From Idiomarina rhizosphaerae (GTDB lineage Bacteria; Pseudomonadota; Gammaproteobacteria; Enterobacterales; Alteromonadaceae), in contig NZ_JAMZDE010000007.1 of the NCBI RefSeq assembly GCF_024159085.1, forward strand, positions 124,001 through 188,000: DNA of 64,000 nt. Reading direction: 5' to 3'. The position numbers and the translations under genes are program-made. Each line of letters starts with the position of its first letter. Within the stretch, counting starts at the first letter, position 1. Shown here one piece after another: positions 1 to 64,000 of the stretch. Below the pieces are notes generated by a model that saw only the letters and a program-made list of their open reading frames with translations, ran no database searches and had not been told where the DNA came from.

Positions 1-1026
1 CGATAAGTCACTAGCGTCGAAGTCTCTATCAACCCGAAGGCGGGTAACGGTTTCACCATCAACGTAAAGCAGTTGTCTTCCGGCAGATAAATCGACTTCC
101 GTGCCGAATCCTTCAAATGAAGACTCGCGAAAACTTAATCCAGCCTGAAGATCCCAGTTTTTGTTTAATTCATGCTGTAACACAAGCTGATGACCTAATG
201 CTTCTATGGTCATATTACCGTCATCCGGCTCACCTAAAAAGCGTGATACCGGAACCGTATCGAAGTCATTATTTAAAACCACAACCCCACGATCAAACGG
301 AGTATCCTGATCTAATATTTCAAGCTCATAACTAAGGCTGGTATTGTCATTAAATTGGTAAATAAATGAGGGTGATAAGTTGATATCTTTTGTTTTCACG
401 GTATCACGAAAACTTCCGGCATCCTCATACGAACCATTTATTCTAAAAGCCGCATTCGAATTAATGGCATTGGTATAATCACCTTCCAGACGATATGTAT
501 CGTAATTACCGCCCGAAACTTGCAAATAGCCGTACTCATAAAACTGCGGCTTCTTGGTAATAATATTAATAGTCCCTCCGGGCTCACTCCGGCCATATAA
601 AGCGGACCCTGGACCTTTTAATACTTCAATACTTTGAATGTTGGCAGTATTTCTCCGGCCACTAAAACCGCGCCCGGCATTAAATCCATTGACAATGTAG
701 CCTGAAGGAAGGTTTTCATCTCCAGCAAATCCACGAATCGCAAAACTGTCCCACATGCCACCAAAGTTATTTTGTCTAATCACACCACTAGTAAAATCCA
801 GAGCATTCTGGAAATCGTTAATACCAGCGTCATTTAGCAGCTCACCAGAAACAATGCTAACTGCCTGAGGAGTTTGGTTAAGAGGAACATCACCACGATA
901 TGGTTGTTTATGATGCACTACCTTAAGTGTTTCAATATCAGAAGAAACATCTTGCGCACTAACGTGAAATGCAAGTGAAATGGATGTAGCTAATAAAGTA
1001 CGACAAATTGCAGAACTCGTTTTCAT
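1..1026 (-). CDS. TonB-dependent siderophore receptor (N-terminal part, cut by window edge)
   Basis: Outer-membrane receptor for uptake of a ferric siderophore, powered by TonB-ExbBD. The frame is open from the ATG at 1026 to the window edge, so only about 342 N-terminal residues are present. Residues 1-24 form a signal peptide ending near HVSAQ. The plug domain follows, with the TPQAVSIVSGE segment, an IRGFAGD stretch and a GPGSALYGRSEPGGTINIITKKP-like run typical of siderophore receptors of the TIGR01783 type. Strands of the beta-barrel begin after about residue 150. A Fur box lies 69 bp upstream, so iron repression is likely. The substrate cannot be told from the sequence. Confidence 0.9.
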   Translation of the reverse strand, partial: MKTSSAICRTLLATSISLAFHVSAQDVSSDIETLKVVHHKQPYRGDVPLNQTPQAVSIVSGELLNDAGINDFQNALDFTSGVIRQNNFGGMWDSFAIRGFAGDENLPSGYIVNGFNAGRGFSGRRNTANIQSIEVLKGPGSALYGRSEPGGTINIITKKPQFYEYGYLQVSGGNYDTYRLEGDYTNAINSNAAFRINGSYEDAGSFRDTVKTKDINLSPSFIYQFNDNTSLSYELEILDQDTPFDRGVVVLNNDFDTVPVSRFLGEPDDGNMTIEALGHQLVLQHELNKNWDLQAGLSFRESSFEGFGTEVDLSAGRQLLYVDGETVTRLRVDRDFDASDLS

Positions 1027-1094
1027 GCGACCTTCTCTTTATTTATCCGCAACAAGATTTAAGAGCCGCATAAGATATCACACGAAAAGCTTAA

Positions 1095-1109
1095 TGAGAA
1101 TGATTTTCA
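1095..1109 (-). promoter_or_regulatory. Fur box upstream of the TonB receptor
   Basis: TGAGAATGATTTTCA fits the 7-1-7 Fur inverted repeat (TGATAAT-N-ATTATCA) at 12 of 14 paired positions. It sits between the receptor start at 1026 and the end of the next gene at 1131. Iron-loaded Fur would be expected to repress the receptor here. This is a motif match only. Confidence 0.7.
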
Positions 1110-1130
1110 ATTCTAACCATTATATTGCCG

Positions 1131-2156
1131 TTACTTGCTTTCCAACAACTCTCGTAACGCCGCAGGAAGCACCGCACGCGATTTTTTGGTAATAGCTTTT
1201 TCATGCTTTTGCCAGAGAATACCTAAGTAAATAATCCCCAAACCAATAGCCGTTAAAGCGGCCGGAAATAGCCAGCTGTCCTGGAAAACGTCCTGAGCTA
1301 AGTAGCCAAGATAGAAGCAACTGCCAAGAGCTCCAAGTACCACAAATACCCGGCGAACCAGTAATACACCAACACCTATCATCAGAAGGTTTACGCAGAA
1401 ATAGACAAATTTTGACAGTTCACTGTCCGATTCCATAAAGGATAGACCGCCCCAAAAAGCCAAAGCACCGAAGATATAAATCCAGAAAGCATAGTCGGCG
1501 GTATCGCGCGAACGAATGTCCACCCAGAATGCAAGACCTATCATTAATAACCCGGTGTACAGCGATACGAATTTTCTTAGTTCCCAACTGATGTCACCGC
1601 CAGCAATCATGACGGTAATATCCATAGTCATATACCAAAGTGTCACAGCTATAGGTATAACTAAAAACGGATATTTGTACTTCCACGCCATAATAACACC
1701 GACAGCCAGGGTAGCCAGTTCCATGTATATCCAGTGCCACTTTATGTACCGGTGATACTCACGATAGACAGTTTCGTCGGGCCACACTCCCAACCATTGC
1801 TGGAGGCCATAAATAGCCAACGGCGTTAAGCAGACCACAAAGGTGGCACAGATTCCTGCGGGAATAGATAAGCTTTTAGCGGAGAAAACATGAGTAAGCT
1901 TTAAGCCAATAGCGGCATAAAGAACAGATATCAGAACAATGCCGGCACCACCGAAAGATTCCCACCCCAGGTTCATAAACAGCGTCATTGCGCCAATAGC
2001 AATCAGCCCGCCCAGATAATACAGCACATGATTAAAGGTAAATTGCGGCTTGTCCTGATGTTGCTCTTTAATGAACTCAAAAAGAGCGTCGGCTTGCGAA
2101 GCAGAGATAATGTTTTTATCCGCCGCCTCGCTTAAGTTCTTCCTTGTAATGTTCAT
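1131..2156 (-). CDS. Multi-pass membrane protein, DUF2157-like
   Basis: A 341-residue protein with about 40 soluble N-terminal residues (rich in acidic and helical residues, with a SQADALFEFI segment) followed by eight to ten hydrophobic membrane segments and a basic C-terminal tail. The layout of a short N-terminal helical domain and many membrane helices resembles DUF2157 proteins, whose function is unknown. It follows the secreted-protein gene at 2184 on the same strand with a 27-bp gap, so the two may be cotranscribed. The family assignment is from overall resemblance; the membrane topology is clear. Confidence 0.6.
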   Translation of the reverse strand: MNITRKNLSEAADKNIISASQADALFEFIKEQHQDKPQFTFNHVLYYLGGLIAIGAMTLFMNLGWESFGGAGIVLISVLYAAIGLKLTHVFSAKSLSIPAGICATFVVCLTPLAIYGLQQWLGVWPDETVYREYHRYIKWHWIYMELATLAVGVIMAWKYKYPFLVIPIAVTLWYMTMDITVMIAGGDISWELRKFVSLYTGLLMIGLAFWVDIRSRDTADYAFWIYIFGALAFWGGLSFMESDSELSKFVYFCVNLLMIGVGVLLVRRVFVVLGALGSCFYLGYLAQDVFQDSWLFPAALTAIGLGIIYLGILWQKHEKAITKKSRAVLPAALRELLESK

Positions 2157-2183
2157 AGTCCATCTCTTGTTTATCCAGTTTAT

Positions 2184-3140
2184 TCACGGAGTTTCTGAAA
2201 CCGTCCCTCTTATTACTCTTTGTTCATGACGCAATTCGGTCATACAAGTATTCAATGAGTCGTATACTGCACACAAAAGGAATGCGTTTTCATCCTCTTC
2301 TTCCAGTCCCAGTCCGGGTAAAAGAGTATTCTTACAAACTCGTCGATCTGACCGACTGGAAAAATACACCGAGAAATAAGAATAAAGCGTATCCCTGTAG
2401 CGTTTAAATTCTTCCATGTTACTCAGGCGATCAGCCATCACATCAATAATACTATTCATAGTCACAAGTTTAGGAAAGTCACTAAGATTATCCTGGCCAC
2501 TAGCTCTCAACTCCTCAGCCGCTAAAGAGCACTTCTCTAATGTGGGTATCAGAGTGCGACTCACTTTTTTTACATTTCCTTCCAGTTCCTTGTTAGAAGA
2601 TGAAGAGCCGCTATAGAGAGAGAAATCACTTGAAACATCCTCGGAAAACTTCAGGTCTGACGCAGACCCCGCAAGGGCAATAAGCAGAATTTGTGAGTAA
2701 ATTCTCTCGCTCTGCTCTTCTGTGCGTGGTCGTATCGACATTAAATAAAGTTGGTCTACCAATTCCATTCCCGGCGGGCTTTCCAGTGATTGCCCCAGCT
2801 CAATAATCTCAGTCGGAGTCATACCGTGCACAATGTCACCTACCTCTTTTACTGCATAAGGCAAGGGCCGAAATACTTCCCCATGGGACCGATCAATCAC
2901 CATCAGGTTCAACGTTTGTATCATAGCTTCGTAGTCGGCTTTAGTCGTCGTGTAAGAAAGCTCGTCCAGCGACTGTGCTAATTTTTCATGAGAAGTTGTA
3001 TCCAGAGTGGCACCCGGAGAACTCTGAGCATAAGACTGAGGCGTAAAGCCAAGAACGCCTATCAAGAACGCTCCGAACATAAGCTGAGAACTGCATTTTA
3101 AAGCAGCAGACATTAATGTATCCGATAAAAAATTAGGCAT
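2184..3140 (-). CDS. Secreted protein of unknown function
   Basis: About 318 residues. I do not recognise the family. The ATG at 3140 is chosen because GGAGG lies six bases upstream; a GTG at 3167 in the same frame has no comparable site. An N-terminal hydrophobic segment ends near QSYAQ, which looks like a signal peptide cleavage site, so the protein is probably periplasmic. The rest is largely helical and acidic, with a Ser-rich stretch near residue 200 and four Cys residues scattered through the C-terminal half. It lies 66 bp downstream of the broken carbonic anhydrase gene and 27 bp upstream of the DUF2157-like gene, possibly one operon. Confidence 0.6.
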   Translation of the reverse strand: MPNFLSDTLMSAALKCSSQLMFGAFLIGVLGFTPQSYAQSSPGATLDTTSHEKLAQSLDELSYTTTKADYEAMIQTLNLMVIDRSHGEVFRPLPYAVKEVGDIVHGMTPTEIIELGQSLESPPGMELVDQLYLMSIRPRTEEQSERIYSQILLIALAGSASDLKFSEDVSSDFSLYSGSSSSNKELEGNVKKVSRTLIPTLEKCSLAAEELRASGQDNLSDFPKLVTMNSIIDVMADRLSNMEEFKRYRDTLYSYFSVYFSSRSDRRVCKNTLLPGLGLEEEDENAFLLCAVYDSLNTCMTELRHEQRVIRGTVSETP

Positions 3141-3206
3141 CTTCAGCCTCCAGTTTTCCAGCTTCACACTCTATAACTTACATCTACAATCGGATTACTG
3201 CCGCTA

Positions 3207-4072
3207 TTACTTTATTTCAGAAAGCAGTTCAGGGTTCGTTACTAAGTTTCTTACCCCATGAGCATGGTCTTCTTCAAAGACATTACCTTCGCACCAGTCA
3301 CCCACCGACTCAATATCAACTTTGGCGACTTTCGGGCGAACGCTCCAGGTAACCTGAAACGGCGAGCCTTTTTCATTATAGTTGGGTCCGGTAGTTGAAC
3401 CTGCGTATTCAACTGGCGTTCCGGTGTCCTCCGGAATATTCACTGCCTGATATAACCCGTCAACCAATTCGTGTTCGTTGAGCTCGCCAAAATCACCGGC
3501 GTCGTCATCATTCACCAGCACAAAAACCTGCGCTTCTACTCGCAACTGCGGGTTAACAACAGCATCGTTAAAGCACGCACCCAAGGTCGAACCTGGCTTT
3601 ATCTTAGCGGTTGAATAAACGTAATGAACTTCAATAGTGTCGCCTGAATAAAGGCTGCCGTGCTCGCTTGGGCAAACGTTCGAATCCTCTGGTTCTAGTT
3701 CATCCTCAGTTAACTGCCCTGAATATTCATAACCAGTAAAATAACCTTTTCCGTCGCCGTTCCCAGCGTATTTTGTAAATTCACCGCCTTTGTGCTCGGC
3801 ATTCTTGTGGAAATGAATATTGCACAGGCTCATCTCAGAAGACTCTGGTGCCTCGTTAAAGTTAAGAGTATTGCTACCACTAAAAGAGTCAATGTCACGC
3901 GGTGACTGGGCCCAAACCCTTTCCCCTCCGTATTTTCCGCCAGGTTAAGCCGCTGTTGCTCAATAACTTTATCCGACGCTTCCTCATGAGCACCCGACTG
4001 GTCATTCTCGGCGGCAACACTCAAGGGTAATACAACTAAGATTCCCAGCGTAAAAAGGTTATTCGTTTTCAT
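3207..4072 (-). pseudogene. Delta-class carbonic anhydrase, interrupted by a one-base frameshift
   Basis: Would convert CO2 to bicarbonate in the periplasm. The first part (start ATG at 4072, with GAGGAG seven bases upstream) encodes a signal peptide ending near LSVAA and a segment ending KGFGP at the GGGCCC of 3908-3913. From there the homologous reading continues in another frame as QSPRDID and on into the family core: CNIHFHKNAEHKG, GDTIEVHYVYS, NPQLRVEAQVFVLVND, GSTTGPNYN, QVTWSVRP and EDHAHGVRNLVT. Adding one C to the CCC run would restore one protein of about 288 residues. As written, the first frame stops at 3830, overlapping an ATG at 3833 as ATGA. Decay, a sequencing slip or real recoding are all possible. 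The family call is from memory of the delta-CA signature. Confidence 0.8.
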
Positions 4073-4177
4073 GGATTTACTCCTCAATGAGAGTGGTATC
4101 ACCCCAAATTCCGCGGTGACTTGGTATTCCATCTGCTAGAATAGTCGCTCACATCTGTATGCATTTCAATATATGGA

Positions 4178-6517
4178 ATGATAGCTATGATTTTATTCTC
4201 TATTCTGGTCGCACTCCTCGGCTTCGCCTTAACGGCAGGTGGCGTCTACCTGCTCACACTTGGCGGCAGCCCCTACTACCTTCTGGCGGGTCTGGTCTTA
4301 CTATTAAACGCCTGGCTTGGTTACAAACGTCATCCGTTAACCCGCACTTTGTTCACTGTATTTCTGATCCTCACCATGCTGTGGTCATTGTGGGAATCCG
4401 GTTATGACTGGTGGGCATTAGCGCCGCGCATAGGTTTATTTTTGGTGCTGGCCATACCTTTGCTGTTTTCCAAAGAGGCAGACAACGGCGGGCGCAAAGT
4501 ATTGCTCCCGGTCTGGGCCGTTCTTGCGCTAATGACACTGGGCAGCCTTATGGCAAACCCACATGACTTATCCGGAAAGCTCGATACGCAAGTAGACAGC
4601 GAATCTCCTAAACTGGGCAACTCTCCGGAAGACAGTTGGTACGCTTATGGCCGGACTAATATGGGTCAGCGTTATTCGCCACTGGATAAAATCACCACCG
4701 AAAATGTGGGGCAGCTGGAAGAGGTCTGGCGTTACCGCACTGGTGATATGAAAGGCCCTAAAGACGTGGGTGAAACCACCTATGAAGCAACACCATTGAA
4801 AATTGGCGATACGCTTTATTTGTGTACGCCGCACAACTGGTTAGTCGCACTGGATGCCAACAACGGCTCTAAACGCTGGGTATTTGACGCCAAAGTGCCA
4901 CCGGAAAGTCAGCGCCAGCATCAGACCTGTCGCGGTGTGTCCTATTTGCCACCCAGCTCCGGTGAAGCGCCGTCTGCTGAAAAGCTGGACATAGCAGCCG
5001 AAACTCAGACTCCGGTGCAGTGTGACGCAGAGCTCTTTTTGCCAACTTCCGATGCCCGTTTAATTGCAATTGACCCGACCACAGGCGCACGCTGTGCAAA
5101 CTTTGCCGATAACGGTGAACTGGATTTAACCCACAATATGCCGTTCAAACAAGCCGGTTACTATTACTCTACGTCGCCGCCAGTTGTAGCGAATGGCGTA
5201 GTGGTAGTTGCAGGCTCGGTAAATGACAACTACGACAAAAACTCACCTTCCGGCGTTATTCGTGCCTATGACGTAAAAACTGGCGAGCTGGTATGGAACT
5301 GGGATTCCGGTAACCCGGATGAAACCGCTCCTATTGCCGAAGACGAAGTTTACACTACCAGTTCTCCTAACAGCTGGTCGGTAGCCAGTGCTGATGAAGA
5401 GCTGGGTCTTATTTACTTTCCTATGGGGAACCGCACCCCCGATCAGTTGGGTTGGTACCGCTCTGAAAATGAAGAGAAATATTCCAGCTCTGTGGTTGCG
5501 CTAAGCCTTAAAACCGGACAGGTAGAGTGGGTACAACAATTTGTTCATCATGACCTGTGGGACATGGATACCCCTGCCCAGCCGGTACTACTCGACTTAG
5601 ATACCGTAAGCGGAAAACAGCCGGCTCTTGTGGTACCCACTAAGCAAGGCGATGTGTACGTGCTGAATCGTGAAACCGGCGAACCTATATTTCCGATTAC
5701 CGAAAAATCAGCACCTCAGGGAACGGTGGCTCTGGATAATGCCTCGCCAACACAGCCAATTTCAGCGCTGACCTTCCGTCCACCCACCATGACTGAAAAA
5801 GACATGTGGGGAGCGACACCGCTGGATCAGATGATGTGTCGTATTCAGTTTAAGTCACTGCGCTATGAAGGTCAGTACACGCCGCCATCAGAACAAGGCA
5901 CACTGGTATATCCGGGTAACTTCGGGGTCTTCAACTGGGGCAGTGTTGCAGTAGACCCAAAACGTCAGGTTATGTTCGGTATGCCTTTATACCTGGCCTT
6001 CACACAAACGCTGGTTAAAAAAGACGGCTCCGACATGGGTCCGGCGAACCAGGGAGAGCAAGGTCTGAACTCAAACGACGGCGCGCCTTATGCCGTAGAT
6101 ATGAAGCCTTTACTTTCTCCGCTAGGTGTCCCCTGTCAGCAGCCACCATGGGGCTACGTGGCCGGTGTTGACCTGAAAACCGGCGAAACCGTATACAAGC
6201 ATAAAAACGGTACTGTCCGTGACCTGACACCGCTTCCGCTGACAATTAAAATGGGCGTCCCCGGTATTGGTGGCCCTGTCATCACCGAAGGTGGTCTGGT
6301 CTTTATGGCAGCCGCTGTCGATAACTACCTGCGCGCTTATGACTTATCCACCGGTGAAGAACTTTGGCGTGCACGTTTGCCAGCTGGAGGACAGGCCACA
6401 CCAATGACCTATTTGAACAGCCAGGGTGAACAAATGGTGGTTCAGGTAGCCGGTGGTCACGGCTCTATAGGCACCACCATTGGCGATTATGTGATTGCCT
6501 ATAAACTCAAACGCTAA
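4178..6517 (+). CDS. gcd: Membrane-bound PQQ-dependent glucose dehydrogenase (quinoprotein)
   Basis: Oxidises glucose (or a related sugar or polyol) to the lactone in the periplasm and passes electrons to ubiquinone. The 779 residues match the usual length of about 800. Four or five membrane helices occupy residues 1-125. The eight-bladed PQQ propeller follows, with TCRGVSY near residue 250, HHDLWDMD near 460 (carrying the catalytic Asp), VPTKQGDVYVLNR near 485 and a C-terminal LPAGGQATPMTY plus GGHGSIGTTIGDYVIAY. A quinate or shikimate dehydrogenase of the same family is an alternative, though the C-terminal motifs resemble Gcd. No PQQ synthesis genes are in the window. Starts at 4178 or 4187 are both possible; the ribosome binding site is weak. 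Confidence 0.88.
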   Translation: MIAMILFSILVALLGFALTAGGVYLLTLGGSPYYLLAGLVLLLNAWLGYKRHPLTRTLFTVFLILTMLWSLWESGYDWWALAPRIGLFLVLAIPLLFSKEADNGGRKVLLPVWAVLALMTLGSLMANPHDLSGKLDTQVDSESPKLGNSPEDSWYAYGRTNMGQRYSPLDKITTENVGQLEEVWRYRTGDMKGPKDVGETTYEATPLKIGDTLYLCTPHNWLVALDANNGSKRWVFDAKVPPESQRQHQTCRGVSYLPPSSGEAPSAEKLDIAAETQTPVQCDAELFLPTSDARLIAIDPTTGARCANFADNGELDLTHNMPFKQAGYYYSTSPPVVANGVVVVAGSVNDNYDKNSPSGVIRAYDVKTGELVWNWDSGNPDETAPIAEDEVYTTSSPNSWSVASADEELGLIYFPMGNRTPDQLGWYRSENEEKYSSSVVALSLKTGQVEWVQQFVHHDLWDMDTPAQPVLLDLDTVSGKQPALVVPTKQGDVYVLNRETGEPIFPITEKSAPQGTVALDNASPTQPISALTFRPPTMTEKDMWGATPLDQMMCRIQFKSLRYEGQYTPPSEQGTLVYPGNFGVFNWGSVAVDPKRQVMFGMPLYLAFTQTLVKKDGSDMGPANQGEQGLNSNDGAPYAVDMKPLLSPLGVPCQQPPWGYVAGVDLKTGETVYKHKNGTVRDLTPLPLTIKMGVPGIGGPVITEGGLVFMAAAVDNYLRAYDLSTGEELWRARLPAGGQATPMTYLNSQGEQMVVQVAGGHGSIGTTIGDYVIAYKLKR

Positions 6518-6544
6518 ATATCCATTGCCAATGAAGGGAAAAGC

Positions 6545-6958
6545 CTAGCGGCTATAAGAAAATACTGCCAGTCGATTCCCTTCACTGTCCTCAAAACCAA
6601 AGCCCCTTGGAGCCCAATCATTAACGGGCTCAGGGATAGCTCCAAGGCTTGGAATTAGAGTAAGAAGATGTTGATGAAATCGTTCCAAATCATCTGTTTC
6701 GAAATCAATAACACTGTGTTCCGTGTTAGTAAATGTTGATTTAAATTTCAATCTAAATGAATCATCGGTCTTTACCAAAAGAATTTTTGCTGAAGATTCG
6801 ACAACTGCTTGAGGATGAAGCATCGCATGCCATTCGTCGGACCAGACACAATCGTACCTCAACGCCTTTTTATACCATTCGATTGCTCGTCGCAGATTAA
6901 ACACCGGTATCTCAATCGAGCCAATACATATTGTCGCCGAATTAATACTGCTATCCAT
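6545..6958 (-). CDS. VOC (glyoxalase/bleomycin-resistance) family protein
   Basis: A 137-residue single VOC domain, with IGSIEIPVFNLRRAIEWYKKAL at the N-terminus and GFGFEDSEGNRLAVFSY at the C-terminus, the usual ends of the paired beta-alpha-beta-beta-beta modules. Members act on or bind small molecules with help from a metal. The start at 6958 is chosen because AAGGAGG lies just upstream; an earlier in-frame ATG would overlap the preceding gene. It is the last gene of the methyltransferase-merR-VOC unit, 16 bp after merR, so it may act in the same drug or metabolite response. The substrate is unknown. Confidence 0.8.
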   Translation of the reverse strand: MDSSINSATICIGSIEIPVFNLRRAIEWYKKALRYDCVWSDEWHAMLHPQAVVESSAKILLVKTDDSFRLKFKSTFTNTEHSVIDFETDDLERFHQHLLTLIPSLGAIPEPVNDWAPRGFGFEDSEGNRLAVFSYSR

Positions 6959-6974
6959 CTTTTCCTCCTTAGAA

Positions 6975-8033
6975 TTAATTGGTTCCCTCTTCATTAAGAG
7001 CTTTCAATGCTTTTTGTAAAAACGTCAAAGTTTCATTTTTAAGCCAAGTACCTCGACATAGTTCAGGTTCAGACATCTGTACTTGACGGATCTCAGCCTG
7101 TGTTTCAGGATCAGATCCGGCATACCCCACAAATATTGACTCCCATTCCCGCGCTGCGGATAGCCCTTCTTCACTTTCCGGAGGAATCCCTTCTTCAAGC
7201 ATTTGATGAATACGGGCAAGAAGAAATGGCCACCGTTTCATCTGACGGGGATAACGATCAGCTAAGTAGGAGTATACTGAGGGCCTCAGATGCTGCTTAA
7301 ATATAGCTTGTTTATGATTCAAAAATGCCTGTTGAATAAAAGTAATTTGCTCATTATCAACGCCTAAGTAGGTCTGCAGAGCTTCTTCTCTCTCGGCCAT
7401 TACGGTAATTTTCCTGAGAAGTTCGGGATTACCGTCGGTATCCTGCTCTAACTGTTCCATCCAGCGTACAGCGAGATCCCAGCTTTTTGGATCGGTGGGC
7501 GGAATACCTTTCTCACGTAAAACTCTAAGCTCCTCCAACAATTGCCGCCAACGAATTTTGGTGGCTCGTTGACGAGTATAAAATCTCAATTTTTTTAACT
7601 CATCGCGAGTAAAATAACGCTCATAAGCGCAAATGAGTTCCAGAGTTTCCAGAAAAGTTTCGGTGTCAGGTTCTTCATTCTGCTCTAATAACTCCTGCAT
7701 GCGCCAGAGCTTCTCCCGCAAATCGATACCGGTAGTAATTCGTTGGTTAACAGCCGCGAGGTTATCTACAACTAGAGCTTTAATAGAATAGTTATTGCCG
7801 CCATTAAGGAGATCTTTTATTTCCGTTAAAGTAAGCCCTAAATTCTTCAATAACTGAATTCGTTGCAACCGAATGATGTCAGCTGAGGTATAAAGACGAT
7901 AGCCAGCGTCAGTACGCGACGACGGTTGCAACAGGCCAATCTCATCATAGTGGTGCAATGTCCTTACCGTAATACCTGCACGTTTGGCTAAAACCCCAGC
8001 TTGCATGCCACCGGAACCTACCGGACTGTTCAT
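6975..8033 (-). CDS. MerR-family regulator with two TipAS-like effector repeats
   Basis: A 352-residue transcription factor. Residues 11-80 are a MerR winged helix (VLAKRAGITVRTLHHYDEIGLL, then AGYRLYTSADIIRLQRI). The linker and dimerisation helix follow to about 125. The rest holds two similar modules, residues 161-237 and 267-343, each starting RW-x-x-LL, then an EGIPP or KGIPP turn and a conserved W, which resembles the TipAS-type ligand-binding fold. AGGGAGGAG precedes the ATG. It lies 36 bp after the methyltransferase gene, whose promoter has a MerR-type 19-bp spacer, so it is probably autoregulated and likely also controls the MipA unit at 9.1-10.8 kb. The ligand is unknown. Confidence 0.85.
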   Translation of the reverse strand: MNSPVGSGGMQAGVLAKRAGITVRTLHHYDEIGLLQPSSRTDAGYRLYTSADIIRLQRIQLLKNLGLTLTEIKDLLNGGNNYSIKALVVDNLAAVNQRITTGIDLREKLWRMQELLEQNEEPDTETFLETLELICAYERYFTRDELKKLRFYTRQRATKIRWRQLLEELRVLREKGIPPTDPKSWDLAVRWMEQLEQDTDGNPELLRKITVMAEREEALQTYLGVDNEQITFIQQAFLNHKQAIFKQHLRPSVYSYLADRYPRQMKRWPFLLARIHQMLEEGIPPESEEGLSAAREWESIFVGYAGSDPETQAEIRQVQMSEPELCRGTWLKNETLTFLQKALKALNEEGTN

Positions 8034-8069
8034 CCTATCTCCTCCCTACAGATTCGAATATGTTTAATC

Positions 8070-8924
8070 CTAAAGCTGCGCCACAATATAGCGAAAACCA
8101 CCACCAGCAATCTGTAAGCCGTCTTTACGACGGGAAAAATACCTTTGATTCAATTCACTTGAACCAAAAGTACGGACTTGAGGAAACCCCATAATCTTTA
8201 ATTCCTTTTCAAAATGGGTCGGATCGAACTGCGAACGCCACGGCTCACCCATTGCAGAAAAAACCTCTTCAGAAACTTTGACAATTGCCTGCTCAACCAC
8301 ATTCAATAACTCGGTTTTCACTCGATAATCAAAAATTAGACTCGAGCCTGGTGCTAGTTCTAATATCTGCGACAATAGTTGTCGAACTTGCTCTGCATTT
8401 AGATAAGGAATTAGTCCAAGGCAACTGATTGCTACAGGCTTACTTTTATCAAACCCATATTCAATCAAGTCACCAACCCAATTTTTTCGGCTTAGATCGG
8501 AAGGGACAAAATGTAAATTTTCCGGTACTTTAAGCCCTGACATCGAAAGCAAAGATTGCTTGTGATTTAACATTTCCGTACGGTCGATCTCGAATAAGTT
8601 AGCTCTGGGCAATTTTGTTCCCTGAGATAGACCAAAACTATCAAGGCCTGCACCAAGTAATAATACTTGCCTAACGCCGCTGGCAATCGCAGCACTTACA
8701 TACTCCTCGGCCAACAGAGAGCGGGCAACGATCCCCGCCCGCATTGAACGAGAGCCAGGCTCGTTATACTTATAGGGATCAGCAATAACAATATCCTTCA
8801 GTTCAGGTCCCAAAATAGGCAAAGCTAAAGGGTCATCAAGAACTATTGGTTCATCTAGTAACTGATGTATTGCTCTGGCAATAGCGACAGTATGTGCCGA
8901 ATCCTGAAAGTGAATTTTTCGCAT
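8070..8924 (-). CDS. Class I SAM-dependent methyltransferase, LCM/TIGR00027-like
   Basis: A 284-residue methyltransferase of the leucine carboxyl methyltransferase superfamily (PF04072-like). The SAM-binding GAGLDSFGL motif lies near residues 91-100, an EIDRTEML acidic strand follows near 137, and the N-terminal ARSLLAEEYV segment precedes the motif as usual for the family. Bacterial members often methylate small molecules such as polyketides, so a soluble tailoring or detoxifying role is possible, but the substrate cannot be read. AGGAG lies seven bases before the ATG. It is the first gene of the operon driven by the MerR-type promoter at 8955-8985. Confidence 0.82.
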   Translation of the reverse strand: MRKIHFQDSAHTVAIARAIHQLLDEPIVLDDPLALPILGPELKDIVIADPYKYNEPGSRSMRAGIVARSLLAEEYVSAAIASGVRQVLLLGAGLDSFGLSQGTKLPRANLFEIDRTEMLNHKQSLLSMSGLKVPENLHFVPSDLSRKNWVGDLIEYGFDKSKPVAISCLGLIPYLNAEQVRQLLSQILELAPGSSLIFDYRVKTELLNVVEQAIVKVSEEVFSAMGEPWRSQFDPTHFEKELKIMGFPQVRTFGSSELNQRYFSRRKDGLQIAGGGFRYIVAQL

Positions 8925-8954
8925 TCCTTTTCTCCTGCTCCATAAAAATTACAG

Positions 8955-8985
8955 AGCTTAAAGTCACACGCAACGTAAGGGTCAA
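8955..8985 (-). promoter_or_regulatory. MerR-type promoter, methyltransferase-merR-VOC operon
   Basis: On the minus strand, -35 TTGACC (8985-8980) and -10 TAAGCT (8960-8955) are separated by 19 bp, the over-long spacer typical of MerR-activated promoters. The spacer contains an imperfect dyad (CTTACG and CGTGTGA halves). It matches the promoter at 10816-10846 at 25 of 31 positions. The predicted transcript starts about 25 bases before the methyltransferase ATG. Confidence 0.75.
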
Positions 8986-9124
8986 CCGCTTTTTTTATAT
9001 GCATATCAACTTCAACTTTTTTATAGAATCAAAGCAAAACACTTAAAATTCTAAACAAATCCGTTTGTTCGTCAGCCTTTATTTCCCCCGAATAATTGAC
9101 AAAAAATCTCAAGCAAGTTTTAAC

Positions 9125-9478
9125 TTAAGCATCTTCGGTGCTAATACGTTTTCCGTAACGCCAACTGATAATAGCGGGTACAATAATGATTAACGGGGCA
9201 AACGCGATAAAAACGGTTAACACAGGAAAACTTTCAAACGGAATAAAAAACGTCACAATACCAAGTAAAACAAGCGGCACCGACCAGAGGATAAATTGCT
9301 TCCCTCCATAAGCGTTAATTTTGTACCAATTTTCTTCAGACTTAAATGCGCTACGAGTTCTTATTCCATAAACTGCGTTCATCTTTACTTTTCCCAAAAC
9401 CAAGGGAATAGCAAGAGCAATCATCAAAGCGGCAGTCAGAATATTAATTATGCCAAGAATAACGCTTGAAATATCCAC
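9125..9478 (-). CDS. SdpI-like small membrane protein
   Basis: A 117-residue protein with three or four membrane segments. The YGIRTRSAFKSEENWYKINAYGG loop between the first and second helix pairs is the hallmark of the SdpI/YhfL (DUF1648-related) group; in Bacillus, SdpI gives immunity to the SdpC toxin. The start is the GTG at 9478, which has AGGAGG six bases upstream; an earlier ATG at 9601 in the same frame would overlap the lipoprotein gene without a ribosome site. It is the last gene of the MipA-lipoprotein-SdpI unit. A role in envelope stress or toxin tolerance is an inference. Confidence 0.7.
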   Translation of the reverse strand: MDISSVILGIINILTAALMIALAIPLVLGKVKMNAVYGIRTRSAFKSEENWYKINAYGGKQFILWSVPLVLLGIVTFFIPFESFPVLTVFIAFAPLIIIVPAIISWRYGKRISTEDA

Positions 9479-9488
9479 TTTATTCCTC

Positions 9489-9845
9489 CTATTGAGAGTT
9501 ATTATTTGTGCATTTATATGCGTTTCCGAAAACTGTTGCGCTAAATGTTCCCCCGACACCATCGCTGTTATTACTTTGACTTTGATTTTGGAGAACGACA
9601 TAGTTAGCCCCTAGCTTTAATGCATTGTTACGGAGCTCATTTCTGGCTCCCTGCATCAAGTTTTTGTCTGATGTAATATCAGCAGTAATAACGTTTCCCT
9701 GGGCGCCACTAACCTCCCCCAAAAACTGGCATCCGGATGGCACCGGGTTACGCGTTAACAGTACCTTTTCAGCCCCCGCTATCATCGGTTTAGATGCGCA
9801 TCCAGTTAATGCAATCAAAAAGAAAAACGTGACGATAGTTTTCAT
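9489..9845 (-). CDS. DUF4156-like outer-membrane lipoprotein
   Basis: A 118-residue lipoprotein. The N-terminal signal ends in the lipobox LTGC, giving lipidation at Cys16; the +2 residue is Ala, so sorting to the outer membrane is expected. The mature part has two further Cys residues (in SGCQFLGEV and NAYKCTN) that could form a disulfide, and the NELRNNALKLGANYVVL helix-strand seen in DUF4156 and RcsF-like lipoproteins. AGGAG lies six bases before the ATG. It is 10 bp upstream of the SdpI-like gene and 81 bp downstream of the MipA-like gene. Its role is unknown. Confidence 0.78.
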   Translation of the reverse strand: MKTIVTFFFLIALTGCASKPMIAGAEKVLLTRNPVPSGCQFLGEVSGAQGNVITADITSDKNLMQGARNELRNNALKLGANYVVLQNQSQSNNSDGVGGTFSATVFGNAYKCTNNNSQ

Positions 9846-9926
9846 TTTTTTCTCCTAAGTAGAGTCGAATTTCGTATAAAAGGTTAAAACAAAACTTCAT
9901 GCTCTTCCGCTGTTGAATTAGGCTTA

Positions 9927-10757
9927 TCAGAACTTGTAGATGTAACCAAAAAACACATTATTTTCGGCAGAGCGGCCAATCAGCGGACTGTTTTTTATTT
10001 CCTTTGCCAGGCTTGTAACACTGAAATCTAAAATCAAAAGCTTATTCTGGCTGAACATATAACCAACCCGCGCTCCAACTTCCATATTGATAGCGGCCTC
10101 TCCCTTATAGAGAGCTCGATCAGCGTTCACTTCGTTTGCCTGAACGCCATAGTAGTAATCAACATAATTATCGTCGTGCCATTCGATTTCGACACGCGGA
10201 CTGAATGTATATTTCTTAGCAAAGTGCCAGGTTTTCTCAATACCCAAATTAAAACGAAGGCCTTCGCTGTCCCCGGCAACTTCACTCAAAAATTCTGCGC
10301 TAATATTAGCCAAACGACTCTTCCACTTTACTCCTGCACCAGCCCAGAAACCGCCTTTCCTATCTTCCATACCCTCAAGAATCCAGGTATCACTCTCGTC
10401 ATAATTATTAATACCGACCCTACCAATAAGACTAAAATCAAGCCTGTTGAAATTGCTAATCTCATAGCTTGGAAGCCTTAACCTCAGTTCAGGACCTGCT
10501 AACCGAATATATTGATTTTCAAATGTTAAAACAGGGACACCTAGATTCTTACGTTCGACATCTATATAAGCTTTTTGCTCGCTGTACACCCCTAAGCCCA
10601 GCCCCCAAGATGAATTAACTGTTTCCCGTTCTATTAATTGTTCTGCACCAACAGGCAAAGCACTTCCCAAAATGAGCAGTAAAATCGTTACTTTAGTAAA
10701 TACAAATTTGTAATATCGAAATAATAACCTGCAAGCCTCAAAAACTAGTGATGGCAT
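9927..10757 (-). CDS. MipA/OmpV family outer-membrane protein
   Basis: About 276 residues. After an N-terminal hydrophobic signal ending near VGAEQ comes a predicted beta-barrel of alternating residues ending in the aromatic C-terminal GYIYKF. The YYYGVQANEVNADRALYKGE segment and the SPLIGRS stretch near the end are features of MipA/OmpV proteins, which include an MltA-interacting scaffold and antibiotic- or osmolarity-induced porin-like proteins. The ATG at 10757 is preferred because AGGGAG lies seven bases upstream; an ATG two codons earlier lies too close to it. It leads the unit driven by the MerR-type promoter at 10816-10846. Confidence 0.75.
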   Translation of the reverse strand: MPSLVFEACRLLFRYYKFVFTKVTILLLILGSALPVGAEQLIERETVNSSWGLGLGVYSEQKAYIDVERKNLGVPVLTFENQYIRLAGPELRLRLPSYEISNFNRLDFSLIGRVGINNYDESDTWILEGMEDRKGGFWAGAGVKWKSRLANISAEFLSEVAGDSEGLRFNLGIEKTWHFAKKYTFSPRVEIEWHDDNYVDYYYGVQANEVNADRALYKGEAAINMEVGARVGYMFSQNKLLILDFSVTSLAKEIKNSPLIGRSAENNVFFGYIYKF

Positions 10758-10815
10758 AAACATACTCCCTGCAAAAAATATTGACGCATCTTCATCATCT
10801 TTAACTTCGTAAAGC

Positions 10816-10846
10816 AGATTAAAACCATACGCTACGTGAGGGTCAA
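10816..10846 (-). promoter_or_regulatory. MerR-type promoter of the MipA-lipoprotein-SdpI unit
   Basis: On the minus strand, -35 TTGACC (10846-10841) and -10 TAATCT (10821-10816) with a 19-bp spacer carrying a CCTCACG/CGTATGG dyad. It is a near copy of the promoter at 8955-8985, arguing that one MerR protein, most simply the one encoded at 6975-8033, controls both units. The predicted leader is about 50 bases. Confidence 0.75.
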
Positions 10847-10955
10847 CGGTCTTTTTTAACTGGAAACAGGTTGTTATTTCGGACGAATTAAAGTTCTGGA
10901 ATATACTGCCGATAACACTTGCAGGAATAAATTTTAACCTTCTGGAGAGAGTGCC

Positions 10956-11444
10956 ATGCCTATATCTTTATACACGAAGACCGCCTCTTCCAGTGTGCCT
11001 TCGGTTAGTACTAAGCCACCCAACACAACAACGAATAGCAAACCTGAGAGCGACAAAACCAGTAGCAACGCCAGTTTTTATGTTGACCTGTCGCCTTTCG
11101 TTAAAGAACTTACCTCTGCCTCTGAAAAAGGGGAAAGTTCCCTGCTTTCTAAGAAGGAAAAAATTGACGAAAGTAGCCTTCCCACAGGGCTAAAAGACTT
11201 ACTAAAACGGATAGCGGAGTACAGAGAAAAGATTAAGGAGAAACAGCAGGAACTGCAGGATGTTATGAACGATAGCGCCCTGAGCGATGAAGAACGCAAG
11301 ACTCGTATAGACGCTCTGCAAAAGGAAATCAGTAGCTATAATACCGCACTTAGCCAGGCTATGCTCCAACTCAGCGAAACGGTTGATCAAATGGACTTAG
11401 ATGACAAAGCAGTTGCGGAAGTGATGTCCTTGGTTATGTCCTAA
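10956..11444 (+). CDS. Coiled-coil protein of unknown function
   Basis: A 162-residue soluble protein I do not recognise. Residues 1-40 are rich in Ser, Thr, Pro and Lys and look disordered. From about residue 80 there is a long charged helical stretch (LLKRIAEYREKIKEKQQELQ and onward) with heptad-like spacing, suggesting a coiled coil. No signal peptide, cysteines or membrane segments are evident. GGAGAG lies a few bases upstream of the ATG. It stands alone, divergent from the MipA unit and convergent with the DUF3179 gene, with only 19 bp between their ends. Confidence 0.65.
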   Translation: MPISLYTKTASSSVPSVSTKPPNTTTNSKPESDKTSSNASFYVDLSPFVKELTSASEKGESSLLSKKEKIDESSLPTGLKDLLKRIAEYREKIKEKQQELQDVMNDSALSDEERKTRIDALQKEISSYNTALSQAMLQLSETVDQMDLDDKAVAEVMSLVMS

Positions 11445-11463
11445 AAATGATTGTCTCTGGCAT

Positions 11464-12642
11464 TCAACTTTTCTTCTCTTGCAATCTAACCAGCTGACTT
11501 CCGGGGTGAAAGAGCTTCCAGGAGAACCAATATTCATCGGAAATAGCCACAGGAACCAGGTTCGATTCTATTTCGCCTTTTATAAACTTACCGCGAACAT
11601 TCCATATCGTTCCGCTTTTTGTGTCGCAAAGCGTGCTATTAGCACCGGGTTCAATACTCACCGACTCTCCCTCGACTGAGCTTTTAAATCCAAGAATAGA
11701 GCCGTTCACAGCGACAAGCACAACACCTAATTCTTCGTTGTTAACCACGCCCTGCTCTAATAACTCGTCTTTAAGGTACACAACTTGCGGGTTAGCGATT
11801 TTATCGGTAATGCCCACCATACGCGTTCGTGGCGAAAAGGTATTATCCCGGTTTTTTGATGCAAGCCCTGGGGTCAAACCATTCGCTATAACCTTGTTCC
11901 AAAGGCCCTTAACGGGAAGCTCAAACGCTTTAAAGTCCTGCTTTGTTACTCTAACGACCTTAGGACAGAGGTTTAGCTTTTTCACCTCACTCCAGGTTAA
12001 AACCTGAAACGGGATCATTGTTAGCGTATACGGGTGTAACTTGCCAATAACAGATTCACAACTGGCTTGCTGGAAAAAGGTTCTAGTTTTTTTGTCAGCC
12101 ACAATCATATTCGCATTTTTAAACGAACCGACAAACAAAGGGCCAATATCGGTGATATCGAAAGGAATAATACTGTGGCACATGGCGCAATAAGTTAACG
12201 CCACCAGTTTGTCGTCGAGACGATCATTAATAATGTGATGATGTATTACATAGTCCAGCGGGTACGCCTTAGTAACATCATTGTACTCAATAACAGCCAA
12301 CTCCATGTTGTCCTGAAGAGGAAGCTTCAGCGGATCATCTGTCATAGCGGGGAAATCCACAGCTTTAAACACGTTTTCCTGATGCATTCGATGCGCTAAT
12401 ACAACGGCCAACGCCATTAGGATAATAGGAAACAATGTCCACAAAGGGAACTCACCCACTTGCCAGGTAATTAACAAGGAGGCAACGATACCGGCAGCAA
12501 ACACACTCCAGGTTATAGGCTTTCTGATGAAGTAATGATAATACGACCACTGAACAGGAAACGCCTGAATAAGCGTCATGTAAATAGCAGCAGATCCCAC
12601 TGCCAAAGACAAAACAGCGAGTGCATAAAAAATAAATACCAT
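11464..12642 (-). CDS. DUF3179-domain membrane protein
   Basis: 392 residues. Three hydrophobic segments within residues 1-85 anchor the protein; the remaining domain carries the DUF3179 signature: AYPLDYVIHHHIINDRL, ALTYCAMCHSIIPFD with its CxxC pair, a GPLFVGSFKNANMIVADKKT run, the FFQQASCESVIGKL segment, and a C-terminal Trp-rich end. Members are poorly understood and often periplasmic or membrane-tethered. The start at 12642 is 168 bp from the divergent TonB receptor start, and the Fur box between them lies about 105 bp upstream of this gene, so shared iron control is possible. Confidence 0.8.
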   Translation of the reverse strand: MVFIFYALAVLSLAVGSAAIYMTLIQAFPVQWSYYHYFIRKPITWSVFAAGIVASLLITWQVGEFPLWTLFPIILMALAVVLAHRMHQENVFKAVDFPAMTDDPLKLPLQDNMELAVIEYNDVTKAYPLDYVIHHHIINDRLDDKLVALTYCAMCHSIIPFDITDIGPLFVGSFKNANMIVADKKTRTFFQQASCESVIGKLHPYTLTMIPFQVLTWSEVKKLNLCPKVVRVTKQDFKAFELPVKGLWNKVIANGLTPGLASKNRDNTFSPRTRMVGITDKIANPQVVYLKDELLEQGVVNNEELGVVLVAVNGSILGFKSSVEGESVSIEPGANSTLCDTKSGTIWNVRGKFIKGEIESNLVPVAISDEYWFSWKLFHPGSQLVRLQEKKS

Positions 12643-12746
12643 AGCGTTCTCTCAGTTAGAGCAAAAAACGGTACATGCCATTACCGAAGTAAACACCATC
12701 TCATTGAGTAAAGCCATAGCGGCAATAGCTCCCCCTTAAACGAAAT

Positions 12747-12761
12747 TGATAATAATTATCA
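12747..12761 (+). promoter_or_regulatory. Perfect Fur box upstream of TonB receptor
   Basis: TGATAATAATTATCA is an exact 7-1-7 Fur inverted repeat, ending 49 bp before the GTG start at 12811. It lies between divergent genes and could also affect the DUF3179 gene. Strong iron-responsive repression is expected. Confidence 0.9.
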
Positions 12762-12810
12762 TTAACATTATACTAACCTCCCAACATTTTCTACAGGCGA
12801 GGATAAAAAG

Positions 12811-14982
12811 GTGATAACTCAGCATTTAAGAAAATCCCCTCTTCACATAGCAGTGTTACTTGGCATAGGCGCTGCCTCAGCTGCTTTGCCGTCTTACGCG
12901 CAAGAAGAAAGCAATAAAAGCGAAGAAATGGAAAGAATTGAAATTAAAAACTCTTACACAACACGTGTTATGGATTACTCCACCGGGCTTAACCTTTCTC
13001 TTCGAGAAACCCCTCAGTCTATGACCGTAATTACCCAGCAGCAGATTGACGATTTAGCAATAACAGAAATTGCTCAGGCACTACGATACACCACAGGCAT
13101 TAACGTCAACCGAGCCGAAACTGATCGTATATTCCCGACCGCACGAGGATTCTCTATTGATAACGTACAATTTGACGGTGCTAATGTGCGGGGTGCCTAC
13201 GGTGGCGTTGAAGGAGACTTTCTTTCTGACATGGCCGTTTATGAGCGTGTAGAAGTGATTCGGGGCGCAGCAGGTTTACTCCAGGGTGCGGGCAATCCAT
13301 CAGCCGCTATCAATTTAATTCGTAAAAAGCCAACGGAAGATCTGCGCTCTTCTATTAACATTAAAGCTGGCCGATGGGATTTAACCCGAGCGGAAGCCGA
13401 TGTTTCTTCAAGTCTGGGTTTTGACGATAAGTTACGGGGACGCTTTGTTGCGGCTTATCAGGATGCCGGTTCTTACATGGACAGTGTAGAGCGTGATAAA
13501 ACGATTCTTTACGGTATTCTGGAAGCTGACATAACGCCCTATACCGAAGTCAATTTCGGAGTCGACTACCAGAAACATCATGTTGATGGGATAAGTTACG
13601 GTGAGCCCGTACCTTTATATTACAACGACGGTACACGTACTGAACTCCCCCGTTCCAGTAATACCGGAAGTGACTGGACGTATCGTGATCGTAATCGCAA
13701 CATTACGTTTGCGTCTCTGGAGCACCGGTTTTCAAACTTTTGGCAATTTGATTTTTATGCCAGCCATATTGACGGGCATTATGATGACAAAAGAATGTAT
13801 GTAACCGGATTTCTTGATCGGGATTCCGGCCTCGGACTTGGAGCCAGCCCCAGCTCGACCAGAGGTGACTGGAATCAGTATACCCTGGACTTTAGGCTAA
13901 GTGGTCCGTTTGAGCTTTTAGGACGCCAACATCAAATGGTTGTTGGCTGGAACAGTAACCTTGAAGAAAATGACCGAAGCAGACGACCTGCACTGTCACC
14001 AGTTGAGCCATGGAGCTTTTACCAATGGGAATCTGTCCCTGAACCAGAATTTGCATCGGCATCTGACTATATCTGGGGCTGGGAAACCAAACAAAGCGGA
14101 TTTTACAGTGGTGCGCAATTTGACTTAGCGGAGCCTTTGTCCCTAATTGTAGGACTTCGCACCAGCTCATGGTCGCATGAAGAGTACAACTACACTCCCG
14201 AGGCTATGAGCTCCCCTGTCATCGCGGTGGATGAATCTGACTCGGGTGTTATTACCCCATACGCAGGTATTGTTTACGACATTAATGATCATTTCTCCAC
14301 CTACGCCAGCCTGACCGATATCTACAATATTCAAACTCAAAAAGATCGGAATGGTAATTTGCTTGACCCTGTGCACGGCGAAAACTATGAAATAGGTCTA
14401 AAAGGTGAATTTTTTAACCAACGGCTGAATTTTTCAACCGCTGTATTTCAGGTTAAACAAAAGAATGTCGCTATTCCGGATATTGAAGTTATTGTTAACG
14501 GTCAGCCAGAACAGCGCTATAAAGCTGAAGACGGCGTAGAAACAAAAGGTTATGAAGCTGAACTCTCAGGTGAACTTATGACCGGACTTCAAGTTTACGC
14601 CGGTTATACACACCGGGTAGCCCGCAACAATGAGGGTGAAAAAGTCAGCCGCCAGGCGCCTGAAGATATGGTAAGAATAACCAGTTCTTATAGCTTTGCA
14701 GAGAATTTGCCGGGGTTTACTCTGGGTGGCGGGCTTCGTTGGCAGAGTGAAGTATTTCCGTCAAGAAACCAAGGTGTGGGCCCTAATGGTGAAATTCCCC
14801 GTCAGGAAAGTTATACGGTTGCCGACCTGTTTGCCCGCTATCAGATCTCTGACAGCCTTACTGCGTCATTAAATATTAATAACCTTTTTGATAAGAATTA
14901 CTTTGAAAGTGTCGGCGTATACAATTACGGTTCTTATGGCGAACCACGTAATATCAGTGCCAGTGTGCGCTGGGACTTTTAA
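12811..14982 (+). CDS. TonB-dependent siderophore receptor, FhuE-like
   Basis: A complete 723-residue outer-membrane receptor. It starts at a GTG with GAGG eight bases upstream, and has a signal peptide ending near SYAQE. The plug contains RETPQSMTVITQQQIDD, ARGFSIDNVQFDG and VEVIRGAAGLLQGAGNPSAAINLIRKKPT, which resembles the coprogen and rhodotorulic acid receptor FhuE and related hydroxamate receptors. The barrel ends with the ASVRWDF aromatic terminus used by the BAM complex. The Fur box at 12747-12761 implies iron repression. A hydroxamate substrate is an inference from resemblance; the receptor class is clear. Confidence 0.9.
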   Translation: MITQHLRKSPLHIAVLLGIGAASAALPSYAQEESNKSEEMERIEIKNSYTTRVMDYSTGLNLSLRETPQSMTVITQQQIDDLAITEIAQALRYTTGINVNRAETDRIFPTARGFSIDNVQFDGANVRGAYGGVEGDFLSDMAVYERVEVIRGAAGLLQGAGNPSAAINLIRKKPTEDLRSSINIKAGRWDLTRAEADVSSSLGFDDKLRGRFVAAYQDAGSYMDSVERDKTILYGILEADITPYTEVNFGVDYQKHHVDGISYGEPVPLYYNDGTRTELPRSSNTGSDWTYRDRNRNITFASLEHRFSNFWQFDFYASHIDGHYDDKRMYVTGFLDRDSGLGLGASPSSTRGDWNQYTLDFRLSGPFELLGRQHQMVVGWNSNLEENDRSRRPALSPVEPWSFYQWESVPEPEFASASDYIWGWETKQSGFYSGAQFDLAEPLSLIVGLRTSSWSHEEYNYTPEAMSSPVIAVDESDSGVITPYAGIVYDINDHFSTYASLTDIYNIQTQKDRNGNLLDPVHGENYEIGLKGEFFNQRLNFSTAVFQVKQKNVAIPDIEVIVNGQPEQRYKAEDGVETKGYEAELSGELMTGLQVYAGYTHRVARNNEGEKVSRQAPEDMVRITSSYSFAENLPGFTLGGGLRWQSEVFPSRNQGVGPNGEIPRQESYTVADLFARYQISDSLTASLNINNLFDKNYFESVGVYNYGSYGEPRNISASVRWDF

Positions 14983-15014
14983 TATATTATTGGCCTTTAT
15001 TATCTAAACAATGG

Positions 15015-15052
15015 ATATAGCCCCGCTATTACCTATGGTAGCAGGGCTATAT
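15015..15052 (+). terminator. Hairpin downstream of the TonB receptor, candidate terminator
   Basis: A 38-bp imperfect inverted repeat: arms ATATAGCCC and GGGCTATAT continue inward as GCTA and TAGC, with a single C/A mismatch and a ten-base loop. It lies 33 bp after the receptor stop. No T-run follows, so it may be a weak or Rho-assisted terminator or an mRNA-end stabiliser. Confidence 0.5.
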
Positions 15053-15174
15053 GTAGACTCTCTGGTGTGTTGATTTTATCTTTACGCCAAACTATTGATT
15101 CAGATCAAGCTATTCAGCGAAACAAAGGAACACAATAATAGAATATAAATTCACTGACAGAAAAGGCTAATGCC

Positions 15175-16323
15175 ATGAGCAGTACTTTTTATATTCCAGC
15201 GGTCAATATTATCGGCGAGAATGCCCTTAAAGATGCGGCCACGCAAATTGATAACTATGGCTTTAAACAAGCCTTGATAGTCACCGACCCCGGCATGACC
15301 AAACTGGGCGTTACTGCCGAAATCGAAGCCCTGCTAAAAGAGCATGGAATAGACAGTCTGGTTTACGATGGCGTACAACCCAACCCGACAGTGACGAACG
15401 TTAAAGCCGGGCTAGATGTTCTGCAGAAGCATCAATGCGATTGTGTTATTTCACTTGGTGGTGGTTCAGCTCACGACTGCGCCAAGGGCATAGCACTGGT
15501 TGCCACTAATGGCGCGCAAATTGGCGACTATGAGGGTGTTGATGTCTCGAAAAAGCCACAACTGCCACTCATTAGTATTAATACCACCGCAGGCACAGCA
15601 TCTGAAATGACCCGCTTCTGCATCATTACCGATCCGGAACGCCATATTAAAATGGCAATTGTCGACCAAAACGTGACACCTATTCTTTCTGTTAACGACC
15701 CAAGATTAATGGTCGGCATGCCTGCCAGCTTGACTGCAGCAACGGGTATGGATGCTTTGACGCATGCCGTTGAAGCTTATGTATCTACCGACGCTACGCC
15801 GATTACCGATGCCTGTGCCATAAAAGCCATAGAGATTATCCGGGACAATCTTCACGAAGCGGTTCATAACGGAGCAAATATGGAAGCTCGTGAGCAAATG
15901 GCTTACGCACAGTTCCTGGCGGGCATGGCGTTTAACAATGCGTCTCTCGGTTATGTACATGCCATGGCCCACCAACTCGGCGGATTCTACGATTTACCGC
16001 ACGGTGTCTGTAACGCGGTTTTATTGCCTCATGTGCAACGCTACAACAGTCAGGTTATCGCACCGCGCCTGAAAGACATTGGTAAAGCACTGGGCGCAGA
16101 AGTACAGGGATTAACAGACAAAGAAGGTGCTGATGCTGCTATTGCCGCCATTGTCGAACTGTCTCAAAGCGTTAATATTCCGGCTGGTCTGGAAGAACTG
16201 GGGGCAAAAGAAGAGGACTTTAGTACATTGGCAGACAATGCGATGAAAGACGCTTGTGGCCTGACTAATCCAATTCAACCCAGTCACGAAGACGTTGTTG
16301 CTATTTTTAAAGCGGCTTTTTAA
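15175..16323 (+). CDS. Iron-containing alcohol dehydrogenase (group III)
   Basis: NAD(P)-dependent oxidoreductase that interconverts alcohols and aldehydes in the cytoplasm. The 382 residues are full length and resemble Zymomonas AdhB, AdhE C-terminal and YiaY enzymes. The nucleotide-binding SLGGGSAHD lies at residues 93-101. The metal ligands fit Asp193 and His197 ([12 protein letters not shown]), His262 ([12 protein letters not shown]) and His276 (LPHGVCN). AAGG lies upstream of the ATG. It stands alone between the TonB receptor hairpin and the convergent 138-residue gene. The physiological substrate cannot be told. Confidence 0.9.
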
Positions 16324-16339
16324 CCGGAGTCACCGAAAC

Positions 16340-16756
16340 TTAACTGCTCAGGATCGGGCCACCTATGGAGGTGGCTTGATCCTCAATGCTCTTGTGCATA
16401 AACATAAGCTGGCGCAACTTGCAGGCTTCGCGCAGCAGAGCTATAGCCGCAGGGTGATCTGACGAAAGCGTATTCTGTAGCTGCTGAAAATTATGTAATG
16501 TCCTACTTAACAGAGAAATGCCACAATTCACGCGATTTTGACGATGATATGTCTCAGACAAATTCTGCACCGCAATTGACAGGCAAATAATAACCTCGCC
16601 AGCCTGCTCGTTCTGGTGTTTCAGAATATCACTCAAGTGTTCTCGTAGCAGGAGAATGCTATTCATATAGTAATGATTGGCATTTTGCCATTGCCCCTGC
16701 TCAAACTCATAATTACCCATACGCTGTAACACTTTCCAATTCTGAATGAGTTCCAT
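16340..16756 (-). CDS. Small helical protein of unknown function, divergent from sodA
   Basis: A 138-residue all-helical protein with no signal peptide. Its N-terminal YEFEQGQWQNANHYYMNSI looks like a tetratricopeptide-type helix pair, and three Cys residues are scattered through it. I do not recognise the family. AGGAGG lies five bases before the ATG. The Fur box at 16810-16824 lies 54 bp upstream of its start and also precedes sodA in the other direction, so it is probably iron-repressed. Pseudomonas has a small unknown gene next to its Fur-regulated sodA; whether this is related needs comparison. Confidence 0.7.
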   Translation of the reverse strand: MELIQNWKVLQRMGNYEFEQGQWQNANHYYMNSILLLREHLSDILKHQNEQAGEVIICLSIAVQNLSETYHRQNRVNCGISLLSRTLHNFQQLQNTLSSDHPAAIALLREACKLRQLMFMHKSIEDQATSIGGPILSS

Positions 16757-16809
16757 AGCAACCTCCTGTGTTGTTCATCAGCATGCCTTGCAATTTAAAT
16801 AAATGCAAA

Positions 16810-16824
16810 TGATAATAATTATCG
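16810..16824 (+). promoter_or_regulatory. Fur box before sodA-ZIP operon
   Basis: TGATAATAATTATCG matches the 7-1-7 Fur repeat except at the last base. It lies 27 bp before the sodA ATG and 54 bp before the divergent 138-residue gene, placing both under probable iron repression. Confidence 0.88.
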
Positions 16825-16850
16825 TTACATTAACTAATCAGGAGTTAACT

Positions 16851-17459
16851 ATGTCATTTGAATTACCTGCGTTACCCTATACTTACGATGCCCTTGAACC
16901 TCATGTTGATGCCATGACAATGGAAATTCACCATCAGCGACATCACCAGAACTATGTCAACGGTCTAAACCAAGTGCTGGCCGACACCCGTTACGAAAAA
17001 TGGGACTTATCTGAACTGTTACGACAAATTCAGAGTATACCTAGTAATATGCAGTCTGCAGTGCGTAATCATGGTGGGGGTCATGCTAACCACTCATTGT
17101 TCTGGCAAGTTATGTCACCTCAGGGCGGTGGCAAGCCAACGGGCAAACTGGCTAAAGCCATAGAGAGCGACATTGGTAGCTTTCAGAATTTCAAAGAGCA
17201 ATTCACTCAGGCAGCGGTCAGTCGGTTTGGTAGCGGCTGGGCCTGGTTAGTGCTTAATGCTAACGGACAACTTGAAATAACCAGTACAGCCAATCAGGAT
17301 AGTCCTTTAATGGATGGACTGACTCCCATACTAGGATTGGATGTATGGGAACACGCATACTATTTAAAGTATCAGAACAAACGTGCAGACTATATTGCAG
17401 CATTTTATGAAGTGATTCACTGGCCGGAAGTTGCCAGACGTTTTGAGGAGAATAAATGA
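16851..17459 (+). CDS. sodA: Superoxide dismutase, manganese type
   Basis: Converts superoxide to oxygen and hydrogen peroxide in the cytoplasm. 202 residues. Metal ligands fit His27, His81, Asp164 and His168 (LDVWEHAYY). GGGHANHS around 75-82 and Gln149 in STANQDSP are the features of Mn rather than Fe enzymes. The ATG at 16851 has AGGAG seven bases upstream and begins at the standard SFELPALPY, so it is preferred over an earlier ATG in frame. The Fur box just upstream fits induction under iron lack, when a Mn enzyme replaces the Fe form. It overlaps the ZIP gene by four bases. Confidence 0.93.
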
Positions 17460-18349
17460 AGGTAATGGAGTTATTTCAACCTGGCTGGCGACTTGGAAGC
17501 AAGCTGCTTGCCTGGTGCGCCCTGGTGCTGGGCGCGGGCTATGGTCTGTATCAGCTCATTCTCCTAATGCAGTATCAAGACCATGTACGCTACGCCTTTT
17601 ATGCAGGAATGATGGCTGCCGGTGCAACCGCTTTAGGCACTCTTCCGGCTCTGTTCTCCAATCAGTTATCTAGTCGTTTACATGCTGCAATGCTGGGGTT
17701 TGGCGCTGGTGTCATGCTGGCGGCCAGTATTTTTTCTCTCATTATACCGGCGTTAAACTTGTTTGAAGCGGCAGCACAAACGGCTTGGCAAGGCCCACTT
17801 AAAGTAGCTGCCGCTATTCTCCTGGGCTCTTTTTTGATGATGGCTCTGGAGCGCAGTGTACCGCATGAGCACTTTATTAAAGGTACTGAAGGGCATCAGG
17901 CGCTGATATTAAAACGCAGCTGGTTGTTTGTTATTGCCATTATCCTGCACAATATTCCGGAGGGACTGGCAATTGGCGTAGCTTATGCGGGCGAAGATAC
18001 CGTTGGAGCGTCGACTCTGGCAACCGGTATTTCTGTACAAGACATACCGGAAGGTTTTGTCGTAGCCATGGCCTTACTGGCTGCCGGTTATAGCCGCAGA
18101 CTTTCTATTGGAGTAGGTATGCTATCGGGGCTAGTAGAGCCTTTAATGGCTGTTATTGGTGCCATTGCATTGAGCAACTCAGCTGTGCTGCCCTGGGGGT
18201 TGGCTATGGCCGCGGGCGCTATGCTGTTCGTCATCAGTCATGAAATGATTCCCGAATCACACAGAAAAGGCCACGAAATGTCCGCAACGAACGGCCTTAT
18301 GCTGGGTTTTGTGCTGATGTTTGTACTGGATACCGCTTTGGGTAGTTAG
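17456..18349 (+). CDS. ZIP-family metal transporter
   Basis: An inner-membrane importer of divalent metals with about eight helices in 297 residues. The metal-binding motifs are HNIPEG at 165-170, QDIPEG at 195-200 and HEMIPESHR at 262-270, as in GufA/ZupT-like ZIP proteins. Its start overlaps the sodA stop as ATGA, so translation is probably coupled. Cotranscription with a Mn superoxide dismutase behind a Fur box suggests that it brings in Mn (or Zn or Fe) when iron is short, but the selectivity cannot be read from the sequence. Confidence 0.9.
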
Positions 18350-18470
18350 CTATTACTTTAATTAACGCGGCATCCAGGTAGCTGTTACAGAAGTATCCCG
18401 TTACAGCCCTCTTTAAAAGACGTAGCAAGCTCAGTTAATTGATGCCAGTATCGTTTTTTCGTTAAATAGA

Positions 18471-18896
18471 CTACTTTCGAACAAAGCGACACATACCTTT
18501 CCCGAGGTTTTCGCCGTCTCGCGCAATAAACTCATAGTTCTGATAAAAAGCCTCTTTTCCTTTAGCTGCGAGTAGACCAATCGTTGAACCCTCGGGACAT
18601 GCTTTACTTAAATAGTTTTCCACTCTTTCCATAAGCACACGGCCAATACCATAGCCTTGGTATTCAGGACTGACTAAAACGTCCTGAATATAAAAGTAGA
18701 TGAAACCATCACCAACAACTCGTGCCATACCTATAAGGTTTTCCGCGTGCCGGATTGAAACATTGAACAATGAGTTATCTAAACTCTTTTTTGCGATATT
18801 CTGCTCAACACTGTCCCAGCCCAATTTGCCGCGTAATTCGAGGTATTCGCGGGCTGTGGGTGGTTCGTCATTTATTATGTAGTTTAGTTTTTTCAT
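18471..18896 (-). CDS. GNAT-family N-acetyltransferase
   Basis: A 141-residue acetyl-CoA-dependent acetyltransferase. The central IQDVLVSPEYQGYGIGRVLMERVENYL contains the Q-G-x-G-x-G/A pyrophosphate-binding motif A of the GNAT fold near residues 85-95, preceded by the NLIGMARVVGDG strand pair and followed by a GKEAFYQNYEF motif B. It resembles small YhbS or aminoglycoside-like GNATs. The substrate is unknown. It begins the patch of small unrelated genes at 18.4-22.3 kb and is separated by 17 bp from the lipoprotein gene upstream, so the two may be cotranscribed. Confidence 0.85.
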   Translation of the reverse strand: MKKLNYIINDEPPTAREYLELRGKLGWDSVEQNIAKKSLDNSLFNVSIRHAENLIGMARVVGDGFIYFYIQDVLVSPEYQGYGIGRVLMERVENYLSKACPEGSTIGLLAAKGKEAFYQNYEFIARDGENLGKGMCRFVRK

Positions 18897-18913
18897 TGTG
18901 TGCTTTTAATCTT

Positions 18914-19516
18914 CTACTCAGCCTCCCCACAATTAGGAATAGCATTAATATTGCGCTGTATGTCGCCGTCTAATTTAGTGACGTCCATATCCTCAAGGAA
19001 CAAGAAAAAGTCTTCATCATCCTGGGTTTTTAAATAAACGTTCAGCTCAGAATTGCCCCAAGAAAAATTCTCGTCGCGACAGGCAGAAATCAGTCTCACG
19101 TTCATACTGCCCGCTCCTCCTTTTTCATTGTTTTCGCGGTAGTCTTTAACCATCTTTTGTCCTTCAGCCATTGTTTGCGCATCTTCTTTTGATAGCTGCA
19201 AGACTGTTATTTTTTCATTTTCCTCAATGTTTTCTTTTAAGCTATCAGGAACCGCGTAGTCTTCATTAATAATTACCGGGAAGTGATGGTCAAAACTGGT
19301 ACTTGGGTCGTTAGTTCGAAAACTGAAATCGATGACCACATCGCCGTCTCGCACGTTAACTCCATTCGGAGCCACAACAGCCACAACCAGCTGCTTAGGA
19401 TCTGTTTCTAATGGATTCAGGTTCATCATTTTAATCATGGTACTGAGTGGAATATTACTGCATGCCGTTGCCAGAGTTAGAATGCTGGCTAATAAAATTA
19501 TTTTTATTTTATTCAC
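18914..19516 (-). CDS. Putative lipoprotein of unknown function
   Basis: A 200-residue protein with a short hydrophobic signal and a lipobox LATAC (Cys19), so probably lipidated. The mature part is acidic, with a strand-rich region (VVAVVAPNGVNVRDGDVVIDFSF) and two more Cys residues in its C-terminal half that may pair. I do not recognise the family. The start is a GTG with AGGA six bases upstream. Upstream lies 229 bp of intergenic DNA. Confidence 0.65.
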   Translation of the reverse strand: MNKIKIILLASILTLATACSNIPLSTMIKMMNLNPLETDPKQLVVAVVAPNGVNVRDGDVVIDFSFRTNDPSTSFDHHFPVIINEDYAVPDSLKENIEENEKITVLQLSKEDAQTMAEGQKMVKDYRENNEKGGAGSMNVRLISACRDENFSWGNSELNVYLKTQDDEDFFLFLEDMDVTKLDGDIQRNINAIPNCGEAE

Positions 19517-19745
19517 AATGAGTCCTAATTATAAAAACCAAATGTTGAATTACATCTTGTATTGTTGAAAAAATGTAACCCCTGTAGCTAGCTGACTATG
19601 GTTATGCAGTAAAGTTTCAATTTTGGTTTAGGAAATTCATTTTCGGCGAGCACCGATAAAAGAAGTAAGAGCCGGGGAATTGGCTATTATTTTGGTGTAT
19701 TAAGAAGTTATAAAGCGTACCAAACGTGCAACACCAGGATACCTT

Positions 19746-20147
19746 TCAGCTTGGCTCATTACCGTCATAACGTGGTAAATCGGCATCTAAATCGTCCCAG
19801 CTTGCTCTTGATGAGACAAAATTGTGAGATATTGGCTTTTCAGCTATGTCTGAGTCCAAAATACCCAGTCTAAGGCGCAGTCTTTCCGGCAAATTTTCAT
19901 TACTGTTGAAAATTGGAGATGCACACTTTTTACAAAAATGTCGTCTTTTACCAGGTGCAGTCTGGTAATAAGTAATGAAGTCTTTTCCCTCTTTAATAAC
20001 TAAGTCACTTGTGGCTATAAACCCATTCGTAGCGTAAGCCGTACCGCTACTCTTTCTGCACCTGGAACAATGGCAATGAATAATTGAGTCTATCCCGCCA
20101 TGAATTTCTAATTTAACAGCTCCGCAAAGACAGCTACCTCGGTACAT
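19746..20147 (-). CDS. GFA-domain protein (glutathione-dependent formaldehyde-activating-like)
   Basis: A 133-residue zinc-binding protein of the GFA/CENP-V fold. The Cys pairs SCLCG (6 and 8), CHCSRC near 25-30 and HFCKKCASP near 92-97 make up the structural and catalytic zinc sites. Family members handle glutathione adducts such as S-hydroxymethylglutathione, but most are uncharacterised. AAGGA lies five bases before the ATG. It lies 31 bp downstream of the MerR gene at 20179 on the same strand, probably in one operon with it. Confidence 0.88.
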   Translation of the reverse strand: MYRGSCLCGAVKLEIHGGIDSIIHCHCSRCRKSSGTAYATNGFIATSDLVIKEGKDFITYYQTAPGKRRHFCKKCASPIFNSNENLPERLRLRLGILDSDIAEKPISHNFVSSRASWDDLDADLPRYDGNEPS

Positions 20148-20178
20148 AAATATCCTTAATTTTCGCCACTAAAAACGA

Positions 20179-20574
20179 TTATTTAGACCATGCGCCATCT
20201 GCCGCTAGTCCGAGCAAACGACGAAATTTCGGACACTCCATATGGCTTGGCGCGGAACAAGCGGCAGCATGTCGAAGGCCGTCGCGCATCCCTATTAACT
20301 TCTTGATTGTTCTATCCAGTTCATCGGCTTTATTCGCTAATAATTCTCTATCTATATTGGGTTTTCCCTTTGAGCCAATCATGCGCGCAATTTCATCAAG
20401 TGAAAAACCTGCCGCACGCCCAAGAGCGATCAATGCCAATTGATCTAGTATGTTCGCGTTAAAAACCCTACGCAACCCTTGCCGTCCGACAGAGCTGATC
20501 AGCCCTTTCTCCTCATAGAATCGCAAAGTAGAAGCTGGCAATCCAGAAAGTTTGGCGACCTTAGCAATATCCAT
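20179..20574 (-). CDS. MerR-family transcriptional regulator
   Basis: 131 residues. The N-terminal MerR winged helix (AKLSGLPASTLRFYEEKGLI) is followed by a second-wing QGLRRVF segment and the DEIARMI helix, then a dimerisation helix to about residue 100. The C-terminal tail has two Cys residues (ACSAPSHMECPKF) that could sense a metal, thiol or redox state. It is divergent from the DUF2938 gene; its ATG is only ten bases from the -35 of the promoter at 20584-20614, so it can regulate both itself and its neighbour. The signal is unknown. Confidence 0.88.
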   Translation of the reverse strand: MDIAKVAKLSGLPASTLRFYEEKGLISSVGRQGLRRVFNANILDQLALIALGRAAGFSLDEIARMIGSKGKPNIDRELLANKADELDRTIKKLIGMRDGLRHAAACSAPSHMECPKFRRLLGLAADGAWSK

Positions 20575-20583
20575 AAATTCCTC

Positions 20584-20614
20584 TTGACCTCAAGTTAACT
20601 TTAAGTTGTACGCT
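20584..20614 (+). promoter_or_regulatory. MerR-type promoter driving the DUF2938 gene
   Basis: -35 TTGACC (20584-20589) and -10 TACGCT (20609-20614) lie 19 bp apart. The spacer contains the near-palindrome CAAGTTAACTTTAAG, typical of CueR/SoxR-like operators. It lies between the divergent merR and DUF2938 genes, so the MerR protein at 20179-20574 is the likely activator. Confidence 0.78.
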
Positions 20615-20653
20615 GTCATTGGTTCAAAATTAAGACGAACAAAAAGGATAATT

Positions 20654-21145
20654 ATGAACAATTTGCTAGTTATAGTATTCATCGGATTTGGAGCAACTGC
20701 AGTTATGGATTTGTGGAGTATCGCGCGTAAATCGCTGTTTGGTATTCCTCTTCCAAACTATGGAATGGTTGGGCGCTGGATTGCCCACATGCCTCACGGT
20801 CAATTCAGGCATAACTCCATTGCGAAGTCCTGCCAGGTAACCGGGGAGCATATTATAGGATGGACCGCACACTATTTGATAGGCACGATTTTCGCTGCAT
20901 TACTCATTATTATTTGGGGAGAATCATGGGTTCATAATCCAACAATTACCCCGGCACTACTCGTCGGTATAGCTACCGTTTTAGCTCCTTTTCTCATTAT
21001 GCAGCCAGGTATGGGAGCAGGTATTGCAGCGTCCAAAACCCACAATCCTGCCTCTGCCCGACTACATAGCTTAATAACGCACACAGTTTTTGGGTTCGGC
21101 TTATATGTATCCGGCTGGGTAGTAAAACTTTTTTACTCAATATAA
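20654..21145 (+). CDS. DUF2938 family membrane protein
   Basis: A 163-residue protein with four membrane segments. The FGATAVMDLWSIARKSLFG opening, the PHGQFRH and GWTAHYLIG loops, and the LIMQPGMGAGIAASKTHNP segment fit the DUF2938 family, whose function is unknown. The ATG at 20654 has AAGGA six bases upstream and begins directly with a membrane helix; an earlier ATG in frame adds a basic stretch without support. The divergent MerR gene and 19-bp-spacer promoter suggest that it is induced as part of a response to a small molecule, metal or oxidant. Confidence 0.78.
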   Translation: MNNLLVIVFIGFGATAVMDLWSIARKSLFGIPLPNYGMVGRWIAHMPHGQFRHNSIAKSCQVTGEHIIGWTAHYLIGTIFAALLIIIWGESWVHNPTITPALLVGIATVLAPFLIMQPGMGAGIAASKTHNPASARLHSLITHTVFGFGLYVSGWVVKLFYSI

Positions 21146-21164
21146 AAGTTCTACTTAGCAAACT

Positions 21165-21199
21165 TTAGCGACTAACGGCTAAAACGAGTTAGGCGCTAA
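21165..21199. repeat. Inverted repeat between convergent genes, attC-like core
   Basis: Arms TTAGCGACTAAC (21165-21176) and GTTAGGCGCTAA (21188-21199) pair at 11 of 12 positions around an 11-base loop. It sits just after the DUF2938 stop. The GTTAGGC and CTAAC ends recall integron attC cores, but the element is far shorter than an attC site. It may instead be a transcription-ending hairpin for either gene. Confidence 0.5.
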
Positions 21200-21330
21200 T
21201 GGATTTCGATTTTGCACTGAGAGATATAAAAAAAGCCCGACACCAATAATTATCAATGCATCGAGAATGCAGAGCGTTCCAAATTATAGTATTCGGTCCA
21301 GATACGGGACAGTAACCACCTGTTAAATGT

Positions 21331-21663
21331 TTAATGCACACTGACCTTAGAAAAAACGTTGAGAACTACAACCCCAGCAACAATTAGCGCCATGCCAATA
21401 ATGCTGGCAAAATCTAATTTCTGATCAAAAATCAACCACCCCACTGCAGAAATCAATACGATTCCTAACCCAGCCCAAATAGCGTAAGCAATACCAACAG
21501 GGACAGTTTTTAAAGCCATAGAAAGACAATAGAATGCAATAACGTATCCTAGAATAACTAGTAGGCTCGGCCAAAGTTTTGTAAACCCCGCACTTGCTTT
21601 CAAGCTAGAAGTTGCCACCACTTCAGCGGCAATTGCAACACCAAGAAACAACCAACTTTTCAT
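21331..21663 (-). CDS. Small multidrug resistance (SMR) efflux protein, EmrE-like
   Basis: A 110-residue inner-membrane protein with four helices. It works as a dimer that exchanges protons for cationic drugs or quaternary ammonium compounds. The essential Glu14 is present in helix 1 ([15 protein letters not shown]), and the [14 protein letters not shown] run of helix 3 is that of EmrE/QacC-type transporters rather than the Gdx guanidine exporters, though the distinction is not certain. It stands alone, convergent with the DUF2938 gene, with 185 bp between them. Confidence 0.87.
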
Positions 21664-21826
21664 TCTAACTCTCCAAATAAAATATCGAAGAGCATTTTAC
21701 TTAAACACCTTTAAAAAGTGCAGTCTTGTTATATCTATGCACCTGTGCGCAAAGCTCGTGAAGAATATTGTTTCTAATATATAGTGCTACAGAAAATCTA
21801 AGAGGTATGGTCAGTGGTGGTGATGT

Positions 21827-21865
21827 TTTTTAAGTCGCTCGCGACGTCAAAAATTAGGCTAGGCC
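21827..21865. repeat. Degenerate direct repeat, copy 1, flanking the 94-aa gene
   Basis: This 39-base stretch aligns with 22238-22275 at about 27 positions with one gap; TCGC, GACGT, AGG and CTA-GCC blocks are shared. The two copies bracket the small gene at 21911-22195. Copy 1 has lost the clean palindrome seen in copy 2. Significance is unproven. Confidence 0.4.
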
Positions 21866-21910
21866 TTAATTACAGAGCTTTCGCATCCAAAGTGTTTACC
21901 CAGCATATAA

Positions 21911-22195
21911 TTAATTTTCATTAAATATACGAACATTTCCCCAAAAGCGACTGTACTTCCCTACTATCTTCACTGTTGAATTAACGGCAGCATTAACTTT
22001 CAACTTTTTCGATTTTCGTTTAATCAAGCTATGCTGAAGTGCCTGTATCTCATAACTTCCTGGTTCAACATCAACCGATATTGTTTCGCCGAAAGAGCCT
22101 GTCCCGACTCCCTCTCCATTAACAAGGAGTTCAACCTCAGGTTTTAAAATTATAGGCCCTTTAATCGGTTTTATATTCAACTCAATTCTTGTCAT
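21911..22195 (-). CDS. Small PEGA-like beta-sandwich protein of unknown function
   Basis: 94 residues from the ATG at 22195, which has AAGGA eight bases upstream; a longer start at 22222 has no comparable site. The pattern VELLVNGEGVGTGSFGETISVDVEPGSYEIQAL, that is a strand with VNG, a turn, then PGxYxIxA, resembles a PEGA-type carbohydrate-binding or surface beta-sandwich. The second half is basic (SLIKRKSKKLKV). No signal peptide is present. It lies between two similar short repeats at 21827 and 22238. The family call is weak. Confidence 0.55.
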   Translation of the reverse strand: MTRIELNIKPIKGPIILKPEVELLVNGEGVGTGSFGETISVDVEPGSYEIQALQHSLIKRKSKKLKVNAAVNSTVKIVGKYSRFWGNVRIFNEN

Positions 22196-22237
22196 TTTAT
22201 TTATCCTTTTGATAAGGAGCATAGCTGGCGGTCGTTT

Positions 22238-22275
22238 GTTTTAGATCGCACCTGACGTGAACGTCAGGCTACGCC
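22238..22275. repeat. Degenerate direct repeat, copy 2, with palindrome 22251-22268
   Basis: Aligns with 21827-21865 and contains CCTGACGT-GA-ACGTCAGG, a perfect 8-bp-arm palindrome. It lies 27 bp beyond the mazG stop. No T-run follows on the minus strand, so it is a poor terminator; a REP-like palindrome or a protein-binding site are alternatives. Confidence 0.5.
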
Positions 22276-22295
22276 GTCCGAGATAGCCACATTCA

Positions 22296-23072
22296 TCATA
22301 AGCCTTGTTTTGCTTGCTGCCAGAGGGATTCGAGTTCGTCGAGTTTGCAGTCGGTTGGGTGTTTGCCTTGCTGGCTTAAGCTTTGCTCAATGTGCTGAAA
22401 GCGGCTTTTGAACTTTTCGTTGGCGCGTTGCAGCGCGGCTTCGGGGTTCACTTGTTTGTGCCGGGCGAGGTTAACTACGGCAAACAGTAAGTCGCCAATT
22501 TCTTCTTCAATGTGGTCCTGGTCGGTAGCTTCTTTTACTTCCTGAATCTCTTCGTCAACTTTGGCGTAAACCGGTTCGGCTTCGGTCCAGTCAAAACCTA
22601 CTGATGCGGCACGCTTTTGCAGTTTGGCAGCTTTTAAAATACTGGGCAGTTGACTGGGTATGTCGTCAAACACAGAGCCTTTGGCATCTTTCTTTGTGCG
22701 CTCCTGCTGCTTTATCTGTTCCCACTGGGCTTTAATTTCAGCGTCAGACAGGTTGCGCTCCGCATCGGTGCCAAATACATGCGGGTGTCGGCTTATCAGC
22801 TTTTCGGCAGTATGTGCAGCTATGTCATCCAGCTCAAATTGCTGCTCTTCGCGCGCTAACTGAGCATAAAACACCACCTGAAACAGTAAATCTCCCAGCT
22901 CATCTTTTATCGACTGCCAGTTACCCGACTGAATGGCATCTACCACTTCGTAGGTTTCCTCTATGGTGTAAGGAATTAACGAGGTCATGTTCTGCTTTAA
23001 ATCCCAGGGGCAGCCGCTTTCTGGGTTGCGTAACTGAGTCATAACCTGTTGCAGTTGTTGCATGCCTTTCAC
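22296..23072 (-). CDS. mazG: Nucleoside triphosphate pyrophosphohydrolase MazG
   Basis: Hydrolyses (d)NTPs to the monophosphate and pyrophosphate, cleaning the nucleotide pool and damping ppGpp responses. 258 residues with two tandem MazG domains: residues 10-110 (PESGCPWDLKQNMTSL and IEETYEVVDAI, with the EExxE metal motif and KDELGDLLFQVVF) and residues 155-250 (EEIGDLLFAVVNLARH). The GTG start has GAGG eight bases upstream. It follows relA on the same strand by 22 bp, as in many gammaproteobacteria, which fits a joint role in the stringent response. Confidence 0.95.
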   Translation of the reverse strand: MKGMQQLQQVMTQLRNPESGCPWDLKQNMTSLIPYTIEETYEVVDAIQSGNWQSIKDELGDLLFQVVFYAQLAREEQQFELDDIAAHTAEKLISRHPHVFGTDAERNLSDAEIKAQWEQIKQQERTKKDAKGSVFDDIPSQLPSILKAAKLQKRAASVGFDWTEAEPVYAKVDEEIQEVKEATDQDHIEEEIGDLLFAVVNLARHKQVNPEAALQRANEKFKSRFQHIEQSLSQQGKHPTDCKLDELESLWQQAKQGL

Positions 23073-23094
23073 TGAGGTACCTCTATTGTTTCAA

Positions 23095-25284
23095 CTAAAG
23101 CTTTAAAGTAATGCGCTGAACTTGCTCCACACCGTGAACCTGGCGCAGTCTGTCTGTAATGCGGCTCAACGCGTCGCTGTCTTTTACGGTCAGAGTTAAC
23201 ACTACGGTAGCCGACTGTGACTGCGCATCGCTTTCGCTGTCCATTTGCGCCACTGCCGCCTTTTCGTTCGACAGCACGCTGGTAATGTCATGCAACAAAC
23301 CGTTACGGTCTAAGGCTGACACACGCAGGCTTGCACGGTATTCCTGTTTGGAGTGTCCCGACCAGGACACTTCAATACCCCGCTCAGGGTGCTGATGCAA
23401 TAAATGCTTCAATTGATCGCAGTCGCTATGGTGCACAGATACGCCCCGCCCCTGAGTAATAAACCCGGTAATGGGCTCACCCGGCAGCGGCTCGCAACAG
23501 TTTGCAAAGTGCATCATCAGGTTACCAATACCCTCTACCGTAACGTCAGACTTCGGCGTTTTGGGTGACTGCTTGGCTTTACGACGTTTTGTTAAGCGCT
23601 CTACTTTGTCGGCTTCGGTTTCCTGCGGTTTCAGGAAGTTCACCACTTGGTGCAAGCGCACGTCGCCGGCACCAATAGCGGCTAACAAATCGTCCAGCGT
23701 CGGAACGTTAAAACGCTCGACCGCTTTACTAGCATCTGCCACATGCAGTTGATACTTCTGCAGTTCGTTTTCCAGTAACTCTTTACCGGCCTGCAGGTTC
23801 TTTTCTCTGTCTTCTTTTTTGAAGTAGGTGTGAACCTTGGCTCGTGCCCGTGACGAATGTAGGTAACCCAATTGCGGGTTTAACCAGTCGCGCCGTGGCT
23901 GGGCATTTTTCTGAGTCAGAATTTCAACCCGGTCACCGTTTTGCAGCTGGTAAGTAAAAGGCACAATGCGGCTGTCTATTTTCGCGCCAATGCACTTATG
24001 CCCTACCTGACTGTGAATATAGTAAGCAAAATCGAGCGGGGTTGAGCCCATGGGCAAATCCACTACCTCGCCCTTCGGGGTAAACACGTACACACGGTCT
24101 TCAAACACCTGCGAGCGAATTTCATCTACCAGAGTTTCGCTGCCGGCCATGTCTTCGTGCCAGGCCAGTAGCTTACGCAGCCAGGCTATTTTGTCTTCAA
24201 AACCGTGGCGTTTACCAGCGGCTGCGCCCTCTTTGTACATCCAGTGCGCGGCTACGCCCAACTCGGCGTCGTCGTGCATGTCGTGCGAGCGTATCTGAAT
24301 TTCAACGTTCTTGTGTTCAGGCCCTATAACCACGGTGTGAATGGACTGATAGCCGTTGGGTTTAGGCGTTGCTACGTAGTCGTCAAACTCGGACGCAATA
24401 TGGCGCCAACTGGAATGCACCACGCCCAGTGCGGCGTAACAGTCTTTCAGGTTATGGGTCAGAATTCGTACAGCACGAATGTCGAACAGTTGGTCAAACT
24501 GCAGGTGCTTTTTCTGCATTTTGCGCCAAATAGAATAAATATGTTTGGGGCGGCCATAGACATCGGCATCAATACCCTGCTGCTTCAGCGACTCCTGCAA
24601 CCCCGAGACAAAATTATCTATGTAGAGTTCGCGGTCGGTGCGGCGCTCATCTAAACGCTGAGCAATGGTTTTGTAGGTTTTAGGATGCAGGTAACGGAAA
24701 GAAATGTCCTCCAGCTCCCATTTCAGCTGCCCTATGCCTAACCGGTTAGCCAGCGGCGCGTATATTTCCGCGCACTCTTTAGCCGCCAGTACCCGGGTTT
24801 CTTCGTCGGCTTTCTTTACTTCGCGCAGGTAGCAAATGCGTTCGGCCAGCTTTATCAGCACCGCTCGCACATCCTCCACCATAGACAGTAACATGCGTCG
24901 TACGTTGTCTATCTGGCTGCCGTCTGGCTGGCCGTGTTGGAAGTGTTGTAAGTCACCAATGCTTTGCATTTGCTGTACGTTACGCAGTAGCACAATCAGG
25001 GTTTTCGATTGTTTACCAGTGAGTTTGTCTAAATCGAGCTTGCCAGCTTCCAACAATGGCACATACAACGCCGCCAGCAAGGATTCTGCATCCAGCTTTA
25101 GTGGTGCCAGTATTTCGACCATTTCCTGGCCTTTCAGCAAGGCTTCAGCTTCCTCAGGAAACTGCTGCTTCAGTTGCTGAAAAGTACTTTCTAACGGCTC
25201 AGGATCACTCACAGCGTTCAGCCAATGCTGTTCACTGTCTTTGTATTTGGGGTCATCCACGTGGGTACTGCGTACATGGACCAT
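23095..25284 (-). CDS. relA: (p)ppGpp synthetase RelA
   Basis: Ribosome-bound enzyme that makes (p)ppGpp from ATP and GDP/GTP when uncharged tRNA is sensed. 729 residues. The N-terminal hydrolase domain lacks the HD pair, so it is synthetase-only. The synthetase core includes YGRPKHIYSIWRKMQKK (about 245-262) and FDIRAVRI. The TGS domain follows (VYVFTPKGEVVDLPMGSTPLDFAY), then a zinc-finger/helical region with CCEPLPGEPITGF and the C-terminal ACT domain (LLHDITSVLSNEKAAVAQM). It starts three bases after the rlmD stop and is followed by mazG, one operon. Confidence 0.97.
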   Translation of the reverse strand: MVHVRSTHVDDPKYKDSEQHWLNAVSDPEPLESTFQQLKQQFPEEAEALLKGQEMVEILAPLKLDAESLLAALYVPLLEAGKLDLDKLTGKQSKTLIVLLRNVQQMQSIGDLQHFQHGQPDGSQIDNVRRMLLSMVEDVRAVLIKLAERICYLREVKKADEETRVLAAKECAEIYAPLANRLGIGQLKWELEDISFRYLHPKTYKTIAQRLDERRTDRELYIDNFVSGLQESLKQQGIDADVYGRPKHIYSIWRKMQKKHLQFDQLFDIRAVRILTHNLKDCYAALGVVHSSWRHIASEFDDYVATPKPNGYQSIHTVVIGPEHKNVEIQIRSHDMHDDAELGVAAHWMYKEGAAAGKRHGFEDKIAWLRKLLAWHEDMAGSETLVDEIRSQVFEDRVYVFTPKGEVVDLPMGSTPLDFAYYIHSQVGHKCIGAKIDSRIVPFTYQLQNGDRVEILTQKNAQPRRDWLNPQLGYLHSSRARAKVHTYFKKEDREKNLQAGKELLENELQKYQLHVADASKAVERFNVPTLDDLLAAIGAGDVRLHQVVNFLKPQETEADKVERLTKRRKAKQSPKTPKSDVTVEGIGNLMMHFANCCEPLPGEPITGFITQGRGVSVHHSDCDQLKHLLHQHPERGIEVSWSGHSKQEYRASLRVSALDRNGLLHDITSVLSNEKAAVAQMDSESDAQSQSATVVLTLTVKDSDALSRITDRLRQVHGVEQVQRITLKL

Positions 25285-25287
25285 GAT

Positions 25288-26640
25288 TTACGACGCTCTC
25301 TCCAGACAAACCATAGTTTCAATGTGATGGGTTTGCGGAAACATGTCAACTGTACTCAGGCCAATTATGCGGTAATTACAGCCCTTGCTTTCGGTTAGCA
25401 TGCCGGCAATATCCCGCGCCAAAGTATCCGGAGCGCAGGAAACATACAAAATGCGTTGTGGTCTGTGTTCGGGCTTCAGCTTATGCAGCAACTTCACCAC
25501 ACCTTCAGCCCCCGGTCTTGCAGGATCTAAACACCACAAATCGGCGGGCTCACCTAAGTCTGAAGCGGTAATTTCGTTTAAGTCGGCGCTAAGTGAACTC
25601 AGGTTATCCATCCCGTTGTTTTCAGCATTAATGCGTGTCTGCTCAGCCATGCGGTAAACACCTTCTACCGCCAGTACCGACTTTGCCCGGCGCGCTAACG
25701 GAAGACTGAAGTTGCCAATACCGGCGAAAAAGTCATACACGCGCTGTGTTTTTTCTGGCTTCAGCCAGTCCATAGCCTGTTGCACCATGCGCTGGTTAAT
25801 ACCGCCGTTAACTTGTAGGAAGTCACCCGGCTGAAAATACAGTTTGTCACCGTCAATGCTGGTATCAAAAGGCATTGCTGCACCAGCTAAAGGCTGCAGA
25901 TCGTTCTCGCTCTGTAACCAAATATCGGTTTTATTGGCTGTTTGCCACTTCTGCAACGCCTGCATGGCGTCACCCGGCAGCGCTTCCGTGATACGCAGCA
26001 AAATAATAGGGGTATTGGTATTAATAGCCTCAATATGACCGAGCTTGCTGGCAACAGCCGATGTATTTAATAAAGGGTATAGGGCATTGACGCGTTGCAG
26101 CAGAATTTCATCGGCTACCAGGCAGTCCTGTATGGCGACAATATGGTGGCTTTGTGCTTCTCTGAAGCCAATCAGCAACTTTTGCTCTTTGCCCAGCCAG
26201 CGCGTTGCCAGCCTCACTCTGCGACGGTAACGCATCGGTTCGCTGATCAGCGGTTCCTGCCATGGCAGACTGCTGGTTTGGGGATTAAATACGCCGAATT
26301 TCTGAAACAGCTCTTCCACCACTTGCCGCTTATGAGCCAGTTGTTTTTGCTCGTCTATGTGCTGAAAGTCGCAACCTCCACAGCTAGCATAATACTGACA
26401 AGGCGCTTCGCGACGGTCGCTACTGGGCTCCAGAATACGCTCTAAATGACCACTATGTTTGCCGGCAGTTTTGTACTCTATAACTTCGCCCGGCAAGGCG
26501 CCCATGATAAAACGGGTGGGCTGACCTTTTACAGCTGCACGTACAACCGCACGCGCCTGATGGTCAAGTGCTGACACCTGACCTTTTAGGGTTTTACTTA
26601 CGGACTTATTGCGCTTCTGCGGCTTAAAAAATTGCGCCAT
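25288..26640 (-). CDS. rlmD: 23S rRNA (uracil-1939-C5) methyltransferase RlmD
   Basis: SAM-dependent RNA methyltransferase making m5U1939 in 23S rRNA. 450 residues: an N-terminal TRAM domain, then Fe-S cluster cysteines in CQYYASCGGC with a fourth at QDCLVADE, then the methyltransferase domain with FLQVNGGINQRM, DFFAGIGNFSLPLA, LDPARPGAEG and the catalytic SCAPDTLARD Cys near residue 400. It lies directly before relA, the usual order. Confidence 0.95.
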   Translation of the reverse strand: MAQFFKPQKRNKSVSKTLKGQVSALDHQARAVVRAAVKGQPTRFIMGALPGEVIEYKTAGKHSGHLERILEPSSDRREAPCQYYASCGGCDFQHIDEQKQLAHKRQVVEELFQKFGVFNPQTSSLPWQEPLISEPMRYRRRVRLATRWLGKEQKLLIGFREAQSHHIVAIQDCLVADEILLQRVNALYPLLNTSAVASKLGHIEAINTNTPIILLRITEALPGDAMQALQKWQTANKTDIWLQSENDLQPLAGAAMPFDTSIDGDKLYFQPGDFLQVNGGINQRMVQQAMDWLKPEKTQRVYDFFAGIGNFSLPLARRAKSVLAVEGVYRMAEQTRINAENNGMDNLSSLSADLNEITASDLGEPADLWCLDPARPGAEGVVKLLHKLKPEHRPQRILYVSCAPDTLARDIAGMLTESKGCNYRIIGLSTVDMFPQTHHIETMVCLERAS

Positions 26641-26667
26641 GTTGGTTTTGCTTTACCTAATTTATTT

Positions 26668-27048
26668 CTAATCTATTTCTAAAATAACCGTTGCTACCGC
26701 GTAGTGCTTTTCGTCACTAATGGATAAATGACTGCCGGTAATGCCCTGCTCTTTTACCCATTGTGCGGCGGTTTCGGTAAAATGCCATTCAGGTTTACCG
26801 TATTCGTTATGCACTACTTGCATATGCTGAAAAGACAATCCGGCGGAAATACCACGACCAAAGGCCTTGGAACAGGCTTCTTTGGCAGCAAAACGTTTGG
26901 CAAGAAAAGCCGCTTCATCAACCGAGGCTGTCATTTCTTCCTGTTCTTTTGGCGTTAACACGCGTTTCACTAAACTGTTGCCACGCGCTAACGACTGCTC
27001 TATACGGGCTACTTCAACAATGTCAGTACCTAAGCCCCAAATTGCCAT
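26668..27048 (-). CDS. acpS: Holo-[acyl-carrier-protein] synthase
   Basis: Transfers 4'-phosphopantetheine from CoA to acyl carrier protein. The 126 residues are the usual length for trimeric AcpS. GLGTDIVEVARIEQ (Asp9 for Mg) and FAAKEACSKAFGRGI (Glu58-region Mg ligand) are the two diagnostic motifs. Its ATG overlaps the pdxJ stop by one base, so the two are translated together in the era-recO-pdxJ-acpS string. Confidence 0.96.
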   Translation of the reverse strand: MAIWGLGTDIVEVARIEQSLARGNSLVKRVLTPKEQEEMTASVDEAAFLAKRFAAKEACSKAFGRGISAGLSFQHMQVVHNEYGKPEWHFTETAAQWVKEQGITGSHLSISDEKHYAVATVILEID

Positions 27049-27776
27049 TAGCGTGCCTTATCTAAAATATTGCGCATATCGCGCACAGCCTGATCCAAGC
27101 CAACCAATACCGCGCGGGCAATAATCGAATGACCAATATTCAATTCACAAACTTGTGGGATTTCCGCCACTTCTAATGTGTTGTGATAGTGCAGACCGTG
27201 CCCCACATTCACCTGCAAACCAATGGAATGCGCGTATTCTGACGCTTCCATTAAGCGAGCCAGTTCAACGGTACGCTGCTCTTCAGTTTCAGCCTCAGCG
27301 TATTGCCCGGTGTGCAACTCCACAATGGGTGCACCGGCTTTTTTAGCGGCGTCTATTTGCTCATGGTCAGCGTCAATAAACAACGACACCTGAATACCGG
27401 CATCGCTTAAGCGACGAGTGGCATCGGTAATCGTTTCTAACTGACCAGCAACATTCAGGCCACCTTCCGTGGTCAGTTCCTGGCGTTTTTCAGGTACCAG
27501 ACAACTGTAGGTAGGCTGCGTTTTTATCGCTATATTGAGCATTTCCTCGGTAACCGCCATTTCCAGATTCATGGGCACATTCAGTGTTTGCTTCAGCATG
27601 GCAACGTCGCGGTCAGTAATATGACGGCGGTCTTCACGCAAATGAATGGTAATGCCGTCGGCACCAGCTTGTTCGGCAATAGCTGCCGCAGCTACCGGGT
27701 CGGGATAACGAACTCCACGTGCGTTACGCAACGTGGCCACATGGTCAATGTTAACGCCCAGGCGTAAACCTTTCAT
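27048..27776 (-). CDS. pdxJ: Pyridoxine 5'-phosphate synthase
   Basis: Condenses 3-amino-2-oxopropyl phosphate with 1-deoxyxylulose 5-phosphate to pyridoxine 5'-phosphate, the last ring-forming step of vitamin B6 synthesis. The 242-residue TIM barrel has [16 protein letters not shown] at the N-terminus, [24 protein letters not shown] near 135 and the GHGLHYHNT phosphate-binding loop near 190. It follows recO by 38 bp and overlaps acpS by one base, the common gammaproteobacterial arrangement. Confidence 0.97.
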
Positions 27777-27814
27777 TATTCAGCTCCTTTCGCTTTCGGC
27801 TAGTTCTTCGCAAT

Positions 27815-28519
27815 TCACTGACGCTTAGTGCCGCGGAACAGTTCACGACTGCGCAGCGGTTTGTCACCTAAATAAACCGCTAAGGCGTCACGCATAATAT
27901 ATTTTAGCAGTCTTAAACGGCTTTCGTCGTCAACATCCCACGCGGCCAGTTTCTGAATATCCGCCACCGAATACGCTCGTTGTTGATTGTCTCTGGCTTG
28001 GGTCACAAAGCCATGATCGGGAATAAAATAACACCACTTCGAGTCCGACAGTGCATGGCCGGTGTCGGCGTCATAATGCCAGTCAAACGCCGCTCCCAAA
28101 TGCTGTAATAACTGCCATTCAAACTGACGTAAAGCTGGCTCTACGCGCTCGCTGTTGGTCATGTTTTGTAAGGCTGAAAAATAGCTTTCAAAAAGCTCGG
28201 GGGCTTCAGCTTCTGTCGGCACCAGCCGTTGAATTAACTCATTGAGGTAAAAGCCACTGTAAAGTTTATCGCCCTGCAACAGCAGTTTTTGGGTTGCCTG
28301 CTGCGGTTCCAGCAAGGTTAAGGTTTTTAAGTCGCTGCGCCCCTGAAACTCGGCCAACAGTGGCATAAAAGGTTGTGCTAAACCGCGCCAGGGGTTTTTC
28401 GGGCGCTTAGCGCCTTTAGCCACCACCCGAACTCGTCCTTTATCTTCAGTGAACAGGTCCAGAATGAGACTGGTTTCCTGATAGTCCCAACGATGCAACA
28501 CCAGTGCCCGCTGCGCCAC
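27815..28519 (-). CDS. recO: DNA repair protein RecO
   Basis: Mediator that helps RecR load RecA on SSB-coated single-stranded DNA in the RecFOR pathway. 234 residues: an N-terminal OB fold (ALVLHRWDYQETSLILDLFTEDKGRV, then AKGAKRPKNPWRG) and a helical C-terminal domain (FYLNELIQRLVPTEAEAPELFESY). The zinc-finger cysteines of some RecO proteins are absent, as in E. coli. It follows era by three bases. Confidence 0.94.
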   Translation of the reverse strand: MAQRALVLHRWDYQETSLILDLFTEDKGRVRVVAKGAKRPKNPWRGLAQPFMPLLAEFQGRSDLKTLTLLEPQQATQKLLLQGDKLYSGFYLNELIQRLVPTEAEAPELFESYFSALQNMTNSERVEPALRQFEWQLLQHLGAAFDWHYDADTGHALSDSKWCYFIPDHGFVTQARDNQQRAYSVADIQKLAAWDVDDESRLRLLKYIMRDALAVYLGDKPLRSRELFRGTKRQ

Positions 28520-28522
28520 CGG

Positions 28523-29440
28523 TTAATCTTCCCGGTAGCCCAGACTTTTCAACGCTCGTTCGTCGTCCGACCAACCAGATTTGACCTTCACCCAAAGTTT
28601 CATCATGACTTTGTTGTCCAGCAGTTTTTCTAAATCGCGCCGGGCTTCAGTGCCTATGGTTTTCAGTTTACTGCCACCCTGGCCGATGATCATCCGCTTC
28701 TGCGCTTCACGCTCAACCAGTATTAAGGCATGAATGTGAGTGGTGCCTTTTTCAGACTGACCAAACTGCTCAATTTCCACCGTAGTTTCATACGGCAGTT
28801 CGTCGCCGGTAAAACGCATAAGCTTTTCACGCACAATTTCTGCTGCCATAAAGCGTACAGAACGGTCGGTTACATAGTCTTCAGGATAATAATGATAGCC
28901 TGGCTGCAAATGCGAACGGACAATTTTTCTCAGCTCGTCGATGTTGGCGCCGTGTGTTGCCGATATAGGCAGAATGGCATCAAACTTATGCTGTTCATTC
29001 AGCCACTGCAAGTGCGGCAATAAGCGTTCTTTGTCTTTCAATTGGTCGACTTTATTAACCAGCAAGACCACCGGGACCTTACTGCGCTGAATTTTTTCCA
29101 GCACCATTTTATCGTCTTCCAGCCACTTTAGGTTTTCAACCACGAACAGCACTAAGTCTACGTCTTTTAACGCAGAGGAAGCAGTCTGGTTCATCACCCG
29201 GTTTATGGCACGAGGTTCTTCTTTGTGCATACCCGGCGTATCGACATAAATAGCCTGACAGCCATCGTCGGTGTCTACACCTAAAATACGGTGGCGGGTA
29301 GTCTGAGGCTTATTCGAGGTAATGCTGATTTTCTGCCCCAGCAACCGGTTAATCAGTGTGGATTTCCCCACATTCGGACGACCAACAATGGCGACGAAGC
29401 CGCTGTGTTTATTCTCGTCCAGTTCTATATCCAGCGTCAT
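28523..29440 (-). CDS. era: GTPase Era
   Basis: GTP-binding protein that acts on the 3' end of 16S rRNA in 30S assembly. 305 residues: G1 GRPNVGKST near 20, switch region TTRHRI, G3 DTPGMH near 67, G4 NKVD near 129, then a KH domain (about 200-290) with [18 protein letters not shown]. It overlaps the rnc stop by four bases, so the ribonuclease and this GTPase are translated together. Confidence 0.97.
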
Positions 29441-30126
29441 GCGCTCTCCTGCAAATGTTCTAATGCGGCCGTTGCTGCAGCCTGTTCGGCTTTACGGCGG
29501 CTGGTACCTGTGCCTTTAAAAGGGCTTTCGATACCTTCTACAGAACAGTTTACGGTAAATTGTTGATTGTGCGCCTGCCCTTGCGTAGCAACCACGTCGT
29601 ACTCAGGTAAAGGCTTCTGACGCGACTGCAGTAACTCCTGCAGACGTGTTTTTGGATCTTTCTGGCTGGTGCCGGGCTCAATCAAGGTTAACTGGGGTTC
29701 AAACCAGTTAAGAATGACCTTCCGAATCGTATCCATGTCACTGTCGAGGTAAATGGCACCAATAATGGCTTCTACTGCATCGGCAAGAATCGACTCGCGA
29801 CGATAACCGCCGCTTTTTAACTCGCCCTGACCCAGCGACAAAAAATCGCCCAGTCCCATTTTTTTACCCAACTTCGCCAAAGAGCGACCACAAACTATCG
29901 CGGCGCGCATGCGGCTTAAATCGCCTTCTGCTACTTTGGGAAACTTTTGATACAAAGCTTCAGCTATCACCAAGCCTAAAATAGAATCGCCCAGAAACTC
30001 CAGGCGTTCATTGTGTGTTGATGATGCGCTACGGTGGGTCATTGCCTGACGCAATAAATCCTGCTGTTCAAAGCTATGACCAACAATTTTTTCCAGTTCC
30101 GTTAAAGGTGGTTTGGGCAAACTCAC
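29437..30126 (-). CDS. rnc: Ribonuclease III
   Basis: Endonuclease that cleaves double-stranded RNA in rRNA precursors and many mRNAs. 229 residues: the nuclease domain with the signature [13 protein letters not shown] near 39-51 and the Glu/Asp pair in [14 protein letters not shown] near 110, then a dsRNA-binding domain (about 155-226) ending in [18 protein letters not shown]. It overlaps both lepB upstream and era downstream by four bases. Confidence 0.97.
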
Positions 30127-31043
30127 TCAATACTCCCTAGCCTTTCAAATCGAACTCCCGTAGGAACCCACGACGGCAACCAACTATCGCTACTGCGATC
30201 CATTTCAAAACTCATCCAGATGAATACCGCTTTGCCAACCAGCAGTTCTTCGTCAACGAAGCCCCAGTAGCGGCTATCACGAGAATTATCGCGGTTATCA
30301 CCCATAGCAAAATACTGGCCTTCCGGCACCACCCACTCGTCTTTCTGTGTGCCCGGCTGATTAAAATACGACATAGTCCGTGGCGCAACGCGTGGGTCGA
30401 TAAGAATTTCGTGGTTTACATCACCTAACTGTTCGTCATAGGTGCGTAAAGGTGACGAACCGGAGAAATACTCACCATCTGCTTTTAACGAGGTGGACAC
30501 CACCTTCATTTCTTCACAGTCTTTCTGACCTACCGCACAGGCCGGTTGAATATAAAGCGACTTGTTACGGTAGATAATACGGTCGCCGGGTAAGCCAACA
30601 ATACGCTTTATAAAATCAATATTTGGTTCTTCTGGGTACTTAAATACCGCAATATCACCGCGTTCCGGCATTGAGGTATCTACCAAGGTTTCCTGAAAAA
30701 GCGGATCTTTAATGCCATAGGAAAACTTCTCTACCAGAATAAAGTCTCCTTTCAGCAAGGTTGGCATCATTGAGCCTGACGGTATCTGGAACGGCTCGTA
30801 TAACAAAGTACGTACCACCAGTACTAAAGCAATAACCGGAAAAATAGACTCGCTCAGCTCCATAAGTTTAGGCTGAGGCGCCAGAGTGTCAATTTGCTCT
30901 TCGGTTAAAGCCTTGGTTGTTTTTGTCTCAACTTCAGCAATAACCGCTTTACGCTTTGGCTTTAACACTCTCGCATCGTAAAGCCATAATAACCCGGACA
31001 GAACAGTAATAACGGTTAAAATAATTGAAAAATAATTGGCCAT
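30123..31043 (-). CDS. lepB: Signal peptidase I
   Basis: Membrane serine protease that removes signal peptides from exported proteins. 306 residues: two N-terminal hydrophobic segments (about 4-21 and 65-84), the catalytic Ser in [15 protein letters not shown] near 91, the catalytic Lys in [12 protein letters not shown] near 145, and the C-terminal [17 protein letters not shown] box. A Cys pair (CAVGQKDC) in the large domain may form a disulfide. It lies three bases after lepA, the normal pairing. Confidence 0.96.
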
Positions 31044-31046
31044 TTC

Positions 31047-32858
31047 CTATTTGCCTACTTTTAAAACCGCAAGGAAGGCTTCCTGAGGTACTTCTACGTT
31101 ACCCAGGTTCTTCATGCGCTTTTTACCCTCTTTTTGTTTTTGTAAAAGCTTCTTCTTACGACTAACGTCACCGCCATAACACTTAGCTGTTACGTTTTTA
31201 CGCAGCTGCTTGACCGTTGAGCGCGCAATAACATGGTTGCCAATGGTCGCCTGAATGGCAATATCAAACATTTGTCGTGGAATTAACTCACGCATTTTAT
31301 CAACTAACATGCGGCCGCGCCCTTCAGCGTGATCACGGTGGGTGATCATTGCCAGAGCATCTACCCGGTCGCCGTTAATCAGTATATCGACACGAACCAT
31401 GTCCGCAGGTTCAAATTTCTTGAACTGATAATCCAGTGAAGCGTAACCACGACTGGTCGATTTTAGCCGGTCGAAGAAATCCATAACCACTTCTGCCATA
31501 GGCAGCTCGTAAGTGACCGCAACTTGTTTACCGTGATAAGCCATAGCCGTTTGTACGCCGCGCTTATCAACACATAAAGTAATAACATTACCCAAAAACT
31601 CTTGCGGAACCAAAATGTTGGCTTCCACAATAGGTTCGTAAATGGTTTCAATATCGTTAACCGCCGGCAAGTTCACCGGGTTGTCCACTTTGACTATGCT
31701 GCCATCGGTTTTTTCAACTTCGTAAACAACCGTCGGTGCAGTGGTAATCAGGTCTATGTCGTACTCACGCTCTAAACGTTCCTGAATAATCTCCATGTGC
31801 AGCATGCCAAGGAAACCACAACGGAAACCAAAACCAAGTGCAGCAGAGTTTTCTGGCTCATAAAAAAGCGACGCGTCGTTTAACGACAATTTCCCCAAAG
31901 CATCCCGGAACGACTCGTAATCCTCAGAGCTGATTGGGAACATACCTGCGTAAACCTGAGGTTTGACTTTTTTAAAGCCCGGTACGGGCTCTTTTGCCGG
32001 GCTCTTCGTGTTAGTTAGAGTGTCACCGACCGGTGCGCCCAGAATGTCTTTAATGCCCGAAATAACATAGCCCACCTCGCCAGTGTGCAAAATACCAGTT
32101 TCATGGGGTTTCGGGTCAAAATAGCCGACTTTATCAATTTGATACGACTGGCCAGTGGACATTACTGTCATTTTTTCACCAGCTCGCAGCGTTCCGTTAC
32201 GCACGCGAACCAAAGAAACAACGCCCTGATAATTATCAAACCAGGAGTCAATAATCAGTGCCTGTAAAGGCTCTTCTGGTTCGCCCTTAGGCGGCGGTAT
32301 TTGCCGGACAATGCGTTCAAGCACATCATCAATACCTAAACCAGTTTTAGCCGAGCATTGAACCGCATCCACAGCCTCAATCCCGACAATGTCTTCTATT
32401 TCCTGTGCCACGCCCATTGCATCGGCCTGTGGCAGATCAATTTTGTTCAGTACCGGAACAACTTCTAAGTCCATTTCTATAGCGGTGTAACAGTTTGCCA
32501 AAGTCTGTGCTTCAACACCCTGAGCTGCATCAACAACCAGTAGCGCACCTTCACAACCCGCCAGTGAACGCGATACTTCATAAGAGAAGTCAACGTGCCC
32601 CGGAGTATCGATGAAGTTTAACTGATAGGTCTCACCATCTTTAGCCGTGTAATAAAGGGTTACGCTCTGCGCTTTAATCGTAATACCCCGCTCGCGCTCC
32701 AAATCCATGGAATCGAGTACTTGCTCTGCCATTTCACGGTCGGTCAGTCCGCCACAATGCTGAATCAGACGATCCGACAAAGTCGACTTACCGTGGTCAA
32801 TGTGAGCGATGATCGAGAAATTACGAATATTACTTTGCTTGAACGCCCTATTCGGCAT
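31047..32858 (-). CDS. lepA: Elongation factor 4 (LepA), ribosome-associated GTPase
   Basis: Translational GTPase linked to initiation and to ribosome back-translocation. 603 residues: the G domain with [49 protein letters not shown] and NKIDLP; EF-G-like domains with [12 protein letters not shown]; and the LepA-specific C-terminus ([15 protein letters not shown] and [15 protein letters not shown]). A gap of 104 bp separates it from rseC, so it may have its own promoter. It starts the lepA-lepB-rnc-era-recO-pdxJ-acpS string. Confidence 0.98.
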
Positions 32859-32962
32859 TGATGATACCTCTGTAAAACTTAAATTCTGGAACTTAAAAAA
32901 TTAGTCCCGATCATACTCATGTTAGCGGCAAGAACAAAGGACTTTATGACAGTTCAGGGGTT

Positions 32963-33406
32963 TCAGTGCTGAACTTCAGCCGCAACGCTTTCCAGTTTGA
33001 CCATCGCATTGACTTGAATGTCACGTTTACGGAACCAGCGTTTTAATCCCCAAAAGGTAAAAGCAAAGCCAGCAAAGGACAGTAAAATAACAAAACCTTC
33101 GGATAACGTGCCTGTATTTTCCAGTAGCACAGCTAATAGCAGCAGTGTCAGTATGGGTAAACCGTAGAGTAGTAAAGCAAAGCGTGTTACTGCGGTTTCC
33201 GGTACTTCTAATTGCACTTGGTCGCCCGGGCTAAAACTTTGTTCAGTAACCACGGTAAACTGCGCATTTCGGTCAGCAAAAACTTTACTTAAAATGCCGG
33301 CACCACAGTTAGATACCTGCGCACAACCCGAGCAGGCAGTTTTCAACTGGGTGGTAACGGTTACGCGGTTGCCATCAACCGCTGTTACTTCTGCTATTTC
33401 TTTCAT
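32963..33406 (-). CDS. rseC: RseC family protein (SoxR-reducing system)
   Basis: A small inner-membrane protein encoded with the sigma-E anti-sigma genes; E. coli RseC also takes part in reducing SoxR. 147 residues: a cytoplasmic N-terminal part with a Cys cluster (CSGCAQVSNCG near 25-35) and two membrane helices (about 75-95 and 100-118). It overlaps rseB by one base and ends the rpoE-rseABC operon. Confidence 0.92.
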   Translation of the reverse strand: MKEIAEVTAVDGNRVTVTTQLKTACSGCAQVSNCGAGILSKVFADRNAQFTVVTEQSFSPGDQVQLEVPETAVTRFALLLYGLPILTLLLLAVLLENTGTLSEGFVILLSFAGFAFTFWGLKRWFRKRDIQVNAMVKLESVAAEVQH

Positions 33407-34371
33407 TATTTAACTTCTGCCGCTATGCGTTGAGCCATAGCTAAAGGTACCTGACCCACCACTGTCACAAGAAAGTTATTATAACGCTTTGAGAACAAAG
33501 TGTGTGAAGAAGATAGCGCGAGATCGGTTTCCATACCTTCTGTTAGCTCAGCCACATAAACAGAATATTCGGCGAGGCCATCGGAAAACAAATAATGGTC
33601 AACCGGCGTTGCATCAACAACAAGAGTGTGGCTTTGCTGGCTTAATAATTTGAACCCGCGCGGTGCCCACCGCGGCCCAACACTGTAGTTTGTTGCGCTT
33701 TGCACCCGGAGATCTTTTAACAGCGGCGGCATTTCAATATTGCTTATTTCTTTGGTTATCTCGGGAGCGGTATCACGAACCGATAAACTGGTTAGTTGCA
33801 TTTGCTCCACAACATCGCCGGACTGATTCATCATGATCATTTTAAGCGGCATACCGTGCTTACGATCTATCCATAGTGCGTAGCTATAACGCTGGTTATC
33901 GCGGCTTAAAATACGAATATGCTGGGCGTTGCGACCTAAAACCCGTGCGCCACCGCCCACCATAACCTGATAGCTATGGCTGAGACGTTCAAAGGGCTCG
34001 GAGAACGCAGCCGGCAAGATAGCAGTAATAGTATCGGACTTTAGCGCGTAGTTACTGGCTGAGGTATTAAAATGGGCGACTTTGTTATTAACCCTTAAGA
34101 TTCGAAAATCCGGACCATTCATTTGAATTAACAGTTCGGTACTTCCTATTTCCGGGTCGTTGCCCTGTAGCCACTGGTAAGGCTCAATCTGGTCGCCATG
34201 TACATGAACCAGAGAAGCTTCAAAGTTCAATTCAGTTAGCGCTTTTGCCATACGGTTGAACCAGTCAGCACCACTTTCTGCTTGTTCGCTAGTCTGTTGT
34301 GCGCTTACCGAAAAGGTTCCGGCGAATAAAACAGCGCCACATAAAATAGACCGGTACAACCGAGTTATCAT
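33406..34371 (-). CDS. rseB: Sigma-E regulatory protein RseB
   Basis: Periplasmic protein that binds RseA, protects it from DegS cleavage and senses lipopolysaccharide or lipoprotein stress. About 321 residues from the ATG at 34371; a longer in-frame start at 34413 overlaps rseA and lacks a signal-like start. A signal peptide ends near SVSAQQ. The MucB/RseB N-terminal domain (DWFNRMAKALTELNFEASLVHVHGD) and a C-terminal domain (PRWAPRGFKLLSQ) follow. AAGG lies two bases upstream of the ATG, within the end of rseA. Confidence 0.93.
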   Translation of the reverse strand: MITRLYRSILCGAVLFAGTFSVSAQQTSEQAESGADWFNRMAKALTELNFEASLVHVHGDQIEPYQWLQGNDPEIGSTELLIQMNGPDFRILRVNNKVAHFNTSASNYALKSDTITAILPAAFSEPFERLSHSYQVMVGGGARVLGRNAQHIRILSRDNQRYSYALWIDRKHGMPLKMIMMNQSGDVVEQMQLTSLSVRDTAPEITKEISNIEMPPLLKDLRVQSATNYSVGPRWAPRGFKLLSQQSHTLVVDATPVDHYLFSDGLAEYSVYVAELTEGMETDLALSSSHTLFSKRYNNFLVTVVGQVPLAMAQRIAAEVK

Positions 34372-34375
34372 AGCC

Positions 34376-34966
34376 TTAATTACCTTTGTTGAGCTCCTGC
34401 TCTGACTGCTCATCTTTTTCTGTCTGCTCTGCTTTTTGCTGCAACATCAATTGTTGCTGATGGTCAATCAAGTATGACTGAACCTGACGGCGTCTTTGCT
34501 GGTCACTGATTTGCGACATTGGTTCAACACGATTCAAGCTCACCGGCTCACGACCGCCGCCGATAGGACTGGTTAGCAAAGTAGGCTCTGCGCTGCTACC
34601 ATCGGGGGTTACTGGTTGCTGATAAGTTTGCACTGTCATCACCGCAACCACAGCAACACTTGCTGCAACGGCAACTTTAGCGAAAGGCTGGAACCAACGG
34701 GAAGCAGCTTTATTCTGGCTCTTGGAGCCACCAAAACCGGGCTTAACAACATTATTGGATTCCTGGCTTACGCTGACGCGAACCCGCTCACTGATATCAA
34801 GACTGATATCGGAGTTTAAGTCGCCTTTTAATGCCGCACGAATAACACTGTAACGGTGCCACTCCTGCTGAGCCTGTTCATCTTTCAACAGTGCTTCAAT
34901 TTCATCGGCATTGATGATTTGTTCATCAAACAGCGCGGATGTTGATTCTGATTTATTCCGAGACAT
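34376..34966 (-). CDS. rseA: Anti-sigma-E factor RseA
   Basis: Inner-membrane anti-sigma factor that holds RpoE inactive until cut by DegS and RseP. 196 residues: an N-terminal cytoplasmic sigma-binding domain (ALFDEQIINADEIEALLKDEQAQQEWHRYSVIRAALKGD), one membrane helix near 92-108 (VAVAASVAVVAVMTV) and a periplasmic tail rich in Gln that binds RseB. It starts 19 bp after rpoE. RseP, its intramembrane protease, is encoded at 57356-58711. Confidence 0.94.
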   Translation of the reverse strand: MSRNKSESTSALFDEQIINADEIEALLKDEQAQQEWHRYSVIRAALKGDLNSDISLDISERVRVSVSQESNNVVKPGFGGSKSQNKAASRWFQPFAKVAVAASVAVVAVMTVQTYQQPVTPDGSSAEPTLLTSPIGGGREPVSLNRVEPMSQISDQQRRRQVQSYLIDHQQQLMLQQKAEQTEKDEQSEQELNKGN

Positions 34967-34984
34967 AGATGCCCCTCTGTTAGT

Positions 34985-35563
34985 TTACCGTTCCAGCAAC
35001 GGTCGGAGTTGATTATCTATTGCTTCCCGAGCGCGAAAGATGCGAGAGCGGACAGTACCTATAGGACAATCCATTTCTAGCGCAATTTCCTCGTAACCGA
35101 GACCTTCAATTTCCCTTAATGTAATTGCCCGGCGTAAATCATCCGGCAACTCATCGATTGTTTTTAATACCACATCTCGAATTTCATCAGAGAGCATTTG
35201 TCTTTCCGGAGAGGCGCTGTCTCTTAGCGCACCGGCTCCTTCATAAAACTCTGCGTCTTCTGCATCAATGTCAGATGCGGGCGGTTTTCTACCTTGCGAA
35301 ACTAAATAGTTTTTCGCCGTATTAACCGCAATTCGGTATAGCCAGGTATAAAAGGCACTGTCGCCACGGAAGTTCGGTAACGCCCGATACGCTTTTATAA
35401 ACGCTTCCTGTGCAACATCAGCTACGTCGCCCTGTTGTTTGACATAACGCGATATCAAACTCATGACTTTATGCTGATACTTTTTTACCAGCAGATCAAA
35501 AGCCCGGTTATCACCTTGTTGTACTCTTTCGACCAGCTGTTGGTCACTCACCTGTTCGCTCAT
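34985..35563 (-). CDS. rpoE: RNA polymerase sigma-E factor
   Basis: Extracytoplasmic-function sigma factor for envelope stress. The 192 residues are the standard ECF length. Region 2 is at about 10-85 (DNRAFDLLVKKYQHKV, then DVAQEAFIKAYRAL and YTWLYRIAVNTAKN). Region 4 is at about 130-185 (LPDDLRRAITLREIEGLGYEEIALEMDCPIGTVRSRIFRAR). A GAACTT-15-GTCACA promoter upstream fits autoregulation. It heads rpoE-rseA-rseB-rseC and diverges from nadB, as in E. coli. Confidence 0.97.
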   Translation of the reverse strand: MSEQVSDQQLVERVQQGDNRAFDLLVKKYQHKVMSLISRYVKQQGDVADVAQEAFIKAYRALPNFRGDSAFYTWLYRIAVNTAKNYLVSQGRKPPASDIDAEDAEFYEGAGALRDSASPERQMLSDEIRDVVLKTIDELPDDLRRAITLREIEGLGYEEIALEMDCPIGTVRSRIFRAREAIDNQLRPLLER

Positions 35564-35628
35564 CCGAGCCTGTTCTCCCTTAACCCAGGAACTGCTGGAA
35601 CTGGCGGCCCGTCCTGTTTCTTACTGAC

Positions 35629-35655
35629 TGTGACAGAGCCGCATGTAAAAAGTTC
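35629..35655 (-). promoter_or_regulatory. Sigma-E-like promoter of rpoE
   Basis: On the minus strand, GAACTT (35655-35650) and GTCACA (35634-35629) are separated by 15 bp, the spacing of sigma-E promoters such as rpoHP3. The -35 core matches consensus; the -10 resembles GTCTGA only in part. It lies 66 bp upstream of rpoE and fits its known autoactivation. Confidence 0.65.
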
Positions 35656-35708
35656 GCAAAAATATCGCCAAATGCGTAAAATCGTTCAAAATTCACATTG
35701 AGTACTTT

Positions 35709-37310
35709 ATGGAACCTGTTGCAAATTATCAATGCGATGTACTGATTATTGGTTCGGGAGCCGCGGGATTAACTACCGCTTTACAATTAGCCGATAACTT
35801 AAACGTTACGGTACTAAGTAAAGGCCCGCTGACTGAAGGCTCAACCTTTTATGCGCAAGGCGGTATAGCCGCAGTATTCGACGAAAACGACAGTATTGAG
35901 AGTCACATCGAGGATACCTTAATTGCCGGCGCCGGCCTTTGCGATCCCGAAGCCGTTAAGTTTACCACAGAAAACGCGCGCGCAAGTCTGCAATGGCTGA
36001 TTGACGCCGGAGTAGGCTTTGATCAAGTTGAGTCTAAAGACAGCAACCCGGCCTACCATCTGAACCGTGAAGGTGGTCACAGCCATCGCCGCATTCTGCA
36101 CGCAGCAGATGCCACCGGCAAAGCGGTACAAACAACATTGCAGAAAAAAGCAATGGAGCATCCAAATATTCAGGTGCTGGAACGATACAACGCCGTCGAC
36201 TTGATCACGGGTTCACGTATCGGTAAACCTGACGGTTGCTATGGAGCTTATGTCTGGAGTCGCCAGAAAGAACAAGTTGAAACCGTTGCGGCAGGTTGCG
36301 TGGTGCTGGCTACTGGCGGTGCAAGTAAGGTATATCAGTATACCAGTAATCCGGATATTGCCAGCGGCGACGGTATTGCCATGGCCTGGCGTGCAGGCTG
36401 TAGCGTTGCCAATATGGAATTTAATCAGTTCCATCCGACTTGTTTATTTCACCCCAATGCACAGAGCTTTTTATTAAGCGAAGCCTTACGCGGCGAAGGT
36501 GCCTTGCTGAAGCGCCCGGACGGTACTCGCTTTATGCCGGACTTTCATGAGTCTGCTGAGCTGGCCCCGCGCGACGTAGTTGCCCGCGCTATCGACTTTG
36601 AAATGAAGCGTCTGGGTGCCGACTGCATGTATCTGGATATTTCTCATAAACCGAAAGACTTTATCCAGCATCACTTCCCTACCATTATGGAAAAGTGCTT
36701 GTCGCTGGGCATTGATATCAGCAAAGAGCCGATGCCGGTTGTTCCTGCGGCCCACTACACCTGTGGCGGTGTTAAAACCGATATGAACGCAGCGACCGAT
36801 TTACCCAACTTATATGCCGTTGGTGAAGTTGCCTGCACAGGCCTGCACGGTGCGAACCGCATGGCCAGCAATTCGCTGCTGGAATGTCTGGTATTTGCCC
36901 GCGCGGCAGCTAAAGATATTTTATCTAAGCGTCCCCATCAACAAGCCTTGAACCATATTCCCGGCTGGGATGAAAGTCAGGTAGGCAACTCCGATGAGGA
37001 AGTTATTATTCAACATAACTGGCATGAGCTACGACTGTTTATGTGGGACTACGTGGGCATTGTGCGTACCACTAAGCGTCTGGAACGAGCCCTTCACCGA
37101 ATTCAGTTGTTACAGCGCGAAATTCACGAGTATTACTCAAACTTCCGTGTGAGTAACAATTTACTGGAATTACGTAATTTGGTGCAGGTATCAGAGCTTA
37201 TTGTACGAAGCGCTATTAGTCGTAAAGAAAGTCGCGGCTTACACTATACTCTGGACTACCCTGACACATTACCGGATCCTCAGCCTACGGTCCTGACACC
37301 TAAAAGTTAG
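35709..37310 (+). CDS. nadB: L-aspartate oxidase
   Basis: FAD enzyme that oxidises L-aspartate to iminoaspartate, the first step of NAD synthesis with NadA. The 533 residues are the usual length. The N-terminal FAD-binding [16 protein letters not shown], the [13 protein letters not shown] loop, the [16 protein letters not shown] substrate-binding stretch near 120, [15 protein letters not shown] near 285 and the C-terminal [22 protein letters not shown] complete the fold. It diverges from rpoE. Its TAG overlaps the ygfX stop of the opposite strand in a shared TTAG. Confidence 0.97.
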
Positions 37311-37576
37311 GGCTCTGACAGCTGTTGTAACTGGCGCCGCAGTTTTATCTGCTGCGCCTTTGACAACTGAAACCACCAAACCCGCAGCCAGCGCCGCTTT
37401 TCCTGACCTTTTTCTGTTTTATAGGCAAGCGGCAGTAAAACCAACATACCGCCTACGACCAGTGCCTTGCTGAATAATTGACAACGTTCGCTTTGCCACC
37501 ACCAGTAGCGTCCGCAAGCCGACACAGACAACACGCGCATGGGTCGCTGTAAGCGGAAATAACTGTCAGGGCTCAC
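37307..37576 (-). CDS. ygfX: YgfX-like small membrane protein
   Basis: 89 residues from a GTG start, ten bases after sdhE. One or two hydrophobic stretches ([19 protein letters not shown]) sit between Trp-rich basic segments (ACGRYWWWQ and [24 protein letters not shown]). In E. coli the gene after sdhE encodes YgfX/CptA, a 135-residue membrane protein once proposed as a toxin; this protein is shorter and seems to keep the C-terminal part. Assignment rests mainly on position and composition. It converges on nadB. Confidence 0.65.
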
Positions 37577-37585
37577 CGCGCGGAT

Positions 37586-37858
37586 CTAGACCTTAACGCG
37601 CGACAACATAAACTGAACCATTTCAGCAAGCTCTTTGTCTTCGCACTTCTGGTGTCCCATAAACCAGGCAAAAAGATCCGGGTCATCGCAGGTAATCAAA
37701 CGGCGAAATACCGCTTTTTGCTCTTCGCTTAGTTCGTCGTAGGCCTGATCGACAAAAGGTTCAAACAATACATCCAGCTCCAACATGCCCCGACGGCATG
37801 CCCAACGTAAACGACGCTTGTCTTTTAGTGCTTCTTCCGACTGTTTTAACGGCAACAT
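37586..37858 (-). CDS. sdhE: FAD assembly factor SdhE (CptB/YgfY)
   Basis: Small cytoplasmic factor that helps attach FAD covalently to the flavoprotein subunit of succinate dehydrogenase. The 90 residues form a five-helix fold with the conserved RRGMLELDVLFEPF near 22-35, where the RGxxE-type motif lies. It is cotranscribed with ygfX. It sits opposite ygfZ with 80 bp between starts, as in related gammaproteobacteria. Confidence 0.92.
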   Translation of the reverse strand: MLPLKQSEEALKDKRRLRWACRRGMLELDVLFEPFVDQAYDELSEEQKAVFRRLITCDDPDLFAWFMGHQKCEDKELAEMVQFMLSRVKV

Positions 37859-37938
37859 AAAATCTCCGCAGCAATTGCCCTTGTAATTCGATAATGTGCC
37901 CTAATATTACCACGTAAGCCATTTAATAAGGAGTCATT

Positions 37939-38832
37939 GTGGTTGAGTTAACGCAGCATTTTACTGACGCAAATCAGGATCACCTTTCCGTTCAACTGAC
38001 GGACTATGGTATCCTTTCGGTTTCTGGCGAAGATGCTGACAGTTTTTTACAGGGTCAGCTGACATGTGATTTACGCAAACTCGACCAGAATAATTACTTA
38101 TATGGCGCACATTGCGATCAAACCGGAAAAGCATTTAGCATCTTCTGGCTTTATCGCGAAGACGACACCGTTTTTTTAATTATGCATCGCAGTGCAATTG
38201 AAGGCTCTTTGGCACAATTAAAGAAATTCGGTGTCTTTAGTAAAGTCAGTATTGAAGATGTAAGCGACGACTGGAACATAGCCGGTGTTTTCGGCAGCAA
38301 AGCAGCCAGCGTTGCAGCAGAATTTGATGGCCGGGTAATACAGGTTGGGACCAGTCCCGACCAATATCTGTTGCTCAGCCAACAACCAATTTCTACGGAT
38401 TATCCGCAACCCTACTGGGATGCGTTGGAAATTGAACGGGTTCGTCCACAGCTTTCGTCTGAGAACATCCAGGCGTTTGTCCCGCAAATGATGAATTTGC
38501 AGGCGTGGGATGGAATCAGTTTTGACAAAGGATGTTATATCGGCCAGGAGACTATTGCCCGGATGAAGTATTTGGGCAAACAGAAACGGGCGCTCTTTCG
38601 CTTATCCGGTAAAGTAACGGCTCAAGTTACTGCTGGTACGCAATTAGAGAAAGCCATTGGCGATAACTGGCGTCGTGCAGGTACGGTCATTATGGCAGTG
38701 AACCGCACCGACACCCAAGTGGACTTATTAGCTGTTTTACCCAGTGACATAGACACTGACACAGCTATACGAGTTCGGGATGACGACGCAAGTCTTCTGG
38801 AAATACACTCACTGCCTTATCAATTAGGTTAA
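37939..38832 (+). CDS. ygfZ: tRNA-modifying / Fe-S maintenance protein YgfZ
   Basis: Folate-dependent protein related to GcvT that supports Fe-S cluster proteins and tRNA modification by MiaB. 297 residues starting at a GTG with AAGGAG six bases upstream. The fold begins with LTDYGILSVSGEDADSFLQGQLTCDL, and the C-terminal half has the diagnostic Cys motif KGCYIGQETIARMKYLGKQKR near 197-215. Divergent from sdhE, another flavoprotein or Fe-S helper, the standard arrangement. Confidence 0.95.
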   Translation: MVELTQHFTDANQDHLSVQLTDYGILSVSGEDADSFLQGQLTCDLRKLDQNNYLYGAHCDQTGKAFSIFWLYREDDTVFLIMHRSAIEGSLAQLKKFGVFSKVSIEDVSDDWNIAGVFGSKAASVAAEFDGRVIQVGTSPDQYLLLSQQPISTDYPQPYWDALEIERVRPQLSSENIQAFVPQMMNLQAWDGISFDKGCYIGQETIARMKYLGKQKRALFRLSGKVTAQVTAGTQLEKAIGDNWRRAGTVIMAVNRTDTQVDLLAVLPSDIDTDTAIRVRDDDASLLEIHSLPYQLG

Positions 38833-38836
38833 ATTT

Positions 38837-39319
38837 ATGAGCGAAACCATTGCACCAAACAAAGTCGTGGCTATCAACTATGCCGTTAAAACGGAAGATG
38901 GCCAGACCCTGGACCAGTCTAAAGATGGCAGCCCACTGAACTTCATCCACGGCCGTGGCATGCTGATTCCTGGTCTGGAAAATGCACTGGAAGGCAAAAA
39001 AGTTGGCGATAGCTTCACTGCAGAAGTTAAACCAGAAGAAGCTTATGGCGAACGTCATGACGGCTTAATCCAGACTGTACCACGTAACCTGTTCGGCGAA
39101 AACGAAGTACAGCCTGGCATGCAGTTCCGTGCCAGCACGGATCAAGGTGAGCAGTCTGTTGTTATCGTTGAAGTAAAAGACGACGAAGTCACTGTTGACG
39201 GTAACCACCCATTAGCCGGTGTTAACCTGAACTTTGACGTAGAAGTTATTGAAGTTCGTGAAGCGACTGAGCAAGAACTTGAGCACGGTCACGTTCACAC
39301 TGACGGCGAAGATCACTAA
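38837..39319 (+). CDS. slyD: FKBP-type peptidyl-prolyl isomerase SlyD
   Basis: Prolyl isomerase and chaperone. 160 residues: the FKBP domain split by an insert-in-flap domain, with NYAVKTEDGQTLDQS, FIHGRGMLIPGLENALEGKKVGD near 35-57 and AEEAYGERHDGLIQTVPRNLFG-like segments, then GNHPLAGVNLNFDVEVIEVREAT. The His/Cys-rich metal tail of the 196-residue E. coli protein is reduced to a short HGHVHTDGEDH end. It follows ygfZ by four bases and ends at a strong terminator. Confidence 0.94.
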   Translation: MSETIAPNKVVAINYAVKTEDGQTLDQSKDGSPLNFIHGRGMLIPGLENALEGKKVGDSFTAEVKPEEAYGERHDGLIQTVPRNLFGENEVQPGMQFRASTDQGEQSVVIVEVKDDEVTVDGNHPLAGVNLNFDVEVIEVREATEQELEHGHVHTDGEDH

Positions 39320-39345
39320 GTCCTGCTTTTTGATTTTGATAAAAG

Positions 39346-39373
39346 AAACCCGGCTAATTAGCCGGGTTTTTTG
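39346..39373. terminator. Terminator between slyD and lysS
   Basis: AAACCCGGC (39346-39354), loop TAATTA, then GCCGGGTTT (39361-39369) and a T-run on the plus strand. A-rich bases flank the other side. It lies between convergent slyD and lysS and can serve both strands. Confidence 0.9.
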
Positions 39374-39387
39374 TTTCAGAAAGGTAA

Positions 39388-40899
39388 TTAATCCGCTTTT
39401 GGGCGCATATGTGGGAACAATAATACGTCGCGAATAGACGCAGAATCCGTTAGCAACATAACCAGACGGTCAATACCAATGCCTTGACCGGCTGTTGGCG
39501 GCATACCATGCTCCAGTGCGGTAACATAATCTTCGTCGTAGAACATAGCTTCGTCATCGCCCGCTTCTTTCTGCTCGACTTGCTCGCGGAAACGTTCAGC
39601 CTGATCTTCAGCATCATTCAACTCCGAGAAACCATTGGCTAACTCTCGACCACCGGCAAAGAATTCAAAACGGTCAGTCACAAACGGATTGTCGTCGTGA
39701 CGGCGAGCCAACGGTGAAACTTCCGCCGGATACGCAGTAATAAAGGTTGGCTGAATTAAACGGTGCTCAGCAACGGTCTCAAAAATTTCAATCTGAACCT
39801 TGCCTAAGCCCCACGAAGGCTTAACACTCACACCAACCTGTTCGGCAATTTCAGTTGCTGTATTCATGTCATTAAGCTGCTCAACGCTCACTTCCGGCAT
39901 GTATTTCACAATAGCTTCCAGCACTGTCATGCGTTCGAACGGCTTGCCAAAGTCATAATCCACACCCTGACTGGTAAACTGAGCAGAACCTAAGACCGAC
40001 TCAGCCGCACCGCGTAACATTTGCTCGGTTAAATCCATTAAGTCGTGATAATCCGCGTACGCCCAGTAGAACTCCAGCATAGTGAACTCAGGGTTGTGAC
40101 GCGTTGACAGGCCTTCGTTACGGAAATTACGGTTAATTTCAAAGACCTTCTCGAAACCACCAACGACTAATCGCTTCAGATAAAGTTCTGGTGCAATACG
40201 TAAAAACAGCTCCATATCCAGAGCGTTATGGTGCGTGCTGAAAGGACGAGCTGCTGCACCGCCCGGAATGGCCTGCATCATAGGAGTTTCAACTTCCAGA
40301 AACTGACGATCACTTAAAAAACGACGAATATAGTCAATGATTTTAGAACGAGCCACGAAAGTGCTGCGAGACTCTTCGTTAGTGATCAGATCTAAATAAC
40401 GCTGACGATAGCGCATTTCCTGATCTGACAAACCATGGAATTTATCCGGCAAAGGACGTAATGCTTTAGTCAGCAAACGTACTTCGTCAACTTGCACGCT
40501 TAACTCACCGGTTCCGGTAATAAATAAGGTACCAGAGGCGCCGAGAATATCGCCTAAATCCCACTTTTTAAATTCAGTGTTGTAATAACCTTCAGGCAGG
40601 TTGTCACGGGCAACATACAGCTGAATTTTACCGCTCATATCCTGAATGGTGGCAAAGCTCGCTTTGCCCATAATACGGCGGGTCATCATACGACCGGCAA
40701 CTTTCACGCGAATGCCCTTTTCAGCCAGCTCCTCTTTGCTCACATCATCGTATTCAGCATGCAAATCGGCTGCCAAAGAATCCCGACGGAAATCGTTCGG
40801 GAATGCGATGCCCTTATCGCGAAGCGCCGACAGTTTCGCCTTTCGCTGCGCGATCTGTTCGTTTACGTCTACTTCAGGTGCCTGCGATTTATCAGTCAT
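39388..40899 (-). CDS. lysS: Lysyl-tRNA synthetase, class II
   Basis: Charges tRNA-Lys. 503 residues: an OB-fold anticodon-binding domain (about 60-150, with [22 protein letters not shown]) and a class II core with motif 1 [15 protein letters not shown], motif 2 [29 protein letters not shown] and motif 3 [24 protein letters not shown] at the end. It follows prfB by 36 bp, as in E. coli. Confidence 0.98.
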
Positions 40900-40935
40900 T
40901 ATCGATTTTCCTCTGTCGGGATACTTAAATTAAAC

Positions 40936-42034
40936 TTACAGCCCGCTTTTTAAGCTGGCTTCAATAAATGGGTCAAGTGCGCCATCAAGCACAGCCTGAG
41001 TATTACGGTTCTCGATACCAGTACGTAAATCTTTGATACGCGCATCGTCCAGAACATAAGAGCGAATTTGACTGCCCCAGCCGATATCAGCTTTTGAGTC
41101 TTCTAATGCCTGTTTCTCTTCGTTCTGTTTCTGTAATTCAAATTCGTACAATTTCGCTTTCAGCTGTTTCATTGCTGAGTCGCGGTTCTTGTGCTGCGAA
41201 CGGTCACTCTGACACTGCACGACGATGCCGGTTGGTTCGTGCGTTAAGCGCACCGCTGAATCGGTCCGGTTAACATGCTGACCACCCGCGCCCGAAGCCC
41301 GGTAGGTATCCACCCGCAGGTCGGACGGATCAATCTCAATATCAATGTCGTCGTCTACTTCGGGGTAAACAAATACCGAAGCAAACGAGGTGTGCCGGCG
41401 GTTACCTGAGTCAAACGGCGATTTACGTACTAAGCGATGCACCCCGGTCTCTGTACGTAGCCAGCCGTAAGAATATTCTCCAACCACACGCACTGTCGCC
41501 GATTTTATGCCAGCAACATCGCCCTCTGACAGCTCAGTAATTTCCGCTTTAAAGTCATGGGCTTCAGCCCAACGCAAATACATGCGTAGCAGCATATTAG
41601 CCCAGTCTTGAGCTTCAGTTCCGCCGGAGCCTGACTGAATATCCAGGTAGCAGTCTGCCGAGTCATTGTCTTTTGAAAACATACGACGAAACTCTAAAGC
41701 TTCCAGCTGTTTCACTAAACCGGACAGCTCTTCCTGAGCTTCGTTAAAGGTGTCTTCGTCTTCTGCTTCCACTGCAAGATCAACCAAACCCTCGACATCA
41801 TCCAGCCCCTGCTGAAGTTTATCCAGGGTTTGTACCACTTGCTCTAATGCCGCACGCTCTTTACCTAAGGCTTGCGCCTTGGGTGGATCATCCCACACAT
41901 TGGGTTGCTCCATCTCACGGGTAACTTCTTCCAGACGCTCTAACTTAGCATCGTAGTCAAAGATACCCCCTAAGCGAATTACTACGCTCACGCATTTCTT
42001 TGATGTTGTTGTAGGTTGCGTTAGTTTCAAACAT
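40936..42034 (-). CDS. prfB: Peptide chain release factor 2, with programmed +1 frameshift
   Basis: Ends translation at UGA and UAA. Translation starts at the ATG at 42034 ([18 protein letters not shown]) and meets an in-frame TGA as codon 26 at 41957-41959. The site CTT-AGG-GGG-TAT-CTT-TGA is that of the classical autoregulatory +1 frameshift, with AGGGGG acting as an internal Shine-Dalgarno element. The frame then continues as [12 protein letters not shown] to the stop at 40936. The RF2 anticodon-mimic motif SPF is in VRKSPFDSG near residue 205 and GGQ in [12 protein letters not shown] near 250. Total about 365 residues after the shift. Confidence 0.97.
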
Positions 42035-42073
42035 GCGACTACCTAATTCTGTTAATTCTAAAAGGGGCGTAGT

Positions 42074-43786
42074 TTAACGTATTGCGCGGATTTGCTCCAC
42101 CAACAACTGAACGTTTGTGCGTCCGCGGAAGTGATTAAGTTGCGGCTTGTATAAAAGTTCAACAACCGAGGACTGCTGCGCCGGCCATTGTTGTGTATCA
42201 ACGTTAAAGGCAATCGCATCTAATAATTCGCCTTGCGGATGACGCACCACCAATTTTAGATGTCGCTCTCCGACAATACGCTGATCCACCAGCTCAAACT
42301 GGCCGTCAAACATAGGTTCTGGAAACTGTTGCCCCCAGGGGCCTGCACTTTGCAGCATATTCACACTGTCCTGAGAAAGTTGCAGTGTTGTGAGTTCGCC
42401 ATCAGACCAGAATACACGTTGCTTCTGTTCTTCTGACAGCCACTCCGACGCAACTTGCTCAGCCAGTTCGGAAAAGCGCGTCAGATTCACTTTCTTCATG
42501 GTTAGGCCGGCGGCCATAGCATGTCCACCGAAACGTTCCATAATGCCCGGCTGCAGACTATGAACACGTTCCAGCAAGTCCCGCATATGCAGACCGCTAA
42601 CCGAACGTGCGGAGCCTTTTAGGAATTCATCGTCATCGTTGGCTAACGCAATAACCGGCCGGTTCACCTGCTCTTTTACTCTACCCGCGACAATACCGAT
42701 AACACCGGCATGCCAGTCCGGTTGGTACAAGGTCACTAAATCAGGCACCTGCCCCTGATCAAAGCGTAATTTCGCGACAGCGCTTTCGGCATGCTCGCGC
42801 ATTTCCGTTTCAATAGATTTACGTTGCTGGTTTAAGTCGTTAAGCTGCTGCGCTAACTGCTGCGCGCGGGACTCACCCGCTAATAAGCACTCTATTCCCA
42901 GTCCAATATCGTCTAAGCGCCCTGCTGCATTAATTCGCGGACCAAGAGCAAACCCTAAGTCACTGGCGGCCAGCTGACTGGCATCACGGTTCGCAACTTC
43001 CAGCAACGCTTTAATTCCGGGGCGGCTCATACCTTTACGAATACGGGCTATCCCCTGTTGCACCAATACGCGGTTGTTATAATCCAGCGGTACAACATCA
43101 GCGACAGTGCCAAGAGCAACGAGATCCAGCCAGTCAGCCAGATTAGGTAATGGCTCAACACCTTCATCACGTAGCGCTGAACGCAACGCAAGCAGGACAT
43201 AAAACGCCACACCCACACCCGCTAAATTTTTGCTGGGAAACTCACAGCCGTGTTGATTCGGGTTCACTATCGCATTAGCCGGAGGCAGCTCTTCAGGCGG
43301 CAGATGGTGGTCGGTAACCAGCACTTGTATGCCCTTCTCTCGAGCAAGTGCAATAGCATCATGCGCTGCAATGCCGTTATCGACAGTCACAATTAACTGC
43401 ACATTCTCGACAGCCAGTTGTTCTACCATGGCAACAGACAGGCCATAGCCGTCAGTCATTCGATTTGGTACACGATAACCCACTTGCTGTAGACCAAAGG
43501 CCTGCAAGGCCGACACCATTAATGCTGAGCTGGTCGCGCCATCGGCATCAAAGTCACCGCAAATACAAACCTTTTCTTGATTTTTTAACGCTTTTTGCAG
43601 CAGTTCAACGGCTTTACCGATGTCTCTTAACGAAGAAAAATGCAGTAACCCGGAGGCTTTCAAAGATAATTCGTCAGCACGACGGACACCCCGACGGGCA
43701 TAAATTTGCCGCAACAAAGGTGGCATTTGTTGCGGCAAAAAGTCATCGTCAACGACTTGATAACGACGTATTTCATAATCACTCAT
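42074..43786 (-). CDS. recJ: Single-stranded-DNA-specific exonuclease RecJ
   Basis: 5'-3' exonuclease in RecF-pathway recombination and mismatch repair. 570 residues. The DHH phosphoesterase motifs are ICGDFDADGATSSAL near 75-90, IVTVDNGIAAHDA, LVTDHHLPPE near 158 and LVALGTVADVVPL near 225. The DHHA1 domain follows, with GRVKEQVNRPVIAL and RFGGHAMAAGLT, then an OB fold at the C-terminus. It follows dsbC by nine bases and precedes prfB, as in E. coli. Confidence 0.97.
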   Translation of the reverse strand: MSDYEIRRYQVVDDDFLPQQMPPLLRQIYARRGVRRADELSLKASGLLHFSSLRDIGKAVELLQKALKNQEKVCICGDFDADGATSSALMVSALQAFGLQQVGYRVPNRMTDGYGLSVAMVEQLAVENVQLIVTVDNGIAAHDAIALAREKGIQVLVTDHHLPPEELPPANAIVNPNQHGCEFPSKNLAGVGVAFYVLLALRSALRDEGVEPLPNLADWLDLVALGTVADVVPLDYNNRVLVQQGIARIRKGMSRPGIKALLEVANRDASQLAASDLGFALGPRINAAGRLDDIGLGIECLLAGESRAQQLAQQLNDLNQQRKSIETEMREHAESAVAKLRFDQGQVPDLVTLYQPDWHAGVIGIVAGRVKEQVNRPVIALANDDDEFLKGSARSVSGLHMRDLLERVHSLQPGIMERFGGHAMAAGLTMKKVNLTRFSELAEQVASEWLSEEQKQRVFWSDGELTTLQLSQDSVNMLQSAGPWGQQFPEPMFDGQFELVDQRIVGERHLKLVVRHPQGELLDAIAFNVDTQQWPAQQSSVVELLYKPQLNHFRGRTNVQLLVEQIRAIR

Positions 43787-43795
43787 GAATTACTG

Positions 43796-44521
43796 TTACT
43801 CACCTTTTTTAATTTCAGCAATTAAGCGTGATGCAGGTAGCGCTCCCGGTACTAAACGACCGTCGGGCAGAACAATAGCGGGAGTGCCGCTTACCCCAAA
43901 AGATTTTCCCAGTTGGTAGTGCTCAGCAACCGGATTGGAACAGCTTGAGTCGCCACTGTAATTTTCGTCTTCTTTAAAGGCGGTAATGGCCGCTTTTTTG
44001 TCATCCGCACACCAAACCGTTTGTAGCTGCTGCCCGCCTTTGCTACTCATACCACCACGAGGAAAGGCCAGGTATTTTATGGTAATGCCTTGTGCGTGAT
44101 AGCTGTCCATGTTTTCGTGCAGGCGCTGACAATAACCGCAGGTAGTGTCAGTAAAAACCGTTACCTGATATTTCTCATCCTCAGCCGGGTAAACGATCAT
44201 ATCGTCAGCAAAACCTTTCAGCATTTTCAGGCGAACTTTAGCCATGCCGGCTTCACTTAAATTTTCCGGTTCACTACCGGTTATATCAAACACATTGCCG
44301 CTAATAAGCCGTTCACCATCATCTGACACATAAAACATGCCCTGATTAGTCACTGCACGGACATAGCCATCAATTTCACCTGGCTCTGTCGACAATACTT
44401 CAATACCAATTTTATTCAGGTGCCGGGTGTCGACTTCATTTTGTTCCGCACTAATAGCCGGCGCACTAAAACTTGCACCGACCAGCCCTACTAATCCAAC
44501 TACAGACATTAAATTGCGCAT
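43796..44521 (-). CDS. dsbC: Periplasmic disulfide isomerase DsbC
   Basis: Corrects wrong disulfides in exported proteins. 241 residues: a signal peptide ending near APAISAEQ, an N-terminal dimerisation domain, and a thioredoxin-fold domain with the active CxxC in TDTTCGYCQRLH near 130-141. The cis-Pro loop is GVSGTPAIVLPDGRL near 216. A second Cys pair (VWCADD and SSCSN) is present, as in the E. coli protein. It lies between xerD and recJ, the common order. Confidence 0.96.
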   Translation of the reverse strand: MRNLMSVVGLVGLVGASFSAPAISAEQNEVDTRHLNKIGIEVLSTEPGEIDGYVRAVTNQGMFYVSDDGERLISGNVFDITGSEPENLSEAGMAKVRLKMLKGFADDMIVYPAEDEKYQVTVFTDTTCGYCQRLHENMDSYHAQGITIKYLAFPRGGMSSKGGQQLQTVWCADDKKAAITAFKEDENYSGDSSCSNPVAEHYQLGKSFGVSGTPAIVLPDGRLVPGALPASRLIAEIKKGE

Positions 44522-44576
44522 AAATACCTCTTAAATTAACTGTCCGAACCCTACCCTGTTACCAGCCAAAATGCAA

Positions 44577-45479
44577 TTAGCCGCGCGGGTGATGCTGAGC
44601 ATGTAAGGCCTGCAGACGTTCACGTGCAACCTGGGTATAAATTTGTGTGGTAGATAAATCACTGTGACCTAACAGTAGCTGTAAGACACGTAAGTCGGCG
44701 CCATGGTTCAGCAAATGCGTGGCAAAAGCATGGCGTAAAGTGTGCGGCGACAAATGTGCGTAAATGCCGGCTTCTTCGGCGTAATGCTTTAATCTGTACC
44801 AAAATGCCTGACGTGTTAACAACGAGCCACGTTGCGTAACGAATATCCAGGGACTGCTCTTATCTGTTATTGCCGGGCGTCCGTGCTTTAAATAATTGTC
44901 CAGCCACTCCAGCGCTTCTTCCCCTAACGGCACCAAACGTTCTTTGTTGCCTTTGCCAACAACCCGAACTAAGCCTTGCTGGCGGCTCAACTGGTCGTAT
45001 TGCAGACGAATAAGTTCGGTTACCCGTAATCCGGTGGCATAGAGCACTTCCAGCATAGTCCTGTCACGCAGACCAATCGGAGTTTCTGTATCAGGTTGTT
45101 CCAATAAAGAAATCACATCCTCTTCGCTTAACGAATGTGGAATGCTTTGCGGTAATTTAGGGCGTTTCAGGCGTGTGGTCGGATCTACTGCCACCCACTG
45201 CTGCTTTACAGCAAACTGGAAGAATTTTTTCGCTGAGCTTAAAAAGCGCGAGGTGCTTCGTGGCGACAAGCCTTGCATACGCCGCCACAACAGGTAGTCC
45301 TGCAGAACGACTTCATCGGTGTCCATTAAGGACTTTTTCAATGGTATTAAATATTCGCAGAAACGACGAAGATCACTGCGATAAGCAGCCTGAGTATTAT
45401 CGCTGGAACCATGATGCAGCCACAAGTGCTCAGTAAAAGCATCAATACGGTCTTCGTCCTCTGGGCGGAGTTGCTTCAT
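44577..45479 (-). CDS. xerD: Site-specific tyrosine recombinase XerD
   Basis: Works with XerC at dif to resolve chromosome dimers, under control of FtsK. 300 residues: an N-terminal core-binding SAM-like domain (about 8-95, FTEHLWLHHGSSDNTQAAYRSDLRRF) and a catalytic domain with the first Arg in LYATGLRVTELIRL, the LSPHTLRHAFATHLLNHGADLRVLQLLLGHSDLSTTQIYTQV block with His/Arg, and the active-site Tyr near 282. Followed by dsbC and recJ. Confidence 0.96.
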   Translation of the reverse strand: MKQLRPEDEDRIDAFTEHLWLHHGSSDNTQAAYRSDLRRFCEYLIPLKKSLMDTDEVVLQDYLLWRRMQGLSPRSTSRFLSSAKKFFQFAVKQQWVAVDPTTRLKRPKLPQSIPHSLSEEDVISLLEQPDTETPIGLRDRTMLEVLYATGLRVTELIRLQYDQLSRQQGLVRVVGKGNKERLVPLGEEALEWLDNYLKHGRPAITDKSSPWIFVTQRGSLLTRQAFWYRLKHYAEEAGIYAHLSPHTLRHAFATHLLNHGADLRVLQLLLGHSDLSTTQIYTQVARERLQALHAQHHPRG

Positions 45480-45566
45480 GGGTTTTGGAAATTAGCGAAA
45501 TGGTACTGGCATTATGCCGTATAGTGGAAACGGCGGAAACTCTTTGCAGCGAATAATAACGTAAGT

Positions 45567-46037
45567 TTAGTGGGTAATTCCGAGCTTCTGCAGAACGTCG
45601 TACAAACCCGCTGGCCCTTTGTGCTTGTACTCGTCTTTTTCTTCCGTTTGTGGCTGCTTCTTCTTTTCCAGCCGCTGACGAACCCGCCAGTCCAGGTTGT
45701 GAAGAAGCTCCAGTGGCAAACGATCTGGCGTTGCGTCGGGAATAAGTGGTTGAGGGTGAGTTGCGTCCTGTAATTTAAAATCAGACAATTGACTGGCAGT
45801 TGCATAGACACCACTAGCCAACACCATACCCGGCTTTGCATCTAAAGGTCGTGCCCTACCGGCTCCAATGGTTCTTTGCCAGTTAACTTGCGCAGGACGC
45901 TCAGAAACAACCGGTTCTGCACCCAATGCCGAAACCCAATAAGCAAACTCGCCAGCAAAGCCATGGTTAACCGCTTCGCTCGCGTGTTGCTCAAAGAAAT
46001 AGGCAGCATTGTCCTGAACTGCAGCAACTTGACTCAT
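45567..46037 (-). CDS. Conserved-looking protein of unknown function upstream of xerD
   Basis: A 156-residue cytoplasmic-looking protein I do not recognise. The middle part has Trp-bearing FAYWVSALGAEPVVSER and NWQRTIGAGRARPL segments; the C-terminus is charged and helical (LLHNLDWRVRQRLEKKKQ onward), with a short GPAGLYDVLQKLG end. No signal peptide or membrane segment. The ATG at 46037 has only a weak CAGAG upstream. It ends 87 bp before the xerD start on the same strand and lies opposite the tRNA-Tyr promoter. Confidence 0.55.
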   Translation of the reverse strand: MSQVAAVQDNAAYFFEQHASEAVNHGFAGEFAYWVSALGAEPVVSERPAQVNWQRTIGAGRARPLDAKPGMVLASGVYATASQLSDFKLQDATHPQPLIPDATPDRLPLELLHNLDWRVRQRLEKKKQPQTEEKDEYKHKGPAGLYDVLQKLGITH

Positions 46038-46105
46038 TAAGACTCTGGATAATCGGTGACAGATACCTCTGTATCGGCCAAAGTCCTAAAAGTTTAAGTT
46101 TTCTC

Positions 46106-46140
46106 TTTACAGCTAAGCTAAGACTGTTATTATACGCGCC
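46106..46140 (+). promoter_or_regulatory. Promoter of tRNA-Tyr with GC-rich discriminator
   Basis: -35 TTTACA (46106-46111), 16-bp spacer, -10 TATTAT (46128-46133), then ACGCGCC (46134-46140) as a G+C-rich discriminator, which in stable-RNA promoters makes transcription ppGpp-sensitive. The mature tRNA begins eight bases later. Confidence 0.65.
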
Positions 46141-46148
46141 TCTTGAGT

Positions 46149-46233
46149 GGAGGGGTTCCCGAGTGGCCAAAGGGATCAGACTGTAAATCTGACGGCTCAG
46201 CCTTCGCAGGTTCGAATCCTGCCCCCTCCACCA
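46149..46233 (+). tRNA. tRNA-Tyr (anticodon GTA)
   Basis: 85 bases with encoded CCA. The acceptor arm GGAGGGG pairs with CCCCTCC. The anticodon loop CTGTAAA gives GTA for Tyr. The long variable arm and a G-T-T-C-G-A-A T-loop fit a class II tRNA. It stands alone. Confidence 0.96.
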
Positions 46234-46270
46234 TTTCTTTACTGCACTGTCAGTTGGCTATCAGCCTGAA

Positions 46271-47239
46271 TTACTCTTCCGAAAGCGTTATAACCACCTT
46301 ACCCTGAGTTTTATTATCTGCAACATAATCCAGTGCTTGCTGAATATCGTCAGCTGCAAAAACCTCATCGATAATGGGTTTTATGGTGCTGCTTTTAAAT
46401 TTATCACCAAAATCATGCCACAAACCTTGTAAAATTTGCCCTTTGCGTTCCGGTGATAATGCTCTAAGGGTTGAACCAATCAGCTTTTGACGCTTCATCA
46501 GCATGCGCCCGAAATCAACTTCACCAGTCAAGCCAGCCATTAAGCCAATTAAAATAATACGGCCATCCTGAGCCAGATACTGCTGGTCTTTTGCTATGGA
46601 CTCACCGGCAACAGGGTTCAGAATAACGTCTACTTCACCCAGAGCTTTAACTTCTTCAACAATGTCCTGTTTATGGCGGTTAATTGCATGCTTTGCACCC
46701 AGTTTCAGACAAAACTCTGCTTTCTCTCCACTACCCACTATGGCGATAAGTTCGTTACCGCTTTCCCGGCAAAGCTGTGTTAATGAAGAGCCTACCCCAC
46801 TGGCACCTGCATGAGCTAAGACTTTCTCTCCGGGTTTTAAGTCAGCTAATTGATAGACATTAAGATAAGCCGTAGCAAAAGTTTCCAGCCAGCCCGCAGC
46901 TTCTGCATGACTCCAGCTTTCCGGCACCTCCAGTATTTGTTCAGCGGAAACATTCACCTGCTCAGCAAAGCCGCCGCCAGCCAATAACGCGCTGACACGT
47001 TGCCCGGGTTGCCAACCATTGACCTCGCTACCCACTTTTTCTATAACACCACAGACTTCTAAGCCGGGAACAGCTGACGCGCCTTTAGGTGGTGGGTATT
47101 TCCCTGCTATTTGCATTAAGTCGGCACGATTAAGTCCGGCGCTTAGTACCCGCAGCTGAACTTCATTAGCCTGTGGTTCGTCCAGTTCAGGGTGGTTCTT
47201 CCAGTGTACTTTTTGTTCGGAAATCGCAATTGCTTTCAT
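46271..47239 (-). CDS. Zinc-independent quinone oxidoreductase-like NAD(P)H dehydrogenase
   Basis: A 322-residue MDR-superfamily enzyme of the Qor/PIG3 group. An N-terminal GroES-like domain (AGLNRADLMQIAGKYPPPKGASAVPGLEVCGVI) is followed by a Rossmann domain with LAHAGASGVGSSLTQLCRE near 142-160 and VDVILNPVAGES. The zinc-binding Cys residues of true alcohol dehydrogenases are missing, as in quinone reductases. It probably reduces quinones or enones with NADPH; the substrate is not defined. It lies alone, convergent with tRNA-Tyr. Confidence 0.9.
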   Translation of the reverse strand: MKAIAISEQKVHWKNHPELDEPQANEVQLRVLSAGLNRADLMQIAGKYPPPKGASAVPGLEVCGVIEKVGSEVNGWQPGQRVSALLAGGGFAEQVNVSAEQILEVPESWSHAEAAGWLETFATAYLNVYQLADLKPGEKVLAHAGASGVGSSLTQLCRESGNELIAIVGSGEKAEFCLKLGAKHAINRHKQDIVEEVKALGEVDVILNPVAGESIAKDQQYLAQDGRIILIGLMAGLTGEVDFGRMLMKRQKLIGSTLRALSPERKGQILQGLWHDFGDKFKSSTIKPIIDEVFAADDIQQALDYVADNKTQGKVVITLSEE

Positions 47240-47314
47240 ATCAGCCTCTGTTGCCGCTTAACATTATTGAAATTAGCCAGTATGCTGTCGGTATGAATAA
47301 GATCAGGATACTGT

Positions 47315-48967
47315 TTGACGCAAATGGACAAAACCTTAGAGCTCAATAATAAACGCGTATTATTAATAGATGACCAGAAGCCCTTTCAGGTCATGCTCAA
47401 AGGCTTGCTGTTAAACTTGGGGGCGCAGGACGTACAAGTCAAGACCACTGGCGAAGCCGGCATTGCCGCTTACATCAAAAATCCGCACGATATTCTGCTG
47501 GTAGACTATAACCTGGGGCGTGGGCGCAATGGCCGTCAAGTTTTAGAGGAACTGCAGGTTCGGGGGTTAATGAAAGAGCACACTCTGTTCTTTATTATTA
47601 CCGGCGACAACACTCGCCCTATGGTGCTCAGCGCACTTGAATTACAACCCGATGATTATTTGATGAAACCGTTTTCACATCGTGTGTTGCGCTCCCGTCT
47701 GGTGCGCGCTTATAAACGCCGCATGTGGTTAAAAGACGTATTCAAGGCGCTGACAAATCATGATTATGAGGCCTGTATTGAGGCCTGCCAGAAACATATT
47801 CAGTCTAACAGCCGCTACAGTAATTACTGCCGCAAACTGCAAATTGAGTTGTACAACAAAACCGGGCAACTGAATAAAGCGGAGACGGCAATTAAAGAGT
47901 TGCTGGAAGAAAACTCTCACAGTTGGGTCTTTCTAAAACTGGCTGAAACGCGGTTATTACAAAACTCTCCCGAAGAAGCCCTGAATATTCTTAACCATTT
48001 AATTAAACGCATGCCTAATGCTGTTGAAGCGTATGACCTGAAAACGGAGTGTTACCTTCAACAGCAACAGCTGGAAGACGCTTTGGAAAGCGCCCGTGAT
48101 GCCATTACCATGGCGCCATTTTCAATTGAAAGACAAACCAAACTGGCTCATATTGCCCGCGATAACGGCGACTTTGATATCGCCAAGCAGGCCATGAACA
48201 ACGTGTTGCAGATAGCCCGTAAGTCAGTTTTCCGTAACGCACATCACTTATGCAACTATTTACGCAGTATTCTAGACGCGGCCGAAAATAGCGATACGCC
48301 TCAGCAAATCAGTAAGTATCAGACAGAAGCAACAATGGAGCTGCAACGAGCCCGCTATGACGAGCATCTGTTGCATGCCGATATTTCGTTTGAGGATTTG
48401 GAATCCATTTTATTGTCGCGTATTGATTCATTTAATGGTCGTCTACGCGAGGCACAACAGCGCTTAAATGAAGTTGTCGGCGAAAAACTGGCGCACAACC
48501 AGCCTATCAATAAAGACTTATTACCTGACGTTATCGCCATTTTGCTGGATGTCGGAGAGTATGAAAAAGCAAATGCCCTGGCAGCGAATCAGGACGAAAA
48601 CCCGACTCTTGACAGTTACACTTCTAAAATTTTACAGGCGCGCTTAGCTGCTGCTCAAAAACAGCAGGACAACTTCTTTGAGGTTCACAAAGCAGGCTTA
48701 GATGCATACCAGCAAGGCGACTACATTCGTGCACTGGAACTGTTTCGTAAAGCCATGGAAGCCGCGCCAATGAACAGTGGTGCCGCACTTAACTTTATTC
48801 AGGCGGCCGTCCGTTATGTTGAAGAAACTCCAGGTGGAGAGCGAGTTCGGCTTAAGAAAGAATGCGATAATTGCTTTAAAGTCTTAGAGGGGCTGCAATT
48901 ATCCAGTAGCCACAGTAACCGCTATGAGCGGTTACTGGAGCAAACTGAAGGATTAGAACTGCGTTAG
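47315..48967 (+). CDS. Response regulator with TPR-like C-terminal region
   Basis: 550 residues. The N-terminal receiver domain (about 12-130) has the acidic pair Asp19-Asp20 (LLIDD), the phosphorylation Asp64 (LLVDYNLG), Thr96 and Lys118 (LMKPF). No DNA-binding or enzymatic output domain follows; instead about 400 residues of helical repeats resemble tetratricopeptide repeats, for example the VFLKLAETRLLQNSPEEALN and GDYIRALELFRKAMEAAPMNSGA units. It may act through protein binding. A TTG at 47315 with AGGA six bases upstream is the better start; an ATG lies nine bases further on. No kinase is nearby. Confidence 0.85.
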   Translation: MTQMDKTLELNNKRVLLIDDQKPFQVMLKGLLLNLGAQDVQVKTTGEAGIAAYIKNPHDILLVDYNLGRGRNGRQVLEELQVRGLMKEHTLFFIITGDNTRPMVLSALELQPDDYLMKPFSHRVLRSRLVRAYKRRMWLKDVFKALTNHDYEACIEACQKHIQSNSRYSNYCRKLQIELYNKTGQLNKAETAIKELLEENSHSWVFLKLAETRLLQNSPEEALNILNHLIKRMPNAVEAYDLKTECYLQQQQLEDALESARDAITMAPFSIERQTKLAHIARDNGDFDIAKQAMNNVLQIARKSVFRNAHHLCNYLRSILDAAENSDTPQQISKYQTEATMELQRARYDEHLLHADISFEDLESILLSRIDSFNGRLREAQQRLNEVVGEKLAHNQPINKDLLPDVIAILLDVGEYEKANALAANQDENPTLDSYTSKILQARLAAAQKQQDNFFEVHKAGLDAYQQGDYIRALELFRKAMEAAPMNSGAALNFIQAAVRYVEETPGGERVRLKKECDNCFKVLEGLQLSSSHSNRYERLLEQTEGLELR

Positions 48968-49800
48968 CTCAGCTTTTGGTTAGCGGCTAACTGACCTGAT
49001 TGATAATCCTTAATAGCCTGCTCAATCTGATCCGACGAATTCATGACAAAAGGACCGTACTGGGCAATGGGTTCTTCAATAGGTTTCGCGGCCAGCAGAA
49101 TAAAGCGCGCATTTTCAGTGCCGGAAATATCTAATGTTTCAGCAGGATCAAGCAACATTAACTCGCCCTCTTTCGCTGCTTCTCCATTCACTGTCAGCTC
49201 CCCCTGATAAACATAAGCCAGACGTCGTTTTTGCCCTTGTGACGGCAAACTGAAGCGGTCACTTCCTAAGTGAACATCCAGCATTAGAAAGTCTCTTCCC
49301 GGCGCATTTACAGGGCCATTCTGCTGCTGGTATTGCCCCGAAATAATTCTGACCAGAGCATCACCATTTTTCACTTCAGGAATGGTAGCTGACGGGTAGT
49401 CGTGCCACTCAGGTTCACTCATTTTTTCATCGCCCGGCAAATTGACCCAGAGCTGAAAGCCCCACATAAGGCCTTCAACTTGCTTCGGCATTTCAGCGTG
49501 AATAATACCTTTCGCTGCTTTCATCCACTGCACACCGCCTGCATCAACTTCACCGCTATTACCGACAGAGTCTTTATGTTCCATAGTGCCCGCTAACATA
49601 TAGGTCAGCGTACAAAAACCGCGGTGTGGATGGGGCGGAAAACCAGCAATATAATCATCCGGGTTATCGGAACGAAACTCATCCAGCATTAAAAACGGAT
49701 CCTGATGTTTTAACCCTGGCTGATTAATAATACGAGTGAGTTTAACTCCCGCGCCGTCCTGCGCAGGCATTCCCCGATGTTTGGCTAAAATAACACTCAT
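48964..49800 (-). CDS. Pirin family protein
   Basis: A 278-residue bicupin. The N-terminal cupin carries the pirin metal motif in FPPHPHRGFCTLTYMLAG near 55-72, with further His/Glu ligands in MEHKDSVGNSGEVDAGGVQWMKAAKGIIHAE. The C-terminal cupin ends with a GPFVMNSSDQIEQAIKDYQSGQ tail. Bacterial pirins include quercetinase-like enzymes and redox regulators; the role is not defined here. Its start overlaps the glutathionyl-hydroquinone reductase stop by four bases, suggesting a joint function in quinone or aromatic handling. Its stop shares TTAG with the response regulator. Confidence 0.93.
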   Translation of the reverse strand: MSVILAKHRGMPAQDGAGVKLTRIINQPGLKHQDPFLMLDEFRSDNPDDYIAGFPPHPHRGFCTLTYMLAGTMEHKDSVGNSGEVDAGGVQWMKAAKGIIHAEMPKQVEGLMWGFQLWVNLPGDEKMSEPEWHDYPSATIPEVKNGDALVRIISGQYQQQNGPVNAPGRDFLMLDVHLGSDRFSLPSQGQKRRLAYVYQGELTVNGEAAKEGELMLLDPAETLDISGTENARFILLAAKPIEEPIAQYGPFVMNSSDQIEQAIKDYQSGQLAANQKLS

Positions 49801-50759
49801 GACTGGCTGCTCCCCTCGCTACCCCGGTTATGTGTCTGGTGAAAATCGATTTCCGGCCCCTTAGGTACCACTTGGGTCGGATTAATGGTTTTATGGCTGG
49901 CATAATAATGCGTTTTAATGTGGTCCATCACTACGGTCTCCTCTACGCCCGGGTGCTGGTATAGCTCCAATAGGTAATTCCACATGTTAGGGTAATCGAC
50001 AATGCGCTTCTTGTTGGTTTTAAAGTGCCCGAAATAAACCGCATCAAAACGAACCAAAGTAGTAAATAATCGCCAGTCCGCCTCGGTGAGCTTATCCCCG
50101 GTTAAATAACGGTTTTGACTAAGAATACTCTCTACCTTGTCTAAAGCAGCAAACAACGACTCGTAGGCTTCTTCATACGCCTGCTGCGTGGTCGCGAAGC
50201 CACTACGATAAACGCCGTTGTTAATGTCGTTGTAAACCCACTCATTAACTTCTTCGATTTGCTTTTGCTTATCTGCAGGAAAGAAGTCCAGCGTATTCCC
50301 GGTCAGTTCATTAAACGCAGAATTGAAAATGCGGATAATCTCGGCCGACTCATTGTTCACTATAGTCTGATTTTTCTTATCCCATAGCACTGGGACGGTT
50401 ACTCGTCCGGTGTATTCAGGGTCGGCTTTTAAATACAGCTGATAAAGAAAGTCTGCGTCATACAGTGGCTCGTTAAGTGGCGCGTCAGCAAACTCCCAGC
50501 CATTCTCCAGCATCAGCGGGTGCACAACGGAAACGTCGATATGACTTTCCAGACCTTTTAATTTGCGGAAGATAAGCGCCCGGTGAGCCCACGGACATGC
50601 GTAAGAAACGTAAAGGTGATAGCGCCCGGACTCAGCCTCAAACTCAGTACCCTGCGCTACGGTATTGCGAAACTGTGATTCACTGCGAACAAAGCGGCCA
50701 CCATGCTTTTTGGTGTCATACCACTTGTCGTGCCATTGGCCATCAACTAATAAACCCAT
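49797..50759 (-). CDS. S-glutathionyl-hydroquinone reductase (GST omega/xi, YqjG-like)
   Basis: Reduces glutathionyl-hydroquinones with glutathione in the cytoplasm. 320 residues. The glutathione site Cys lies in YVSYACPWAHRALIFRKLKGL near 50-70, which is the CPWAHR motif of the ECM4/YqjG family. The helical GST C-terminal domain (about 160-290) contains LTGDKLTEADWRLFTTLVRFDAVY. It is coupled by overlap with a pirin. Confidence 0.93.
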   Translation of the reverse strand: MGLLVDGQWHDKWYDTKKHGGRFVRSESQFRNTVAQGTEFEAESGRYHLYVSYACPWAHRALIFRKLKGLESHIDVSVVHPLMLENGWEFADAPLNEPLYDADFLYQLYLKADPEYTGRVTVPVLWDKKNQTIVNNESAEIIRIFNSAFNELTGNTLDFFPADKQKQIEEVNEWVYNDINNGVYRSGFATTQQAYEEAYESLFAALDKVESILSQNRYLTGDKLTEADWRLFTTLVRFDAVYFGHFKTNKKRIVDYPNMWNYLLELYQHPGVEETVVMDHIKTHYYASHKTINPTQVVPKGPEIDFHQTHNRGSEGSSQS

Positions 50760-50853
50760 AATAAACTCCTTAAGTTGGTATAGCCTTATAATAGAGTCAA
50801 TTTTTTGGAATTATTAGCGCATTATTTTCTATTTATTATTCTAAAAAATAGAA

Positions 50854-51993
50854 CTATAGAAAGGATTCGACCACATCAGCGGCTTTTTCGCTCGCCGACA
50901 CCTTCAGTTGTTGGTGAAGATTCGTGAATTGCTCCAACAAGGGCTGGTTGTCTTGCTCAATTAACTGGACAAGCGCTTGTTCGATAGCCTCTTCAGAGGC
51001 TTCTGATTGAGCCAGTTCCGGCACTATTTCTTTACCCGCTAAGAGGTTAGGTAAGGAAAAGAAAGGCGCGTGAAACAAACGTTTAATGATTTGATAAGAT
51101 AACCAATGAAAACGATAAGCTACTACCATTGGCCGTTTAATCAGCAAGGCTTCAAGCGCAACAGTTCCCGACGTTAGCAGTAAATAATTGGCTGCAGCCA
51201 TAACTTTTCGACTTTCACCAACAGGTAGTGCAATATTCAGATCGGGGCTGTACTGATCTACTAGTTCCTGCAATTGTGTGGCGCGAGCTTCGCTTATCAT
51301 AGGTGCCACAAAGCGTAGTTCTGGATATTTTTTCGCTAGCTTGTTCGCGACCTTCAGAAATATCGGCGCCATACGGGCAATCTCACCCTTACGACTTCCA
51401 GGTAAAATGGCAAGATACGTAACATCAGGTTCAAGTTCCAGTTCGTTACGTGCTTCTGTTTGTTGCCACTGCATAGGAATATCATCTGCCAGCGGATGAC
51501 CAACAAAGGTTGCTGGTAGCTGGTGCCTGTCGTAGAAATCTTTCTCAAAAGGCAATAAACACAGTACGTGATCAACAGCCTTTTTTATGCCTTTGATACG
51601 ACCCTCACGCCATGCCCAGACAGATGGACTGACATAATGAATAGTAGAGATACCGGCTTTTTTAAGGCGGGCTTCAACCGTCAGATTAAAGTCAGGAGCA
51701 TCAATGCCTATCATCACATCCGGTTGCTCAGAAATGAGATAGTTCACCAGGTTCTTTCTGTGTTTTAACAACTTAGGCAGTTGCTGAAAAACTTCAGCAA
51801 TGCCCATAACGGCCAAATCATCCATGGCAAAGAACGAGTTCATCCCCTGCTCTGCCATTAAAGGCCCGCCGACCCCAATAAAAGTTGCATTGGGGTGACG
51901 TTTGGCAATAGCCTGCATTAGCCCGGCACCTAACAGATCCCCCGAGTGCTCACCGGCAACAATAGCTATTTTAGGCGGCTGATTGCGGCTCAT
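50854..51993 (-). CDS. lpxB: Lipid-A-disaccharide synthase
   Basis: Joins UDP-2,3-diacylglucosamine and 2,3-diacylglucosamine 1-phosphate to make the lipid A disaccharide at the inner membrane. 379 residues with the GT-B fold: IVAGEHSGDLLGAGLM at the N-terminus, IGIDAPDFNL near 95, YVSPSVWAWREGRI near 120, LPGSRKGEI near 195 and SGTVALEALLIKRPMVVAYR near 275. It overlaps lpxA by one base and closes the lpxD-fabZ-lpxA-lpxB string. Confidence 0.97.
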   Translation of the reverse strand: MSRNQPPKIAIVAGEHSGDLLGAGLMQAIAKRHPNATFIGVGGPLMAEQGMNSFFAMDDLAVMGIAEVFQQLPKLLKHRKNLVNYLISEQPDVMIGIDAPDFNLTVEARLKKAGISTIHYVSPSVWAWREGRIKGIKKAVDHVLCLLPFEKDFYDRHQLPATFVGHPLADDIPMQWQQTEARNELELEPDVTYLAILPGSRKGEIARMAPIFLKVANKLAKKYPELRFVAPMISEARATQLQELVDQYSPDLNIALPVGESRKVMAAANYLLLTSGTVALEALLIKRPMVVAYRFHWLSYQIIKRLFHAPFFSLPNLLAGKEIVPELAQSEASEEAIEQALVQLIEQDNQPLLEQFTNLHQQLKVSASEKAADVVESFL

Positions 51994-52760
51994 TACGGAC
52001 GAATAATGCCTCGTGAACTGTTTTCAACAAAAGCTTTAAAACCATCCAATACCGGTTCATTTAATGCTGAAATAGCTTCCAGGGCTTCGTCGACAGTCAG
52101 GCTGGAGCGGTACAAAATTTTATAGGCACGACGAACGTTTTGAATTTGCTCAGACGTGTAGCCGCGACGCTTTAAACCTTCGGCATTGATTGTTCTCGGT
52201 TTAGCGTTATGACCCTGCGCCATCACAAAGGGAGGAATATCCTGAACGATAATCGAGTTAACCGCGGCGAAAGAGTGCGAACCAATATGACAAAATTGAT
52301 GCACACCACTCATACCACCCAGAATAACCCAATCACCTACGTGAACATGGCCAGCCAGAGTAACCTGGTTAGCAAAGATATTGTCATTACCTATGACACA
52401 GTCGTGAGCAACATGTACGTATGCCATAAACAGGTTATTATCGCCAATTTTGGTTAGCGAATTATCCTGCACCGTACCACGATGAATGGTTACTGACTCG
52501 CGGATAACGTTATTGTCGCCAATCTCAAGCTCTGTCGGTTCGCCATCGTATTTTTTATCCTGACAGTCTTCACCAACCGACGCAAATTGATAAATGGTAT
52601 TGTTTTTACCAATGGTTGTCGGGCCTTTTAAAACAACGTGTGAGCGGATATCGCAGTTGTCACCGATAACAACATCTGGGCCAATAACCGTCCATGGACC
52701 GACACTAACGTTAGTACCGAGTTTGGCGCTGGGGTCAATAATTGCGGTTTCGTGAATCAC
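51993..52760 (-). CDS. lpxA: UDP-N-acetylglucosamine acyltransferase
   Basis: First step of lipid A synthesis, adding R-3-hydroxyacyl to UDP-GlcNAc. 255 residues: a left-handed beta-helix made of hexapeptide repeats (AIIDPSAKLGTNVSVGPWTVI onward) over residues 1-190, the catalytic His in AHDCVIGNDNIFANQ near 123 and a helical C-terminal domain. The preceding gene, fabZ, ends at its start. Chain-length choice cannot be judged from sequence. Confidence 0.97.
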   Translation of the reverse strand: MIHETAIIDPSAKLGTNVSVGPWTVIGPDVVIGDNCDIRSHVVLKGPTTIGKNNTIYQFASVGEDCQDKKYDGEPTELEIGDNNVIRESVTIHRGTVQDNSLTKIGDNNLFMAYVHVAHDCVIGNDNIFANQVTLAGHVHVGDWVILGGMSGVHQFCHIGSHSFAAVNSIIVQDIPPFVMAQGHNAKPRTINAEGLKRRGYTSEQIQNVRRAYKILYRSSLTVDEALEAISALNEPVLDGFKAFVENSSRGIIRP

Positions 52761-53225
52761 TTAAACTTCTCTTCTTGCACAAATAATTTCGGCAGTACAG
52801 GCAACGTCACCGTCGACTTCCGCACGACCGGTAAACTTCCAGATACCACGACGTTCTTTTTCGAAGGTAACAAAGAAATCAACCGTATCACCCGGGATAA
52901 CCTGACGTTTAAAGCGGGCATTATCAATACCAGCAAAAAGATACAAATCGTTTGCATTCTTCTTGCTTTCTGTAATTTTAAAACCTAATAAACCACAAGC
53001 TTGAGCTATAGCTTCAAGCAATAACACTCCCGGGAAAATAGGCTTCGCCGGAAAATGCCCATTAAACATAGGCTCATTAAAAGTAACGTTTTTTATAGCG
53101 TGTAACGAGTCTTTAGAGTTTGTTTCTATAACTCTGTCTATTAATAAAAACGGATAACGATGAGGCAGTAAATCTAGTACGCCCTGAATATCAAAACCTG
53201 ATTCCGTAATTTTCAAATCTTTCAC
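52761..53225 (-). CDS. fabZ: 3-hydroxyacyl-[acyl-carrier-protein] dehydratase
   Basis: Dehydrates R-3-hydroxyacyl-ACP in fatty acid synthesis. The 154-residue hot-dog fold has the catalytic His in [15 protein letters not shown] near 20 and [25 protein letters not shown] near 60-85, with the catalytic Glu. It competes with LpxA for hydroxyacyl-ACP, so its place between lpxD and lpxA fits balancing lipid A and phospholipid. Confidence 0.97.
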
Positions 53226-53230
53226 CTTAC

Positions 53231-54256
53231 TCAGTTATTATCGTCAGCTTGTTTTTCTAACTCTTTGACACGCTTGAATAGATCATCCAGCTGACGGAAT
53301 CTCGCCCCATTACGTCGCCATTCGCGGTGTCCACTGGCGGGGATCCCTGACGCATAAACTCCTGGCTCGGTGATTTCTTTTATCACCATAGCAAATCCCA
53401 TAATTTGTACGTCGTCACACACACTGATATGACCGTTAATAGCCGAAGCCCCACCAATCATACAGCGCTTACCAATGCGGCAACTGCCTGCTAGTACAGT
53501 ACAGCCTGCGATAGCCGTATCTTCATCAATGAATACGTTATGCGCAATTTGGCATTGGTTATCAATAATGCAGCCCGACGAAATAATAGTGTCGTCCAGA
53601 GCTCCGCGATCGACCGTTGTACTGGCACCAATTTCAACATTGTCTTTAATAACAACGCGGCCTAGCTGAGGAATTTTTAGCCATTTGCCATTATCAGGAG
53701 CCCAGCCAAAACCATCAGCACCAATAATTGAGCCGGAATGAAACAGGCAGTCATCACCAATAACACAACGGTGGTAGATTTTAACGCCTGACCAAAGTGT
53801 GCATCCGGAGCCAATTTGAGTTTCCGAACCTATATAACAATGTGGCCCAATACTGGTGTTATCACCAATTATGACGCCATCATCAATAACCGTATATTCA
53901 CCAATACTAACGTTCTTACCGATACTGGCTGACTGCGCAATTTTTGCGGTTTCAGCTATGCCTCTAGCTGGCTTTGGTGTGGTGTCTAATAGCTGTGCAA
54001 TTCGTGCAAAAGCCGCGTAAGGGTTAGCTACCCGAATTGCGTTATCAATCGCATCGCTATCGTCTTTTTCAGAGACAATAACAGCGCCGGCAGAGGTTGT
54101 TTCTAACTGACTTTTGTAACGGCTATTAGCCAGAAAAGCGATAGCGTCACCAGTAGCAGACTGCAAGGTCGCCACGCGCAAAATGGGGAGCTGCGAATTA
54201 CCTCGCACCTCCCCACCCACATGGTCAGCCAACTGCTGCAATGTGTACTCAGACAT
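53231..54256 (-). CDS. lpxD: UDP-3-O-(R-3-hydroxyacyl)-glucosamine N-acyltransferase
   Basis: Third step of lipid A synthesis. 341 residues: an N-terminal uridine-binding domain ([16 protein letters not shown]), then hexapeptide-repeat beta-helix ([18 protein letters not shown] onward), catalytic His-containing [16 protein letters not shown] near 240 and a helical C-terminal tail ([18 protein letters not shown]). It follows skp by three bases. Confidence 0.97.
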
Positions 54257-54259
54257 AAA

Positions 54260-54775
54260 TTAGTTACCTGAAGTCATTTTCTCGACAACGGCACCAGACA
54301 AGTCATTATCGGCTTTCATGTAAGTAACCGCGTTACTTTCAAGAACCATGTCATAGTCTTTTGCTTCTGCAACAGCAGTAATCGCGTCCTGAACTTTTCC
54401 AAGCAACTTGTTACGTTCTTCATTTTGACGACGACGAGTGTCCTCTTGCAACGCTTTGCTTTTCAGCTGCGCTTCAGAAATAGTCTGCTCAATGTCACGT
54501 TCTAGCTGAGTTTTTTCAGAAGCTGACATGATTGATGCATCGCGTTCTTGCTTTTGACGCAGTTCCTGAACTTTCTGTTCAAGCTGACGCATTTCCTCAA
54601 AGCGATCCTGGAACTCGGTCTGCAGTTGCTCGGAGATTTGCTCACGTTGTGGTAACTGCTGGAATACTTCCATCATATCGACCACACCGATTTTTTGTTG
54701 TGCCTGTGCGGCACCAGCAAAAAGCGCTGTTGAAACAGCAACCGCTGCAGCTGTAGATTTAATTAACTTTTTCAA
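54260..54775 (-). CDS. skp: Periplasmic chaperone Skp (OmpH)
   Basis: Trimeric chaperone that carries unfolded outer-membrane proteins to the BAM complex. 171 residues: a signal peptide ending near AAQAQQ, then a KIGVVDMMEVFQQLPQ strand and a long charged coiled-coil hairpin (about 45-120, with ERDIEQTISEAQLKSKALQED). It lies between bamA and lpxD, with GAAGGAG upstream. Confidence 0.95.
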   Translation of the reverse strand: MKKLIKSTAAAVAVSTALFAGAAQAQQKIGVVDMMEVFQQLPQREQISEQLQTEFQDRFEEMRQLEQKVQELRQKQERDASIMSASEKTQLERDIEQTISEAQLKSKALQEDTRRRQNEERNKLLGKVQDAITAVAEAKDYDMVLESNAVTYMKADNDLSGAVVEKMTSGN

Positions 54776-54822
54776 GGTAAAACTCCTTCAAATTTTTTGT
54801 AACTATTATGTAATTATTATTA

Positions 54823-57324
54823 TCAGAATGTAGTTCCGATATTAAATGAGAACACTTGGGTTTCATCACCCTCAACTTCTTTTAAAGCCCGACCTAACGA
54901 GAAAGTTAATGGACCCATTGGAGATATCCATTGCACAGACACACCTGCCGATGCGCGGAAATCTCCCGGTGAGCTATAGTCAGTTAACGGTTGTGGACTA
55001 GTATTTTCCAAGTCCTTGTATCTATCGTAGTCGAATTCAGTATCCCAAACCATACCAAAATCAACAAAGACACTAGTTCGTATGCTATTACGCATACCTT
55101 CGTCAACAAAAGGTGTCGGTACAATCAGTTCCAGTCCACCAGAGACTTTAGCATTACCGCCTAAAGAATAGTTATTTTGTACAAACAACTGCTGGTTACC
55201 CGTTTCCGAACTGTAGTTCGGTGTTGGCAATCCTGTGAAGTCCGGAATACCCTCTGAATTGACTGACTCAGGTACAACATACACAGCTCTAGGACCTACA
55301 GTATTAGGTTCAAAACCACGTAAGTCGCCCTGGCCACCAATACGGAAGTATTCCCAGAACGGTAACAGGTAATCATTTCCGGCATCGTCTTCACCGTAAC
55401 CGTTACCATAACCTAAATTCAGTCTGGTGAGAAATGACCACTGCTGATCACGACTTAACGGATAATAGTGCTTGTACTCATAGTTTAAACGAAAATATTT
55501 CACATCGCTAAATGGTGCTGAAATTTCGGCACTAGCTTGCTGCGACGAACCGCTCGTCGGGAACATGCCTCGGTTAAGAGTCACACGCGACCAACCTGCG
55601 TTAAGTTCATAAATATCGAAACTGATTGGTCGCTCTGGATTCTGATCATCCAGATAAGACCGGTAAAACTGCTGAATCTGCTCAATACTTTGGTTCTGTG
55701 AATTGACACTCACTTCCTGATTTTTATAACCAACTCCAAAGTTTAAGCGGTTAATTTCATCTATTGGAAAGCTTAGTCCCGTGGATAATCCATAGGTTTT
55801 CTGATTATAGTTAACGAGGTTTTGCGCATTACCTGCGTCAAACTCACTCATATAAATCTGACCTGAGAGTCCAACACCATTCATAGTGAAATAAGGGTCG
55901 GAATACGACACGCTGACGTTTTTGTTAAAACGACTGGTACTGATATTGAACCCGACTCGGGTACCCGTACCTAAAAAGTTGTTTTGCTGAACACCGGCAT
56001 TAAGTTGCAGACCAGAGTAATCGCCGTAACCAATACCGGCATTAAAGGAACCTGAAGGTTGCTCTTTAACCTTATAAGTCACATCAACCTGATCATCCCG
56101 ACCTTCAACCCGTTCAGTGGACGTTTCTACGGTTTCGAAATAACCAAGACGCTCAAGACGCACTTTACCCTGCTCAATGTTGCTGTCAGACAACCAAGCG
56201 CCTTCGAGTTGACGCATTTCACGGCGTAATACCCGGTCTTTGGTCGCGCCATTGCCTTCAAAGTTAATATGACGAACGTAGACGCGTTTTCCTGGGTTTA
56301 TCGAAAAGGTAATTTTAACCGTTTTATCTTCGTCATCGTGCTCAGGAATAGCTCTAACTTCTGGGTACGCGTAACCATAGCGACCATAAAAGCGGCTGAT
56401 CATGTCTTCAATATAAGTTACCTGTGCCGCGTTATAGAGCGTGCCTTCTTCAATTTTAGCTATTTTCCCAACCAACTCGTCATGACCTTTTAAATCACCA
56501 ATGACATCGGTTTCGCTAATTTTATATTTATCACCTTCACTCACGTTTATGGTGATATAAATGCCTTCACGATCCGGCGTCATAGAGACCTGTACGGACT
56601 CTACCCGGAAGCGCAAATAACCGCGGTCACGATAAAATGACTCTAAGGTTTCCAGGTCACCGCTTAATTGTTGCTTCTGATAACGCTTTTCACCTATAAA
56701 GTTCCACCATGGAAGGTTATCTCGAAGTTCAAAGGTATCCAGTAATAGCTCATCAGCGAAAGCTTTATTGCCCACAATGTTGATTTGTGCAATTTCTGCT
56801 GCATCACCTTCTTCAAAGTTCATGCGCAACTCAACACGGTTACGTGGCAAATCCACCACCTGAACTTCTACCGATGCATTGTATTTACCCACACTGTGAT
56901 AAAAGTCTTCCAGACCTTTTTCAATGCCAGAAATAGTGGTTCTGTCTAACGGCTCACCAGTAACAATATTATTATCAACTAAGCTTTCCTGAAGCTGTTC
57001 GTCTTTAATATCGCTGTTACCTTCAAAGGTGATTTCGGCTATGGTTGGCCGTTCACTAACGGTGAAGATCAAAGTGTCTTCATCTCTGCGCGCATCGATA
57101 TAGTCGAAGTGAGTAGAGGAGTAAAGCGAACGAATGGCGCTACGAATTTGCAGCTCACTCACTTCGTCACCAACCCTCACGGGGATGTAAGTTAACGCAG
57201 CACCTAAGGCGACACGTTGTAACCCTTTTACTTCAATATCTTCGACAACAAATTCATCTTGTGCGTAGGCTGGTGCTACTGCACCTGCAATCATGGCACT
57301 CACTAACAGCTTTTTAAACGTCAT
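54823..57324 (-). CDS. bamA: Outer membrane protein assembly factor BamA
   Basis: Core of the machine that folds proteins into the outer membrane. About 833 residues: a signal peptide ending near PAYAQ, five POTRA domains (about 22-420, each with a beta-alpha-alpha-beta-beta pattern such as [14 protein letters not shown]), and a beta-barrel with the conserved [19 protein letters not shown] segment (VRGF/Y-type motif) near 650. It ends in the aromatic FNIGTTF. The ATG at 57324 is preferred; a GTG two codons earlier is open. Confidence 0.97.
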
Positions 57325-57355
57325 TATCACTAGCTACTTATTGTTAATTCGTGAC

Positions 57356-58711
57356 TCAGAATGCGAAACGGGCGATGTCATTTGATATTGCTAACGCCAT
57401 CAACGCGAATACCAGCACCCCACCAATCCTATAGCAAACGTCTTGCACTCTTTCGGATACCGGCTTACCACGCACCCATTCAATGCTATAAAACATCAAA
57501 TGACCGCCATCTAAAACCGGTAAAGGTAATAAATTAATTATCCCTAAATTGACACTTAGCAGCGCCAAAAAACTTAAAAAATAAACGAACCCATTGCTGG
57601 CACTAACTCCAGCACTTTCGGCAATACTTAAAGGTCCTGCCAGGTTCTTTACAGAAACATCTCCGGTCAGCAGTTTACCTATCATTTTCACGCTAACAAC
57701 CATCAATTCCCAAGTTTTTTCTGCGCCTTTAGCTAAGCCACCGAAAAAACCGTATTGATGGTTAAAAACGTAATTGTCTGGCAACGGCTCTGTTACCGGA
57801 ACTACGCCAAGGTAGCCTATGACACCATTTTGGCTTTCCCGTTCCCCTATTTGAACAGAAATTTGCTGCTCAACCTGGTTCCTCTCAACAGTAAATAAAA
57901 CTTCCTGTCCCGCCGATTGAGCGATTATTTTACGTATTTCAGCCCAGCTTTCGACACCTTCATCACCAATTCGAGTGATTGTGTCACCTTCTTTTAATCC
58001 ACCGGCTTCGGCTGGCGAGCCACTTTCCACCTGGCTAAGTTCGGTATAAACAGTGGGTTGATAAACCTCAATTCCTAAACTGCCAAAGGTCGATTCCGTT
58101 TCCGGATCAAACTGCCAGCCACTTAAATTCAGTGTACGTTTCACTTCATCGCCATCCGGCGTTCTTAATGTGAGTACAGTTTCATCGTCACCAATTGCCG
58201 ACATAAGCCCCAGCTGAACCTGTTGCCAGTCATAGGCTTCAACGTTATCAACTGAAAGAATTTCGCTGCCTCTTTCAAGCTGAGCTTCGGCTGCAACAGA
58301 GCCGGCTTTTACATCGCCGATAACCGGTTTCACCGTTGGAACACCAATGCCAAACATCAACCATAAAACAGCAACCGCTAATACAAAGTTCGCGATTGGG
58401 CCTGCAGCAACTATCGCGAAACGTTTATATACTGACTGCGCGTTAAAGCTGACATCTCGCTCTTCCTCGCTGACATCATCAATGCGTTCGTCCAGCATGC
58501 GAACGTAGCCACCAAGAGGAATAATACCCAGTTGATAAACCGTGCCGTCTTTGCCTTTACGTTTCCATATAGCCCGGCCAAAACCCACAGAAAAAGTTAA
58601 TACTTTTACACCGCAACGGCGCGCAACCCAGAAGTGACCAAACTCGTGGAAAGCAACTAAAATGCCCAGAGTTACAACGAAAGAAAAGAAATACCAAATT
58701 GCGTCTATCAC
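57356..58711 (-). CDS. rseP: Intramembrane zinc metalloprotease RseP
   Basis: Site-2 protease that cuts RseA after DegS and releases sigma-E. About 451 residues: the zinc HExxH motif in LVAFHEFGHFWVARR near 15-28, two PDZ domains (about 115-290, with VESGSPAEAGGLKEGDTI), and the second zinc ligand in INLLPLPVLDGGHLMFYSIE near 395-405. The GTG at 58711 is chosen because AGGAG lies eight bases upstream; an earlier start would lie deep in dxr. It overlaps the dxr stop by four bases. The substrate RseA is at 34376-34966. Confidence 0.95.
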   Translation of the reverse strand: MIDAIWYFFSFVVTLGILVAFHEFGHFWVARRCGVKVLTFSVGFGRAIWKRKGKDGTVYQLGIIPLGGYVRMLDERIDDVSEEERDVSFNAQSVYKRFAIVAAGPIANFVLAVAVLWLMFGIGVPTVKPVIGDVKAGSVAAEAQLERGSEILSVDNVEAYDWQQVQLGLMSAIGDDETVLTLRTPDGDEVKRTLNLSGWQFDPETESTFGSLGIEVYQPTVYTELSQVESGSPAEAGGLKEGDTITRIGDEGVESWAEIRKIIAQSAGQEVLFTVERNQVEQQISVQIGERESQNGVIGYLGVVPVTEPLPDNYVFNHQYGFFGGLAKGAEKTWELMVVSVKMIGKLLTGDVSVKNLAGPLSIAESAGVSASNGFVYFLSFLALLSVNLGIINLLPLPVLDGGHLMFYSIEWVRGKPVSERVQDVCYRIGGVLVFALMALAISNDIARFAF

Positions 58712-59901
58712 TGTGCGTACTCCTGCAACCATTTATTGGCCGCTAAACGCGCTTGTTTATCTATGGCTAACAGCGTCTGTAAGCTGTCGGCCTCATCAGC
58801 TTGTATTGACTGCAATACCGAATCACAAACTTTTGCAATATCAGTAAAACCAACCTGTTCTTGTAAAAATGCAGCAACGGCAACTTCGTTCGCCGCGTTT
58901 AAAGCCGTAGTGGCCCACTGCCCTTCCCAACATGCTTCTATCGCCAACTGTAAACACGGATAACGTTGCGCTTCGGGCTGCTTAAAGGTCAGTTCGGCGA
59001 TTTGAGTAAAATCTAAGCCCGCAACACCACTTTCTAAACGCTCTGGATAACCCAGGGAATGGGCTATAGGTGTGCGCATGTCCGGCTCGCCCATTTGAGC
59101 AAGTACGGAACCGTCGGTGTATTGCACCATAGAGTGAATAACGCTCTGCGGGTGAATAACAACTTTAAGTTGGTCGCGCGAACAATTAAATAACCAGCGG
59201 GCTTCAATGTATTCCAGCCCCTTATTCAGCATGGTGGCAGAATCCACCGAAATTTTCCGGCCCATGGACCAATTCGGATGATTGCATGCCGCTCCTGGAG
59301 TTTGTTGAGACAACTCATCAAGAGGTAAATCACGGAACGGACCGCCGGAGCCGGTTAACAATAAATACTGTATCCCATGCTCGGTTAACTCCATAGTGCC
59401 GACCTGCTGCTGCGCAGCCTGAGGTAAACACTGAAAAATAGCGTTGTGCTCACTGTCGACCGGGATAATTTTAGCGCCAGAGCGTTGAGCATGATCAATA
59501 AACAATTGACCGCTCATGACCAGGGCTTCTTTATTGGCCAACAATACGTCTTTACCCGCGTCAATTGCGGCAAGTGTCGGTGATAATCCGGCCGCACCTA
59601 CTATAGCCGCCATAACCACATCCACCTCACCGTCCGAACTGACTTCAGCTAAAGCCTGTTCTCCATAAATAACCTGAGTTGAAGTCTGTTGACCGAGCAG
59701 CGATTTAAGCTCAGCAGCGGCATTTTGTGAGCCCATAACCGCATATTGCGGATTATGCTTTAAACAAAGCTCAGCCATAGCACTAATCTGGCTATGGGCT
59801 GTTAAGGCAAAAACCTGAAAGTCATCCGGATGCCGTGAGACAACGTCCAGCGTGTTTTGACCAATAGAGCCGGTTGCTCCCAAAACTGTTATTCGACGCA
59901 T
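58708..59901 (-). CDS. dxr: 1-deoxy-D-xylulose 5-phosphate reductoisomerase
   Basis: Second step of the MEP isoprenoid pathway, NADPH-dependent. 397 residues: the N-terminal NADPH site TVLGATGSIGQNTLDVV, LANKEALVMSG near 122, metal and substrate residues in IIPVDSEHNAIFQCL near 147-161, the catalytic loop with GRKISVDSATMLNKGLEYIEA near 220 and the helical C-terminus. It supplies precursors for the UppS-made undecaprenyl carrier encoded nearby. Confidence 0.97.
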   Translation of the reverse strand: MRRITVLGATGSIGQNTLDVVSRHPDDFQVFALTAHSQISAMAELCLKHNPQYAVMGSQNAAAELKSLLGQQTSTQVIYGEQALAEVSSDGEVDVVMAAIVGAAGLSPTLAAIDAGKDVLLANKEALVMSGQLFIDHAQRSGAKIIPVDSEHNAIFQCLPQAAQQQVGTMELTEHGIQYLLLTGSGGPFRDLPLDELSQQTPGAACNHPNWSMGRKISVDSATMLNKGLEYIEARWLFNCSRDQLKVVIHPQSVIHSMVQYTDGSVLAQMGEPDMRTPIAHSLGYPERLESGVAGLDFTQIAELTFKQPEAQRYPCLQLAIEACWEGQWATTALNAANEVAVAAFLQEQVGFTDIAKVCDSVLQSIQADEADSLQTLLAIDKQARLAANKWLQEYAQ

Positions 59902-59905
59902 AGGT

Positions 59906-60769
59906 TTAATGCAAAAACTCCAGATAAGCTAAGGTGAAAATAGGCACTGCAGCTGTAAGACTGTCAATACGGTCAAGAATTCCCCCGTGCCCGGGTAAAA
60001 TTGAACCACTGTCCTTAACCCCTGCACTACGCTTAAACATGCTTTCGTTTAAATCACCAAATACTGAAGCAACCACAGTAAACAATCCGGTTAAGTAATA
60101 ACCGGTAAATTGATCGGCCGGCACTTTGGTCCAGTGCGCCACAACCATCATCACCACAAAAGCTAAGGTCACACCACCACAAAGGCCTTCCATCGTTTTA
60201 CCCGGGCTTACCGCCGGCATCATTTTATTACGACCATAGCGTACGCCGGCAAAATACGCACCGACATCTGCCGCCCAAACCAGCAGCAAAATAAACAGAA
60301 CCACCCAGCCACCAAAGAAGCGAGACTCATCAATATCAATTGAGCGTACGGTAACTAAAGCGGCCCAGGTAGGAATAAAAATTAACAAACCAAATACGCC
60401 GACAATGGCGCGGGTTCGTGACCACATACGTCGGCTAGAGGGATAATTTACAATCATTGCCAGCGCAACGACCCACCAGACACCGCCAGCTAAAATGGTG
60501 TAGTAGATGAGTTTAGAGAGCTCACCGCCCTCCCATAAGTGCTCGTACGGAGCCAGCCAGGACAACACGCCAATTATGGCACCGACAAATAAGGTGTAAG
60601 CAATTCGCGCTGAGGTGCGGCGCACGCCCATTAGCGGCGACCATTCCCAGGCGCCTAGCATAAGTACACCCTGAATAAAAAGAGCAAAGCCCCACAACGG
60701 CAGCATAAAAACACCGTACAGTGCCACCGGAACCAGCAATAGTGCTGTAATAATACGTTGTTTTAGCAA
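59906..60769 (-). CDS. cdsA: Phosphatidate cytidylyltransferase
   Basis: Makes CDP-diacylglycerol from CTP and phosphatidate, the branch point for all phospholipids. A 287-residue membrane protein with about eight helices. The signature near the C-terminus, GDLNESMFKRSAGVKDSGSILPGHGGILDRIDSL, carries the acidic residues for Mg-CTP, and SPGKTMEGLCGG lies before it. It follows uppS by three bases. Confidence 0.96.
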   Translation of the reverse strand: MLKQRIITALLLVPVALYGVFMLPLWGFALFIQGVLMLGAWEWSPLMGVRRTSARIAYTLFVGAIIGVLSWLAPYEHLWEGGELSKLIYYTILAGGVWWVVALAMIVNYPSSRRMWSRTRAIVGVFGLLIFIPTWAALVTVRSIDIDESRFFGGWVVLFILLLVWAADVGAYFAGVRYGRNKMMPAVSPGKTMEGLCGGVTLAFVVMMVVAHWTKVPADQFTGYYLTGLFTVVASVFGDLNESMFKRSAGVKDSGSILPGHGGILDRIDSLTAAVPIFTLAYLEFLH

Positions 60770-60772
60770 GTG

Positions 60773-61546
60773 TTATTCCTCTATCCGAGTTTCTATGCCT
60801 TGCATTAGCACGGTTAGTTGTTCGCTTGTTAAACCAAAGCGGCGTTCCCGTTGCGCAAAATCTGTAATTGCCTGAGCAAAGGCCGTATCGTCAAAATCGG
60901 GCCATAATACTGAGGTGAAATACAGTTCGGCATAAGCCAACTGCCATAAAAGAAAGTTACTGATACGATGTTCACCGCCTGTACGAATGAGTAAGTCCGG
61001 CAAAGGCTGGTCTGCCATCATCAATTCGCCTGCTATTGTCTGTTCAGTAATTTCTGTCGGCTCTATTTCACCAGCTTTCACTTTCTCAGCTAATTTACGA
61101 CTGGCTTGCGTAATGTCCCACTGACCGCCGTAGTTCGCCGCTATGTTCAGATTGAGTCCGCTGTTACTTTGCGTTTGCTCTTCTGCTTCGCTCATGCGCT
61201 TTTGCAAACGCTTTGAAAAAGCCTCTTTGTCACCAACTATGCGCAAGCGAATATCGTTGTCATCTAATTTTTTAATTTCGCTTTTCAGCACTGACATAAA
61301 CAGTTCCATCAATACCGATACTTCAGTGGCCGGACGCTTCCAGTTTTCACTACTAAATGCGAACAAAGTCAGTGACTCAATACCGTTACGGCGAGCAAAG
61401 GCAACAGCCTTGCGCACTGCTTCTGCGCCCGCTTTATGACCAAAGGTTCTTATTTTACCGCGTTGTTTCGCCCAGCGCCCGTTACCATCCATTATAATGG
61501 CAACATGCTTGGGGACTAACTGCTCAATTGACGGTAATTCTTTCAT
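60773..61546 (-). CDS. uppS: Undecaprenyl diphosphate synthase
   Basis: Cis-prenyltransferase that extends farnesyl diphosphate to the C55 carrier for cell wall and O-antigen. 257 residues: [17 protein letters not shown] near 14-30 with the catalytic Asp, [28 protein letters not shown] and the C-terminal [35 protein letters not shown] terminator separates it from frr upstream. Confidence 0.97.
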
Positions 61547-61564
61547 TCAATCTGCCGTAAACAT

Positions 61565-61599
61565 TAAAAAACGCCGTGCGAGTATACCTGACACGGCGT
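61565..61599 (-). terminator. Terminator after frr
   Basis: On the minus strand, ACGCCGTG (61599-61592) and CACGGCGT (61578-61571) close a 13-base loop and are followed by a run of T. It lies 30 bp after the frr stop and before the uppS start. Confidence 0.88.
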
Positions 61600-61628
61600 C
61601 ATAGACCAACGTAGGGAAGGTTTGATGG

Positions 61629-62186
61629 TTAAATTTCCATCAAATCCGCTTCTTTTGCTTTCAGAGCTTCATCAATTTGCTTCACGAATTTATCGGTCAG
61701 TTTTTGAATCTCTTCTTCAGCATTACGTTCTTCGTCTTCAGTAATTTCTTTCTCTTTCAGCAGATCTTTAATATCGCCATTAGCATCGCGACGAATATTA
61801 CGTACCGCAATACGTCCATTCTCAGCTTCGGCACGAACAATTTTAACTAAGTCGCGACGACGCTCTTCTGTCAACGGAGGTAATGGAATACGAATAACTG
61901 CGCCTGCAGAGGCCGGGTTCAGACCCAAATCGGAATTAATAATAGCTTTTTCGACAGCGGCTGAAGCTGACTTATCAAACACAGTCAGAGCCAGAGTTCT
62001 GGAGTCTTCCGTGGTGATATTAGCTAACTGCTTAAGAGGCGTGTCTGTGCCGTAATAGTTCACCATGACACTGTCCAGTATACTAGGATGAGCACGGCCC
62101 GTACGCACTTTTGACATCTGACTGCGCAGCGACTCAACACTCTTTTCCATGCGATCTTTAGCGTCTTCTATAATTTCTTTTATCAC
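61629..62186 (-). CDS. frr: Ribosome recycling factor
   Basis: With EF-G, splits the post-termination ribosome. The 185 residues are the standard length, mimicking tRNA: three-helix domain I with [27 protein letters not shown] and [22 protein letters not shown] at the end, and the small domain II ([30 protein letters not shown]). It follows pyrH by 31 bp in the usual tsf-pyrH-frr order and ends at a terminator. Confidence 0.98.
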
Positions 62187-62217
62187 TGTCTTATACCCTT
62201 TTATTCAATAACTGCAG

Positions 62218-62952
62218 TTACTCTGCGTTCTTGCTGATCAGTGTACCTTCTTCTTCACCCATTATCACGGCTCGTAAAGCACCCGGCTTATTCATATTAA
62301 ACACCCGGATAGGCAAAGCATGATCGCGTGCCAGAGTAAATGCGGCTAAATCCATTACTTTTAACTGTTTTTCCAGTATATCATCGTAATTAATATGCTT
62401 ATACAAAGTCGCATCCGGGTTACTCACCGGGTCATCGGAATATACTCCGTCAACCTTGGTTCCCTTAAGTACGACTTCAGCTTCAATTTCGATACCGCGC
62501 AAACAAGCGGCAGAATCTGTAGTAAAGAACGGGTTACCGGTTCCCGCAGAAAATATCACCACACGTCCTGATTTTAGCAAACTGATAGCTTCAGCCCAGT
62601 TGTAACTGTCACAGACACCCGTCAATTCAATAGCTGACATTAAACGTGCGTTAACAAAGGCGCGGTGTAAAGCGTCACGCATAGCCAGGCCGTTCATTAC
62701 GGTTGCCAGCATGCCCATGTGGTCGCCCACAACACGATTCATACCTGCTTTTGCTAAGCCTTCTCCACGGAATAAGTTACCGCCCCCAATGACTAAACCA
62801 ACCTGAACCCCAAGTTCAACTAATTCTTTAATTTCCTGCGCCATACGATCAAGTACTTTGGCGTCAATACCAAATGGCTCATCTCCCATAAGGGCTTCAC
62901 CACTGAGTTTTAACAATATGCGTCGATAACTGGGTTTCGGATGGGTGCTCAT
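62218..62952 (-). CDS. pyrH: Uridylate kinase
   Basis: Phosphorylates UMP to UDP; hexameric and allosterically controlled by GTP and UTP. About 244 residues from the ATG at 62952 ([21 protein letters not shown]), with GAGG five bases upstream. Earlier in-frame starts to 63006 would overlap the tsf terminator. The amino acid kinase fold has [13 protein letters not shown] near 55-67, [18 protein letters not shown] near 139 and [13 protein letters not shown] near 165. Confidence 0.97.
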
Positions 62953-62979
62953 CATTGCCTCTACTCTTTCCTTTAGTTT

Positions 62980-63016
62980 AAAAAAAACCGCGTCCTGAAC
63001 GCTCAAGACGCGGTTT
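62980..63016 (-). terminator. Terminator after tsf
   Basis: On the minus strand, AAACCGCGTC (63016-63007) and GACGCGGTTT (62994-62985) pair around a 12-base loop and are followed by T-rich DNA (62987-62980). It lies 39 bp after the tsf stop and upstream of pyrH, so pyrH needs read-through or its own promoter. Confidence 0.9.
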
Positions 63017-63055
63017 ATAATTTTCTATTTCATGGGGCTGGTCGAGACCACGCTA

Positions 63056-63934
63056 TTAGCCTTTACTCGCTGCCGCCACTTGTGCCTGAACTTCAGAAGC
63101 AAAATCTTCTTCTTTACGTTCAATACCTTCACCCACTTCAAAGCGAACGAAAGTAACAACATCAGCACCAGCTTTCTTCAGTAACTCACCAACAGTCATT
63201 GATGGATCTTTAACGAAAGGCTGACCTGTCAGGCTGATTTCGCCGGTAAACTTACGCATACGGCCTTCAACCATTTTTTCAGCAATTTCTTTCGGCTTAC
63301 CGCTTTGCATTGCGATATCAACCTGAATAGAACGCTCTTTTTCTACAACTTCAGCTGCAACGTCTTCAGGCTTAACGAATTGCGGGCTGCTTGCAGCAAC
63401 GTGCATGCACAGGTCGCGAGCCAGATCTTCGTCACCGCCGGTTAAAGCAACAGCAACACCAATGCGGGCACCGTGAGTATAAGTCGCAACAACGTCGCCA
63501 GCTTCAAGAGTTTGAACACGACGAACATTCATGTTCTCACCAATTTTAGCCACTAAGTCTTCACGAGTCTTCTCTACAGTCTGACCATCGATGTCAGTAG
63601 TTTTTAATGCTTCAACGTCATTTTCTTTGTTAGCAAATGCAGCGTTGATAACTTTATCGCCGAATGCCAGGAAGCTGTCATCGCGAGCAACAAAGTCGGT
63701 CTCACAGTTCAGTTCAACCAAAGTTGCCTGGTTACCTTCAGATTTAACTAAGATAACGCCTTCAGCCGCAACACGGCCTGCCTTTTTAGCTGCTTTTGCC
63801 TGACCGCTTTTACGCATCAGTTCAATTGCCGCTTCCATATCACCGTCGACTTCCTGCAGTGCTTTTTTGCAGTCCATCATGCCAGCGCCTGTGCGCTCGC
63901 GCAGTTCTTTAACTAGAGCTGCTGTAATAGCCAT
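63056..63934 (-). CDS. tsf: Elongation factor Ts
   Basis: Nucleotide exchange factor for EF-Tu. 292 residues: the N-terminal UBA-like domain ([38 protein letters not shown]), the core domain with [20 protein letters not shown] near 70-90, the coiled-coil region and a C-terminal module ending with [22 protein letters not shown] lies upstream of the ATG. rpsB is cotranscribed upstream. Confidence 0.98.
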
Positions 63935-63949
63935 GATTCTATTCCTCGA

Positions 63950-64000
63950 TTATTCAGTTGCTTCGACGAAATCGTCTGAGTCTTTCGCTTCAACTTGCGC
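63950..64000 (-). CDS. rpsB: 30S ribosomal protein S2, C-terminal end (cut by window edge)
   Basis: Sixteen codons and a TAA are present, reading AQVEAKDSDDFVEATE. The acidic tail fits the variable C-terminus of S2. The position directly upstream of tsf on the same strand, as in most bacteria, carries most of the weight. Confidence 0.82.
   Translation of the reverse strand, partial: AQVEAKDSDDFVEATE

Follow-up and report, generated by a model that had tools for sequence, protein, structure and literature searches.

A delta-class carbonic anhydrase gene on the minus strand of the Idiomarina rhizosphaerae DNA analyzed here (positions 4072-3207) is split over two reading frames that differ by one base. 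The whole stretch of 64,000 nucleotides is referred to as the window (contig NZ_JAMZDE010000007.1, positions 124,001 to 188,000). With a probability of about 0.72, we read the split gene as an ordinary and probably recent pseudogene that arose by frameshift from an enzyme gene acquired horizontally. Most likely the break is an ordinary mutation that abolished function, as opposed to a signal for special decoding. According to the proposed history, horizontal transfer would have brought in a periplasmic delta-class carbonic anhydrase, whose gene would recently have lost its function through a one-base frameshift in the sequenced strain. Translation from 4072 would produce the 55 residues that belong to the enzyme, followed by a tail unrelated to it that stops at 3830. 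The catalytic core would be left in the other frame and would not be exported. Enzyme activity has presumably been lost, and the intact protein would formerly have been periplasmic. Within a marine genus of small genomes, an accessory carbonic anhydrase appears to have been gained here and soon lost. The analysis also removes a possible false lead to recoding.

Layout of the Split Gene

The first frame begins with an ATG at 4072-4070 that is preceded by GAGGAG, and it runs for 80 codons to a TGA at 3832-3830. By eye, it encodes a signal peptide, which is followed by a linker, the residues KGFGP and then unrelated residues. The second frame contains QSPRDID and the entire core, and it extends from 3908 to a TAA at 3209-3207. 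The two frames diverge at GGGCCC (3908-3913), where they part by one base as an earlier note on this DNA had placed the break, and the coordinates given there hold. The split between the frames was graded far beyond chance. The TGA overlaps an ATG (3833-3831) to form ATGA, an overlap that the same note had reported and that is indeed present. The features are as follows.

3908..4072, minus strand: N-terminal piece with signal peptide, linker and KGFGP (translation; alignment to relatives; GAGGAG upstream of the ATG)
3908..3913, minus strand: GGGCCC, where the frames part by one base (frame translations)
3830..3907, minus strand: out-of-frame tail of the first open reading frame (ORF), ending with TGA 3832-3830 (translation)
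3207..3908, minus strand: core of the carbonic anhydrase, beginning at QSPRDID and running to the stop, second frame, PF10563 (Pfam and translation)
3831..3833, minus strand: ATG for the family-conserved Met, overlapping the TGA; a start here would give a 208-aa core lacking the signal peptide
2158..4104, no strand: two-gene block with no counterpart at this site in G005, the nearest genome examined (genome alignment)
2184..3167, minus strand: 327-aa protein with no Pfam family, the second gene of the block

Family Identity and Conservation of the Core

The core frame matches the Pfam family PF10563 "Delta carbonic anhydrase" (CA_like) with an E-value of 4.1e-80. The match spans profile positions 2-181 of 181 and scores 268.6 bits against a Pfam cut-off of 26.3. 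This nearly full-length match confirms the delta-class identity that had been proposed from the letters alone. The 80-aa first frame on its own matched no Pfam family. In all 117 distinct open-core relatives, the in-frame sequence upstream of the core aligns to its first 55 residues. The local scores have a median of 98 and range from 26 to 154, those at the low end being weak.

The core is well kept. At columns conserved in at least 95% of sequences it departs at one of 95, an Asn to Ser change beside the Met; these are the 96 columns at that threshold minus the first residue of the piece, which precedes the true frame. Across 118 sequences, the median number of departures at such columns is 1, and 98 have two or fewer. 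At a 99% threshold (57 columns) the window copy departs at two columns, one of which is the artefactual first residue, while the median is 0 and 114 of 118 sequences depart at two or fewer. The same two departures are seen at a 90% threshold (122 columns), where the median is 3. Within the QSPRD motif, Q2, P4, and R5 are invariant in 48 sequences. The core therefore has the conserved residues of a delta-class enzyme, and the gene as assembled is a broken member of the class because no single open frame runs from signal peptide to core.

The earlier claim that all sequence after the break is intact is borne out, as 94 of the 95 comparable strongly conserved columns are kept. With a single departure and little other decay, the damage looks recent. 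The choice between recent damage and an assembly error that had been put forward also holds. We read the gene as having been under selection until recently, with close relatives that are unsampled.

A sequence search of solved structures found no relative of the protein. Fold matches to alpha-type carbonic anhydrases (nearly all of the 50 rows listed) were set aside as too weak, at E 1.8e-3 or weaker. Their TM-scores on the query range from 0.22 to 0.28, and the query model has a mean pLDDT of 71.

The Junction in Relatives

The junction was inspected in 95 loci, of which 80 come from named genome contigs (the best 80 of at least 519) and 15 from elsewhere; at least three genes are present twice among them. 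The residues G-[FYV]-[GS]-P-Q-[SAT]-P-R are contiguous in a single frame in 95 of 95 loci, and at least 32 in-frame residues lie upstream of the junction in every one. Two of these loci, L012 and L016, represent one gene of genome G022 that is intact at the junction and broken further on. Adding 27 more loci from the taxonomic family gives 122, of which 120 have an open core of at least 150 codons (117 of them distinct); L012 and L016 are the only exceptions. As judged from the 95 inspected junctions, the split is not a family feature.

Probable Acquisition and Genomic Setting

The gene is the sole copy of the delta-class family in its own genome. Among 19 genomes of the genus the family is present only in the window's own and is missing from all 18 others examined, and 76 of 295 genomes of the taxonomic family, the window's own included, have a match. 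The nearest genome, G005, is a single contig of 2,839,318 bases in which the neighboring genes show 93.8% and 98.1% DNA identity. Only 9 bases separate the two flank alignments in G005 where the window has the 1.95-kb block at 2158-4104. The block comprises the carbonic anhydrase and the 327-aa protein without a Pfam match. The latter occurs in two of the 295 family genomes, the window's own and, as a weak partial match, G016; it does not accompany the enzyme in the other fetched loci, where apart from the window's own genome it hit only one weak stretch of G016. Acquisition by the window's lineage is the simplest reading of the empty site. The preference for insertion here over loss in G005 rests on the absence of the gene from the 18 other genus genomes examined.

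A tree was built from the best-matching loci of both searches, and its bootstrap had not settled. The window copy falls outside the rows fetched from its own taxonomic family. Its smallest well-supported set has nine rows (support 95/94), among them Marinobacterium, Marinicella, Marinobacter, an Olavius endosymbiont, Desulforhopalus, Candidatus Venteria, and two further gammaproteobacteria. Because the copy is placed among bacteria of other families, the gene was probably acquired horizontally. At 0.47, the terminal branch leading to the window copy is long (the median is 0.17), and six other rows equal or exceed it. This length could reflect an older relaxation or merely missing close relatives.

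Plasmids were considered as a near source and rejected. Only 8 of 72,556 plasmid records have a relative, the best of which is only 69.6% identical; seven of the eight are annotated "delta-class carbonic anhydrase." On the Marinobacter adhaerens plasmid pHP-187 (L107, 2001-2273) there is a partial delta-class match in two pieces, and the PLSDB table, which is itself incomplete, lists no gene in that region. A search of viral contigs with two patterns gave 45 stretches that matched one or the other, none of which encodes a relative.

Other differences from G005 lie nearby. A stretch of about 4.4 kb at 6518-10932 holds genes for a glyoxalase-like protein, a MerR-type regulator and an LCM-type methyltransferase, and G005 has about 100 bases in its stead. 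Another block, with a TonB-dependent receptor (L103, 7716-10134, reaching window position 1133), is also missing at this place in G005, which suggests that the region gathers accessory genes.

Possible Dispensability of the Enzyme

Six of the 76 matching genomes of the taxonomic family show only interrupted or partial copies (G022, G312, G291, G286, G306, and G186), and G292 has one further partial copy without a stop. The query for this count was the core alone, with which junction breaks would not show; the G022 copy was inspected directly. These copies suggest that the enzyme can be dispensable. A beta-class carbonic anhydrase is encoded elsewhere in the window's genome and could cover the housekeeping need, and no alpha-class enzyme was found there. 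A second delta-class copy that might excuse the loss was sought in the genome and not found. Two other genomes do have paired genes: in G025 two delta-class carbonic anhydrase genes lie side by side (L004 and L015), and in G309 two lie about 1 kb apart.

Real Mutation or Assembly Error

The chief rival to the pseudogene reading is an assembly or base-calling error, in which case the gene would be intact in the cell and would make a normal periplasmic delta-class carbonic anhydrase. We regard this as unlikely, at a level that still deserves serious weight. A lone one-base change in a gene whose core and N-terminal piece are otherwise well kept has the look of an error. Three observations speak against it. 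The first is the state of the rest of the window. ORFs of at least 100 codons were compared between the window and G005 and paired at 70% identity or more. In 61 of the 65 pairs the agreement spans 90% or more of each ORF, and the union of these pairs covers 50,932 window bases, antisense ORFs included. No second frameshift was seen over these roughly 51 kb of comparable ORFs, a span that excludes blocks with no counterpart in G005, and no G005 ORF of at least 100 codons is split in the window. Two of the four other pairs, at 11467-12651, come from the two strands of a single gene, which is broken up in G005 and not in the window. In the third, the only difference is that the frame in G005 stays open for longer ahead of the start, and the fourth (61134-61436, plus strand) lies opposite a 257-aa ORF at 60773-61546. 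At 11467-12651, the minus strand of the window has an open frame of 395 codons where G005 has two frames (L102, about 16247-17420).

The second observation is the site itself, which has no run of more than three identical bases. The nearest longer run, four G, is 13 bases upstream, and the longest in the gene, of five, is located away from the break. The third is that the genus can dispense with the gene, and real losses are expected in such genes. The absence of a second frameshift in the compared ORFs, the lack of a long run at the site and the dispensability of the gene favor, without proving, a real mutation in the DNA of the cell over an assembly artefact.

Possible Restart at the ATGA Overlap

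Ribosomes that finish the first frame might start again at the ATG overlapping its stop, which would give a cytoplasmic core of 208 aa. We consider this very improbable. The overlap lies exactly at the end of the first frame, and the core that would be made is well kept. A structure model of moderate quality (mean pLDDT 71.1) is also compatible with a restart. In the model the first strand begins at residue 28, one past Met 27, and the QSPRDID stretch has pLDDT below 50; residues 21-30 average 90, and a few residues before Met 27 are also confidently placed. A restart product might fold, but it would have neither the export signal nor the conserved QSPRD.

The earlier suggestion of coupled synthesis does not stand. 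ATGA is found at the same Met in 115 of the 117 open-core relatives, because the Met-Asn pair is nearly invariant; it did not arise for a restart, and we reject ATGA coupling as a designed feature. The Met column has Met in 117 of 118 sequences, and the residue after it is nearly invariably Asn (Ser in the window). When the alternative frame is read in the 117 relatives, the first stop is the ATGA in 64; it comes earlier in 52 and later in a single one. At the distance usual for a Shine-Dalgarno sequence, nothing resembling one precedes 3833, the closest being a GAGG whose end lies 17 bases upstream, whereas the true start at 4072 has its GAGGAG. A trace of reinitiation at 3833 is possible. 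That reinitiation yields a signal-less core working in the cytoplasm, with the one-base change having relocated a periplasmic enzyme, is a shade less credible still.

Programmed Frameshifting or Slippage as an Unlikely Reading

The least probable reading, and a very unlikely one, is that programmed frameshifting or transcriptional slippage joins both frames. The meeting of two well-kept frames inside a conserved motif would fit such a mechanism, and a recoding site was among the options raised earlier. None of the 95 inspected loci is shifted at the junction, there is no long run, and inspection found no X-XXY-YYZ heptamer in phase even though each codon at the site is a homogeneous triplet. 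Between the site and the stop, the 86 bases of RNA fold more weakly than the shuffle mean (z 0.99), and 174 of 200 shuffles equal or better them. Taken together, these results make recoding very unlikely, as the slippery site, stimulatory structure and conservation in relatives that mark programmed -1 frameshifting are all missing here.

Comparison with Known Systems

By its abstract, one survey covers the alpha, beta, and gamma carbonic anhydrase classes (PMC13098186). The delta class is represented by TweCA-delta of the diatom Thalassiosira weissflogii, which by name belongs to the same class as the window gene (PMC6009927). It is a characterized eukaryotic enzyme. A further comparison is with the PF10563 delta-class enzymes. 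The His, Cys, and Gln positions conserved in them are likewise conserved in the window copy, which is 68-75% identical to the best 80 loci from named genomes, of at least 519. The window gene differs from them in having its signal peptide and core in different frames.

No difference was found between the window gene and frameshifted pseudogenes of recently acquired accessory genes. Such pseudogenes have a single one-base break and are otherwise well kept, as is the case here. The window gene is likewise missing from the 18 other genomes of its genus that were examined, and its empty site is known.
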